64,000 nucleotides of DNA from Phlyctochytrium arcticum (taxonomy: Eukaryota; Chytridiomycota; Chytridiomycetes; Chytridiales; Chytridiaceae), in NCBI GenBank assembly GCA_025602905.1, contig JAHLKI010000004.1:1240001-1304000 (forward strand), in the 5' to 3' direction. A model generated the notes under the pieces. It was given only the letters and a program-made list of their open reading frames with translations, did no database searches and was not told where the DNA came from. This document shows, in pieces, positions 1 to 64,000 of the stretch. Every line of letters begins with the position of its first letter. Positions within the stretch are counted from its first letter, which is position 1. The position numbers and the translations under genes are program-made.

Positions 1-1095
1 CGGGCGATGTTTCCTGGTGCTTATGTCAAGCTAGGTGCCGGGTAAATGGACCGCTAGTGAATAACTGAATTGGATCGGACCAGTGGTTCAATCTCTCTAG
101 ATCTTGTCCAGGACGGGTAGATAAGCAATCTGGAGGTAACCGCGCGGCCCGAGCCCATGTTCCAGATGCAGAAACTGAGGGAAGCGCAAGTAATACAAGG
201 TCAAGAAAAATGGTGTGGTAAAATTGGCAATGCACAGCAACACGGGCCTCAGACTTTCACCAATGACAGACCACAAGTCGAAGTTAACGTGGCAGAGTCT
301 TGAGGGTATTCCGATAAAGTTTGCCTAGGAGCCATCGCAGATTTTCAAAATGGCAAAACCTCGCTGACCCCCATTTATACAAACAAGCATCATGCTTATG
401 CCTTGAGCGTTTCAGGGAAGGTCCAGTAGGTACAGCAGCAATGAACAAGCAGTATTTGATGGAGGAGCTGACGAAATGTGAGTGTCACGGGCAATTTGGC
501 GGTACTAATGATCAATTGGACCCCAAATTTGGCAAACTCCAGAATCGATCCAAAGGCCATGAAAGTTCCAAATGTACTAATTGCAAGCACCACTGAGGAT
601 ACCCTGAAAGTGTAGAGCCGTTTGGGGGGAAGTCAAATGGAGAGATTCGCAAAAAGAGACGACTATCGGGTGATACTTAGCCAGAAACCCGTGAGGCATA
701 TCCAGTGATTCAAACGAGCTAAGACTTGTGAGGGAGGGATAAACGAGTGTTGAAGAGAGTTGTGTGGAGGAGCGGGAGAGGTATGGGGAGGATGGAGGTT
801 GGTCAACTCGTCAATACCTCCGGCATGCCCATGGGATGCACGCGACAAGGTTTTCAGCTCCAGGTGATTGACGACGAGGGACCTGCTTTTGCAGGGTGGA
901 TCTGCAAAGGGTTGTGGTGGGGTGTGTGGAGGAGTGGGGTGTGCGGCTTGGTCTTGAGAAAGGGTCATGGCGATTAATGCTGCTGCAACAGTGGAAACTT
1001 GAATGCATGTTTGTCAAAATGGTGCTTACATAAGCGGCGGGAATTGTTGAATTTCGAAAATTTGCGAAACCAGCCAGAGAATAGCGATGACCTTT
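1..1095. other. No recognisable gene
   Basis: I see short open frames on both strands (for example around 321-596 and 663-968) but none has a recognisable domain, a convincing intron pattern or a homologue elsewhere in the window. The stretch is best treated as unannotated intergenic or decayed repeat sequence. Confidence 0.4.
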
Positions 1096-1099
1096 ATGA

Positions 1100-1575
1100 C
1101 AAGGAAGATACCACGGCAGACGCAGCAAACGCACGCCGTTGGTGAAAATGGTTGTGGCAAGCTGGTGGTAGACTATGCATACCCTTATAGTTCAATAGAG
1201 AATGGTTTGTATGTGAACTACAATTAAGAGCGCATTGTGGGTGCATCGCATTTTGGAAGAGAATGGTGTGACGAGAACCCCACGGCCGACGCAGTAGACG
1301 TATGCCGCTGGTGGTAATGGTTGTGGTAACCTGGTGGTAGACTATGCATACCCCTAGAATTAAATAGAAAATGGTTTGTATGTGAACTACAATTAAGAGC
1401 GCATTGCGGGTGCATCGCATTTTGGAAGAGAATGGTGTGACGAGAACCCCACGGCCGACGCAGTAGACGTATGCCGCTGGTGGTAATGGTTGTGGTAACC
1501 TGGTGGTAGACTATGCATACCCCTAGAATTAAATAGAAAATGGTTTGTATGTGAACTATACAATTAAGCGCGCAT
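1100..1575. repeat. Tandem repeat, ~169-bp unit, about 2.7 copies
   Basis: The block beginning AATTAAGAGCGCATTG recurs at 1222, 1391 and (diverged) 1562, spacing 169 and 171 bp. A shorter, more diverged unit precedes it from about 1100. Each unit includes the shared stretch GGTGGTAGACTATGCATACC. The two central units are nearly identical by eye, so the duplication is recent or homogenised. Open frames here on the minus strand simply reflect the repeat. Confidence 0.85.
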
Positions 1576-1579
1576 TTTA

Positions 1580-2540
1580 GGTTCATTGCAGCGATGAGTG
1601 CGGCAAAACGCGCCTGAATAAAACAGCGCAGTGTAGAAGACACGGTCATTTTGCGAAGAAAAACGCGCTAAAATCACATGATTCAAAAGACGCGCATATT
1701 AGGGGGGGACTGCCACAACAGGGGGGACACTTTCTGATGCTACAAGCATCGGCCGGCTGGTGGAACCCTACGCCGTCCATAGGTTCAGCGGTAGTGGCAC
1801 TGCGGTGGGCCGGGACATCGACTGGGTCGAGTGACCCGAAGGTAATCTGGCTGTGACCCTCTTCGGCACCGACAAGAAGGACTTCGTCCTCCTCACCAGT
1901 GGGTTCAGGGGAGGCACGGGACTCTCTGTCCGTCGGCACGCTGGGAGTTGGTGAGGGGTCCCTGAGACTTCCGAAGGCCGAAGGGGTGGCAGAGAAGCGG
2001 GACATGGCGGGTGTACAGGAAGCGGTTAAAGGCGATAAAGTTGAGCCTAAGTTGTTTTATGAAGTCAACTAAGGTGGTGCTACCATGTAGCGGGATGGTA
2101 GTATAGGATGATGAAAGGACAATGGACAGTGAGATGCAACTTCCCAGGTTGCGTATTGTGGGTGGTTTATTAAGATGGTCGCAGGGCGAGTGCAAGAATA
2201 AAAGTAAGCTCGAGTTTACAACGGCGTACCGCCGGTCTTTTATATGGAAGAAAAACTAAACTATATCACGCTTGTGGCGCAACACTCCCGGTTGCTACCG
2301 GACTCCGGTGGTAGACACCGGATGGTACGAGTGTGAAAGATCACTCCGCAGTCTTGGACTGCGCTACTGCGCTACTGCGCCGCAAGGGCCCAGATCCGCT
2401 ACAAATACAACCAGTTACTACTTCGAAATGGACCCTCCTTCTCTCCACGAGTACTTGCTCGCAAGCAAAGACAACATTTAGTGAGATTACAGAGTCTCAA
2501 CTCGGTAGACTAATTACTGCCAGCCCTCTGGTATGCTATC
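1580..2540. other. No supported gene
   Basis: A 119-codon open frame lies on the minus strand (2005-1646), rich in Pro, Ser and acidic residues, without a recognisable domain. Nothing else stands out. Confidence 0.35.
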
Positions 2541-3448
2541 CTAATCTAACTTCTCTACAATCTTTGCAAAGGCTTGGGCGATACCGCCAAGTACGCTGGT
2601 GAGCTCTTGATGATACAATTTATTGTAAGCGGTATCCTTTTCCAATCTCTCCTGAATGCTATCAAGTCCATTACGGCGGCGCTTGGACCCGGGACTCCCA
2701 GTAGCACTGGCTGGGGGGGTAATGGTAATCACCAAACTGCTTCCCGATGCGGCAGGAGCTCGATTTTTCAGCGCAATCATTGCATTGGACATCAGCTTGT
2801 CACTGTTAGCCTCGTCTTTGGCTTTTTTCTTCTTTTCAGCTGCGGTTGTGGCAGACTTCTCGGCCTTGTAGCCGTCGACCTTGTTTGCGAGCTTGGTCAA
2901 AAGCTCTTCCTGCTGGTCATAGGACTCATTCGTTCCCGACTTGCTTGCGGATTTTGCTGGAGCTGTCCGATGCTTCTTGAGCAGGGTATCAATTCTGTCT
3001 TTTGCTCCTCTCCCATTGAGGTCTTTTTGAACCGTAGCATTGAAACCCGCAGCCACCTTGTCCCAACCCTTAGCGACTTGTTTGGAACCGGCACCAAAGG
3101 GAAAGTGACCGGCTGTTTCCTTCAACAGCGCAATATCCATGACCGTGTCAAAACGAAGCTGCTTCTTTCGTTTCTTTCTCTCTATAGGAAAAAGCATCAA
3201 ATATTAGATGGAGTGATCTGGCAAGAACATACGCCACAACCACTTACCTGGGGTGCTAGTTTCTACATCCTCAGTAATGGCAGCGCCAGCAGTTGGAACG
3301 TCTGGAACAACCACAAGCTCGTCGACGGGCACGCACGAGAGGCAGTTCTTTTCTTTGGAGTCCCATCTGGATTTGTGTCTGCATAAAGCTCTATAATTTC
3401 GTCACTTTCAGAATCGTTTTCAGGCATCTTGATTTGAAAAGGCTGCAC
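2541..3448 (-). pseudogene. SANT/Myb-like DNA-binding protein of transposon type, frameshifted
   Basis: The main exon (3181-2541) begins KKRKKQLRF and holds a trihelix/SANT-like segment (motifs VMDIALLKETAGHFPFGAG, KGWDKVAAGFN, RIDTLLKKH), then a Lys/Glu-rich helical stretch and a C-terminal coiled-coil-like tail. Such proteins are commonly the non-transposase partner in fungal and oomycete DNA transposons. A 66-nt intron is predicted at 3247-3182 (gtaagt...tatag). The upstream exon starts at 3427 or 3448 (acidic motif ENDSESDEIIELYAD). A one-base frameshift is needed near 3340 to join it to the Val/Pro-rich segment leading into the splice donor, so this copy is probably dead. No transposase partner is adjacent. 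The family call rests on motif pattern only. Confidence 0.6.
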
Positions 3449-3649
3449 GAAAGGAGAAGAGAAGCCAAGAAGGAGCAGTACCAGCAGGACTACCAGAAAA
3501 ACGATCTTGTCTGGACACGACGGGTTAAGGCACAGTCATGTAACAACTCCGAAATTGTTCAACGTGTGGAAACGCTCCACACATTTTCTGGAGTTGCTCT
3601 AGTTGTGCATTTGGTGACTATGACTTTATTAATTTTGTAAACCCTCTAC

Positions 3650-4380
3650 CCGTGTCTCCTACACCGAAATTGCGAGTAGCGTAACCTCTCTATTGATTGA
3701 CGAGCTGGATGATAGCAATCATTGGGTATATCAGTTCCAGCAGGATGACAACGGCCACTTGGTAGCCTTGTTCTTCGCCCATTTAAGGTCTCTGGTTTGG
3801 GCCTGAATGTACCAAACGGCAATCCTAATGGATTGTACGTACAAGACTAACAGATACAGTACATGCTGCCGCTCTTGCACATTGTGGGAATGGGTCCTAC
3901 AAATGAGATGTGTTCTATTGGCTTTTTGTTCATGACCAAGAAAGACAACAAAGGCTACGACTGAGCCGTCAAGTCTATGCTTGAGTGTGTCTTCCAAGGG
4001 TACCATCTGCCTGATGTTATAGCCACTGATTGGGAGCTGGCCCTGATGAACGTCTTGGCAAGAGGAATCCCTTCCGCAAAAGTTCCCCTTTGTTGATGGC
4101 ACATTTGGAAGAATGTGGGGTCGAACTTGAAATTTTTGGTCCAGGGGCAACCCTCAGCCCCTGTGCACAAAAGGGCGTCCAACTGGCTCAAAGAACAAGC
4201 CCCACAACAAGGATGCAACCAGCACCCGCCGTGATCCTTCCCGCTTTGAACACGTTGTGAAGCGCGCCAATACGTGCAGTGCGTGCGGAGGTAAAGGACA
4301 CAGAAAGGACAACCCAATCTGCCCCAGCCATCCTTGTTGTGCTGGTCCCAGTAATGGAGCCGGTCAGCAGGAGCAATAGC
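3650..4380 (+). pseudogene. MULE transposase core and C-terminus, decayed
   Basis: Reading across frames gives classic fungal MULE transposase motifs in order: LVALFFAHLRSL near 3760, ILMDCTYKTNRY near 3815 (catalytic Asp region), DWELALMNVLARG near 4030 (second Asp), a WHIWKNV motif near 4100, then a C-terminal tail with GRPTGSKNKPHNKD, STRRDPSRFE and a zinc-knuckle-like CSACGGKGHRKDNPIC near 4290. There are in-frame stops (for example after LRSLVWA and in LC*WHIW) and several frameshifts, so it cannot encode a transposase. The tail is nearly identical to 14400-14649. The FAR1-type N-terminus of the same family is absent here but appears at 4896-5324. Confidence 0.8.
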
Positions 4381-4499
4381 AGGAGGACTCTAAGTAGCTT
4401 CTTCTGTAAGTCAAGCTGCTCTTTCTGGTGTCAAGTTACCATAATACACCATTTGATTATTGTGTTGGTCATGAAAGCCATTCATAGAGTTAGGGTTTA

Positions 4500-4640
4500 G
4501 GCAATTCCCCTCATTTTGGCTATGATTGCGTCTGATTTAATGGGGGCATCATTTTATGTTTGGAAGTTGGTAAAGCAACGCCTGGCGTCAAAACTTAAAA
4601 CAATGCCCCCATTAAATTAGAGGCAATTATGGCCAAAATG
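4500..4640. repeat. Inverted pair of MULE terminal repeats
   Basis: Left arm (about 4510-4548) and right arm (about 4602-4641) are near-perfect inverted copies, both containing CTCATTTTGGC and ATTTAATGGGGGCAT. Between them lies the segment with GCAACGCCTGGCGTC, which is also found after the second MULE tail (14815-14840). This looks like the 3' end of the MULE at 3650-4380 meeting the 5' end of a second MULE whose FAR1 domain starts at 4896. Confidence 0.65.
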
Positions 4641-4895
4641 AGAACTATTTTGTCCACAGCCACCAATCTCCGCTTGTCGAGCCTCGTCCAAGTCAGAGTC
4701 CGAGTTGGAGCTTCTGCCATTTAGGCATTGCATTTTGCTCAAACTTTGCAAACGCCCTGTATGAACACACATAGACGATTTATAAATCCTGCCATGTCCA
4801 CAATGGGTGGAATGGACTCGGATGGCCAGATGTAAGGGCAAAAGTGCCTTTCAATTTCCATTTGTTTATCATACGTTTGCAGGCCTAGCGATCCT

Positions 4896-5324
4896 ATGGA
4901 TATCGCAGAAGAATCGCCTCAAGCTGACAATGATGGACCTGCCACCGCTGCGGAAGAGAATGAAATAACCACCATTCACCTGAACCGCACTATGCTCGCT
5001 CCCCCTGTGGATGGTCAAGGATACGCCGATTGCGACGAGTTTGCTCGTGCGATGAACGCGTTTGCGAAGACCCAAGGATATGCTGTTATCAAACGGCGGA
5101 GCAAGTCAGGGCGTAAAGCCACCTTTCAATGTTTCTTTGGAAGGAACCCTGACAGCGTTTCTGGAGGAGGACAGAAGACTGCGCCGGGACCTCAAAGCAG
5201 GAACAAAGGAAGCAAGGCTGCGGGTTGCCCTATGGATTTCATTGCCAAACTGGGTGCAGATGGCCTTTGGTGTGTAACTGATGTCAGAAAGGCTGGTCGC
5301 AACCATGGGCCTGCTCTAACATAA
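4896..5324 (+). pseudogene. FAR1-like N-terminal domain of a MULE transposase, truncated
   Basis: The 142-codon frame starts ATGGATATCGCAG. It shows the FAR1/FRS-like pattern of MULE N-termini: YADCDEFARAMNAFAK, GYAVIKRRSKSGRKATFQC, AAGCPMDFIAKLGADG and a WCVTDVRKAGRNHGP ending resembling W..V....HNH. Intact family members continue for several hundred residues into the DDE core. Here the frame stops at 5324 and the copia LTR begins almost at once, so the element is cut off. A terminal repeat lies ~260 bp upstream. Confidence 0.7.
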
Positions 5325-5329
5325 TAATC

Positions 5330-5555
5330 CTCCTGATGGATGGATGGCACCACACGTTCTTGTTCGCGCAATGTAGTTCACACGGTATGTATTGTACGGT
5401 CCAACCTCTCAAACAGAGGTCTGGCATCGAGTCTAAATGTACACAACTGGGACACAACTTTGATTGCCAATATAACTACATTTGGCAATCGACTGCGCAA
5501 ACTAATCTGACATGTCACTTCCACTGCTGCCAGGCTACATCACAATACTCCCCCT
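5330..5555 (-). repeat. Probable LTR of the chromodomain copia element (3' LTR)
   Basis: On the minus strand a purine run (AGGTTAGGGGGAGT) after the RNase H reading frame is followed by sequence starting ATTGTGATGTAGCC. This is the normal arrangement of polypurine tract then 3' LTR in Ty1/copia elements. I cannot define the outer end and see no second copy in the window, so the extent is approximate. Confidence 0.5.
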
Positions 5556-5574
5556 AACCTGCATGCAGTCCACA

Positions 5575-6667
5575 TAACTTTCGCAGGATGTCGTTGCGCG
5601 CTCTTGGAAATGGCTTGGTAAGGGAATCGGCTACCATCTGATCCGTGGGACAGTACTTGAGCACGATCTGGCCATTGTCCACGCATTCTCTTGTGAAGTG
5701 GTATCTGACGTCGATTGCTTTGTCTTTTGATGATCCACCGGGTTGTGAGCCATGGCGATAGCTGCCTTGTTATCCTCGTAGATGGTGATCGGTGCGGGGT
5801 TTGGGTTCTTTGGTGTAAGAAGTGATGCTGCAAAGTTCCGTAGCCACAATGCTTCCTTTGATGCTTCGGCTAGCGCGACATATTCCGCCTCTGCGGTCGA
5901 TTGCGCAGTCGTTCTTTGTCTCTGGGACTTCCACGAGACAGCTCCCCCGTTCATCAGAAATACGTAGCCACTCATGCTTCTTCTCGTATCCGTATACTTG
6001 GCATAATCTGCATCTGAATAGCCGACCACCTCCTTGCTGTTTGCTGAGCCGTAAACTAGCTTGAGGTTTTTGGTGTGTTTTGCGTAACGTAGAATTCGGA
6101 CATCTGCATCTCGGTGCAACTTGCGGGGATTCACCAAGAACTGAGATACTTTGGATACTGGATAGGCCAGATCGGGTCTTGTTGCCATCACTAGGTACAT
6201 CAGACTTCCCACCATGGATTGGTATTCCTTGGTATCGGGTGCTTCCTCCAGCTCATTGTTGAATAATGCTACCTTGTGATCCATTGGTGTCGTAATTCCA
6301 GGAGTGTCTTGTAAGTTAAATCGATTAATGATGTCGTCAACATACTTCTCCTGACTTAGTGATATGGTCCGCTTCTCTCGATCCGTGACGACTTGAATTC
6401 CTAGTATGTAAGACAATTCTCCCATATCTTCCATCTCAAATCGTTCCAAAAAACCGCTCTTAATCGTTTTCATTATGGTGAGATCATCCACGTAGACGGA
6501 TATCATTCCACTAACTTTTCCTCGCTCATCCAACTGTATGTAGAATGCCGAATCGAAGGGTGACGGGGTGAAACTCAGGGAACGCAAAAACTCATCGATC
6601 GTTTTATTCCATAAGCGGGGCGACTGTTTTAGACCGTATATGCACTTGTTCCGGCGAACGAGTAACA
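5575..6667 (-). pseudogene. Copia reverse transcriptase (C-terminal part) and RNase H
   Basis: The frame resumes at RRNKCIYGLKQSPRLWNK and has the RT active-site box SVYVDDLTIM, LSYILGIQV, and TRPDLAYPVSKVSQF. The RNase H part shows YSDADYAKYTDTRRSMSGY, VSWKSQRQRTTAQSTAEAEY and YEDNKAAIAMAHNP. The open frame runs to 5631. A frameshift near 5725 disrupts the last ~60 residues, whose correct continuation (VRYHFTRE, VADSLTKPFP) is in another frame. The N-terminal half of RT is at 10902-10625. Confidence 0.85.
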
Positions 6668-6670
6668 ACC

Positions 6671-9600
6671 CGCGGGTCACCGGCGGATTGTGGGGTCACC
6701 GCGGTGATCCTGCTGCGCCTCCTGCGCCACGGCAGAAGTTGACCGCGACTGACTTGTCAACGGGCAAAAGTTGACCGCGAGCGACTTGAAAGAGCGTTTA
6801 TCAAGCGCTTTTTGCCGTGGCGCTTGACAGGCGGTGACCCTATGGTCGCGCGGCGGGTTTTGCCCAGGATCACAGCTGAGTGGCGGTGCACTCCATATGG
6901 CGCACGTCAAAATCCAAACTCCGCAAAAATGTCCAGAGTCCAGTTCCACTGCACAAACACATTACCATTGCACCCGCCCATAAAACACATCTACACACAC
7001 ATAAACTCCCCTACCTACAATTTACTAACAATGGCTAAAAGAGTAAAGAAAGCCGCTGCTGCCCCTGCCACCCAAGTCCGTCCCAACCCGAAAGTCATGA
7101 ATGCTCCGGTCGACCCAGAGCTTCCTACTTTTCCAAACGGAATGCCGCAGACCGCAGGTAGAAGCAACCAACAGCAGCCTCTCCCCCAACTCCAGACTGC
7201 CGGTGCCAGAAACGCTCTGGCGGAGCAAGCCCAGCGACTCTTTGTTTCTGAGCAGTCTCAACTCTTGCGAGCGCCAAACACCAAAAAGGCATACAAAGGC
7301 CCTACAAAAGATTTTAAGGAATGGACTCTGGGCACGTACCGTGTTGAAGGGTGCCAGGGCGAGGTTCTTGTTGGCGGCGTTGTGTCGCATACTCCTGGCT
7401 GCGAGGGATTCCAAGTTTCTGGTGGCAAGGTGCTGCGATTTTTCCAGGAGTTTATGATCCCCCGAGGACTCAAGAGGGTCAAGCGTGATGCTGAAGGCAA
7501 TGTCATCTCGAGTGCTATCACCCACGGGGTCCTTGAAACTGCTATGTGCGCGTTGGCAAAACTGTGGGAGGTTTAAACGCAGGTGAGTGTGTCGGCCGAT
7601 GACTATGCCTGTACGATAGATCTCCGTCGCTACTGTACCAGCAATGCCCCTAGACATGTGGTAACCTGCATCCTCATCCTCCTAATGCCACTATTCAGGA
7701 GCTTTTGAAGCAGTACAAGCAGAAGAAGGAAGAGCAGCAAGAGGAGAATTTGGAAGACTGCGGGGCCGGAACCATCTTGGACTCGTACACAACCGGAGAC
7801 TTGCTCAACCTCGCAAATTACTTTATGGAGCCACGCGCAAAGAAGAACTACGGCAACGCTCTCCGTGACAGAGCGGGCTTCTTGATCCAGCATTCCTCTT
7901 TCATGCGCGGGGAGGGCGTGAGAGCCCTCGAGCGGAAGCACATGTGGGGACGTGAGCTCGAAAATGAAAGTCCCACGCAATGTTTTGCTCTCGGACTAAC
8001 CAGTAGAAGCGGGAAAACGAATAAAAATGGCCGGATCGAGTCCGTCGGTGCCATGCAACATAAAGATGTTTTTCTATGCACTTTGAATTCAGTCGGTATG
8101 ACTTTTTTCTGGAGGTGGGAGGTCATGAAGGAAGAAGTGCCCAAAACTGCCTGGGCCGATCGCGGCACTTTCTACAAGATGAACTTCTTCAACGTACGCC
8201 GCCCTGGGTCTGGTAAGTGTATGCTGACGTAGAGTGACATTATCAAGTGCTTGTGTTCTCAACCTTCTCGTCGTCGGTGCTGATCAAGAAGAGCAGGATG
8301 AGGACGATGAGGAGGAGGAGGAACTACAGGGGGAAAGACAAGAAGAAGAGGATGCATCACTTGATGACATTGCCGAAGATCTTGGGGACCCTGATATTGG
8401 GGAAGACGACAACCAACTTGACGAAGATGATGATGAGCCCGTTCGCGATGTCAGGATCGGCAAAGGTAAAGGCAAGGCCAGAGACAGATCCATCCTGGAG
8501 AACAATGGAAGAGTCAGAGGGTATCGGCTAATAAGCAAGAGGAAGGTAATGAGGAACATGGTTCGGTGTGATGTGCTTGTGACTGTTTTCTAATTCTGTT
8601 CACACGCCTAAGAAAACCGCACACAAAAACCTGATGTCATACGAAGCCCATCGAAAGATCATCAAAGCAGCTCTCATACATTGCGGAATCAACGCTACCA
8701 AAGTCACCCACCTACCTCGTGGAGGAGGTGCGCGTATGGCGGAGAACCTGGGAGCGGATCCCTGCCAAACCGCCAGGCTCGGAGGGTGGAATAGATCAGC
8801 GTTGGCTCTATCCTACACAAACGATTTGCCCCGGCAAGCCATTCGCGTTATCAATGGCTGGACGAAGGAAGGTGGCAACTTCTTTCTGAAGAGGGCGGTG
8901 GTCGAACCACCTGTGGAACTGCAAAAAATGATTTTCTCGTTCGTAGACGAGCAGTATGAAGTCACAAAGGTAAACCTAGTGATGAAAGTTCTTTTGAAAA
9001 ATATTGGATATTGACCGCCATCGACATTCCACACTCATTCAGGGTAGTGCAACCGTGCGTGGACACAGTTCTGGTAAAGGTTTTTTAGATCTTTTGAAGA
9101 TTCTGCGTGTTATATTGCGCCAAGACTCGGTCATGCTCATCGAGAAATACCCGTCTCATCCGATGTGGTGCCAGCCAATTTGGCAAAGTGCAGAGGATCT
9201 TGCTTTCAGCGCGGATCTGAAAGCTGCTATGTCGACGGCCGAAAACCCAATGGAAATCTTGTTACGCCAAGTCGCCCCAACCATCGCACATGCCATAGAA
9301 ACTACGCGGGATTCCATGATGGCCGAGATCAAAGTTGGTAGAAAGAAGATTGACGATTTGGTAACATCCAATGTTCTTTGCTGTGCGCTGCGCTCATAAT
9401 TCTGACAATAATCCTCTTCATCTCATCGGCAGACTGGACTCTTAGAAAAGCAGGCTGAGGAAGCACGGGTCCAGAAGGACCAATTGACGGCCGAGCTAGC
9501 AGAAATTAAACAGACTCTCCACATGCAAAATCAGCAATGGAGAATGACAATTACGCGCCAAGGTTTGTGAACCAAGACTGGGATTACAATTTGGATAATA

Positions 9601-10601
9601 ACTTTCTGCTCTTCAAGGCGAGTGTATTCAAGACGTCGTCCGCTTGGGGGTACAGCAAATGCAGTGCGGTTTGGGTGCAGCTAACTCCTACCAGGCCATC
9701 TTAAATGAGAACAGGGCATTTGGAACCGACCCGTCAGGTAACCGTCCATCCTCTTCCTCGTCCACCACTTCCGCAACTCTCCCCTCAACCTCGGCCGTCC
9801 TCTCCGCTACCGCTCTCACATCTGGTGCAGGCTCCCTACTATCAACCTCAACATCCTCAACGTCCACATCCCCTTCTTCATCCACGCAATCCGCCTCCCA
9901 ACCCACTCAACCCACTCCCCAGCTTCCAGTCGCTTGCCAGAAGCGGGATCTGAGCACCTGCGCTGAAATTTGGGGAGAGTACGATGAAGGCATGGACGGC
10001 AACCCGGCATTGCGCACAATGGAATAACAGTACAAAAGCGCGTGGCGAAATAGCGGCCCTGACAAGAAGTTATGGTCCCGACGTCAGAACATTATTCAAG
10101 CAATCTTCCGTTTGGTGCGAAGCGGTCAGTTCACCACACACCTGGAAGCAGCAGGTCATTTGGACGTTCTGCGAGCAGCCAATGACCAAATGCCTTGGAA
10201 GAAGTTTGAGATCTGGGTGAGGAGCAATGTTGTTTGATTCATTCGCGTATCCCCATAGCGTGCATCATCGATTAGTAGCCGGCGTATTTTTGTTTGAGTT
10301 TGTTGTGTCGTCCGATCCTCTCATTATAGTATTTGTTTGTTCTAGTTCTGTATATAGCATTCTTTTAATTATCCCCTTTATGTTTTCTTTCATATCAATA
10401 AAATGTTGGAGCTGGTCTCGCATTATAACAGCAGGAAGGAACTATGATCCGTTTGCAGTGTGCATGTGAGGCGTGCATTCTATTCTATGGGCAGCCAGTT
10501 GCAGCAGCGCGAAGTCGCGTCGCATCAATGAGTCACGGTGGCTTATCTGGCCTGCGGGTCACTTTTCATAGGGTCACTAGCGGTGATCCGGGCGGTGATC
10601 C
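6671..10601 (+). mobile_element. Crypton DNA transposon inserted in copia RT
   Basis: This block interrupts the copia RT frame cleanly and carries one intron-containing tyrosine-recombinase gene (7031-10237). Both ends hold the same ordered motif set: GCGGGTCAC (6672-6680; 10554-10562), then GGGTCAC facing GGTGATCC as a short palindrome (6693-6710; 10571-10589), with an extra GGTGATCC at 10594. Cryptons lack long terminal inverted repeats, which agrees with this. Exact ends lie within about 10 bp of the given positions. Confidence 0.75.
7031..10237 (+). pseudogene. Crypton tyrosine recombinase with GCR1_C-like tail (two nonsense codons)
   Basis: Inferred exons are 7031-7582, 7699-8212, 8289-8545, 8613-8969, 9043-9360, 9433 to ~9562 and ~9619-10237, with consistent splice phases. 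The start ATGGCTAAAAGAG gives a basic N-terminus (KRVKKAAAAP). The middle has the recombinase fold: RDRAGFLIQHSSFMRGEGVR (catalytic Arg region), then THLPRGGGARMAENLG (H-x-x-R), ARLGGWNRSALALSYTNDLP (Trp/His position and Tyr nucleophile). Exon 3 is strongly acidic (EEQDEDDEEEEE). A coiled-coil stretch and Ser/Thr-rich linker lead to a GCR1_C-like end (AEIWGEYDEGMDGNP, KLWSRRQNIIQAIF). TAA codons interrupt the frame at 7574-7576 and 10025-10027, so the copy is inactive unless suppressed. Fungal Ndc10/CBF3 and Gcr1-type proteins share these folds. Confidence 0.8.
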
Positions 10602-10616
10602 TTCACCTCGCAAGTC

Positions 10617-12150
10617 AGATAAATAGAACATATCTCTTGACTCCGTTGATAACAACGACCATATGGATTTCCGTATCAAGATCACTGTTCAGAAAAGCTG
10701 TCACTACATCCATCTGATGTATCTCCATGTCCAAGTATGCTGCCACCGCCAACATCACTCTCATCGATGTGAATTTCATTACTGGAGCATGCGTTTCATC
10801 AAAGTCTATCCCGGGCCGTTGGCTGAAACTATTTCTTGATCGTGTGATCCGGGTTCCTCTTGACTCTATACACCCACTTTGAGTCGACAATATAGCATCC
10901 AACAGGCAAGGCGTTTGGCTCTATGAATGTCCATGTCCCATTCTTCTCATGGGAATTCAACTCCTTCTCCATTGACTTCTGCCATTCAGCCTTGTGCTTT
11001 GACTTCATGGCTGCTGCATATGTCTTTGGTACATCAATGTCGTCTATCGGCTCTGTGGCAAATGCTTCTGCGGTAACTTCTTGCTCGAATTCCTTCAATG
11101 CATCCCGATGTAGGAGATTACTATAGGGCTCCCAAGTTGGCTCATCATTGGCAATCCATTTCACCAAGTAGCTGGTAGATCCGTCCTTCTCAATCCGTTT
11201 AGCAAGAATATAGTCCACTTCGCATTCCTCTTCTTCCGTCGCATCCGTTATACTGTATGATCGGCTTCATTGAAACTCACGTCGCGGGATTCAAAGACTT
11301 CTTCAGTTTCTTCGTCATATAAACGATACGTGAGCTGCTTTGCATGGGAATATCCAATTAGTCGAAATGGTCCATCGGCCCGCTTGGCTAATTTCTTTGG
11401 TCGAGTTCGGTGAGCAACGGGGACATGAACAAAACATTCACTCCAAAGCACTTGCAGATGGTGAATTTGTGGTTTTCTACCGAAGAATCTCTCAAAGGGC
11501 ATATCATAGTCGATCACTCTACTTGGCGTTCTCCGTCGTAAATAATTCACCGTGACTGCAACCTCCCCCCACAACTTGAGCGGCATTCCATGGTGATGAA
11601 TGATGGCTCTAGTTTGATTCAATAGAGTGTGGTTACACTTCTCCGAGATCGCATTTTGTTGCGGTGGATATGGTTGAGAAGGTATGACTTGAATTCCTTC
11701 GGCCTCTGCCTCTTGAAGCAACTCCTTGTTCATATACTCACCACCGTTATCGCATCGTAACTCCTTAATCTTCTTGCCGTGTAATCGCTCTGCATATGCC
11801 TTGTAGCTTCGCCAGTTTGCTGTTGTTTCGTCTTTCGTTTTGAGTAAATAAATACTTGGATATCTTGACCATTTGTCAATGAACGTCAGGATATAAAATT
11901 TCTCTCCCAGAGAAGCAAGATCAACTTGCAACAAGTCGGTATGGATTCACTCTAATAAGTCCTTCGCTGGTCTCCCATTGACGTTGTTGAACGGCAATCT
12001 GTGCCCTTTTCCAAAATGACAACCCACGCAGGACGCCATTTGCTGTTCTATTGTGTTGACCTTGAGTCCTAAGCCATAAGTTGAATTTGCTTTTTCAAGC
12101 GCTTTGATCCCTGGGTGCCCGAAGCGTAGGTGATATGTTCAAAGTTTAAC
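10617..12150 (-). pseudogene. Copia GAG-pre-integrase, integrase, chromodomain and start of RT
   Basis: From the 5' side: RFGHPGIKAL (GAG-pre-integrase, ~12130), the zinc-binding CVGCHFGKGHRLPF, integrase (LTFIDKWSRYPSIYLL, LRCDNGGEYMN, PYPPQQNAISEK giving D, D, E), then a chromodomain from about 11230 to 11085 (EVDYILAKRIEKDG, SYLVKWIANDEPTWEPYSNL). RT begins with KAEWQKSMEKELNSHEKNGT and SKWVYRVKRN, and motif A is MDVVTAFLNSDLDTEIHM. Lesions are a TGA near 11949, a one-base frameshift near 11245 just before the chromodomain, and one near 10830. The frame stops at 10615 because of the Crypton insertion. Protease and gag are absent. Confidence 0.85.
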
Positions 12151-12154
12151 AACA

Positions 12155-13838
12155 TTCCGGCCCTCTCTTTTCCCGACATTTCCTTGGCCACTGATTTCTG
12201 CATTGCACTGTCCATCCGTTCCGTAGTGATTTCCGAAGTATATGCTTCTGGATCAAACTCGGTATATCCAACTAGGAACGGCAAGTTTTGATGTACTCTC
12301 ACATCAAGCAACTTCTCTTTTGTCTTGGTAAGATAAAGTCCAGAATCAGGCGAGTCATTTCTGGCAAGACAAGATGTAAGGCCAACACATGCTTTCTGAA
12401 TGCCCGAAAACCTTCCACAATTGGTATCTGCCTTGACCAACCGATGGTATGACTCTAACGGGTTTGTGGAAGTAACTTGCAACAGGGTAGGAGAATGTTG
12501 CCGTGCGTCAGCTGGATTTGTCCAATTATTCTGAAGATAGTCCGCAATAGCCTTTGGGGCACCATCAATTGCCTCGCGAAGCATTGCGGTGTGCACCGAT
12601 CATTGTGGTCTTGTCGAGGGCCTGAACCACTTTGGAAAAGGTTGGTTTGTGCTTGGAGATGGGGCGCATCAGAGTGCAAACGACGTGAACCCTAAGGGTA
12701 GATAAGTTAAGTACATAAGTCCCTCGAATGAATTGCAAACAAATCAATTTGTTACCTTACAATACCGAACTTGAACTTCCTCTTCTCCTGCGAACATATC
12801 AGGGAATACCTGCTTCACTCCGCTCTTTTCAATATTCGATTGATCGATTTGTATATTTCGTGGCTGCCACTCTACCCCACACACCTCAACAACCATCTGT
12901 CGTACTTGTTCCAGACCCATCGCAACCGCACTGCCATTCTCTTTATTAACAAAGAATTGGGCAGCAGGGGACCATGCAAGTGAACAACCTCCAGTCATAT
13001 CGGTTCGTTTTGTGAGTAGAGTGTAGCAAAACAAGATAACTGCAGGTAGCAGGAAGGCTTACACTTTCTCTCACCGCAAAAGCAAAGCCCTCATCCGCTT
13101 GTCCATCGGTTCCAGGCAAGAATCTTTTGACCATAAAGCCTTCCACCTTCAGATGATCAATGGCTTGCCTGATGTCGTCAGCCAGTGAACCCGGAGGAGC
13201 AGCTCGCTCCTGACGCTCCCTCCAACGAGCGTTGTAAACGGCTCGCGCAGAAATGCGATCAAGGCCAAGTGCACTGACTCAGCAAGGAGATGACGCGCGC
13301 TTGATGATCACGGGCAAGGCTTTGGCAACGTCTGCGTGGGCGTACGGTGATTCTGCTTCCGCTCTGATGTAGTCTGCGGCATGGGTACAAAGATGGCGAT
13401 CATCTGCGTCAGGAATGCCATGTCCATCACTGTGATTGGCATAGCCTGAGGGATGTTCGACGGTGACCAGACCAGTGTAGGGGTCAGTGACGACCACTAG
13501 ACGTGCGGAACATGGCTTTTTCTCAAAGACACTGGTGATCCTTCTCTTCTTTTGCGGACCTTCTTCCTGATCAGGTCTCTTTCCGCTGGACTGGCGATGT
13601 TTTTCAAACTTGCACTTGTAGAGGACGGTAACTTTGCCGGTTCTTTCAGACTTATAAACTCCATACTGCGTCCAGAAGTTGTCCCCATACTTCCACTCGG
13701 AATCAAATTGCTGAATGGGGACTTGAAACGCAGTGATAGGGTGAAAAAGACGCTCTCGACGGTAGTAAATTGACGAGCGCTTGGCACGATCAATGTTGGC
13801 GGCACGCAACTGGGACATGCTAATATAAAATGGCTCAA
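12155..13838 (-). pseudogene. MULE-like fungal transposase, multi-exon and decayed
   Basis: The N-terminal exon (13818-13279) reads FDSEWKYGDNFWTQYGVY and a Cys-containing, basic DNA-binding-like segment (VLYKCKFEKH, KKPCSARLVVV). Downstream come SALGLDRISARAVYNARW and VEGFMVKRFLPG, then a core with WQPRNIQIDQSNIEKSGVK (likely catalytic Asp in IDQS), VHVVCTLMRPI, and the hallmark TSTNPLESYHRLVK near 12455. Introns are likely between these pieces, but at least one frameshift near 12600 remains. Related N-terminal sequence occurs at 28498-28127. The 3' end abuts the copia fragment near 12150. Confidence 0.65.
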
Positions 13839-13839
13839 C

Positions 13840-14170
13840 TGCTGGCCTAGTATATAGAAAACGTGGTTTTATGACATACTTTGAAGTACTCTGTAGCGGT
13901 TGTTGGCAGAAAATAGCACGAGCGGGTAGCGGGCAGTGGGACTATAAACGCGAGTGTGGAGGAAAGGACAGGTAGAGGATTGCTTAACGACAGGTCTACT
14001 CGATGGATGATGTTGGACAGTCTGGAACCAGGTCTGGAACTGGCAATGTTAAACTGTCTTCTGCGTCAATCTGCGAACAGATCTGCGAATCTGCGATGCG
14101 AAACGGGATGAAAACGCCAGCCACAAGATGGTTGGAACCAAATTCTTCAGCGCCCAATACGCACCCAACT
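13840..14170. other. No supported gene
   Basis: Short AT- and GC-mixed stretch between the minus-strand MULE-like gene and the plus-strand MULE tail. No motif recognised. Confidence 0.35.
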
Positions 14171-14172
14171 AG

Positions 14173-14649
14173 ATGAACGTTGTGGCAAAAGGTTGTCAAC
14201 AGCAATGGGCATCCCTTGTAAACACCGTTTCCGAGAACTCAAGGTCCAGGGTGATATCCTCTCGCCAGTGGATCCTAGATGGCAAGCTGAATGCTGTGGA
14301 AGATGAGCCCAATACTGGCTTAAATCCAAACTCGCCAGAAGCCCGACTTGCTGCTTTCGCCAGGCTGTCTGAAGCCAGACAAATAGAGATTCTTGCGGTG
14401 TCAGCAAGTGCACCCCTCGACCCTCAGCCCCTGCGCACGAAAGGTCGTCCGATTGGCTCAAAGAACAAGCCCCACAACAAGGATGCAACCAGCACCCGCC
14501 GTGATCCTTCCCGCTTCGGACACGTTGCGAAGCGCGCCATTACGTGCAGTGCGTGCGGAGGAAAAGGACACAGAAAGGACAACCCAATCTGCCCCAGCCA
14601 TCCTTGTTGTGCTGGTCCCAGTAGTGGAGCCGGTCAGCAGGAGCAATAG
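14173..14649 (+). pseudogene. FAR1-MULE C-terminal fragment
   Basis: The 158-codon frame ends with GRPIGSKNKPHNKDATS, STRRDPSRFGHVAKR and the knuckle CSACGGKGHRKDNPIC, nearly identical to the tail at 4155-4380. Upstream residues (WASLVNTVSENSR, SPEARLAAFARLSEARQ) match what normally follows a MULE SWIM region. The catalytic core is missing. Downstream sequence to ~14850 repeats the 3'-end segment also seen at 4490-4600, including GACGCCAGGCGTTGC. Confidence 0.75.
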
Positions 14650-14889
14650 GAGGAGTTCTCTGTAGCTTCTTTTGTACGTTAACCTGTTCTTTCTTGTGAC
14701 AAGTTACCAAAATACGCTCTCTGTTTATCATTTTTGGTCATGACAAGCTGTTCACAGAGTTAGGGTTTAGGCAATTTCTCCTCATTTTGGCCGGGGGTGT
14801 TGTTTTAAGTTCTGACGCCAGGCGTTGCTTTACGATTTCCCGTTAAGGTTTGATGCCAGGTGTTGCTATACGATTTCCCTAACAAAAAA

Positions 14890-16110
14890 TGGACAATGGA
14901 CTCGGAATCCTGGCGCTGAGTAGCATAGCTGGACAGAGAGCATTTTTCAAAATTCTCACTTTTTGGAGGGGGTCAATTCTCCATGGGCTCCGGGGTTTTT
15001 GGGCCAATTAAGCCGTATTTTCATAATGAAAAGTGTTTTGGCCCTGGCAATGTGCAAGATTGGTCACTCCCAGATCCAAAAAGAAATAAACACATGGGAA
15101 AAGTTGATTATTTTCTGAGCTTTTGACATACATCATATACTGTATAGTAAAGTGTACTGGTTGACATCACATGGAATGAATTCATCCGATAGACTTTCGA
15201 AGATTGATTTGCTTGGATTGGTGGTCAGTTGTATGTTGGGAGGGGAAGGGAGCGCTGAACCGGCGGCCAAATCTGCAAAGAAAGCTGCACCTAAAGAGCT
15301 TGGTTTCGCTAAGAGTAGTGTCAAGTTCCATCCTGAAAAGAAATCAAAGCGTGCAGACAAAGCCTGTCAATCAAGATGGGCAAATAGTTGGTCATCAGAA
15401 CCTCCACTAGAAGTTTCTGAGAGTCAGCCATCTCAAGATGGGTTCGAAGGTAATGATGAGTGCCCCCATTTTATGGAGGTGGATCGCGAGATGCCGTCTC
15501 TGGGTCAGCTGTCAAGGTCACCTCTTCTCTATTCAACCACCACGGACATTTCTTCCTTGACTATTACAACGCCCATTGACAAACTGGCATCATTTTCTTC
15601 CTTAATTGAGGGGTGGGAGTTGATTTTATATGGTCAAGAAGAACTCTTGGACCCACCGCAGTTCGTGTTAACTCTCCCTGACCATTCTTTTGGTCTGGAC
15701 TTCGTCCCAGCATGTAATTGTTGCCATCACCACTTCCTCTATGTCCTCAGTATCACCTTGGCCTCCACCTCTGCCCCACGTCTTCACCACATACACCACA
15801 TCACCCCACGCGTGGGCCGGGTTAGAACAGCCGCCGGGTAAACAATAGATGAGATTATGAGATCGTAAAAACCGGTTACAGCAAAAGGGTACTTACAGTA
15901 CATGGCAACTGAAAGACGCAAAGATACCGTTACGGATGTATTCCCAGAAGGTATGATAATGTTTGAGTTTGTGTATTTGTAAAGGTTGATTATCATATAG
16001 TTCAAAAGTAAGGTGAGGGATTGACCAACTTTGAAAGAATTCAAAAAGGAGGAGCCTCCCCGCTTGCAAGTCACATGAAAGTCACGTGCCACTAAAGGGC
16101 GCTTCAGTTT
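14890..16110. other. Unannotated; one long open frame of unknown status
   Basis: An uninterrupted 229-codon plus-strand frame occupies 15152-15841 with a Lys/Ala-rich segment (AAKSAKKAAPKE) and no domain I recognise. It lacks a clear promoter or intron pattern, and I cannot separate it from chance. Confidence 0.3.
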
Positions 16111-16115
16111 TACTA

Positions 16116-16665
16116 TTACGAGGATATGCCAGGTATGGGGCTAAGCCCAATACAGAGACGAATGTACTGTAAACCAAACACAGAAGATGTCTGCAAAAAA
16201 ATGGCAGAGCTTCCATATACAGAATGCCCCTGGTCATTCTCACCACCGATTCCATTGAGCGCTCCTCTAAAACCATGGCTGTGTGCAAACCCCCCTCCCA
16301 TCTTGGGTTGGCTTTGGAAATCAAGGCTGTGTGCAATACCCGCCCAGTCAATGCCATTCCACCATTGATACTCATTCCCTCCATCACTCACAAATGGCCA
16401 TGCCAAGATGCCGTCTATTTTCCCATGCTCAGGCCATGCCAAGATGTAATCTGGCTTTCGGACTCGGCCTACGTCCTCAAGAATTTGCCCAGAAATTTCA
16501 ACTCAAGGCCCTCCATCACTTACCAACTGCCATGCCAAGATGCAATGTGATTTCCCACGCTCATGTGTAGCAAATTTGGCTTTGGGACTCGGCCTACGGC
16601 CTCGAGGATTTGCCCAAAGATTTTCGAGTCCAAACAGGTCACGTGGGGCACGTGTTTCGGACAAC
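16116..16665 (+). repeat. Dispersed repeat, copy A (inverted relative to 54858-55415)
   Basis: The segment from GGATATGCCAGGTATGGGGC to about 16665 matches the reverse complement of 54858-55415 closely, for example CCATTGAGCGCTCCTCTAAA and GGTTGGCTTTGGAAATCAAG. It also has internal repetition of a CATGCCAAGATG motif and of GGACTCGGCCTACG. No gene is apparent; it behaves like a non-autonomous element or LTR-like repeat. Confidence 0.8.
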
Positions 16666-18328
16666 TGCTACTATACTATATAGATGTACGGTTTAACCTT
16701 GGCAACCAATCCTGATTTCCGCTCCCGAGCCATCCCAGACATGGGACGCATGCATACACATGAGTGGCAAGTGATCCTGCAGAAACTGTTCATTGACATA
16801 CCTCTCCATCTTTGTGGCGGCGAAGGAATTTTGGGTTCACGTCCGAAAAACGGTAATCAATGACAATGTACATGACCGAGCTTGTCGCTCATGTTTAGAG
16901 ATATCTTCTGATCCCTTGGTACATTCAAGAAATTTGCAAACGCATTCCGCCCCTACCATACTCCAGGATTTCATTTTGACATAACCTTGGACCCCAATTT
17001 GTGCAGCACTTTTCCAGTGGTGGCCGCCAAATCTCCGCCCCAATGAGTCACGTCGCTTGTTAGCATGGCAATATTGAGACTGCATATCGCCCGTCAACGG
17101 GCTTGTAAACAGTGCTGAGGGTTTATCCATGGAGTAATTTGATTTCTGTACATTTGATGGTGCATGTAATCTGGATTATTGTTGGAGTAGAAGGAGTATG
17201 CCGCCAGTATAAAGCCTGAGTTGCATGAGGTTGTAATTTAAAGATATATTATGTCATTCTTGATGAGAATATGGCAAAAGTTACACTCAAACTTTTTATG
17301 AACTCAAATTATCAGCGTGAGTTTTTCAACTGCTCGAATGATGCTGTACATGCGTGTTTTGACTTGTTTCATAATCAAATGTTCATATTTGAAGTTCCTT
17401 TATATACTTTCTTTTCCGTTTGGTACTGGATCTGGTGTTGTACTTCATTTCTGTTTATTGCTCAATGTATACCTCGTGGAAATGCTTTTGCATCAGCATT
17501 GCTGTCCGTTGGGACAGCTTTGGGTCATTTAGACTCGAACTGTTATTTAAGAACATGTTATGGTTGCAATGTCCTTTTTTTCTTGAAATGTGATCCTTTT
17601 TAAATTCTGGCCATATTTTGTAGTAATTACTGTATCGTTGAGTTGAACATAGAATGTTGTATGCACGGTCATCCGGGTACCTCATTGCAGGATTGGCCTT
17701 GGTCCTTGCGGATGTCCCTCTTAGAAAGAATTTGTAAAAAAGATTGTGATCAATTTGCACAGGTAATGAAGGTAACCTGGGGTACATCATCTGGTGCCAT
17801 TAGCATGTTTTGTCTGTTTTCAGCGTGGCATTTGCTAACGGTCCACCATTTCACTTGCACAGAGTCCAGTCTATTATTCTTTGACGTCTTTTGAAGATGT
17901 TTATATTTTTTATTCATCTCTTTTTGTTCCAATCTTTGATTTCTATTCTTTCATCCATGTTTTTTTTGAACGTATGCTGTTTCTTTCCTCATTCATTGTT
18001 TCAGGATGTCTGTGTTCTTTATTCTTCTTTGGGTTCTGTTGGTCCTTCCTTCAATGTTTGGTTTCCTTCTCTGATCCCCAAAACGTGGAATGTGGAACCC
18101 CAGCTAGCCCGTTCACGGCCGGCTTTGTAAATTACAACATGTAAGCCGGGTGCAAAGTTGAGAGTACAAACGGGTGGTGGTACATATCAACTTCCTTTCC
18201 TTAATCTCTGTTCTTTGATCTGTTTTGTTCTTTAGTATCTATGCTTTGTGCATTTCTTCTGCAAAAATCCTGTTGAGTATTGGACCTTCATGCATTGTTT
18301 CATCTCTTTGGAAGACTCGGCCTTATTA
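16666..18328. other. AT-rich, no gene recognised
   Basis: Only short frames occur (for example 17271-17603). One short segment (17083-17128) matches the end of the MITE at 26603-26740 in inverted orientation, including TGCTGAGGGTTTATC. No other structure is supported. Confidence 0.4.
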
Positions 18329-18735
18329 GGGGGTTACAAAGCGGTGGAAACGCGTGTCGGATTTGACTGTGATATCCGACTTTCGGACAGCGGATATGCG
18401 ACTTTTTTCAGAGCGATATACACCAGCCCCGAGGCTGGTGTATATCGCAGGGGGCCGCGATATGCGACTTTTCCTCGCCCAATATGCGACTTTTGAGGCT
18501 TTGCTGCCTTCGGCCAGCACTGGTGCTTTGCCACCCTGTACGTGTCTGCCTTCCTTCCGGACCAGTCAGTCCAGTGAGTCAGCGTTGCGCGCAGCACCCT
18601 GCGCAGCGCCCCGCGGGCCCGCGCAGTAGCTACAGTGTCCGACTCCTCCGACTCCAGGCTGAGGTCATCATTGGAGACAGACAAAGGCCAACAATCAATG
18701 ATCATCCACCACCACAATTACCATCTCCGCAGAAC

Positions 18736-20024
18736 ATGCCAAAGACTTCTGAAAGACAACAAACGATAAAGGATCTGCAACTTCTGATCGCCTTTCTATC
18801 AGGCGAAGGCAAGTGGGATGAGGTCGTCGAAATTGCGGAATTGCTAGCGCATGTCGAAGGGTCTCGTTTTTTTGGCAAACGTCTGGCAAGATTTCACGCC
18901 AAGGAGTTCTTCTTGCGGACTGGACTCTTTGCCAATATGCACGATGATCAGTTTCGGACCAAGTTTAGGACTGATCGCAATTCTTTTAACGCTTTGTGCG
19001 GTCTAATCCAGGACCATCCAATTTTCTCCAGCAACGGCAACACTTGCGCTCAATTGCCAGTTCCTTATCAGGTTGCTGTTGCCATCAACCGTTTAGGAAC
19101 GTATGAAAACGCTGCCGGTGTTCTCTCTCTGTCCACCAATTTTGGAATCAGCATTGGCTCTGTCAACAATTACACCAACCGCGTAGTTGAAGCTATCACC
19201 GACTCATGCGCACACTTCCTCAGTTGGCCCGACGCTGAGCAAAGACAGGAAATCCGCCAAGTCCTTGCAGCTGAAGGATTTCCAGGCTGCGTGGGATTTG
19301 TAGATGGTTCTACTTTACCTTTGGCTTGGAAACGCAGTCTGGATGGAGAAGTTTATTTTGACCGTAAAAAACGGTAGGACGAAATTGTGAGCTTTCAATC
19401 TTGAGACTTCGAAATCAAGCCCCTCTTTTTTCGTTAAGATATTCCATCAACATGCAGGTTGTCTGCGATTGGAACAGGTGCATAATTGCAATGAAGGTCG
19501 GCCACCCAGGCTCCGTGGCTGATAGTACCGTCTACAAGTCGATGCATCCCAACAAGTACCCCAATATGTGCTTCTCGCAAGGCGAGTACCTCCTAGGAGA
19601 CTCTGCCTACGCACTCTCCCGGCACATGATACCCAATTTCAAAGCCCCCGCTGCCAATCTCAGAGACAACTCGGAGTACAACTGTGTTGCCGCCAAATGC
19701 CGCGTTCGAAATGAACACTGCACCGGTATCCTAAAGGGCCGTTTTCACTGGCTGAGGGAATTGCGGGTGCATTTGCGCACGCCTGCGGATGTTCTTAGGA
19801 TCAGCAAATGGGTGCTGGCTTGTTGCATCTTGCATAACATTTTTGCGGATCTTGGGGATAAGTGGGAAGAGATGGCTAAAGCTGATCTCCTTCCGGACGG
19901 AGATATTGATGATGATTATCATGACGATTCAGACATGGGTACATTAGAAAATTTTAGAGTATCTGTTCGGGATGAAGCCCTGCGCATTAACTACGAAAGC
20001 GGAGTCTTGCCAGTCAATGCCTAA
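18736..20024 (+). CDS. PIF/Harbinger transposase (DDE_Tnp4 type)
   Basis: I infer two exons, 18736-19373 and 19439-20024, joined by a 65-nt intron whose removal restores RKKRYSINMQVVCDW in frame. The spliced protein is about 407 aa. The catalytic triad is visible: GFVDGSTLPLAW (first Asp), YLLGDSAYALS (second Asp) and RVRNEHCTGILKGRF (Glu), followed by LACCILHNI. The N-terminal region has a helix-turn-helix-like pattern (AINRLGTYENAAGVLSLSTN). No stop or frameshift interrupts it, so it may be functional. The start ATGCCAAAGACTTC is the first Met of the frame after an upstream noncoding leader. Its partner is the Myb-like gene ending at 20230. Confidence 0.85.
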
Positions 20025-20229
20025 TGCAACTGAATATATATTTGGAAACAAATGAAAACCACAAATAAATAACAATCCGGGCCATGGGAAAAGTTACTCG
20101 TCTCGCAATGCAAGGAATTCCCTTACTTCCGCAACGGACCTTCCGGATGCCATGCCTGATTCAACGATTCTCAAAAGACGGTCTTCTTTGCGCCAGACCT
20201 AGCATATTCTGTTAGCTCACGACTTGGCT

Positions 20230-21908
20230 TTACGGGAAAACGTATCTACATACTGCCTCTGCGTCGACACGAATCTTGACACTGGCCTCATACGAAGTTC
20301 CAAACGTATTGCGAGCTTTATTGCCTTTGTTGGGAAGAGTGGGCGGTGCGTTGCGTCTGTCTTTGGCTCGGGATTCGCGGTTGGAAGATGTGGCTGTTGT
20401 TTTTTTGCTGCCCTTGAAGGCCGCCTTGCTCTTCTTGGAATTTTTGTTGGACACTACAGTTGACAGGTTTGTAACAAATCAGTACCGGTGTTCGCTAATG
20501 ATGTTGTGCTTGCAGAATCCTACCAGGTTTTTCTTCTAATTCCTCTTCTTCACTGTCACCAGCGACGGTCACGACTTCATTGTCGTGAATTGTCACCCTG
20601 TCGGCCTTCTTGGTCTTGGAGATCTTGGAAATCTTGGCGGTTTTCTTGATAGCTAAAGTGGACAGGTTGGTGCTGATCAGTGCCGGTTATGGCCAAGCTA
20701 GCGAAATTCAGAAGCCTACCGATTCGCTCTGCTGGCAGCTTATCGTCACTATTCTCACCGACCGACAGGTTTTCTCCGTCCCCAATCGTTACCCCATCGT
20801 CTACATCTTCATCTTCAGTACCTCCATTGTCCACGCCTTCCACATTGTGATCATTGTATTCGTCTCCGCATTCAGCGCCTTGCTCCTCATCGCCCTCAAA
20901 CCTCTCAACACCCTCAATAAGCTCCTCACCGTCTCCGACAACGCTTTCACCACCGACTTTGTCTTTCAAATCATTCGGCATATCTACATATTTACCCAAA
21001 CTGTCATCACCATTCTCCGCCTCCATCGACCGTCTAGCTCTTGTTACCTGCCCACCAACGTCCATCCTGAACCCTGCTTCAACGGTTGCATGGGGTTCGG
21101 TGTTTGGCTTCAATCCAGAAATGCCATCCATCAAGTCATAGTGCGCGTATTTGGATTCTCGTTTTTGGGAAATTGTTGTTATTCCTTCTTGAGTGTCGTC
21201 TTCGGTGATTCCCACGCCAGTCACATGATAGCCAAGGGTTGCCTTCGTCGTTAAGTAGGCTTTGTGGTACGTGGCCAGGCGGGATCTCATGGAGTTGTTG
21301 TCAATGTTCAATCTTCCGTTGGAAAATTTGTTGACTTCGGCTGCCAGCAATCTCAAGCCCGCTGTCCTTGTCTGTGTTGCCCCGTTGACCAACGTCGGGC
21401 CAGTCGCACCATATACCTTCGCAAAATTCTCCGGTCTCTACAAGAAGTTGCAAATCACCAACTTGTCAGTGTCATTTAGGTTGGCTTTGGATGACCCAGC
21501 TTTCTTGGACTTTTCGGCAGGCTTTGCGTCTGACGCGGCAGCAACTGCCTGCGTTGTCTTGGACGCCGCTTTCGATACAGTCTTTGGCTTTGGACTATTG
21601 GCAACGACAGCAGGACTGGCAGATTGGGACGAGGTTTTCACAGCAGGCTTGGCCTTGGGGGCAGACTTTGGGCTGGGTGTTGCGACACTCTCCGGCATTA
21701 AAGGTTGAGTAAAGACGGGTTTGGCGGGACTTTGTGCGTCATGGCTAGAGGTCTTTGTTTTCTTTTTAGCTGGGGGAGTGGCAGTTGCTGTTGCAGCTTT
21801 TCCCTTTTTGGTTGCTCTTCTTTCTAATCATTTTCACATTATTTTCAGAATGCGGATGGCAAAGTCAAGACTGGCCCTAGTCATACCTGGTGGCGGCCTT
21901 TTAGACAT
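20230..21908 (-). pseudogene. Harbinger Myb-like accessory protein with one nonsense codon
   Basis: Inferred exons run from ATG at 21908 (MSKRPPP) through a Lys/Ala/Pro-rich N-terminus, the DNA-binding region, a long acidic segment and a basic tail (KNSKKSKAAFKGSKKTT) ending at 20230. Introns are predicted near 21830-21890, 20650-20690 and 20465-20530. The conserved block reads DTDKLVICNFL*RPENFAKVYGA, then QTRTAGLRLLAAEVNKF, RSRLATYHKAYLTTK and YAHYDLMDGISGLKPN, matching the second ORF of fungal Harbinger elements. A TAG at 21440-21438 replaces an expected Leu, so full-length product needs readthrough; otherwise the copy depends on another partner protein. Confidence 0.75.
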
Positions 21909-22335
21909 TTTTGGCAAATCTGTGAGCGTATCTGGTAGATAGTTTGATAGACAACGTGTATAGGAGAATTGGCAACTGAGAACTTGAATTTTATTTTTGG
22001 ACGATCAGAGTTTACAGGTTTTACAGACATGCATAGTCCAACAAAACAAAAAAACATGAACATGTGATTTCAGTAAGACTATGGATACTACTTGCTTCAA
22101 AAAAGTCGAGGACGCGATTCCGTGCTATAGTAGTGTCCTGCTATGTAACAACGGTGCTAGCCTGAAGCGCCACAGGAAGCCCAACACTCCCGACACTTTC
22201 ACCAGAAATCCGACAAACTGCGGAAAGTGGGGGGCTTCAGCTTTGTAACGAATCATATGGTCATTTGGCTGGGCCAATATCTGACTTCTGAAAAGTCCGA
22301 TATTTTTTTGACGCGTGCCCCGCTTTGTAACCCCG

Positions 22336-24600
22336 TATTTGAGATGATTTTTTGGATAAGGTTGAAGGTTGCGTTTTATTAGTTTCTCGTGCATTGTTTG
22401 ACTTGGATTTTTTGATTTTGACTTTTGGTTGTTATTCTGTTTAATCGTCATTTTCTGTCCGCTTATGTGGTCTGGTGATGGTAAGTGGTTTTCTGCACCA
22501 GGCCAGCAACTGGTCCGTCGGATCGGCTCTGGATCTGTCTGTTTTTTTTTGTAGTAACCTGTCTGCTTTTGCTTCCTCCGCGTATGGAACCCCTTTTCTG
22601 TTTTGGCAGTGCAGGACGTGGTGCAAAGGTTGTTGGGTGGTGGATATGGTAGTACTTGAGTAAAATCTCTCCCATGTTTCACTTTCATACTTTGTGGAGA
22701 TGCATTCGCATAGGCCTTGTTTTCCCTTAGCTTTGAATTGGCTTGCTATCTATTTTGTTGGGTTGGTTGTTGTTTCATTCTTGTCTCTTGAGGTGCGTTT
22801 GTCTGACTTTTGATTTTTATTTCTTCTTAGATTTTTTTCGGCTTCAGTTGTCTTGTTGCTTTTTTTGCAGTTGTGTTGGTTGGTTGTCTTGTTCTGTCCT
22901 CTTTTGTGGTCTCGGTCTGCTGGCAGGTCTACGGTAGTACAGTGCTTCGGCCAGAGGAGGACAGTGTGCGGGCCAGTATCGGAGCCGGAAGTGGTTGAGT
23001 CACGTTTTTTTTGGATTGAAAACAGGTGGGTCAGCACCTGTTGACAGTACAGTACTTCGGGATAAACCCTCAGCACAGCAACCTTGCCTCCCACTACTCC
23101 GCTGTGGGGACTCAGTTTGCTCATTTCCTCTATCAGTCTATCTCTCTGGCTTACTGCAAAATTTATTTTGCCCACAAGGGGACACTGGTGAACTGGTGCT
23201 GGAAAACAGGTCATCGTAAGCCGGGGGAACCTTTAGTGTGAATGCCCATTAATCATGCATGGTACTGGTCAAAATCAGCTGGCAAGTCCGTAAGCACACT
23301 TATGACTTTGATTTGACTACTAACCAGAACACAATGGCTGCAGTTTACCAAATACCAATCTTTGCTGCAAGTACACTGATTCAGATTCAGATTCAGTGGG
23401 AAGCCAGCTACATAAGTATATTTGGGGATGTGGTTATGAAGTATCCACATATTTACAACATTTTGTGGCTCTGATAAATGCTCCCTAGTCATGCCGGATT
23501 GGCTTTTGTGGGGTTGACAGACAATCTTTTTACAAATTGACCATTGTTGAAATAACTACTGAGCGAGATCAATACAGGAAAAGCCCACAGAAAATCAAAT
23601 TGGTCCTGGGCAGTGGGCAGACTCTGGGTCAAATATGGTTAGCAGCCAGGCTGGAAACAAGGCAGAGAACAACTGAGGAGCAACTTCCAAACAAGACAGC
23701 AAACAAGATTGACCTTGCAGGTGGCTATGCATCCACTGTCAAAGGGCCTTTGTGAGTCACTATGACAGGGGATGGAGAAATGGCAAAAAGACCCCGTGGA
23801 GATTTGGCAGCCGCCGGTCAAAGTCCACTAACATCTGGCGGAAAGTCCCCTGTAGAAATTTGGCTAAGTCAGCATGCAAAATTTGGTGGCTATGGATTTC
23901 ACGTTTGCAGCCCGTTTCAGTCAAATTGGGTAGTTTGCGCTAATTTTGCCACCCATCAGAGAGCATTGGAAGTTGAAAGTTGAAACTGATTTATGAGTCA
24001 GGAGTTTGGCGATTGATTGAAGGGTTTTTTCGGGCGAAGGTATGGAAGCAGCATGGCACAGTAACGTTGTTTGTTGAGTTAGGTTTTTTGCCCGGGAAAT
24101 TCCAATTTTTTTCAGAACACTTCAGTAAACCTTCAGCTTTGTAGCACCATTGGTGACCATGTGGTCACCACCACCGTAGGAGTGGTGGGCACCACCAGTC
24201 CGAAGACACGGATCGAGGCCACATGACCTTGAGTCACCACAGCACATTTGATCACCTTCAATATTTAGCCTAGTATACTAAATTGCCCTCTGTCTTTTGA
24301 TAATGTCTTCCCATTGCCGCCCTCAGGGGGGCATTTCCTATACTACAAAGCGGGAGAGGTTTGACTCCCTGGATGGAGAACAGAGAAGATTGTACCCACA
24401 ATTCTGACAGGTTATGATAGCCCTGAGCTCCTTTGAGCTATAACCAACATCTTAATTCAGTATGTACATGTGAGAATAATGACAGCCTCTGCTTGTCTAC
24501 GACACCATTGACAGCCAGTGCTCGTCAATGACACTCAAGGATCTTCACATTACGACAGCCTCCGCTAGTCGCTACAATCAAGAAAAGCCAGCCCCAGCTC
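22336..24600. other. No gene recognised; one repeat fragment
   Basis: T-rich and low-complexity stretches dominate 22340-22960. A partial copy of the MITE at 26603-26727 lies at about 22975-23085 in opposite orientation. A palindrome GGTGACCATGTGGTCACC lies near 24153-24170. No coding motif is supported. Confidence 0.4.
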
Positions 24601-24619
24601 AGCAATTATCAAGAAGTCA

Positions 24620-26448
24620 TGGCATCTCACCAACAATGACCTCAGATGGACCCGGCCATGCAAGCTGGCCTTGACGCAGCGATCCAAAACGCAACTCGGC
24701 AAATGGACGAACGGTTCTCGCAACAACTCAATACGATGCGCGAAAACAACCAACAAACAATCGAACTCCTATGACAATCAATCCAAGTCACCAATGCCCA
24801 ACTCCCAACACCAGTGATGCGGAAGCATCAAAACCAAGAAAATACGTACCAGTCAAGCATTCATCCCCACGTTCACAGGCGAACTGGACGCTTCCGGCAA
24901 TTAGGAATGAAAATCCTCCAAACTATGATCGCGAAGATGGAACACTATCTTGGCCAAACCTTTGATCTAATGCCGACACCTTAAATCTTCCAGTCAATCG
25001 TCTTTCATCACTCGCCCCGGAGCGTTGGATTACCTACAAAGAGAACAATCCAGACTGGCAAACTGAAATCACCAATTGGACAACATTCAAGACCAGATTC
25101 CTTCAAGAAGAATTCACTCCCGGAGCCTACTGTACAATGAACAACAGATTGCCCGTTTAGAGAGTCTGAGATTGGAAGGTACTACTTCCGCAATGCAATA
25201 CAATACAGCATTTGCCAACATACAGTACAGTCTTCCATCACCAACATCAGCGCTGGGGAGTTGACCCATGTCCACCTCAAAGGACTGAACAAAACAATTA
25301 GAGGTCGAATTGACAACGCGTTAGTCACCCATCCGCTGGAAGAACTGCAAAGAATGACGATCAACGCCGAAGCCACAATTCCACGGGCCGATGCCAACAA
25401 CAGCAAAACAGCACCCAAAAGCGCGTTCCCGACATCCCACAAAGAGCAAAATCAAGACAGACCATACTCAAACCAACAAGGATGAGGACGAGGGCACGGC
25501 ACTTTCAAATCCCGACGGCAAAATCAGTAACCGCGAAGTCTATGCACACACTGCAGAGAACCCCACCACTTCAAGAGTTGTCCCGTATTATGGGAAAAGA
25601 ACAAATCATCTAAGCAGCACACAGCAGCTATCGCCAACTCTAAGGACCACATTGTCACCCGAGGAACCCAGCTGGAAGATTTGCAACTGCACGCCCACAT
25701 CTCCATCTCGGGAACCGATCCGGCTCATACAACGAACGAAAACCACCATGCTCTACAAGCTACACCTCCGGTAAACCCCCGCGACCTCTGGATTGTAGAC
25801 TCGGCTGCCACTACCCACATGTATTGCAACAAGAACGAAATTCAAGGATACCGGCCCATCAGTAAGGACATCACAGTTGGCAGCAACACCACCATCCCGG
25901 CCATGGGGGCCGGAACAGTTCGATTTAACCAATATGACATCCCAGTTCTGTACAGTATGTATATACTCTCGGATTCAACCTTTTATCAGTGCAAGAAACC
26001 ACAAAACTCGGATTTAAATGCACCTTTGCAAACAGCACCGCCATTATGCACAAGGACAACACAGTCTACTTCCGCACGAACCACCCCAAACCTTTCCCCA
26101 GGAACTACCATTCAAGACAAAATCCCAGAGAAGCCCACCTCTTCAAAGGAAACACTATGGAACCATCGATTCGGACATCCCAGCTCCACCGTCCTAATCA
26201 AAGCAAAAGATTCCAGCGTAGGACTACAATCAACATTCTCGCCAACCAGGAAGCTTGTCAATTGCGAGGGATGTCTTTACGGTCAAATGAAGCGACAGCG
26301 TTTGCCTACCAAAGCTTTTGCCCCAAGCCAACCTCCTAAAGACAAGCTTGAAATCATCCATGTTGACCTTGCCGGAAGGTACCCCACTCCATCCCCAAAA
26401 GGCAATGTTTTCTTCATTGTTATTTACGACACCTTTACACACAAATGA
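24620..26448 (+). pseudogene. Copia gag-protease-integrase fragment
   Basis: Gag-like sequence begins near 24650 (DERFSQQLNTMRENNQQ) and continues in several frames with WITYKENNPDWQTEITNW and THVHLKGLNKTIRGRIDN. A knuckle-like CTHCREPHHFKSC is near 25545. The protease motif LWIVDSAATTHMY is near 25790, the GAG-pre-integrase motif WNHRFGHPSST near 26160 followed by CEGCLYGQMKRQRLP, and integrase starts at IIHVDLAGRYPTPSPKG. It is cut off at about 26446, before the second catalytic Asp. Multiple frameshifts and stops occur in gag. RT and RNase H are absent on this strand. Confidence 0.75.
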
Positions 26449-26602
26449 TAGATATACTGTACTTCTTTCTCAACACGGACGACGTCTACCACATCACCAA
26501 AGGTTGGTGCTTAATGGTCGAGAAAGAAACCCGTGCGCATGGTGTCAGAGTTATTGCAGACATCGGTCGAACCCTCCCCTGTATACATGAGCTTTCCGAC
26601 TA

Positions 26603-26727
26603 TGCTGAGGGTTTATCCCGAAGTACTGCTGACAGGGACCAGTGCCAACCCACCTGTTTTCAAGTCCAAAAAATCGTGACTCACCGCTTTTTGGCTCCGC
26701 CCGATTCTGATTGATAAACCCTCAGCA
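26603..26727. mobile_element. MITE-like element with 15-bp TIRs
   Basis: TGCTGAGGGTTTATC at 26603-26617 is repeated in reverse complement at 26713-26727, bounding a ~125-bp segment without coding potential. Related sequence occurs inverted at 22975-23085 (sharing ACAGGTGGGT and ACTTCGGGATAAACCC), and its outer end recurs at 17083-17128. This is a small non-autonomous family of unknown parent. Confidence 0.65.
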
Positions 26728-27095
26728 CTGTTTACAAGCCCATTCATGGGCGCGATGCAGTCAAGTGCTTTGGTACAGTTGGTAGTCCTCCTGGTTCAGT
26801 TGCTCTGACTCAGTGTTGGCTGTCAAGACTTGTCAGGGGTCTATGGGTGTGTTCTCTGGATTGGCGTTGTTCAGGTCAAACTAAACCAAGGTGTCCTTGA
26901 AAAACTTGGCTTGGTGCATGATACACTCACCGGAGCTGAGGGACACAATCTTGGGGCCATTAAAGTACTTAACGGGTCCTTTGGAGGTGACCTTGAATTT
27001 GTCATAAAGCTGGATTGGGCTGGCCACAATGATCGATACTGTATATTATAGACAACAATGATGGCAAGTGCGTTGCCTTATGGGTGGAAGTAAAC
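26728..27095. other. No gene recognised
   Basis: Spacer between the MITE and the inverted copia fragment. A 73-codon frame (26830-27051) has no recognisable domain. Confidence 0.3.
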
Positions 27096-27099
27096 GCTT

Positions 27100-28050
27100 T
27101 CATCGGCGGGAAGTGGTTGGAATCCAAGGGACTTCATTGCTCAGCTGGATTCTTTCCACCAACAGTTGGCGCTTTGACGTAATCCGTAGAGGGGAAGGAC
27201 GATCTGAAGGAATTGACAGCCAGGAAAGTGGTGTTCCATGCCGGGAGGTAATCTGCAGATGACTATTTTGTTGTGCATTTGGGACAACGTACTGTTGGAT
27301 GGGCTGTTCAGTATGAGCTGCAAAAGCGAGTCGGATCCTGTATGAGCGCACATGAGCAACAGTTGCGTAACTTTCCTCATAATCAATGCCTTCTTGTTGT
27401 CGGTTCCCCTGCGCGACTAAGCGTGCCTTGTATTTGTCAAGAGATCCATCAGCGTTGTATTTCTTCTTGAATACCCATTTGAGGTTGATAACGCGTTGCT
27501 GCGGGGGCTTATGTTGAACTGTTTGAGGAGGGCATCGATTTCGGTCTTCATGGCGGTTTGCCACTGGGGCCAGTCCCCGCTGGCTGGTGCTTGTTTGAGA
27601 GTTTGAAGCTCGTTGTATTGGGAAGCAACAAAAGCGGTGGTTGCATTGTAAGCAGGGTCCAGTAGGCCCTTCCGTGTTAGGTTGGCGCTGGTTCCATGTA
27701 GTTGAGGGGCATAAAGGAATTGTTGGAAATCATGTCATTCTTGGTCTAAGAAGACTTGGGGAGTAGGGGCTCCCGGCTTGACGCCGGGGTAGGGTGTCCA
27801 AACTAGTTATTGCTCAAGGAAGATGGCATCGTGGGATTGGACGAATCTTGTTGCAGGGTGTTGATCCAACGGGTTCCAGGTTGTCCAGCCTTTTGTGCCG
27901 CTAGGGTATCCTACGAATTGTACTTTGACGGAGCGTGGTGTGAAGGAGTTGCGGGGTTTTTCCGGGATATGCATAATTGAGCCGCTGAATGATCAGTCGG
28001 AGTTATCGCAGAAATCGGTCGAACACTCCTCTATGCCACGGACTGCCCCA
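27100..28050 (-). pseudogene. Copia integrase C-terminus and RT N-terminus fragment
   Basis: Reading the minus strand, integrase-tail motifs (VGYPSGTKGWTTWNP near 27880) precede an RT start at 27564 with QRVINLKWVFKKKYNADGS, KYKARLVAQGNRQQEGIDY and EESYATVAHVRSYRIRL. The RT frame breaks near 27250, within what should be the motif-A segment, and shifts to PGCQFLQIVLPLYGLRQSAN. Stops and shifts are frequent. It is opposite in orientation to the copia fragment at 24.6-26.4 kb, and the two are not obviously parts of one insertion. Confidence 0.75.
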
Positions 28051-28126
28051 CGTACCTATGAGCCCATGCTTGTAAGGCAGAACCTCTGCAACATCTTTTG
28101 ACCGATACGGTTTGAGTGCCTCATCA

Positions 28127-28498
28127 TCAATAAGTTCTTTCGCAGTAGAGCACGTCTCTACTCGATCTACGTATGTCTTCCATTATATGGTGCTTATGTT
28201 CTAAACCATAATTTGATTGGAGCTCGACAGAGACCATTGAATCTTCATGATTTTTGACCACGCGCAATCTAACCGGACATTCCATGGGGATATGTCCTGG
28301 AGTGACCCTTCTCTTGACTGGCCCGGACTCCGCTTCTCGAGGTCCTGATCCATGTTCTTTCCGTCGCATAGCCATTCGACAAGTATAAACCGTTGTAGTA
28401 AGGGGCGGTCCTTTTTTTCCAACAGCGTCATACTTGTGCTGCTTCACCCAAAAGTTACAACCGCACTTCCATTGCTTGTCAAATTCGCTCTTTGTCAA
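28127..28498 (-). pseudogene. MULE-like N-terminal fragment
   Basis: The 123-codon frame FDKQWKCGCNFWVKQHKYD ... PVKRRVTPGHIPMECPVRL ... SNYGLEHKHHIME parallels the N-terminus of the MULE-like gene at 13818-13279 (FDSEWKYGDNFWTQYGVY ... SGYANHSDGH). The conserved Trp, Cys and His spacing suggests the same DNA-binding module. Only this piece remains; no core follows on the minus strand. Confidence 0.6.
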
Positions 28499-28499
28499 T

Positions 28500-29090
28500 G
28501 AGAATGGTTGAGTTGCTTGTTAAAGCCTTTTCCGCAGGACATCAGAGATGGACATCTTGCAACTACCGAGAAAAAACGGGAAACATTACAACCAACCAAT
28601 GGGAATCAGGAATCTGATCTTTGCGTGGTTACTTTAGCAGCGTATCTGGGGCGTACTATCGATTATGATCTAAGTGGGCAGCGCGATCTATCAATGTACA
28701 ATCTGGACGGAGTTTCAACTTAATGAAATCCGTTTGTTTAGATGTCAGCCAGCCACACTTGTTTGTCTCCCCCATCTGCCAGTTGGAACCAAAAATATAC
28801 CTCGCCCGAGACGCTCCCCTCTTGTGACTGAAACTTTTCTAAGGAGGTTTCGAAAGGAATACGGGCCCACCAAAGGGGTAGGCCCTAAAAGTGGATGTGC
28901 CAAACGACACTTACCCAAAGTGGGAGGTTGAACTTCGTGTTTTGCAAGACGGTCTTCAGGTAACTTTGGAGACCTAGTGGGAAGTGAAAAAGGTTGTAAA
29001 TCAACGTTGTTTGAACTAGAAACACCACAAATAAATGAACTATTTTCCTTTGGTTGCTTTCTTGCTGGCAGACAAGGAGCCACTCCCCCC
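28500..29090. other. No gene recognised
   Basis: Short frames only. Nothing matches the element families found elsewhere in the window. Confidence 0.3.
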
Positions 29091-29753
29091 TCAGCTACCT
29101 GATCGAAAGGGCCTTTTGCCTTTTCCCTTTCCCTTGTACTTGTTGTTGCCGTCCTTGACCGTGCATAAGTCGCGTACCAACTTGTAGGCTTTGCGGGTGA
29201 CTCTCAACCACTTGTCTGCGTCGAAAACCTTCACCTTCTTGGCTCTGCTAATATAACGTAACTGGTTGAACACATCAGATGTGGCCATCCCGTGCATATC
29301 CAAAGATGCAAGGACTTTGTGACGGTAAAAGTCCAATATGTGGCAAACGTTATCCGCTTGAAGTAGGGAGGCAGCATAGAGCAGGGCCAAAATGGTTTTC
29401 TTTTCTTCAATGGTCAGGTCAGTTTGCTGAATTTGTTGAACTCCAACAGCAGGGTGCTGCAAGGCGGCCAAGAGACCTTCCGCTTTGTGTTGCGCAGTAA
29501 TCTTTGCAGCTGACAGGTTGCAGTACCAGAGGGATCTCCTTATCACACAGGCAAATGACGGATGCTGCCATAGTGCTCTCAACAGGTGTAAGAGCATGTT
29601 CAATGGGGGCACGGAGCTGAACGCATTCCAGAAACTTGCAGCCAATGGCAGCGAGGCAGCTGCACCACTTCCAGAAGGCCGGGAGCTGGCCGTTACATCA
29701 GCAAGCATCGGCATTGTTTCTGTAATATATCTAGATTCGGCGTAAATGACCAA
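29091..29753 (-). CDS. Hypothetical protein, basic C-terminus
   Basis: An uninterrupted 220-codon frame. It has an Ala/Ser-rich start, a helical middle (TAQHKAEGLLAALQHPA, KKTILALLYAASLLQ, SDVFNQLRYISRAKK) and a Lys/Gly tail (NNKYKGKGKGKRPF). I do not recognise the family. It lies head-to-head with the HARBI1-like remnant starting ~180 bp away, so it may be the accessory gene of that element, but no SANT or Myb signature is clear. A short intron in the first third is possible. Confidence 0.4.
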   Translation of the reverse strand: MVIYAESRYITETMPMLADVTASSRPSGSGAAASLPLAASFWNAFSSVPPLNMLLHLLRALWQHPSFACVIRRSLWYCNLSAAKITAQHKAEGLLAALQHPAVGVQQIQQTDLTIEEKKTILALLYAASLLQADNVCHILDFYRHKVLASLDMHGMATSDVFNQLRYISRAKKVKVFDADKWLRVTRKAYKLVRDLCTVKDGNNKYKGKGKGKRPFRSGS

Positions 29754-29904
29754 ACGTCAAACTCAGTAACAAAGCTCCTCAAGCTTGATCATCTTCAACC
29801 CAATCAACAAGATGATGATCGACCCACTCGCCCGCCTCAACCCAAACAAAGACCCCCCCCCCTGTGCCCCGTGCCGCTGAATAAGCAGACAGAGTCAAAG
29901 ATGA

Positions 29905-31015
29905 TTGGTTTTGCAAGAACTCTTTTTCTCATCCTCAGACAATGACAGTGACAATGATCTCGACCCTGCCACTTCCGCTCAATTGTCCAAGCTCAAGCGC
30001 TTGCAGAAACAGGAGTGGACCAAACTCCTGAGAGCAGCGCTGGATAAGCACAAGAAGAAGAAGCGGAGAAGACCACTATGGGAGACCAGACGTTACATAT
30101 TTTGTCCATGGGAGGAGGCCCATCAAAAACTGTTTGACCAGTATTTGGTGGGCAGTCCTCGGTACACCCCGGAAATGTTCCGCAGAAGGTTTGGTTTTGG
30201 TTACTGCCATGGGGTTGCTTGAGTTTGCATCTTCCGATAGTAATGCCTGCCGAGATAGATTTCGAATGTCTCTCAATTTGTTAAGTTGGCATCAGAGTCG
30301 CCTTCCCATGGTGATTTTTTTGAGCAGGTATGTTTCAAGGCTTGTTTGGGTCCCGCAAGGATGTGCTAATAAGATGGATCATCTTTAGAGAGTGGACTGC
30401 ACTGGCAACAAGGGGTTTTCCCTGCAGCAGAAGGTCACGGCAACATTACAGCAGCTGGCCTACAGCATAGCCGAAGACTTCCTGAGTCCCTATATCAGTT
30501 AGGGTTAACTCCTGAAGGAAGGCAAGGGCACAGCCTGCAATGTGACTATCAACGGCAACAGGTACCACCAACTATACTATTTGACCGATGGCATCTAACA
30601 ACCAATGGCAACAGGAATACCCAGCCGTACTACCTTACTGATGGTATCTATCCTACCTACCAAGGCTTTGTCAAGACATTCTCGCAGCCGCGAGATGAGA
30701 AAGAGAACATGTTTGCTCAAGTTCTAGAGGCCGTCAGGAAACATGTAGAGCGAGCGTTTGGAGTCTTACAAGGTGAGGTTTAGAGTAATCAGTATTTTGC
30801 GCCTGATTGATGATGCTAAAAGTTAGGCCCTGCCCAACGTCCACCCCGTCCCTGCACTCTTTGCACATAAAGTCTTAACCCCAGTCCCTCACAAACAACT
30901 CTATCACACACCCTGCTCAACGAGACTGCCCATCTCCAATTGCAAGATGATCTGAAAGAGGACATCTTTTGGAAGATGAGTATACAGATCAATCAGGACA
31001 GCTACAGTTTGTAAA
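29905..31015 (+). pseudogene. Plant-like HARBI1/ALP1-type transposase remnant
   Basis: The N-terminal part reads EEAHQKLFDQYLVGSPRY and TPEMFRRRFGFGY, a standard HARBI1 opening. Then DCTGNKGFSLQQKVTATLQQ and LAYSIAEDFLSPY near 30400. After a gap that has lost the central catalytic Asp segments come VTINGNRYHQLYYLTDGI near 30550 (a second, partly duplicated copy near 30620), YPTYQGFVKTFSQPRDEKE, KHVERAFGVLQ near 30750 (Glu region) and a LQDDLKEDIFWKMS tail near 30950. Stops, shifts and the internal deletion make it non-functional. It belongs to a different Harbinger lineage from the one at 18-22 kb. Confidence 0.8.
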
Positions 31016-31321
31016 TACACTTCCACTGAATTTAATATCCTCCCTGTAGCTACAAGACACACTATTTTAAATCCGAGAGGGGCCAACGGGAGCTCTGTAG
31101 TTTAGCGGGTGGTTGTAAGTGAGGTGATAAATAAACCCAAATTAAGAATTAAGTGCGATTATGTCATCCAAAGCTTGGCAAGCTCTGTTAATGTTAAACA
31201 CTACCTGTATACTCTATTCTATTCTTACTAGACTTCGGTACCATACACAATAGAAGCGTGTGAGAGGAAAGTGGTGAATGTCTCAGCCTGGTTGATGCAG
31301 TACTTCTTACAGAATTCTGGT
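31016..31321. other. Spacer, no gene
   Basis: Sequence between the HARBI1 remnant and the MULE terminal repeat. No coding or repeat structure noted. Confidence 0.35.
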
Positions 31322-31562
31322 AAACTAGTATGGTACGGGTTATATCTAGTACAGGTACAGGTATATTTTGTGCGGCTGGTACAGGGTACAGAGTAGTTGT
31401 ACCTGTACCAGCAAGGCCTTCCTGCACCACCTGTACCAGGAACTTTCCGCACCACGCGTGGCTTATCCAGAAAAAAGGGGCCGGCATGCGGTCTGGTATG
31501 CTGCACTTGGTAACAGGTTTCTCCCGCCAAAAAGCCCGCCAATAGTTCAAACTTGCGGCACA

Positions 31563-34500
31563 ATGTCAGAACCTCCGACCGGCGGAGGTGCGAGCACCCA
31601 GGTACTGTATGCTAACTTCAAAAAGCCTGCCTATACTGTATTCTGCCAATTATACTAACTATTTATTCTCAAAATTTCCAGATCATTGACGTAGACGATT
31701 ATGATATTCCTAAGAACGAAAGAGTCGCCAGTTGCATCAGGACCACGCAAGTAAGCATTTACCGAAACTGAATCCGAAAGGGCCGAAAGAACCTGCTTTT
31801 AATTGGGCCAAAATTGTGCTAACCTGTATTTCCAAAAATTCTCAGATCATTGATCTTGATGACTTTAAATTTACTCCTGCCAAACATGAAGCAAATGCTA
31901 GCTCAAGCAGCACGCAGCAGGTAAGCTAAACTTTGAGAGAGACTTGTTTTTTTTTGCAAGAATTATGTTAACCATATTTTCCGAAATTTCTCAGATCATT
32001 GATTTAGAGGATTTCACTCGCACCACCAACCAAACGGGTGCCAGCTCAAGCAGCATGAAGGTAAGCTAACCTGGAAAGACACTTGTCTTTTTAATCTTGC
32101 TAGAATTATTAACTATACTGTATTTTCCAAAATTTCTCAGATCGTTGATTTAGAAGTATCTACTCCCACCAGCAATGAAGAAAATGCCACCGGCTCTAGC
32201 AGCACGCAGGTAAGCCACATCCGAAACAGCTCCCTTTATTTTGGTCAGAATTGTGCTAACCATCATTTCCGAAATTTCTCAGATCATTGATTTGGATAGT
32301 CCTGATGTTTTGATCGAAGAAAAATACCGCATTTTTAAGCACACGCTTGTTGAAAAAATCATCTATGCACATGAGCCAATCGAGTATCCCCCAACATCAG
32401 AAAACGGAATTGCCATCCTTTATGATATTAACGGATGGAAAACCACGACCGCAGCTTTTTCCGACATTCAATATCCGATCGGAAACCCTGGAGGACAAAC
32501 GGAGGTTTTCTGCTATTTTTTAAATGCTCAAGTGAGTAGTATCAACGTGAATCTGACGTCTATCGGATGTCTTATTCGCAGTTTAGGTAACAAAAAGCTA
32601 TCGAACCTGCAAGGGGGTGAAGATGTGTGAGCATATTAGTGAGGACATCCGCCAGATTACGCATTCGTCCGTGGATCCCGAAGAGGCTTATTTTATGAAC
32701 ATCGCCCGAACGACAGTCTCATCCAAAGGAAGCTCGATTGATTGTAAAACGAAGGAGTATGTATTAATTATGGAGTGCAAATTTGCAAAAATTACTTCAC
32801 GTCATAGGTATTTTTTTGCTAGACAAACTATGACATGCAAGTACACCAACCAGCAAGGCCATAAATGCACTGGCGGCCACATGGTTTTTCGGAAGTTTTC
32901 GCAGGTAAGAGCGCTCGGCAGATTGGTCGTATGGACGCTCCTACTCACGCGTTGTTTAGCCAATGGTTCTTGCAGGCGGTGCCACCCACTCCCGTCGATA
33001 AATTTTTTCTGGCCTGTAGCGAGTGGCAACCTACCCAGAAGCATCTAGTCGTTGTCATCCCCGACCATTACAACTTGGAGTACCTACGACGACTGGTAGA
33101 GGGCGATGAAATTGTAAATGAGCCTGAAAGCCAGCGTGACCCAACCGATCCATGCGCAACAGTTTTACCGGCGTCTTCCCGTCAAAAGTTTTGTTGTAAG
33201 TACTCATCCAATCTAGTAGTTAGTTGAAAATTCCAGCTAACGAGTTACTGTAGTTGAGTTGCATAAACTGGATGGCGACTGGGAGCAGGGTGCAGTTCAG
33301 CCCAAAACATGCAACGTTAAATTCATCAAAGTCACATCATTGGATCTGGTCGCCTGCCCGTATGTCATGGTCATTTGTATCGGCACTCATAGCCATCGCC
33401 CGCCTCCACCTTTGACCATCCCATTCAACATCCACCAAGAAATTGAAGAACATCTCGCCGGAACGGAGAGTGGCGCGCTCCAGCCCCGACAAATTATTGG
33501 CAGAAAGTTTCTTCAAACGTGGTTCAGGTGAGAATCACAACACGAGTTGTATATGACAGATTTCTGAGTCAGAAATAGTCGTGGAATGCAAACGATTGCT
33601 GCTGAGTTCCATCCAAGTCTGAACCGATTATCGTCGGTGAGGCGTCTTGTATCAGCGGAACGTCGTAGAAGAGATCCGTGGGGCGAGTCTGTTGTTGGGG
33701 TTATGGCCGAGCTTTATAAGCATCAAATGCAAAGGGATGATCCGGACGCTTGTTATATCCGAAAAGCTGGTCAGTGAAGCGCATAGAACGGATCGGCAAG
33801 TTCGTATACTGAAATTGACTACGTGTTACTTTTAAGATTTCACCAGCAACAACAATTTTATCGCCATCTGCGGAACCAAAAAGCAAGTTGAAGCCCTGCA
33901 GAGGAGCGAGGAGATTCTTGTTGACATGACCTTCAAAGGTATGCGTGGAGCGTTCAATGAGTGGGAAGTTGCTATTAGAGACCCCGACGTTGATATCCAT
34001 CCCTCAGGTGAGTACGGTATGACATACAACCTTAGTGCGCCATGTGCTAAGACCGATTTCTCCCAACAGTCTTGGCTTGTGTCAGGATACTCACAGATGG
34101 CCACGATGCTGAGACATACTGTACTGCCAAATGTTTGAACTGATCACTTCTCTGTATCGCCAGGAAACTGGAAGGGGCCTTCGGTTCTCTCACATTCATG
34201 GCGACGAGGAACCTGCCATCAGCGTGATTATGGCCGACCTGGACGGCGGTCAATACAAAGGTTTGGAGTTATTTTTGAAAAAGTTAACTGCAGAAACTAC
34301 CAAGATGACATGGTCTGAGCACCTTTTGCACATTTTCAAATCCTGCGTGGTGCATTTTACAGTAAGAGGTAAAATCCACTGCCAAATGTCCTTCAATTGA
34401 GTTAACTGTTGCTTCAGAAATGTTCTCAAAAATGCAGCTGGTGAAGCCCGCAAGTCTCTCCAAGCCCTAATGGAGTCTATCTGCACATACACCAATCCCG

Positions 34501-35258
34501 ATACAATCGACCTGCTCGTCGACAAAATTACCAACAAAGGTGCAGAGTCTGGCCTGAACCTGGAGGATTGGGCTGAGCTTTATAAGCGGCCCTACATTAT
34601 CGGTTCATTAAATCCAGTTTTTTCCAAAAATTCCGTCGGCCATTTGGACAAGAACAAGGTATTTGGTTCGGTTCGAGGCCTTGCAATCATTCAAACAATT
34701 TTTTGACTGTTCTCCAGCAAACAGAGTAATGCAATCGAAAGCTTGCACGCCGACACCAACCGCGACTTGAAAAATGCCAGTCTGTTACATTGTATTCGGT
34801 CCCGGCACGACTATAACGTGCGGCGTTGGAGGCAGCTTGAGTTTGGGGATCGGACGGGGGTCTACTACAAAGACCGAGTGACGGGTGTGCAGGCAACCAC
34901 CAATAGGCTCAATGTCAACGCTCGCAAGGCTACTCGTGCTCCAGCCAAACCCAAAGCTCCTGCCAAAGCTCCCGCCCAACCCAAAGCCCCAGCCAAGCCC
35001 AGAGCCACCACCACCAGATCAAAGAAGGGAAAGGAGGTGGTCCGGGAGGAGAGCATGCCCACTGCCAGTGCAGCCAGTTCCAGCTTGGCACCCCCCACAT
35101 CTGACGTCAGCGGTAAAGATGTGGAACTCGAGGCGGCCAGAGAGAAAACGCGCAGCTTGGGGCGGGAGTTTTTAATCGAGGAAGAGCTTGAGAAACATCG
35201 CGTCGTGGAAGAGAAACTGGCGGCGATCAAGGCCAGGAATAAGAATGCCCGAAAGTAG
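31563..35258 (+). pseudogene. MULE-like transposase gene with N-terminal SIM-like exon array
   Basis: Early exons: 31563-31601, 31682-31750, 31846-31920, 31995-32060, 32141-32209, 32283-32531, then 32587 onward. Exons 2-6 each open with a SUMO-interacting-like core (IIDVDDY, IIDLDDF, IIDLEDF, IVDLEVS, IIDLDSP), and most close with a Ser/Thr-Gln tail (ASSSSTQQ). The body shows MTCKYTNQQGHKC, VDKFFLACSEWQPTQKH, VACPYVMVICIGTHSH, VDMTFKGMRGAFNEWEVAI (probable catalytic Asp), FELITSLYRQETGRGLRF, HLLHIFKSCVVHF and a SNAIESLHADTNRD motif. The C-terminus has Pro-Ala-Lys repeats and a coiled coil. A one-base deletion near 34130, and uncertain joins near 34400 and 34680, suggest a recently damaged copy. 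Confidence 0.7.
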
Positions 35259-36950
35259 TTGTTATATTTTTTTATTGAATTCCTCACTTTGTCACGTTCT
35301 CTCTCACAGTTACTGGGGTCACCCAGGCTCCATGCAGAGCTGCATGAGCATCCTGTGGATGTTTCAGCCATCGGAGATAATCCATCCCGCGGTTAGTGCA
35401 TTTCAACTACTCCGTGTGTGGATACGTATTGTATTTTTGCATGAGAAGAATAAGGACAGCTCTTGCAATGACAGCCGAGTTGACGGTCTGATGCTGAAAT
35501 CATCTTGCCACCAAGCGCCGACGAGTTGAGGGATCACTATGACGAAGAACCTGTACTCTCACGGCTGCTGTATGGCTGTAAAGGTTTAAGCATAGCATAG
35601 ATTGGCTATTGGATCAGTCGTCCGGTCGAAGGAGGTTTTGGATGCTGCAACGTCTTCGGGGCTTGGATAGGTAAGTCGTAGGTAGTTTTTTGTTGCGGCT
35701 TGAAGGTAGGGAAGGTAGGGAAGGTAGCGAAGGTAGGGAAGGTGGGAAGGTGGGAAGGTAGGTTCGTAGAAGTAGAGTGTTGCTAGAATATCTGTAATCA
35801 TTAGAAATTGTCGCTGTTTCAATGCTAGTTTGGCTGAATATATACAACCTTTGCTCCATTGCAAATATCCACTTTTCGTCCTTGATGCATATTGGTTGAA
35901 GTTGGTGAGTTACTCCAGCAAACAAAAGCGAGGTCCACTGGGGCTCAGCGTCTTAAAAGAAAAATGGAGACGCCCAGATTACGAACACGGAATTGGGAAA
36001 CGAAGATTTGAGGGAAAGACACTTTGATGTACCTGTGGGGGATAGTGGAACGGGTTTTATTCTCTTTGCAAAAGTTTAGGTTGTTATACAGTCCTGGAAT
36101 CGATAGAATTAAGGTTTAAAATTAAAGAATTTTTTAAGTTGAGTCTGATCTTCCCAGTGCGGCGGGATGTTTGTCTTGATTTTCGCGTTGACACTTAAAC
36201 GGCAGGCATATGTTACCTCATTATATAGTGTTTTCCCCATGATTTTTTTCCAAGCGAAGATTTCTCTATGTCTAGGACTTTTTTTGGTCAAGTCCGCCAA
36301 TAATAGTACATTATACAACTTGGAGTTGATTATTGTTAAAGAATATATTTTTTACTTTGTATTAAAAAGGAACCATCCGGTGGGTAGTCTGATGGAAATG
36401 CTGGTGGGTTCAAAGCCCGCGCAGGGAGGATCTACTTTTGTTGAGTAAGGAATTCTTTTTGTAAATCTTTTTTTTTGAATTTGATGAATTTAACATGATA
36501 CATGATTCCACTCCCAAAGGACTCTTCAGACAAGGATAGAATGATATTGATTTCTCAGCTGTGAGTAAACCATTCTCTTGGATTTATTTTTGAGTACCCA
36601 CCCAAAGGTCATTTCTATCTGTCATCCGAATTTGTGAAAGATAGTTGCCGCACAAACATGCAGACCCACCAATAACGAAGTACAATTTACAAAAACTATA
36701 TTAATATTTTCAAAATGCACCCAATCACTCAGGGGTTTCTCGGCTTACCGAAGGATTGTTCCCAATGCTTGAGGAATGACACAGAGGAATCACAGAAATC
36801 ATCACCGCTGAGCTATGAAGATGCAGATGCGCAGCTGTAGTTATTCCCGGTACAACCCGAGCTGGTACAGAAGAGAAACCTGTCATCACCCAACTTGGTA
36901 CAGGCGGCTTGGCTATGGCAGAAAGAGTTGTACCTGTACCAAGTCACGTT
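35259..36950. other. 3' noncoding part of the MULE-like element
   Basis: About 1.7 kb without a convincing gene. It holds the 9-bp minisatellite at 35701-35762, AT-rich stretches, and a T-arm-like hairpin near 36404-36420 that does not form a tRNA. Confidence 0.4.
35701..35762. repeat. Minisatellite, 9-bp unit GAAGGTAGG
   Basis: Roughly seven consecutive units of GAAGGTAGG with single-base variants (GAAGGTAGC, GAAGGTGGG). It is short and noncoding and lies inside the 3' region of the MULE-like element. Confidence 0.9.
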
Positions 36951-36970
36951 GTACCATACTAGTTTGCGAC

Positions 36971-37876
36971 TTACCCCTTCTTACGCCATATGTACTCGCC
37001 GAAGTAACTGACCACGTTCGCCTTGCGGGTCGGCGGCAGGCTCTTCTTGACCACGCGCCAAATGGATTCAATGCACTGGGTATGGGTGCCAGTGACCGGG
37101 TTTACAAAATTACGCTTATGGACAACGGTATCATGCTGATACCCGTGGGATTCGAGGAGGGTGGTGTTGTATGCCGCCCAATCATCGGTCATGATGAAAG
37201 TGCCCGGCAACACATGCTTCAGAATGATGTCCGTCAACGTCTGGGTGTTTTGGTTGACAATGGGAACAAAGAACATCTTGTTCCTTCCGCGTTCTATGCC
37301 GCCCACAACCCACTGCCCCTTCGGGATCCGGCCACGGTTGTATTTCCGCTTGCCGAACATACTTTCGTCGATCTTGACGATCTTGCCCTCTCCCCCAAGG
37401 GGTTCATCAAAGCTGAACTGTTCCATATAGTTATAGCAAACGTTGTGGCAAAGGTTGTACCACTCGACCGTGGTGTTCTTGCTCTTTAGAGTCCCAGTTT
37501 GGATGCCTGCGTCGACTTGCAGGGCCTTCTGTGACCACTTCCAAATCATGATGAGCAACTGCTGGAGGCTTAGGTGGCTGCCCTCGAAAAGTGAATCATA
37601 GCGGATGCTCCTGGATGTGCGGCAAGAATGGCAGCGCCATCTATAGCCGTCGGCGGCTGACTTCTCCGTGACTTTGAGCATGGCGTTTTTGCATAGTTTG
37701 CAGACAGCAATGCGATGGAAGATCTTGTGGTCATAACAAAGCTGAAGGCATTTGTTGATTGTTTCCGTTTCCCGATAGAACTCGCGCTCGTTGGTGATAG
37801 TAATGATTGTCATGATCGTGTTTTGGTTGAGGTTGGTAGAGGTTGGTCGATGTTTTAGGGGCGAAATGCTGGGCAA
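36971..37876 (-). CDS. Merlin/IS1595-like transposase
   Basis: An intact 301-codon frame without introns. The N-terminal zinc ribbon has CKLCKNAM and WRCHSCRTSRSIRYDSLFEG, followed by an HTH-like LLIMIWKWSQKALQVDAGIQ. The DDE domain begins with KIVKIDESMFGKRKYNRGR (first Asp), then WVVGGIERGRNKMFFVPI, GTFIMTDDWAAYNT (second Asp) and TGTHTQCIESIWRVVKKS (His-Glu region), with a YIWRKK end. These are the signatures of the ISXO2-like/Merlin superfamily. Length is typical. It is one of only two transposase genes here that read through cleanly. I could not define its terminal inverted repeats. Confidence 0.9.
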   Translation of the reverse strand: MPSISPLKHRPTSTNLNQNTIMTIITITNEREFYRETETINKCLQLCYDHKIFHRIAVCKLCKNAMLKVTEKSAADGYRWRCHSCRTSRSIRYDSLFEGSHLSLQQLLIMIWKWSQKALQVDAGIQTGTLKSKNTTVEWYNLCHNVCYNYMEQFSFDEPLGGEGKIVKIDESMFGKRKYNRGRIPKGQWVVGGIERGRNKMFFVPIVNQNTQTLTDIILKHVLPGTFIMTDDWAAYNTTLLESHGYQHDTVVHKRNFVNPVTGTHTQCIESIWRVVKKSLPPTRKANVVSYFGEYIWRKKG

Positions 37877-38460
37877 AATGCTGCCATTCTATACGCGTCG
37901 GACAATTGTTGGACGTTGCAATCTGAGGTGGCTTAGAGGCCATTACAGCCGTTTTGGAACACATTTACTGTACCTCCATTCGGACAAATTTATAGCCGCC
38001 TTTACACCCCCAAACCCTTGACGAGTGGAAAACACGAGTTTGATGAACTCGTGCGCCACACGTGGCACGGAACGAGTCGACACGGCTCCATGACTCGAGA
38101 CGTCACGAGATTGCTTACTTGAGGCGGACACGACCGACAAACGCGTGTCGACGCCTCAAACGCTTTGGCAGCGTGTCGACGTTGTGTACAAACTTCGTGT
38201 TTTCCGCACTCTTTCAATTCGTTGCAGACAAGTCGAACTGACCCCAGTTCACCACGGACTGTAGTTAGAATTGTAGGATAACACATACATCATGCAACTT
38301 AGATACAGCCGCCCGCAGTTGAAGAAAATTCGCCATCTCCTTCTCGCGACATTTTGGCAGAACAATACATTCAGTTTTTCAATCATCCTCGTCCACAAAC
38401 ACACACACACATACTACTCTCCTTACTTTCAGCACTCTATTCAGGTCAAGTCCGATCGTC

Positions 38461-41400
38461 ATGCGGCGAAGACCTCGCTGTGATCTGTGCGTCAGGGACT
38501 TCAGCGACAAGAGAGCCCTCAACCATCATTTTCAAAGTCAGCATCATCAAAGTCGTGAAAGGATACGGAAGGCCGTAAATGAGGGCGATGCAAGAGAACA
38601 TTCACCTCAAGGTTTGGCTACAATGATCTCGGGTTCGCAAGCGATATCTAACGATTCAATCTGCAGATCCAATGATGGGACCAGAAGCATTGTCTACGAA
38701 TTTACAATGTGACAATTGGGCCCCGCTTGCAGATCAAATGATGGGACCAGACGCGCCCTCAAATTACGTTGATATCTCTGCCCTTTCCTCTCTGGGAGAA
38801 CTGATTCCAGAGCAACCAGTTCATTCAACAACAAACTTTCAGCTATTTGTTGATGATGATGATGGCAATGTATTGGAACATGCTGTAGGACCAGTTTACG
38901 ATTCCTCGGACAGTGATGACTCCAGATGGTCTGAATTCGTTGAAGCTGGAGCTCCGGTGTTCGACTCTGATGACAATGTGGATGAAGATGAGGAACTTGC
39001 AAGGGCAATCAGGGAGACGGGTACCCTTGAAAACATCAGCAGTTGGGCGCCGTACGGCTCCCGCGTGATGTTCCTCTGCTGCACCCTTCGCAGCCTGATT
39101 TCGAATCGCCTTTCTCGTTCAACTTTAACATTTTTGTGGTTCATTTTCAAAAAAATGGGCGTGACCATCCCATCTATTGCCGCGGTTGAGAAGAAGCAAA
39201 AGGAGATTGAAGATTCGATGGGCTCGTTAATGGAAAGACATGAAACAAATCACAACAAAAAAGTGTTTCACTCCCTCAACATCGTTGACATTGTCAAGAG
39301 AGAAGTGGCCAATCCAGAGACCATGTCCACTCTGGTTCATCACCCAGAAGATGCACCTATGTATCTTAGTGAACAATGGCACGGTTTGAAATGGAGGCAT
39401 GATCCGGTATTCCAATCGCCGATGGCGCGTACCCAGTGGGGAGACTTTTGGTGCAACGACTATGCCATTGCTCAGGACGAGAAGATGTACCGTATTCATC
39501 GCTTCGCGACCAGGAGAGATCGTCTGGTTGCCTATGTGCACCCGGTATTGACAACAGAACAACTGGCTCTCCTTGTACCAATTCATCAAACCCTGAGACA
39601 TGGAGCACATTGGTGGCTGGACGTCCGTACCGACAAGTTTTTTATCCCGGTGGCCGATTTACGGCGAAATCTGGGGTCTGGGGACTTACCAGGCGTACCC
39701 CATTTGACCGGTTACTTCGACGGCACCACTCTGGAGACTAATGCAGAAGTTGTCCAATCCAAGTACTGTATCGAGCACCCCCTCAAGATTCGGGCTGCGG
39801 GTCTTGAATGCATAGTCACCCGTCTTGTACTCTTCTCTGACGACACGAGTGGGAACAAATCCAGGCGATGGAATCCTCACGAGTCCTGGTTTCTGCAATT
39901 GGCCGGGCTACCATTCTCAAGGCAGCAACTCTCCTACAACATCCACTTCGTTGCCGTATCTAGCACCATAAAAGCTCAGTATACAGTATGTTGCCGGTGA
40001 TCGTGGAGCAACTCCAGGAGTTGCAGCACGGAGTAGTCACATTTAATGCAGCAACCAACCGGGAAGTCTTGGTCGTTGCTCCTCTGCTGTTCATTGCTGC
40101 CGACAACCCAATGCATTCGGCACTCTGTTGCCATATTGTGATGTCAGGAAAGAAACCATGCAGATTTTGCGATGTGTCTGGAGAGCTCAACTCCACTGAG
40201 GCCGCTTTAGCGGTGACAGAATGTGGAAACTTACGAACTACTGTTATGACGGGTCGCAAAATCGTCGAACATCTTGAAGTAGCAAAGCTCCCGGGATCCA
40301 AGTCTAGAATCGAAAGTGAGCAGACGGCTACAGGCACGAAGTCCACCATAGCCAATGTCGTCTTGAACAAATTGTTTGAAGTAACACGGCCTGGGTACGA
40401 TGAGGAGAAGCGCGACGAATGCTTTGAGCAGCTTTCAAACACCCGCGAGCTAATCAATCCACTACTCCTTTTGCCCGGATTTGATATTCATCGCGATTCA
40501 CCCGTTGAAGTTCTACATGTCGTTCTTCTGGGCGTAGTGAAGTATTTTCTTATGCACATGATGAAGAGCCTGTCAGCTGACGAGAAAACCATGTTACGTC
40601 TACGATTACAAGAGCTGGACAGTACATCTTTCTATCGGCCCATCGTAGTCAGGACAGTGATTGAACATACAGGGACATTGTGCGGCAAAGACTTCAAACA
40701 CTTTGCTCAAATCGCCCCGTTTGTTCTATTTGATCTGGTATCAGACAATGAGCTCTCCTTGTGGATTGCTACTGCGTACTTAGTGCGTGCTGTTTTTGCG
40801 AGAAACTTGGAAGCTCAACATGCGGGCTCTGATCTGAAACGTGTTATTGATGACTTTTTGTTTGCGGTTCTCCGCTCAGATGCAACATGGATGGAAAAAG
40901 CCAAGTTCCACCTATTGGTTCACTTACCAAGATGCGTTGATCTATTTGGACCAGCAATAGGACAGGCAACCGAAAGGTGGGTTGGCTATATAGCACGCGC
41001 CGACAACTTTACAAACTCTCATTCATATTATAAGATTTGAAAGCAACAATCATGTCATCAGAGATACGTGTGCCCTCACAAATCGCTCCGCTCCCTCCCT
41101 TGATATTGCCAAAGCATTAGCAATGTGGCATGTGTTCCGCCATGCTGCTGCCGGTGGTTGGTGGTGGGATGGAAACAAATGGATACGTGCTGGAGAAGAT
41201 CTTCGCGAATATGCCACGTCTCCGGCAATTCGCGAGGTTCTAGTACAGATTTACCCCGAGGAAAGATCTCAACAACTGGCAGCCGGCCAAGTCACACGCC
41301 GTTTTCGTAGCACCCACCAAAACCTGAACTTTGATTGGCTATTAGGCGAGTGTGAGACCGCCAAAGTCAATGGGGTGGCGCCTGCAGCCCGTCGCACGGT

Positions 41401-42064
41401 AGTATCAAGATGGAGGACCATTGGAACGCAATGTGGAGAGCGCTGCAAAGTTGGCAAGTTTGCACTTCTAGAGACTGGGGTGAGCTTAAATCGAGTCACT
41501 ATTATGCCAACATAAAAACTGACATTGGTAATGTAGGACTTTTTTAGAATCACGGAGGTGGTAACCCGTCAAGGAAGCATGTCATCTCCAGAGGTGTCCG
41601 GCAGAATCTTTGTTGTCACAGGATCCAAGTACAACTGTCCCGTCATTCAGCTTGCCAATCCGCAAAGCAACCGTCTGGAGCGGCTCGCAAGCCCCAACCT
41701 TCTTATTGGACCCGTCAATGTTCAGCAGCTCTGTACCACATCGTGCTCTGTAGTAAGCGGTGACTCTGGACAACGCGTGGAGCGAGAACAATACCAAGGG
41801 CCTTCTCTGACCATACAACATGAAGGACACGACGAAACATTTGCAGTTAATCTTTTTTGTTTGAGAACGGCTTGGTTGGACTTAATGCACCATTTGCCCC
41901 GAATGCTACTAGACGTACCCGACTTGGTCGAGGAGCGACGTGTTTTACTCACCACGGAATTGGAAAGTTTTGAGGAGAGCCTGCAGGAAAGAGTAGCGGC
42001 AAAAGCAGCGAGAAGGGCAGCAAAAAGGGCAACAAATGCAGCGAGAAGGGCAGCATTGTCGTAA
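38461..42064 (+). pseudogene. KDZ/Plavaka transposase, two frameshifts
   Basis: Exon 1 (38461-38611) encodes a C2H2 finger (RCDLCVRDFSDKRALNHH). A 55-nt intron leads to an acidic linker (VDDDDGNVLEHA). Conserved Plavaka motifs follow: TQWGDFWCNDYAIAQ, LPFSRQQLSYNIHFVAVS, ADNPMHSALCCHIV with CRFCDV, FDIHRDSPVEVLHVVLLGVV, KFHLLVHLPRCVDLFGPA, a TNRSAPSLDIAKALAMWHV block, and C-terminal VNLFCLRTAWLD before a basic Ala/Arg tail (AAKAARRAAKRATNAARR). One-base frameshifts near 39985 and 41015 break the frame, and a probable intron lies near 41480-41550 with an uncertain join. The protein would exceed 1100 aa if restored. The family is widespread in Basidiomycota. Confidence 0.85.
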
Positions 42065-42446
42065 GACCAGACGGTATCTGGCGGCGACCACTGATATATC
42101 TCTACTGTATTTATTGTATTCCACCGGTATCAATGAGACAACACATCTTACTCTCTAACTTTTGCAAGGTCGATATCTTCGATGATCGCCCCAATGACCG
42201 CCCAATCTAGGAAATCGACGACGACATCAACCCAGAATGACGTCGTCAATTGTGACGGTAATGTCATGAGTGACGAACAGAGATGAGATCATTGAGATGG
42301 AATTGCATGATTGCTTCCGACATGGCTTTGAGGAAGAACTGAGGACTATAAAAGCATTGGGTTTCTCGGTACTTCCCTATGATTTATCCTGGTCTTTATT
42401 CAAGCATCACCTGCTACAGTCAACTCATTCAAATCTCTCAAATCTT

Positions 42447-43677
42447 ACAGCAAAGATGGCATCTGCCCCACTCTTCGGCGATTCAGACTTATCTCCTACA
42501 CCCACCAGCCGAGATGCCCGTTTCGCAGAAACCCAACGTCGAGCCAGAGAAATGGCTGATGGTATGAACAGTCGTCAACCAACAAACGCCCCACTCAACC
42601 CATCCACACCTACTTTGACTGCTGCCCGATCCGATCAGTGGCTCACCGCAGCGGTGATTGCCCGCAGCCGTCACGTCATTGAGCGAGTTGCGGCCGGCGG
42701 AAGGAATTGAAAAAGTACCTTACCGGATACTTCGATGTACGTATTCACGCTATTCCGCCTCTGTTTGTCTCTATTCTGACTTTGTCGTTTTCTTGTGAAG
42801 GTGCCCTCTGCCATTCAAAAGGTTGTGGTCATGGCGAGATTGAGCAAGATTGAGGAAAAGCTGGACAGGCTTCTGGAACTCCAACCCCACACTCCCACCT
42901 CCTCTATCTCCGAGGATTTGACCAATACCATTTTGTCTGCTACCAAGGTGCGTGTGATCAGCCCCACTTGCAAATCGTACCAGTCGAAGGAAGCCCTTGA
43001 AGCTGTCATCAAAGCTTTGAAGGATTGTGGTACCATTACTGCCGCGCAAGCCAGCAGTCAAATTTTTGCCAATTCGATTGCCCCGAAGGTCAGCAGGACC
43101 TACGGCGACGCCAAAGGGTCATTCTTGAGGCGCGTGGACGGCAAAAGCGGTACTGCTCCGCTGGACCAGTTTGCCAAAAGTATCTTCAAGATCAGAGGTG
43201 CCCGCATCCAAGATACCCATCGGGTAAGGGCGGCTTTGGTCCGTCATTACCGTCCCAAATGGATCAAGATTGAGGCAGAGCGAAAGCTCAAGGTGGCGGG
43301 CAAGGTCCTGGAGCGCGTCACGGCTGCCACGGAGGATGACTCGGAGCGAGGACGAAGAAGACGAAGACGACGACAAGCAGGATACGTTTTGGAAGTACCT
43401 GACTCGCAAGCTGGAGAAGCTCCACAACTCTGATGATGGGGGGGCCGCCTTTGTCAAAGGTGTGTTGGAAACGGATCGCCGGAACTTTGCTGGTGGGCGC
43501 AAGAGAAAGCGAACCGAAAGGCCGGCTACCCCGGAGAACCGTGATTCAACCGAACCAAGCGGCCGTGCTGGCGGCGGTGCATCCGGTGCATCCCAGCGAT
43601 CCCAGCAGTACCATGATCTCCTAGCGCACGACCAGCAAGCACCTTACGAAGGGTTCAATCCCAGTTGCGGATTCTAG
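42447..43677 (+). pseudogene. KDZ-associated accessory protein (family B), frameshifted
   Basis: Starts near 42456 (MASAPLFGDSDLSPTPTSRD). A one-base shift near 42705 and an intron at 42738-42800 lead to VPSAIQKVVVMARLSKIEE (coiled coil), then SKEALEAVIKALKDCGTI, LRRVDGKSGTAPLDQFAKS, IFKIRGARIQDTHRVRAALV. A second shift near 43340 gives the acidic SEDEEDEDDDKQDTFWKYL and the tail ending FNPSCGF. I do not recognise a named domain. The block FAKSIFKIRGARIQDTHRVR and the DTFWKYLTRKLEKL motif align with the gene at 57277-56025, which also lies directly downstream of a KDZ gene, so it is probably part of the element. Confidence 0.65.
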
Positions 43678-43679
43678 GT

Positions 43680-44055
43680 AGTTGGAGTACGCTAGCATCC
43701 TTGTAGTTCTTATTCTTTGTAGTGCATTCTCGTTATATGGCGTATTTCCTGATTTCGATCGCTTTTTCCCAATTCCAATACTGATTCCAATATATACATT
43801 TTGCTATCCAAAATCAATTGAATGGCTTCGTGTTTGACACGAGTTGCACGTAACACTACAAGGATACACGCTGTGATGAGTCGTGTATACAACGAATCAA
43901 TGATTCGTGTTGAACACGCTGGGTATTAGTGTTCGTGCCAACACGAGTTTCTGACACGAGTAACTACGAGGAATCCAAAAACAAAAATCCACGTTGCCAC
44001 ACACGTGAGCGACGTTGCCAGCACGTTGCGAGAGTCTCGGCGTGTACAACCACCT
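43680..44055. repeat. Subterminal CGTGT/ACACGAG motif cluster
   Basis: Many short direct and inverted copies of ACACGAG/CTCGTGT and CGTGTT occur, for example around 43830-43850, 43890-43920 and 43935-43960. A similar cluster lies at 38025-38205 upstream of the KDZ gene. This fits subterminal transposase-binding sites. Confidence 0.55.
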
Positions 44056-44134
44056 GCTAAACTACGGAGCTCCCGGGCCAACAGACAACTTGTTATTATA
44101 CAACCAGCTGTCAATTTCCTGATCACTCTCGCCC

Positions 44135-45389
44135 TCAGAGTCCTTGTTTGTCCTCCTCGACTTGGGCCTCCTTGTCCTCCTCGACCTGGGCCTCGTTGTC
44201 CACATCAATGGGCCCTTCTTCGGCCGCCTTTCCCTCCTTCTCCTCCTTCAACTTTGCACACATATTGCGCATCTGTTCCTCTCGACTAAAATCCTTCCAC
44301 TCCTTGATGGCAGTACAAGTAATCTCATCATCCTTGCCAAATATTTGGACCGCTTGGAACATCTGGATTGACAGAAGCTCTTTTCTTTTGTTTGTCTCCC
44401 TCATACGCAAAATGTCCATGGACATGTCAAACCATCCGGGAGCTCCTTCATCATCGGCGGCACCCCGCTTGCGCTTGGTTGCGCGCTCCTTCTCCTTGGC
44501 AGCCTTGTTCCCGATGGGCCGTTCTTGCTCGGGCTTTGCGGACGCGACTTCCTGTTCAATCACTCCAAAAAATCTGTTTTGGAACAGTCAGTCCTTGGAA
44601 GAAGTCACGTGGATCAGACCACTGCGAGCTTACCTGGGAAAATCCTTCAACACCGCCCACGATCCTTCATAGCCGAATGAGCTTTTGTTCGTTTTTTGGC
44701 ACCACTCAATACGGACAAGGCCCATGACGTCGTTGTTCCCGCTACCACTTGATGGTTTGGCCTTGACTTTCTTCACAATCGCCCCAAACTTGGCACAAAT
44801 GTACTGTAGTTGTTCCAGCAATTCTTGCAGCTGACAGCATTGCAGATGGGGAAGGCATTGGGGTGATCCCTGGCCATTTTTGTGTTGTAGAGGCTTTTGT
44901 CCTTCTGGCCGGTGCCCTTGATCGCGTTTTCCGACGTGCCAATCCAACACTTCGCCAGGCAGGCGTTTTCTTCATCGGGCCAGCGGCTTGTTTTTGCATA
45001 TCCGGACGCAGGTGCAGGGGTTGCCGACTGTTTGCGCGAGGCTATGGTTGATATGTGTGTGGGTGTTGCGGGGGGTGGTATTGTGGCGGACCGTGCTGGG
45101 CAGGGGGCATGTACCCTTGGTACACCTGGTACCCGGCATAGTTGGGGGTGAAGGCATGGGGGGAGATGAACTGGCCCATATTGGGGTTGGGGTAGGTAGC
45201 GGGGTGAAAGTTATTGGGGTTGTGGGGATTCGGTTGAAAGTTGCGGGGATTGGCTTCAAAGATGTGGGGGTTGTGGTTGGAGTTAGGGGACGGGTGTGGG
45301 AAAAGCGCCAGAGCAAGACTTTGCTGCTGGGAGGAACATTGGTTGGAGCTGTTGAATGGCGGCATGTTTTGGTTGTTCAGTTGGGACAT
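44135..45389 (-). pseudogene. SANT/NAM-associated protein (PIF/Harbinger partner type)
   Basis: From ATG at 45389 a Gln/Asn/Pro-rich N-terminus (MSQLNNQNMPPFNSSNQ) is followed, after a frameshift near 45050, by SATPAPASGYAKTSRWPDEE and a SANT-like CLAKCWIGTSENAIKGTGQK. After a second shift near 44820 come ICAKFGAIVKKVKAK, GYEGSWAVLKDFPR and, across a 60-nt intron (44633-44574), the NAM-associated block ERPIGNKAAKEKERATKRK, FDMSMDILRMRETNKRKEL and an acidic tail. Plant and rust-type PIF/Harbinger elements commonly carry such proteins. No transposase is adjacent; the nearest plant-like HARBI1 is at 29.9 kb. Confidence 0.7.
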
Positions 45390-45499
45390 TTTGAGAGTAG
45401 AGTAGATAGGGCTTTGGGAGAGTAGTAGTAGGTGTGATGATTGTGTTGAATAAGAATGGAGGGGAGAGACTCCCAAATGGTTCCTCATTTATTTCAGAA

Positions 45500-45800
45500 A
45501 GTATCCCCATTGGTCAAGGACCAGGACTTACTTTATTCAAAGACAGCAGAGTACAGGACGATGAGAGCACAGAACACTCTATCGTGATCCTGATTCGATA
45601 CTACACTACTGTCCTAGCGGAATACTGATCCAGCCACTTCAAGTACAGGATCACGACTGCCCTGTTGGTCAAGAACCGAGAATTTTGTTTATTCAAAGAC
45701 AGTCTAATACTGATCCTAATCCTATCCTACTCGAGTACACTAGTGTACTAGAGTAATACTGATGCAGCCGCGTCGAGTACAGGATCAGTACTGTACCCAA
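45500..45800. repeat. Imperfect tandem repeat upstream of the SANT/NAM gene
   Basis: Two diverged ~155-bp units share TTGGTCAAG..CC, TTTATTCAAAGACAG and AATACTGATCCAGCC/AATACTGATGCAGCC. A small palindrome GAGTACACTAGTGTACT is present near 45733. This could be promoter or LTR remnants; no gene is seen. Confidence 0.5.
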
Positions 45801-45964
45801 TGATCAATCTCTGCATCTACCTCGATGTTTTGTGAAGGCAAGCAGCGTCCTCCAGGAAAGATGTTTGACGTGTTGCATCTGTGAAATGATGATCATATCG
45901 ACACAAACGGTATCAATGCGCTCCTTTCTGGGACAAAGCACGCTGGCTCTCCACTGCTGCTGCA

Positions 45965-46446
45965 TTGCTGCAGGTTGGCAATGTGGGTGAGCTGCGCGAC
46001 CGTTGGCTCGGGTGGGTTGTGCGAGTTTGTGCGACACTCTGTGCGACGCGACAACGCGACTTGCTTGAGAGAGCGTCGACTGCACATATGCTGGTCCGTT
46101 CAGAGTCGCATAAGCCACCTGCTGCAACCCCCATGCAAATCACGCCACCTGTTGAAGATGCCTCGGCGCTGAAATCCAAAAAATCGCGTCCGAACAAGAG
46201 CTCTGCGCCCCCGCTGATCATGCTCTAAGATTTGCTGTTTGGAAGGAATTGAGGACCTCCGTGCGGCAAGTCATCCACGCAGACAGGAACATTGTCAGAA
46301 ACATGACTCGTCTTACTGGCCCTAGCTTGACCACGGTAAAGGCAAAGTCCGGAAATGTGGCTGCCCAAATTGGCATCAGGAGAGCAAAGTTTTGTGGGAG
46401 GACAGCTGCAAAAATAATGAGGAAGTCGGCCATCAAATACCGGTGA
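45965..46446 (+). other. Possible coding remnant, unknown
   Basis: Two overlapping plus-strand frames could join by a one-base shift near 46220: an upstream part ending MQITPPVEDASALKSKKSR and a downstream RFAVWKELRTSVRQVIHADR with GPSLTTVKAKSGNVAAQIG. The codon-like continuity suggests a former gene, but I recognise no family. Confidence 0.3.
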
Positions 46447-47126
46447 AAAAGTCTGGCCTTCTATTACCTTCTTGGGAGTTTAATCCAACGTGCATTCCAT
46501 CTGGCCATGGAAATAGTTTGCCACACAAAAGTATCAAGTCAGAGGTCAACTGACCTTTTCCCCAGAGAAGTTTCATGACTTTGCTCGAAATGTAAAAATC
46601 GCCAGCCATCCATACACCGTTAGGTGCTAAGAAAGCTTTGGGCATGCAGAATTAGCCTTTTCATGTCAGCCAACGTTTTCATCTTATAGGGCAGCGCGGC
46701 CAAGACATGGAAGTTTTTCAAGGTTCTAGCTTGCGTGCCTGTGCGGAAATGATATAGCTGCTTCTCTTCAAAACTTTCTCGAGATAGGACTTGCTCAAAG
46801 TAAGATTCTGAGCAATCTCCCGTCACTCCAGCTTTTGAGGAGTTGTTCATATTGTTCACTGACTGATGGATCCAATTGAAGTCTATGAAAGGTTGACAAA
46901 GTAGGGGAAGAGGAGTAAGGTCGTTTGAATGAAGTTTAACTGCCAAATTGGCCATTGTGGAAAATGAGGAGAACCGCTCAGAGTTTGACGATCTGGGAGT
47001 TCCATGGACATAGACCATTTTGAAATCATCCATCTTCAGAACCGGAATAGCTTGTGCGCTCTCCATAATCATCTTCTTGATCTCCTTGATCGAAGACTCA
47101 ACAACTTCATTCATTTTGAGTTGCAT
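46433..47126 (-). other. Possible coding remnant, unknown
   Basis: A 168-codon minus-strand frame (47126-46620; VESSIKEIKKMIMESAQ, TRSSNSERF-like region) overlaps a second frame (46645-46433) with GVWMAGDFYISSKVMKLLWG and ILLCGKLFPWPDGMHVGLN. The two would join by one frameshift. No domain is recognised. Confidence 0.3.
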
Positions 47127-47545
47127 GGTCTTTTCTGACCAGCTCAGCTTCAGCGCGGAGAGATATTGCTTTTGATCTCGCTACAGGACCACCGCCAAGT
47201 TGATGAAGAAATGCTTCAGATAATGCATTTGGTTCCCCATGTCCAGTCCCGATGCGCAAATCATAGCAGCAAAGATTACGTCGTGGCATATAGATGTGGT
47301 CTTCCAGTTGTCCCTCAATCCCAAAAATCTGGCTACATTGGTGGCCATTTTAGTTGCATGCAACAGACCAAGTGCCCGGGTCATTCATTGAAGTAGTGCA
47401 ACTACTTTTTGAACATCCTGAGTGCCTCAAATCAAACAGTTCATAGGCCCAATGTGCACCTCACACCAGGTTCTGCATGAAAACAAAAAGTCCCAGGCTG
47501 GGATTTTGCCAAGTGGTTTTCCAAGGAACAAACTGCTATTCGTAC

Positions 47546-47740
47546 CAGTTATACCCCGGCTTGGAGGGCTATTTGGAATAAATAGGGCCACGAGGGACGC
47601 GTCGCAGGCGCCCGAGTGCAGCGACCCTAATCGCCCGAGACCGCAGGTCGAGGGCTATTACGCTGCACGAGTGCGACTGCAGCGGTCCGAGTGGCCCTAT
47701 TTATTCCAAATAGCCCGACCAAAGCAAGGGTGTATAACTG
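47546..47740. repeat. Long hairpin with CAGTTATAC ends and recombinase-like arms
   Basis: CAGTTATAC at 47546 is inverted at 47740, and a 25-bp perfect inverted repeat (GGCTATTTGGAATAAATAGG core) lies inside at 47567-47591 and 47692-47716. Each arm itself contains GGGCTATTT-N5-AAATAG. The flanks ATTCGTAC (47538-47545) and ATTAATAC (47741-47748) match at 6 of 8 positions, resembling an aged 8-bp target duplication. The arms match the palindrome on the far side of the neighbouring recombinase gene (49462-49484). Confidence 0.75.
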
Positions 47741-47834
47741 ATTAATACCACTGGAGGTACTTTTCGAGTGGGTACGACTACAGAAACTATGATATTTGAC
47801 AAACGTCTACAGATACTTCCTAACAAATATAAAT

Positions 47835-49230
47835 CTATCTCTGCTGAATGTTAAAAGTTACGTTGTTGAAGCTACCACCGAAGGTGAACGTAGGGACCGG
47901 TGCAGTCATCGTGTCTCTAACGACCAGGCTCTGATGCTCCTCTCCGACAGCATCCTTTCTGACAATACTACGGTGTTCTTCACTGATGGAGCTTGATATC
48001 GCAATCTGTGACTCGCTACTCCCGGCGACGACGGCAACTGGGTCGCTACTCCCGGCGACGGCAGCAACTTGAGCGACTGTATTACTACACATCGCTGTCA
48101 TTACTGCAATGCGCTTCTCGTCGGTCATCTTATTGTAATGCGAGAGTCCTTCCACACTGCCGTGACCACTGAGCTTCATAGCTGTATCCTGATGGACACC
48201 TGCCTCCAAGATGGCTGTGGTCGCCGTGCTCCGAAACGAATGCGGCACCAACTTACGACCTCTTGGGTCAATCTTTGCACTTTCACATGCAGATTTTACC
48301 CAGGTTGCCATCGTGTTTTTGCCAACTGCACCATTTTTGTACCAATTACCGCTACCGTCAGGTCGAACTCCTTGATAATTAGGGGAAAGAAAGAATTTCT
48401 GATGATCGCAGTTTAAACGTTTGAGAAGGTACTTGTCAACATCTGCCGCGGCAGGTCCAGGTGGAATAACGTTGATTCTAGGTTCACGGCTCCTTGGTTG
48501 TTTTTGTCAACGTGCTTCGTTCGTCGGAAATAGCAACGCCCATTTTCATCAATCTTTCTCTCCAGGTCTTTTAACAACAAGGTCCAGGGGCTCCCACCTC
48601 TCTCGACCAGATATAATGCCACATGGATGTACACGCAATGCAACAAGCCGGCGGGGGTAGACGGATTGCAAAACTGTGAATCCAGTAGGCGTTCCAATTC
48701 CTCCTTCGTGAAGTTGTCGGCGGACTTCGTGCCGGTGTGACCTTCCTGTTGCAGTCGCTTCAGCCGCGCATTGAGAACTTTCTGGGCACCGCTAAACTCC
48801 ACATCACTATGAATATTAAAAGATTCGCCGTCAAGCTCTCTGAGCTCTTTGAAATAGCGACCCATAGCACCGTAGCATATGTTTAGACTCGAATCTTTGA
48901 GTTCTTGCTGATTTTGCTGACGAACTTGGCTAATAAACTGCTCCATATGATGATTAAGTTCTTTTTTAGATACCGTTGCATCGTCGAAATTTTCAGGCAG
49001 GCAGCTCTTGTACACCTCCCATTTCCTGACCCATGTATTGGTGCTCGCTTGCGTATTCCCTTTTCGGTATGTTTCCTTCATCGCCGAAATTTCTTCCTGA
49101 GGGACTTGTCAGTACGGTCTGTCGCTGTTCTCCGAGACTTCTACCGCTGAGATAGGGCGTTTAAGAGGTACAGTGGTTCGCTGGGCTGCAGGTCCAGGTA
49201 CTAGAGGGATCTCATCTTCTTCCGAATCCA
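47835..49230 (-). pseudogene. Crypton-like tyrosine recombinase (DUF3504/ZMYM-QRICH1-like type)
   Basis: The main frame starts at 49081 (MKETYRKGNTQASTNTWV) and continues upstream to ~49230 through one TGA at 49111-49109. The N-terminal core-binding part has WVRKWEVYKSCLPENF and LNICYGAMGRYFKELREL. The catalytic part has LYLVERGGSPWTLLLKDLER (first Arg), then after a frameshift near 48490 the frame VDKYLLKRLNCDHQKFFLSP, WYKNGAVGKNTMATWVK, VPHSFRSTATTAILEAG (H-x-x-R), AMKLSGHGSVEGLSHYNKM (His and Tyr). The tail is Ser/Ala-rich. This is a different recombinase clade from the GCR1_C Cryptons at 7-10 and 60-62 kb. Palindromic sites flank it on both sides. Confidence 0.8.
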
Positions 49231-49461
49231 ATTTTTTTCACGCGTCTGATTGGCAGGTTGCGCGCTCTTTGTTAAAATGGGCCCTGCAGGTCGGGCAGGA
49301 AGACGAAGCGTGAGTCTGGGCATAGGTTATGGTGGTAATAGGATGGGTTTGGGAGAAGAGATTGAGATGATCTAGATCGCGGAGATCGCGGGGCGATTTT
49401 GTCGCTTTTCTTTGCAACGGAATTACATGACTTTGCCGCCACTTAGCGTGACTTTGCCACA

Positions 49462-49505
49462 GGGCTATTTCAGTGAAATAGCCCTGCTCGTTGCTAAAAT
49501 AGCCC
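49462..49505. repeat. Palindromic candidate recombination site plus half-site
   Basis: GGGCTATTT-CAGTG-AAATAGCCC occupies 49462-49484 as a perfect 9-bp inverted repeat with a 5-bp spacer. A further half-site AAATAGCCC lies at 49497-49505. The arrangement equals that of the sites at 47566-47588 and 47694-47716 on the other side of the recombinase gene. Confidence 0.8.
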
Positions 49506-49792
49506 TGTGCTGGGACATGGCTGTGCCCAGATCCGCCTGACTGTGCCGATGTGCGCGTCTCTTTTCTTGACTGTGCCCCCAGGTTTATTTGAGTTTGAAA
49601 AGCACTCAAGAAATAGTACCACCTGTGGTATTATGCAGATTTCTATACTTGGATCATGTGCAGGGCAAAACTTCAAGAGAAAACAACGGCATTTTATGAG
49701 TAGTTGTGCTGCACCTGCGTACCGTGAATGACTGTGCCTCCCGGCATAATTGAAATGCTATTTGGTGCAATCTATAAAGTATAATAGCAATG

Positions 49793-49971
49793 TGTTGTGA
49801 ACCAAGTTCCACGCGGATCCAAAACCCCATTAGTGTAGTCATAGTAACACAGATTGTGGGACAGAAGGGTTTTGGCGGGATCGCTCACACACACAGGAGA
49901 GTAGGACGGATAAGGGATTTTCATCCATCCATCTGTACAATAAGCATAACCTACATCGAAGAACCAAGAAC
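49793..49971 (+). repeat. 5' LTR of the copia element
   Basis: Begins TGTTGTGAACCAAGTTCCAC and shares ~97% identity with 54676-54854. The shared sequence ends at GAACCAAGAAC; what follows (CAGTTCATTC) differs from the 3' flank. Confidence 0.9.
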
Positions 49972-50059
49972 CAGTTCATTCTACGTCATCAGCACCAGCT
50001 CTAGCTGCGCTAAAGCTTTTCAGAAATTCCCACGCCATTTCAGCATTCGGAATTTCAAC

Positions 50060-52150
50060 ATGTCCGGACCTCGCCTTTTATTCGACCAATTGAAGCCCGA
50101 TGGTTCCAACTATACAGAATGGAACACTTGCCTAATGAATGCTATGTACCGAGAATATGCACACCGCGCACTCATTGACAGTTTCCAGCCAAACATTAAC
50201 AAGAAAGAAGACTGTCAACTTGTTGGAACGGCCCATGGCATTCTTTTTCAGCACCTATCCCCGGCCTTGAGAGCCGAGTACCGAACTGAAATAAACCCCT
50301 CGATCATTTATCTCGCCATCCAAAAACAATTCGAAAGACTGATGGCAATTCGGGAACAGTCATTGACGACAGCGTTCGGTAATCTACGATACGACAAATT
50401 CAAGAGTGTTATCGACTACCACACGCACGTACGCAAGCTAGTTTCGCATCTAAATGCCATTCAAAAGACAATGCTCACCTCGGACTAAATGTTAATCAAC
50501 AAAACCATCTCCACCATGGGCACGAAAAATTCCGAAATGATCCACCACATGCGAGACAGAAAGCACGCGACCTTCAATGATCTTGTGAAGGACCGCTACG
50601 AGCAAGAGGAGTACATCTCAGCGGCTCGGGAAACCAAGAAGCGCCGCCCCTTGGGTTCCATGCGAGTCAGAGAGTTAGAATTGTCGGCCGAGGTCAACGT
50701 GGTGGAAAACAACAACCACAACAAAGGAAACAACCAACGCAATAAGAAGTTTACCAAGCCTCGCCCCGCCCCTTATCCAACCAAAGCCAGCTCCAGTGAT
50801 GGAACCATTTGTGGCAAGTGCGGCCGATCCAACCATGCAACAAAGGACTGCGATGCGAGGGGTTACGTGCTGGAGGTCTACCAACGTGCCCTGAAGGCTG
50901 AAGCAAAGATCAAGGAACTACAAGGAAACGCTAAGGCCGCCACCCCTGAGACGAACTTTATGGACATAGGCGATATTGACTCTGAATTATTCGACGTCGA
51001 AAGCCATATGCTGGAAGTCGAGGCCCACCTGCTCGATCAACCCCCCATCGACGATGAATCTCTGATCCTCATCGACTCATGCACGACCCATACCATTTTG
51101 CGAGACCGGGACCTTTTTAGAAGCATTAAGGCCCAATCCACGCCAACCAAGACAATCATTGGAAAAGGGACAATTGCCAAAGGATACGGACGCGCAAACA
51201 TTGCGCTAAACAACGTCCAAATCAAAATCCCTACAGCAATTTATGCCCCCAAGGCATCCCGAAACTTGATTTCCTTCGCGGACCTGCGCAAAAACAAGAT
51301 TCATATGCGCACTGAAGTTCGTGAGGGCGTGGAAGGCCTTGTCCTTACTCGCGAAGGGGGGGTAGAAGTAGCATGGTGTGAGACTCTCCCTAGTGGACTG
51401 TACGTAGCATCCTTGAATAAAATTACTGTCTCCGCGTACATGACTGACCACAACATACATATAAAACGGGAGCTAATCAAGCTTTTCCATGATCGACTGG
51501 GTCACCCCAGAGACACTATGCTACGAAAAATGATCAACTCGACAACTGGAATGCCTTTCCAACAACGCCACCTACCACGACCGGAAGAAAAACAGCTCCT
51601 AGGCCCGTGCGATCCATGCGCAGCAGGAAAACTCATTCGCCACCCCATCAAGACGACTGGGACAAAACCAAAGACGTTCCTGTCGCTCCTAAGCGTTGAT
51701 ACCTGCGGCCCTATCTACCCTCTATCTGGTCCACACAAATATTTCATGGTCATCAACGACGGCACCTTCCATTTTGACAACGTGTTCCTACTACCCTCCA
51801 AGGACCACAGTTTTGCAAAATTAATGGAACACATCCTGTTCCTTCGCACGGAATATCCCGACTATCCAATTCAAAAGATTAGGATGGACAATGCACCGGA
51901 ATTAGCATCGGCTACGTTCGAAAAATTTTGCGCAGGCAACGGCATCAAACTCCAAACATCAGTCAAGTACAAACATGGACAAAACGGCGCCGCCGAAGGC
52001 CTGGTCAAAAGGATCCAGATGCTCGCCCGTCCGATGCTCATGCAGTCAAACCTACCTCTATCCGCCTGGGGTTGGGCAGTTCCCCACGCCGGAGCCTTAT
52101 TAAAGTATCACCTTCCGGCCAAGATACCCAAACACCATACGAATACGTGA
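50060..52150 (+). pseudogene. Copia gag, protease and integrase
   Basis: Gag starts MSGPRLLFDQLKPDGSNY and runs to a TAA at 50486-50488. The same frame continues immediately (MLINKTISTMGTKNSE), so a single in-frame stop splits gag. A CCHC knuckle CGKCGRSNHATKDC lies near 50810. The protease motif is LILIDSCTTHTIL near 51065, the GAG-pre-integrase motif FHDRLGHPRDTML near 51490 with CDPCAAGKLIRH, and integrase shows LSVDTCGPIYPLSG, KIRMDNAPELAS and HGQNGAAEGLVKR (D, D, E). The usual DNGGE is DNAPE here. The frame is lost by a shift near 52110. Confidence 0.85.
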
Positions 52151-54544
52151 AGGGACGCACGCCTGACATCAATCATCTTCGTATCTTCGAATTTGCCGTT
52201 TACATACCCATTTCCAAAGAGACAAGGAACTCGAAGATGGGGACACAACGTCGCCGCGGGATATACGTAGGTTTCAACTCACCGTCAATCATACGCTACC
52301 TCGATATCGCGAGCGGCCTTCCATTTTTTGCAAGTTTCCGCGATTGTGAATTCAACGAAAATGTGTTTCCATGCTTGGAGGACACCGCCAACATCGAGCC
52401 ACTACAACCAAAATCTCGGAAAACAACTTTCGACTTCTCGTGGCCGACACACATTCCTCAATCTAACCCCAATCCAGGACTTGGCGAGAGACTATTGTAG
52501 TTCTGGAAGTCGTCCACCTCAGAAATATCGCGAAACGTCTACCGGATGCATTCGAGGCTACCAAGGAGGTTCTCAACACACACGCTCAGAAGGACAAGAC
52601 TTTCCCCGTCGCGATCAGCGCATATACAGCACCTGCGAATCAGACCGCCAATCCAAAGCGCAAAAGAGGGCGCCCACTTGGGTCCAAAAACAAGAAGTCC
52701 CGCACAGTCCAAGACACGAATGCAGGCACGGAGACAACTCAGGAACCTCAACCGCCCAACGAAACAGCTGCAGTTCATATCCCAGAAGCCGAAGAAGAGA
52801 TCGAGGAAATTCTTTCCCCTGAAGTGATGATGGCTGCAATCAACAACGCGGAAGAAGCAGCGTATCAATTCGAAAACGACGTCCCGATTCCAAAGACATA
52901 TCAGGAGGCCGTCAACTCACCACAAGGAAAGCAATGGAAAGAGGCCATTCATGCCGAGCTCAGGAGTTGCATTCGGAGTGGTGTATTCAGAAAGCCACAA
53001 GAAACACCTCCCGGCATTAGGCCACTGCGTCCGAAATGGGTTTTCGCCGTGAAGAGGAATGCCGACGGCGACATAGTCAGATTCAAAGCCAGATTGGTGA
53101 TTATGGGAAATCGTCAGGTGGAAGGAATTGACTACACGTTCACCTATGCCCCCGTCATCGACTCAACAACATACCGCTGGCTCATCGCTTTCACAGTTCA
53201 GAATCTTCTAGTCATGCATCAGATGGACGTAGTCTCTACGGCAATTTACAAGAGAAAATATTCATGACTGTCCCCGAGGGCCTAACCACACAAGCGAGCA
53301 AACCCAATACAAGCATACAACTGGTTCGCGCGGTATATGGACTAAAGCAAGCCGGGCTGGTATGGTACAAACGACTATCCAAATACCTAATCAAACATGG
53401 TTTCGTAATATTGCCTCGATGCCCGTGCGTGTTCATCTATCGCGACAGATCCACTTTTGCAGTCGTATCCGTATACGTAGACGACATTAACATCATCGGA
53501 ACAACAGCCTCAATCAAAAAAGCAACAGCCCTCCTCGCCAGTGAGTTCGAGATGAAACAATTGGGCCAAACAAGCTTCTGCATCGGCCTACAAGTCGAAT
53601 ACAAAGCAGAAGGAGTCCTCGTCCACCAAACAACATACATCCGGCGCATGCTGAAGCGATTCAACATGCAAGATGCCACAGTCCAAAAGTACCCCATGGT
53701 TGTGCGACGCCTTACAGCTGACCAGGACCATTTGCGAGCGGCAGAACCAATGGAGGACATCTTGGGGGAAGAGTACCCATACTTCTCAGACATAGGAGCC
53801 CTGATGTACCCGTCCATCATGACGCGTCCCGACATCTCGTTTGCGGTAAGCTGCCTTGCGCGGTTTTCTCACGCTCCAACAATCAGACATTGGAAGGCCG
53901 TCAAACACCTGATGAGATATCTGCGGTACACAGAGGACTTGGGGTTACTCTTCCGCTGGCCCCATAGACGGTCTGCTGCTCAGGGGGAGGACACAGACAT
54001 TGATGGCAGCCGTAGATGTTCAAACAACGGACTTGTAGGTTTCGTCGACGCTGGATACCAATCAGACACATCCAGATGTAAGTCACAATCAGGCTATGTT
54101 TTTACGTACAATGGTACTGCAATTTCTTGGCGTTCTACAAAACAGACCATTGTTGCCACATCCTCCGCGGAGGCGGAAATCATTGCACTGGACACTGCCG
54201 CTAAGGAATGCATTCACCTACGCGAAACCACTTCTTGGATCAACACAACGTGCGGTCTCCCAGCAACAAAGGAACCAACAATCATGTACAAAGATAACCA
54301 AGCTGTTATTGCCCAGATGAAAGCAGGCTACATCAGAACTGAAAGGATCAAGCACATCGACCCGAAGTATTTCCATACGAAGGAGCTCATCGAATCAAAG
54401 CAAATTGACATCCAATACGTCTCTTCAACAAACAACCTTGCGGACATTTTCACCAAAGCGGTCAACTCTACTAAGCATTGGAAATTACTTCCCAGGCTTG
54501 GAATGGCTCGGCTCTCATCACTATCTGAACACGAGGCACCCTAG
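52110..54544 (+). pseudogene. Copia integrase tail with AT-hook, RT and RNase H
   Basis: Frame two (52110-52500) gives the integrase tail YEYVKGRTPDINHLRIFE and GIYVGFNSPSIIRYLD. After a shift near 52490 the linker carries an AT-hook-like KRKRGRPLGSKNKK near 52660. RT begins with TYQEAVNSPQGKQWKEAI and PKWVFAVKRNADGD. Motif A is damaged near 53230: MDVVSTAIYKRK replaces the expected MDV.TA.LYG because of a small frame-disrupting deletion. The frame from 53264 has VRAVYGLKQAGLVWYKRL, SVYVDDINIIG, MTRPDISFAVSCLARF and RNase H (GFVDAGYQSDTSRCKSQSGY, SSAEAEIIALDTAAKECI, NNLADIFTKAV), ending at 54544. Confidence 0.85.
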
Positions 54545-54675
54545 GTCGTACTCTTTCCCATGGGACGGTTTCCTCCTCCAAGAGGTTTACTGTACGCCCA
54601 TGGGTTTTGACGAGGCGACAGCAACATACAACACATCTTGCCAACTCACGCATCGAAGCTCCCAATCAGGGGGAG

Positions 54676-54854
54676 TGTCGTGAACCAAGTTCCACGCAGA
54701 TCCAAAACCCCATTAGTGTAGTCATAGTAACACAGATTGTGGGACAGAAGGGTTTTGGCGGGATCGCTCACACAGACAGGAGAGTAGGACGAATAAGGGA
54801 TTTCCATCCATCCATCTGTACAATAAGCATAACCTACATCAAAGAACCAAGAAC
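54676..54854 (+). repeat. 3' LTR of the copia element
   Basis: Begins TGTCGTGAACCAAGTTCCAC directly after a polypurine tract and ends at GAACCAAGAAC, matching the 5' LTR length exactly. Confidence 0.9.
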
Positions 54855-54857
54855 TGT

Positions 54858-55415
54858 GTCCCATGTGATCTGTTCGGACACTGTTGCTCCCGCCGCGAGT
54901 CCCGCGACTTGGTATATTTGGGCAAATCCTCGAGGCCGTAGGCCGAGTCCCAAAGCCCAGTTTGCAAATCATGAGCGTGGGAAAACACATTGCATCTTGG
55001 CATGGCAGTTGGTAAGTGATGGAGGGCCTTGAGTTGAAATCTCTGGGCAAATTCTCGAGGCCAAGGCTGAGTCTCAATGCCATATACATCTTGGCATGGC
55101 CTGAGCGAGGGAAAAAAGATGGCATCTTGGCATGGCCATTTGGGAGTGATGGAGGGAACAAGTATTCATGGTGGGATGGCGTCGCCTGGGCGGGTATTGC
55201 ACACAGCCTTGATTTCCAAAGCCAACCCAATATGGTAGGGGGATTTGCAGCCATGGTTTTAGAGGAGCGCTCAATGGAATTGGCAGTGAGAATGACCAGG
55301 GGCATTCTGTATATGGAACCTCTGCCATTTTTTTGCAGACTTCCTCTGTGTTTGGTTTACATTCGTCTCTGTAATGGGCTTAGCCCCATACCTGGCATAT
55401 CCTCGTTGATACGGA
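54858..55415 (-). repeat. Dispersed repeat, copy B
   Basis: Reverse-complement match to 16116-16665, with the same internal CATCTTGGCATGGCC and GGCCGAGTCCCAAAG repetition. It begins within a few bases of the copia 3' LTR end, so the copia probably inserted at or next to its end. Open frames here are not genes. Confidence 0.8.
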
Positions 55416-56020
55416 AAAGGGGACAGATGTAAAGAGCGAACTTCCGGGAACGGAACAGATCCAAATGAAAGGTGAAAACATGGGAATTTGGGGAACATCA
55501 AAATGGGATAAACAATTCATATAACATTCTGGAAATTCAGGAAATCAGCGAATTTAGCGGAGAAATGGGTGATGTAAGTAAACAGGGTAACTGTGCCGAG
55601 CCCAAGGACCGCGCCACAAAGCTTAACACCTGAACCATTTTGTCACGGACCCCCAGACCCCCCTTACAACTCTGGACAAACTACACTCCCAAACTTGCAA
55701 ATGTTGAGGAGATATTTGCACCAACATTGTGGCAATACAAATAGTCATTAATCATCGTCAATGTTGATGCAATCTTCGGGCATTTAAATATCTCCTAGTT
55801 GTTGACCGTTACATGTTGCATGAAGTTGGAGACCAACATTCAGGCAGTACAGTATGAGTGAATACTGATCTTGAGACAATACTGGTTTTGACCATGCCTC
55901 AGGCCAGAAGTAAAGATTGTGTCGAGCTTGTTTCAACCATGCCTCAGGCCAAAAGTAAAGATTGTCTCGAGATTGATCTAATATTGTATTATGATGGAGA
56001 AGCACTACATATCACTACGC
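55416..56020. other. Spacer with a two-copy 45-bp tandem repeat
   Basis: Noncoding. The unit starting ACCATGCCTCAGGCC occurs at 55891 and 55936 (period 45 bp, one or two mismatches). It lies just beyond the end of the accessory gene of the second KDZ element and could be subterminal sequence of that element. Confidence 0.5.
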
Positions 56021-56024
56021 TACT

Positions 56025-57277
56025 CTATTCACTATCAGAGGCATTCCCCCCCTCAGTCTCGCCTTGATTGCCACCCTCAGTACCGCCGTTGTTTACGCCG
56101 TTGCTTTCACCTGAGTAATGAACCATATCGTCCGTCACAATGTCATCAGTCTCGCTATAAGATAGATGGAAAGTTAAGATCAACACATCCAATCAATGAA
56201 CATTTCAATATACTCATACCATGCAAGGGCCTCAGGTTCCTGGCCATCGAACTGCTTCAACACATTTGAGACGCTTTCCCAGAAATTGGAGGAAGATCTC
56301 TCCTTAGCAGTTAGCAAGTTGATAGGCCAGCGCTAGAAAGTGTTCTTAGCGTGACATCGCGTAAGAGAAAAACCACGATGCAGTCTTACCAAAATCGCTG
56401 TCTGGGTCCTTTGTTCTGGGGTGTACTCCTTCCCATACACTTTGACCACCAGGTCGTCCAGGAACAAGTTGCTAACCTTCGTGCCTTTGGGAACCAATGC
56501 GGACTTCATCTTGTTCTTGGCTTGCGTTAGTTGGACCCCAACCGCGGTTTGAACCGTTTGATACACCGAGGGGACGGATTTGAGTTGGGGCGACACTCCC
56601 AATCCATCGTCAAAGATCAAGTCGGTGATCGGCTTGGAATCCTTGGTAAAGCTCTTTTTGAAGGCATTCATGCAGCTTTTCTTCGCTTCTCCTTTGATGT
56701 TGGCCTGTCTGATGGTGAGTATCTAGGTATGAGGTATGGGGTCGGAAAAGTATATGAGACTTACTTTAAGATTGGGAGTAATCTCCCAGTTCTCATACTC
56801 GGAGGCTTCAGCGCGCCTGCTCCTTCCATCCATTTCCTGGATGTCCAGAAAGAGGGTCAAGAGCTGCTCTCCCAAGCTCTTGGTAGCAAAATGGTGGCCG
56901 GCCTCTGTAAGGCTACGATCCGCGTCGCGGCGCGTGAGAATATTCGCAACCTGGTCGTGAGACAAAAGGATGCCATTCGGGGGATTGGTGGTAAATGGAT
57001 TTTGGCTGCCGGTTCCGTTGAGACCAGCGGCAGGGGTATCGCCACGGGTACGAACGGGACTCTCCAAATCCTAAGAGGAACAGATATTAGCATGTGAAAA
57101 AAATAAAAATACCATTGTATATAGCACACTTACATCGGACTGGGATTTGGTTCGCCTTCTCTTTTGGGCACTGGCGGCTTGGGCAGCCATCATTCGTTCC
57201 AAGAAGCTTGAACCCTGTCGAGTGTTAGAACTGCCAGAACTGCCGGAATTGGCGTCGTTTCCTTGACCAGAGCGCAT
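56025..57277 (-). CDS. KDZ-associated accessory protein (family B), second copy
   Basis: I infer five exons: 57277-~57135, ~57072-56763, ~56708-56393, ~56334-56223 and ~56159-56025, joined by short GT-AG introns. The protein starts MRSGQGNDANSGSSGSSN, has QKRRRTKSQSDD (basic), a helical region (SLGEQLLTLFLDIQEMDG), then MNAFKKSFTKDSKPITDLIF, SVYQTVQTAVGVQLTQAKNK, LFLDDLVVKVYGKEYTPEQR, NFWESVSNVLKQFDGQEPE and an acidic Gly/Asn-rich tail ending ASDSE. No stop interrupts this model. It aligns in its second half with the gene at 42447-43677. No named domain is recognised; roles in DNA binding or transposase partnering are guesses. Confidence 0.65.
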
Positions 57278-57524
57278 CTTGTATTGAAGAGTAAAGTAAC
57301 AAGTTGAAGTTGTACAGAGAAGGTGATGGGTGATAGGATGCAGAAGAAGGGGGGGGGATAAGTGGAACTCTACCAGCTTTTATACCCGCAAAGCTTGTCG
57401 TCCCAGTCTATCCCAGAGCCGATCTTGTGAATGACTGAATGGACAAAAGTTTCATTGCATCATTATTGTTGTCCAAGTTGAGAATGATCGTTGATCAATG
57501 ATGTAATTCTTACTGCGAAGTCCA

Positions 57525-59602
57525 TCATCTCTGCCCCGCTCGTGAACGAGCTCCGCCTCCTGGTCGTCCTCGCCCTCGTCCACGCCCATGTCCTGGTACG
57601 GGTGCTCGTGCAGATCCTCGGGAAGGAGGCGGTAATGAGGTACCGATGACGACACTGCAGCCGGTGGCAGTGTTTTGGGTGGTGGTTGTACTGAGTGTGT
57701 CATCATTGTCGTCGTTTGCAAGGATCCCTGCATGAAGATGGATTAGAAACCAGGCGTGGAATGAGCTTATCCATGGCATAGTCAACACACCTTGCATCAT
57801 CAATTGTTCAAGCTGATGACATTCTCGTTCCCGTTGTCGCGTGAAGGCATCTTGGCAGTGTTGAGCCAGATTGGTGGTTTCGATGGTTGGGTACTGACGA
57901 GGAAACTGACTGCGCACCCAAGGCAGTTGCGCACAAAAAACATTAATCAGGTATATTTGTTCATCTGAGTGAACCCACGCATCGTGCGAGATGTTCCTAG
58001 TCTGCCGTTCGATCATCTGCTGATGCACTGTCTTAATTCCGCACTCTGAACTGCAGAGATGTTGAATATTGAGGGTGCCTTGGATGTCTTTATCCTCCAG
58101 AACTTCATACAGTCCAAAGGGCGTGATGATGGGACATTCGTTGTGAAACTCTCCATCATGTTAAAAGAACTCGACAAGGAACTTTGTCTTTCCGGTTGCG
58201 GGTGCGGTTTCTTGGAGAATCTCAAGAACTCTGCCAAATAAACCATGTTCCGTACCCATGAAATCTCCAACGCGAATGCGTGTTTCAATTCTTCGCACAG
58301 TAGCACTTGTCTATCTTTGATATACTTGAGCCTTTTTCACATACAGAGGCACGGTTAAACTGCAGGATAGAGTGTCGACAAACAAAAATATGGGCACATA
58401 CCTGGGCAGGGGGGATATACATGACTGGCGTTCCAATCTTCAATGTGTATGGCACAATTGGTAGACGTTCTTCTTTGGATGCTGAAAGGCCTATCAAGAA
58501 ATTGAAGCCCACGTTAAAAAACTGAACGACCTCCGTAATTAGGTCGAATTAAGACTCACCTAATGCGCTTTGCACTGTTTCATCCTTGAAAAGATCGACC
58601 AACTTCGGACCAAACTGTTCGGGCACGCGCAAAGCGAGAGGAAACATCCTTGGATGGAGCGTGGCGGTTTGTGTGGGCTAACTGAACACGCACAATGGGG
58701 TTGAAACTTTCGAACGTCTCAGTGGCAAAAAGTACAGCCGGCCCAAATCGGCGAACATCCTCAGTGAGATGAACAAGCGCATGATATTTGCGCCGTGAGA
58801 AAATTTTGTGGTCGATGTCACATACAGCCGCGAACAAAGCTGTAATAGCACGTTGCAGGTCGACGACATAAGCCTCTCAGTTGGGAATACGGCGCAAGTA
58901 AACCAATAGAAACACGTCCGCCATACAGCACCATGCCTTTATCCAGGATTGCGGCAGGATCCCATGATACATGAATGGTCCAATTTGAATTATTTGTCGA
59001 AAATCCTTTCCCAGAAGCGAACCCCCATTTATGACGATCTCTTTGCCTCGGAAAGGGCGCGAAAATCCTTGCCAATTGAGCGCATCCACTCGAAGACATA
59101 GTTCCTGTTTTTGATCTTTCGAAAGCAGGGCAAGAGATGCGCGTGACAACCACTTGATGACACCCAAAAGAACAGTATGCAGAGCCTCCAGAGGACAATC
59201 TCTGTGACCGTCAAACAAGGTCAATCGGAAAAGCGGATTTACCAAAGCTTTGGCTGGTCCGAGAGTCTGGCGAAAGGCTCTGGTTGCATCAACAGAGTGG
59301 TTTTTTGCGTACTTCGTCAATTTCTCCATGGTACAAGCGGACAGCTGACACTTGACACCAGTAATTGTTTGCTGCTTTTTGAGTCTGGTCGTGTTTCCAA
59401 ATGAGCAAGCCAAATCAAGTTGATCAAAGACCTCAGCTTGTGTTTCCGCCCAGTTCCGTGGTTCACCAGGAGCAAGGAATTGTCCTAATTTGTCTGCTGT
59501 TTCGAACTTGCCCTTCACTTTACAAGCTCGGCAGAACCGGTTGGCTTTTCCGAAATCCATAGTAGAACAAAGCTCCGAATGCATTGGGTTATCGCCCAAC
59601 AT
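57525..59602 (-). pseudogene. KDZ/Plavaka transposase, 5'-truncated
   Basis: Begins inside the gene at MLGDNPMHSELCSTMDFGK with CRACKVKGKFET, then FDGHRDCPLEALHTVLLGVI, SRPFRGKEIVINGGSLLGKD, KYHALVHLTEDVRRFGPA, TETFESFNPIVRVQLAHTNR and HAPSKDVSSRFARAR. The far C-terminus has HSDEQIYLINVFCAQLPWVR and a Gly/Arg AT-hook-like GHGRGRGRGRPGG ending near 57525. Frameshifts or introns separate these pieces (near 58860, 58560, 58300 and 58020). The zinc finger and first ~500 residues are missing, replaced by the Crypton that begins near 59610. Same family as 38461-42064 but clearly diverged. Confidence 0.75.
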
Positions 59603-59817
59603 GCAGACGACCGCACCTGTTTGCCTTTAGGTTGACTTTATCTTTGCCCGACCCGACCTACCAACAACCAGTACAGTTACGCATAACCTTCCAGACAAGA
59701 CTACTTTCCCACACACCACCACCATTTTTTCCCACATCCATTGGTCATACTCTTCCTACTACTACTACTCATCATCTTTCTTTGATTTGAATTGGGTCGA
59801 CTGCAACCGACGCCGAC

Positions 59818-62637
59818 ATGGACATGGACCAAGAGGAAGGCAGAGATTCTGAAGGACCGGAGTCGGAGCCCGACCCTGAAGAAGACTCATCCTCGGACAG
59901 GAGGCCACCAGCTAACCTCACTGATGAAGAACGACAAGCCTGGGAGAGGGAGTACTTCCACAATGCACTCGAGGACCAAGTCATCGAGACTCAGCAATTT
60001 AGAAGAAGGGGGACAAAGCAGTGTTACCAGCCCAAACAGAAGCTTTTCTCCAACTGGTGTATCAAGATTATGAGGTTTACCGACGGAGATACCGCGACTG
60101 TCCGTAAGATGACTGCATACTACCGGGATGTCCTCGTTCCGAACGGATACAAGCGCAAGGGAGGAGTGCCCTACTCGCATGAGACGATTGGCAACCACAT
60201 CAAAGCCATTACTGACTTGTACTTTACGCAAGTAAACAGGGGACAAAACAGGTAAGAGGATCCTTTGGAAGGTTGTGCAGCGAGATGCGCTCTAACGTCC
60301 TCTTCATCAAACCCATGTAACCATCCACATCCCCGTAAAACATGCACCACAATTAAGAATCTGATCGGCAATGTGAAGAAGAAGAAAAAAGCCATCAAAA
60401 GAAAGAAGTTGGCGGATCGCGCAATCAATTCTCTTATTGATACATATGATGATACGGAGAAGATAACCTTAGCATCGCATTTCGTGAACACAAGCACTCG
60501 CTACCCTGGCCTCGGGTGGAGAAGTAGAAGTGCCATGCTCTGGCAGCCTAGCACTGTCAGTAGGTCTGAAAATCTGTTGGGTCTGCAAATGGCCGACATG
60601 TGGGTTCGGCCTCAGCCGAATGAAGGCCCCACCGAATGCTGGATTCTAGGCTCTACCTGCGACGAATCCAAGACCAACCATGGCGAACGCCATGAGTATA
60701 AGGCCGTGATGAGGCACAAAGATATACAGCAGTGTGCGTTTGGAGCCGTGGGCTTCAATTTCTTCTATTTGTGGCATATCGAGAAGCAGGCTCCACCCGA
60801 CACTACCGATAGAGCCAAGTGGTACCACATGTATTACTATCGATCTCGCACCCCCAACTACAACAACGAAGGAGAAGGTATTCGTTTCCAAAAGCTCCGC
60901 TTTTACATTGAGTAACTAACATTTGCTGTTCAGAATTACCTGTCTCGTATCAGAATTGGGCAGATCTTGTTCGGTATGCTGTCAACTGAATGATCTCTCT
61001 CCTCATTTTCTTGCTTTCTCACAACAGATGTCACGAGCAGAGATGGGCTGGAAAAATGTCACATACAATCTTCAAAAATTACCCATCTTTTTAGATCAGC
61101 CAGTGCCAAGCAGGTCGAACGAGACGGAGGTGATCCAGATCAGCTAAGTCGATTAGCCGGATGGCAGAGTGACTCAAAGAACACATGCTACACAACCGAT
61201 ATCCCAATGAACACCGTGCGAATCTTGGCAGGATGGAGGAATGGTATGGGCGCAATGAACGACGCGTTCTGACGTTAGACTTCTAAGTTCTCATAACTCG
61301 CAGAAGGGGGAAGCTTCTGGTTACCCCGAGCTGCCATTGCTCCGCCCCAAGAATTGCTGGATATGATCTTCCCGTTCGTCGAGCCGCAACTTGAGAAAAT
61401 CCACAGCAGTGGTCAGCGAGAAATCGCTGCTGTCCACTTTCTGAAACTTCTCCAGGTGTGTTTAGTCATAGCAGCCTCATTCACACCTGCCCGTTGATCA
61501 AAATGATTCGCTCTAAATATTGTTTCTTTCTCGAATTCAGGTCTTGAGAACGATCATACTGCAAGATGCAGTATTTCTTCGCGACATCTATCCCACCAAC
61601 GCGATGTGGCGACACACCATTTTCCACTCAGCACAATTTAATGACTTCGCCAACCGCCTTAAGAACGCTGCCACTCAAGCGGTTGATCCACGGATCACCA
61701 CTCTGCAGGAAGTTGTACCTGAACTTGTCAACATTGTCGCTGCTGGTCATGCCTCTATTATTACCGCCATGTCAATCCAGACAAGCGCGACTAACGAAAG
61801 AGTGGACAAAGTCCAGGAAGCAACTAGTCAGTCCCTGGAGCGCCAAGAGCAAATATTGGAAAGACAACAGCGTATGGAAGAAACGCAAACCGCCATGGTT
61901 GCAGACTTCTTGCGGCTGCAGCTTGGTCAGGTATGTTTCCATTCATCCTCGTGCTGTGCTTTGTGACGACTTGAGTCTGAGTTGCGTTCATCTTAGGCCA
62001 GTTTGCAAGCACATCAAATAGAGAGTTCGCGAGTTACGTCCTTTGTGGGCTCTGTCATGGCTGCAGCGCGCACTCCCGAGGGTCAGCAAGTCATTGCGCA
62101 ATTGAATGGTGGCCCAAGTGCAGGGCTGATCAGCATATCTGCCACTATCAGCATATCAAGTCCCTTACATTGTATCTTACGTGACAGGTCCCTCATCCAG
62201 TGTGCCTCCCGTCCGCAACTTGCTTCCCAACAACGCTACCTCTTCAACAACGTCTGCGGGAAACTCTGCCCAAGGAAGCTCCGCCCCCGCAACAACAACA
62301 ACAACCATCCCAACGCTAGTCATGGATCGTAACATCCATACTGTGAAGCAGGCATGGTTGGAATACGCCGAAGGTTTGAATGGCAATCCGGCCATTTCCT
62401 TTATGGATGAAATGTACCAAGCCAGATGGCGAAAGGCAGGCAATGACCGCCAATGGCATTCGCGTAGAAGTCGTCTATGGAACGCCATCAAGGCAAGGGC
62501 AGTCGCTTCCGGTCGCCGTAATGATGGATCAGGAACGGAAGTTTGACGGGACGGAACCCCGAAAGCCTGAAATTCCACTCGCGCATTACCAGAACGTGAT
62601 TTTGAAACAAGTTGCGAATGATGGTACGTGGACTTGA
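59818..62637 (+). pseudogene. Second Crypton tyrosine recombinase with GCR1_C-like tail
   Basis: Inferred exons are 59818-60231, 60358-60877, 60934-60973, 61041-61243, 61304-61455, 61541-61930, ~61997-62109 and ~62189-62637. The acidic N-terminus (DPEEDSSSDRRPP) precedes the core-binding region (NHIKAITDLYFTQ). Catalytic motifs are SRSENLLGLQMADM (Arg), ITHLFRSASAKQVERDGGD (H-x-x-R), SRLAGWQSD and NTCYTTDIPMNTVR (Tyr), then EGGSFWLPRAAIAPPQELLD. A coiled coil (ERQEQILERQQRMEE) and Ser/Thr/Pro linker lead to the GCR1_C-like LEYAEGLNGNP, MDEMYQARWRKAGNDRQW. It lacks the long acidic exon of the 7-10 kb copy. A frameshift near 62490 disrupts the last ~50 residues. Confidence 0.75.
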
Positions 62638-62639
62638 AA

Positions 62640-64000
62640 AACCACATTGTTTGCGAACTGAGTGCTTATTGTTTGTCCACAGCTTGAATAGGTCGTCATT
62701 TTCCCTCTCTTTCCATTATTTCTCTTGTCAACGTCTTGTCATCCTCTTTGTTTCTCCTTCAGCATCTTCAATGTTCTTCACGGCGTTTTGGCGTATCACT
62801 CACGTTGTTAGACTAGTTTTGGGTCTAGTTTCTTCCGTGTCGGTCGTCATCTCTTCAGTCTAGTTCTTTCTTTTCAGTCAAGTTCTTTTTTCCCTCTTCA
62901 TCTCTTTTGTCTCAGTTCTCTTCTTTTCCAATTTTTTGGCTTTCTTTTTTGTTCTTTCTATCTGTCTGTTATTGTCTGCTAGTTTGTACCCTCCATTATA
63001 TTCATTGTTTACTCGTCCACCGATTCTCGCAAGGCTGCAATGTGTATGTTGAATGTGTATGTGAGTATGCCAGATGGCGAAAGTAGATCTTGGATCTGGG
63101 GGAGCCAGCGGTCTGGGATAGTGTGGTTCTCAGGGTCGAGAAAACCTCGGTGACAAGGCTCAAGGCCGAAAAGACCTGGGTTTTTTGGGGGCTGAGAGTG
63201 TTTGTCTGATTGAAATCGAGGTTTTTTCAGTCTTGAGCAGGTGGCTGGCTGTCACCAGCGGTGACAACCCGCTTGTCACCGCGCGAAAATTCTGTGACTC
63301 TGACCTACAGGACTTTGACTTCCCCTTGAAGGGCTTGTCATTACCAACATAGTGGTCACCACAGGGACCGAGTTTGAATGCTTTTCCCAGGATGCCCACC
63401 AGAACGACGACGTATGGCGGGGAGCCACAGGCGGTGCCGGTTTGCAAGATAGCAGAATTGTGCAGACGGTTCCAGTTACATTCGAAGTAACTGAGTTGAA
63501 GTCAAAAGACGCGTCCTGTACTAAGCCACCGGTTCACCACGTTTTACTAGTCGCGTTCACAACTCGGGAACGCCATAACAGTTACCTGCATCTGAACTGA
63601 GTTTGATGAATAACTTCCTTATCCTTCTGCTTGAGTATAGAAAAGTTGGTCACTTCTGTAGGACCTTCAATGCAAGCTGCTGGTCACCTAAGCATATGCT
63701 ATAGATTATTTTCAACCTGGCTCGTTGTCGTCGCAAATCGCATGTCTTACGGCGCCCAGACAAATGATCTCAATTCTTTTCTGCATCACTGAGTCTCGCG
63801 GCACTGGCAATTGAACTTGAACTCTTGCTAGTCATTCATGCACGTAGTCCATGATTCCATGATTTAGGAATCTGTCCGTGTTGGATGAAAGACATCAGAG
63901 AAGAGGATTTACGAATTTGATAACCACTTAAAATCTTCATTCAAGTCAAGGTACTGAGTGGCAAAGCGCGTCCCGCGTTGCCGGGACTAGTAAAGGGCTT
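62640..64000. other. Crypton 3' flank and unannotated sequence
   Basis: T-rich 3' flank to ~63050. A palindrome GTCACC-AGC-GGTGAC (63251-63265) and a further GTCACCGCG (63275-63283) recall the ends of the first Crypton and may mark the right end of this one. An 82-codon frame (63352-63600; VPVTFEVTELKSKDASC) is of unknown nature. The last 400 bp show nothing. Confidence 0.4.

Follow-up and report, generated by a model that had tools for sequence, protein, structure and literature searches.

SUMO-interacting motifs (SIMs) have an aliphatic hhXh (or hXhh) core of I, V or L together with an acidic flank. According to a review (PMC8616421), binding is strengthened by adjacent phospho-serines, affinity is usually micromolar or sub-micromolar, and many predicted SIMs are likely not real. 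SIM-like strings are degenerate. In RNF4, several closely spaced SIMs lie near the N-terminus, and repeated SIMs of this kind give avidity for poly-SUMO or, alternatively, network and condensate formation (PMC12751080). Transposable elements have also been linked to SUMO. Ulp1 SUMO-protease domains occur in Mutator and Ginger1 elements, with the ubiquitin pathway proposed to be widely involved in transposition (PMC2836005), and Kaonashi/KIU are Mutator-like elements (MULEs) that carry Ulp1 (PMC13317346). For HIV-1 integrase, non-covalent binding of SUMO by way of SIMs has been reported (PMC6446281), and the Ty5 integrase binds the host chromatin protein Sir4, an interaction that steers integration (PMC6394760).

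The locus described here lies in a window of 64 000 nucleotides, the whole stretch of DNA that was analysed (contig C4:1240001-1304000 of the 31.5 Mb Phlyctochytrium arcticum assembly), and the gene at 31563-35258 of this window corresponds to the public protein DFS34DRAFT_646873 (P0001, 889 aa). P0001 and its paralogue P0002 resemble SUMO-targeted ubiquitin ligases such as RNF4 in having closely spaced SIM-like motifs at the N-terminus. Unlike RNF4, they have no RING domain by Pfam (0 families in either protein), carry one motif per duplicated exon-intron unit and are transposase-like. They share with the Ulp1-carrying MULEs (Kaonashi/KIU; melon, rice, hydra) and with Ginger1 the putative tie between a transposon protein and the SUMO system (PMC2836005, PMC13317346), but those elements bear a SUMO-cleaving enzyme domain, whereas the motifs here are putatively SUMO-reading and Pfam found no Ulp1/C48 protease domain in P0001 or P0002 (0 families). 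HIV-1 integrase is described as having separate single motifs (PMC6446281), in contrast to the repeated N-terminal array seen here, and Ty5 integrase differs in its partner, which is Sir4 and not SUMO, with no tandem array described in the part of that paper available (PMC6394760). Open-licence PMC literature, covered in part by titles and abstract openings, yielded no SIM array in a transposase and, for DNA transposases, no SIM-like array built from duplicated exons.

Structure of the exon array

The features of the array, in window coordinates, are as follows.

31563..31601, + strand: exon 1, MSEPPTGGGASTQ, phase-0 end, same in P0001
31602..31681, + strand: intron 1, donor differs from that of the paralogue through an inserted TACTGTA
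31682..31750, + strand: exon 2, core IIDVD (31682-31696)
31751..31845, + strand: intron 2, donor CAA/GTAAGC, CTAAC with its A at -24, acceptor CAG
31846..31920, + strand: exon 3, core IIDLD
31921..31994, + strand: intron 3
31995..32060, + strand: exon 4, core IIDLE
32061..32140, + strand: intron 4, branch-point A at -29
32141..32209, + strand: exon 5, core IVDLE
32210..32282, + strand: intron 5
32283..32531, + strand: exon 6 (249 nt), core IIDLD followed by the conserved N-terminal domain (EYPPTS...IQY...) common to family copies

The exon array is read directly from the DNA. The original prediction had five exons, starting at 31682, 31846, 31995, 32141 and 32283, each open with I-[IV]-D-[LV]-[DE] at the splice acceptor, and all five starts are exact, the cores of exons 2-6 running IIDVD, IIDLD, IIDLE, IVDLE and IIDLD. 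It also described five successive exon units; four are indeed small phase-0 cassettes, while at 32283 the main exon of 249 nt begins. Exons 1-5 measure 39, 69, 75, 66 and 69 nt and every one is phase 0, so that a unit, being a multiple of three, could be gained, lost or skipped with the reading frame intact. The Ser/Thr-Gln tails that were predicted for the exons fail in exon 4, which ends in Met-Lys instead. T-Q immediately precedes the core at three of the five junctions, and exons 3, 4 and 5 each have a Ser-rich stretch close to their end, ahead of the next core. Exons 2-4 carry DDY, DDF and EDF at the core, an extension missing from exons 5 and 6, and the motifs are spaced 22-25 residues apart in the protein.

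The five introns are 73-95 nt long, with CAG acceptors and CTAAC/TTAAC branch points. Their ends had been claimed to be alike, which applies to three of the five (ending TTTCTCAG), the other two ending TTTCCAG and ATTCTCAG. Four of the five have the donor GTAAGC and four have the branch-point A at -24; in intron 4 this A lies at -29, compared with -24 in the paralogue, which is without the TACTGTA found there in the window copy. These signals bear on whether the small exons are spliced as modelled or are an artefact of annotation or reading. The altered donor of intron 1 (GTATGC in the paralogue, GTACTG in the window copy) would favour an artefact, but the public models of the two copies use the same junctions, and of the 11 introns in the two copies 10 have the branch-point A at -24 and 9 have the donor GTAAGC. 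Furthermore, any of introns 1-4, if retained, would introduce in-frame stops, and no intron of the five has a length divisible by three. Mis-modelled splicing is very improbable. The annotated P0001 has the same spliced N-terminus as the exon model read from the sequence; 3' of exon 6, our own gene model and the public model diverge in places.

Copies of the array in the genome

At the DNA level the window locus contains a tandem array of 146 bp in 2.8 copies, and the repeat can be followed as five copies of 68 nt spaced 164, 149, 146 and 142 apart, of which one serves as the reference and the other four are 65-78 % identical to it. Six units are present in a paralogue at C3:1289399-1290261 (locus L005; P0002, DFS34DRAFT_590445). 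An orphan fragment at C3:915826-916113 (L006) contains two, and the donor of the second is broken. Copy number thus varies by direct observation (5, 6 and 2 units across three loci, the last a fragment), and the tandem duplication of exon-intron units, as originally proposed, is borne out. Exon 4 of the window copy resembles a mosaic of two adjacent paralogue units, which is the pattern that unequal exchange would give.

A six-frame search of the genome with the array peptide (E≤10) returned 13 matches, all within the same three loci, so no donor gene was found and an origin of the array exon from a host gene was rejected. Of 14 exact matches in a pattern search of the genome, 12 fell in these loci; the other two (on C39 and C47) belong to one different repeat. 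The spliced protein, by the same six-frame approach, gave at least 96 matches in the genome. We fetched 20 further family loci (L019-L038) and, in 16 of them, scanned the region that lies 5' to the conserved domain, omitting L025-L027, which are near-identical to L024, and L031. No array was found in this region in any of the 16, although isolated look-alikes occur far upstream in two (VFDLQ in L023, FLDLG in L030). The original prediction was to be refuted by homologous elements in which the core is not conserved; within the two-copy lineage the core is kept, but 16/16 other copies scanned show no array. The next-closest copy, L020, aligns in five blocks of 66-82 % identity and has no protein match ahead of residue 264, which leaves only loose bounds on the age of the array. 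In this area the L024 group and L033-L036 have coding sequence for one T-V-[DNT]-L-T-T stretch, and that it was the forerunner of the array motif is a guess.

In the protein database, scored for the roughly 8000 candidates sharing most words, a scope in which absence elsewhere is weak evidence, the matches were four P. arcticum proteins and one relative from Rasamsonia. The latter (P0005, Rasamsonia byssochlamydoides) is a member of this family at 24 % identity (E 9.9e-22), yet its N-terminus is without the motif array and it has one LLELD far inside.

Probable selection on the repeated core

Relative to the consensus IIDLD (ATCATTGATTTAGAT), the five cores have accumulated nine substitutions, all of which preserve the pattern [VIL][VIL][DE][VIL][DE]. 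With a single array to work from, a star-like history assumed and the class pattern picked after the data were seen, random placement of the substitutions gave a neutral P of 0.00017-0.00082 over six settings with IIDLD as ancestor, and for five other ancestors the value was lower at every matched setting (0 to 0.0004). With the same limits, class-conserved columns numbered 5/5 in the core of exons 2-6, against a neutral mean of 1.80 (P 0.0009); fewer units gave P 0.0018 (exons 2-5) and P 0.02 (exons 3-5). The tails yielded 5/17 such columns for exons 3-5 (neutral mean 5.04, P 0.62) and 2/17 for exons 2-5 (neutral mean 2.18, P 0.69), and the best of 13 five-column tail windows lies in the Ser run (P 0.02, uncorrected). 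Between units, nucleotide identity is 79 % in the core, 69 % over the final 30 bases of the introns and 39 % across codons 6-10, pN/pS is 0.14/0.49 for the cores and 0.36/0.50 for the tails of exons 3-5, and the leucine codons of the cores vary (CTT/TTA/TTG). Class conservation of the core beside drifting tails is thus a direct observation. Because the cores hold their class despite nine substitutions while the tails fit neutrality, the five-residue core was probably selected as protein after duplication, beyond what random tandem growth predicts.

Tandem duplication does recur in this element, as a 123-bp segment elsewhere in the paralogue's gene (L005:5273-5641) is present in three tandem copies of 99-100 % identity, apparently a second and recent duplication. 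It could accordingly be argued that a duplication-prone element copied an exon that happened to begin with IIDLD, that nothing is bound and that the copies are dead; the lack of constraint since the two copies split, the frameshifts in both and the P of only 0.02 for exons 3-5 fit this account. Such growth does not predict cores that keep their class in 5/5 columns of exons 2-6 through nine substitutions (P 0.0009) beside tails that fit neutrality, or the retention of phase and of most splice signals, and we regard it as possible, though rather unlikely.

The same core-conservation data apply if the core is a selected motif for a partner other than SUMO, which would recruit transcription or other machinery; acidic-hydrophobic activation-type, WDR5, clathrin-box and LC8-type motifs are the candidates. 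Three of the five units (exons 2-4, with DDY/DDF/EDF) read D-[LV]-[DE]-D-[FY], and the T-Q directly ahead of the core at 3/5 junctions could be part of such a motif. However, the aromatic and acidic extension was not kept, being absent from exons 5 and 6 in a region (codons 6-10) that is 39 % identical, and the exon-final Gln is largely a product of the donor consensus CAG/GT. The clathrin box consensus begins with Leu, whereas the first residue of the core is Ile. A non-SUMO partner is, in our judgement, an unlikely explanation of the array.

Putative SUMO-interacting motifs and a proposed mechanism

The resemblance to SIMs is upheld at the level of the motif, as an hhXh core is present in 5/5 units of P0001 and 6/6 of P0002 by the consensus in PMC8616421. 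D or E follows immediately in all units, and the class conservation of the core lends further support to a SIM-like reading. The strict pattern [VIL][VIL][DE][VIL][DE] occurs five times in residues 1-115 of P0001 and not in the other 774 residues, and 0/20,000 composition shuffles of residues 1-115 reached five matches; since the units are duplicates and hence non-independent, it is the core substitution and class-column tests that are informative here, and not the shuffles.

SP-RING SUMO-ligase domains gave four matches over the cut-off in this genome (best 66.4 bits), which suggests a possible SUMO pathway in the host. The 14 control genomes gave no match, a result on which nothing is built here. 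Six-frame searches, which introns can defeat, did not find a SUMO gene in the genome. An 8-fold PF11976 array, considered as poly-SUMO, proved to be ordinary polyubiquitin, and six other PF11976 matches were read as ubiquitin fusions, ubiquilin-like genes and one gene with a SUMO-like domain.

Since the array fits the avidity of repeated SIMs, a SUMO tether offers the best mechanism, for a ligand that we infer. A symmetric phase-0 exon was duplicated together with its intron, several times and in tandem, at the 5' end of the transposase-like gene, giving the protein an N-terminal and probably disordered string of five motifs (six in the paralogue). The cores, as putative SIMs, would act together, holding poly- or multi-SUMOylated nuclear proteins through avidity and so anchoring the transposase, along with its DNA, at SUMO-rich chromatin or at sites where repair proteins assemble; the valency might be tuned through exon duplication or skipping. 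The copies now present are decaying. Our tentative preference, given slightly below an even chance, is that the array is a multivalent tether that reads SUMO and belongs to a MULE-like element now in decay. It is doubtful, on present evidence, that the transposase evolved an expandable poly-SUMO reader through tandem duplication of a phase-0 exon with one motif, in which array length, and perhaps skipping, sets avidity for SUMO-rich chromatin or sites of repair and hence where or when the element integrates.

If true, a poly-SUMO reader would complement the Ulp1 domain in plant and hydra MULEs, which erases SUMO where the array would read it. Several kinds of transposon carry SUMO-cleaving domains whose role is unsettled, and a selected SUMO-reading array in a transposase would suggest that SUMO marks serve as addresses or licences for transposition. 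The array offers a compact peptide for testing SUMO binding. It also illustrates clearly how exon duplication multiplies a short linear motif, and selection on core versus tail can be read from the duplicates.

The transposase-like gene and element type

The remainder of the gene and the candidate ends of the element are as follows.

31322..31336, + strand: candidate left terminal inverted repeat, AAACTAGTATGGTAC
32587..35258, + strand: remainder of the transposase-like gene, interrupted, with a zinc-finger-like C..C..HxH segment, DDE-like segments and a tail rich in K/A/P
34938-35006: KAPAK-type repeat of Lys, Ala and Pro, close to the C-terminus of the encoded protein
36951..36965, - strand: candidate right terminal inverted repeat

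The candidate terminal inverted repeat of the window copy is only 15 bp long, and no target duplication was seen by eye at these ends. MULEs generate a target duplication of about 9 bp, and a MULE-type DDE domain has a CxxH between the second D and the E. Relatives of 4.5 kb, near-identical and in at least six copies (L024-L028, L032), have inverted ends rich in GGTACAGGTACAGG, with terminal inverted repeats of about 40 bp containing this word in L024 and its kin. Among the flanks of seven related copies, judged by eye, four have plain 9-bp repeats (L024, L025, L026, L028), L032 has 8-9 bp, L027 is ambiguous and none was seen in L029. This 4.5-kb relative was likely mobile recently in this genome. 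VDMTFKG, ADLD, KSCxVHF and NAIES contain plausible DDE/CxxH residues, assigned by eye. No Pfam family was found in P0001-P0004 at E≤10; a single weak Pfam match for P0005 and a single match in the PDB sequence search (E 1.5) were dismissed as chance. The label MULE-like, given to the gene in the original prediction, has partial support, from the 9-bp duplications and terminal inverted repeats of the relatives and from the plausible DDE/CxxH residues, and none from Pfam. As the size of the target duplication fits Mutator-like elements while Pfam is empty, we file the gene as a candidate Mutator-like transposase, MULE-like and not a proven MULE.

Other mobile elements appear nearby. An ISXO2-like transposase domain (PF12762, 62.2 bits; window 36974-37885, - strand) adjoins the candidate right end of the element, and long open frames at 5631-6695, 50489-52150 and 53132-54544 look, from their translations, like Copia-type retrotransposon proteins. 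The window seems rich in mobile elements.

Decay of the array copies

Between the window copy and the paralogue, 14/689 intron sites differ (summed over ten introns), with one synonymous and seven non-synonymous changes in exons 1-5 and two synonymous and ten non-synonymous changes in exon 7. No constraint is evident after the split of the two copies. The eight changes in exons 1-5 all fall outside the cores; a simple proportion puts the chance of this at about 0.19. In the paralogue, exons 6, 8 and 11 have gaps of 2, 4 and 7 bases, and further gaps of 1 and 11 bases follow, and the window copy has two 5-base insertions in its later coding sequence relative to the paralogue.

34117..34123, + strand: TACTGTA insertion relative to the paralogue, coding, reading frame changes
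34358..34364, - strand: second TACTGTA insertion (TACAGTA on the + strand) relative to the paralogue, coding

With frame-shifting indels in both, neither copy looks able to make the full-length protein at present, and the public models seem to bypass some of the lesions by splicing.

The window contains TACTGTA 27 times, compared with an expectation of 2.8 (0/100 shuffles reach 27), with sites including 31603, 31634, 32116, 34117 and 34358; five of the six sites in 31200-37000 are an exact +5 where the paralogue has a bare TA. By their signature, these +5 insertions at TA look like Tc1/mariner-type excision footprints; no Tc1/mariner element that could be their source was found in the fetched loci. 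Over the whole genome TACTGTA occurs 4110 times, fewer than the 5751 of a backwards-pattern control, which counts against a genome-wide excess. In the 266 kb of the window and the fetched loci, it is the commonest TANNNTA word (96/725).
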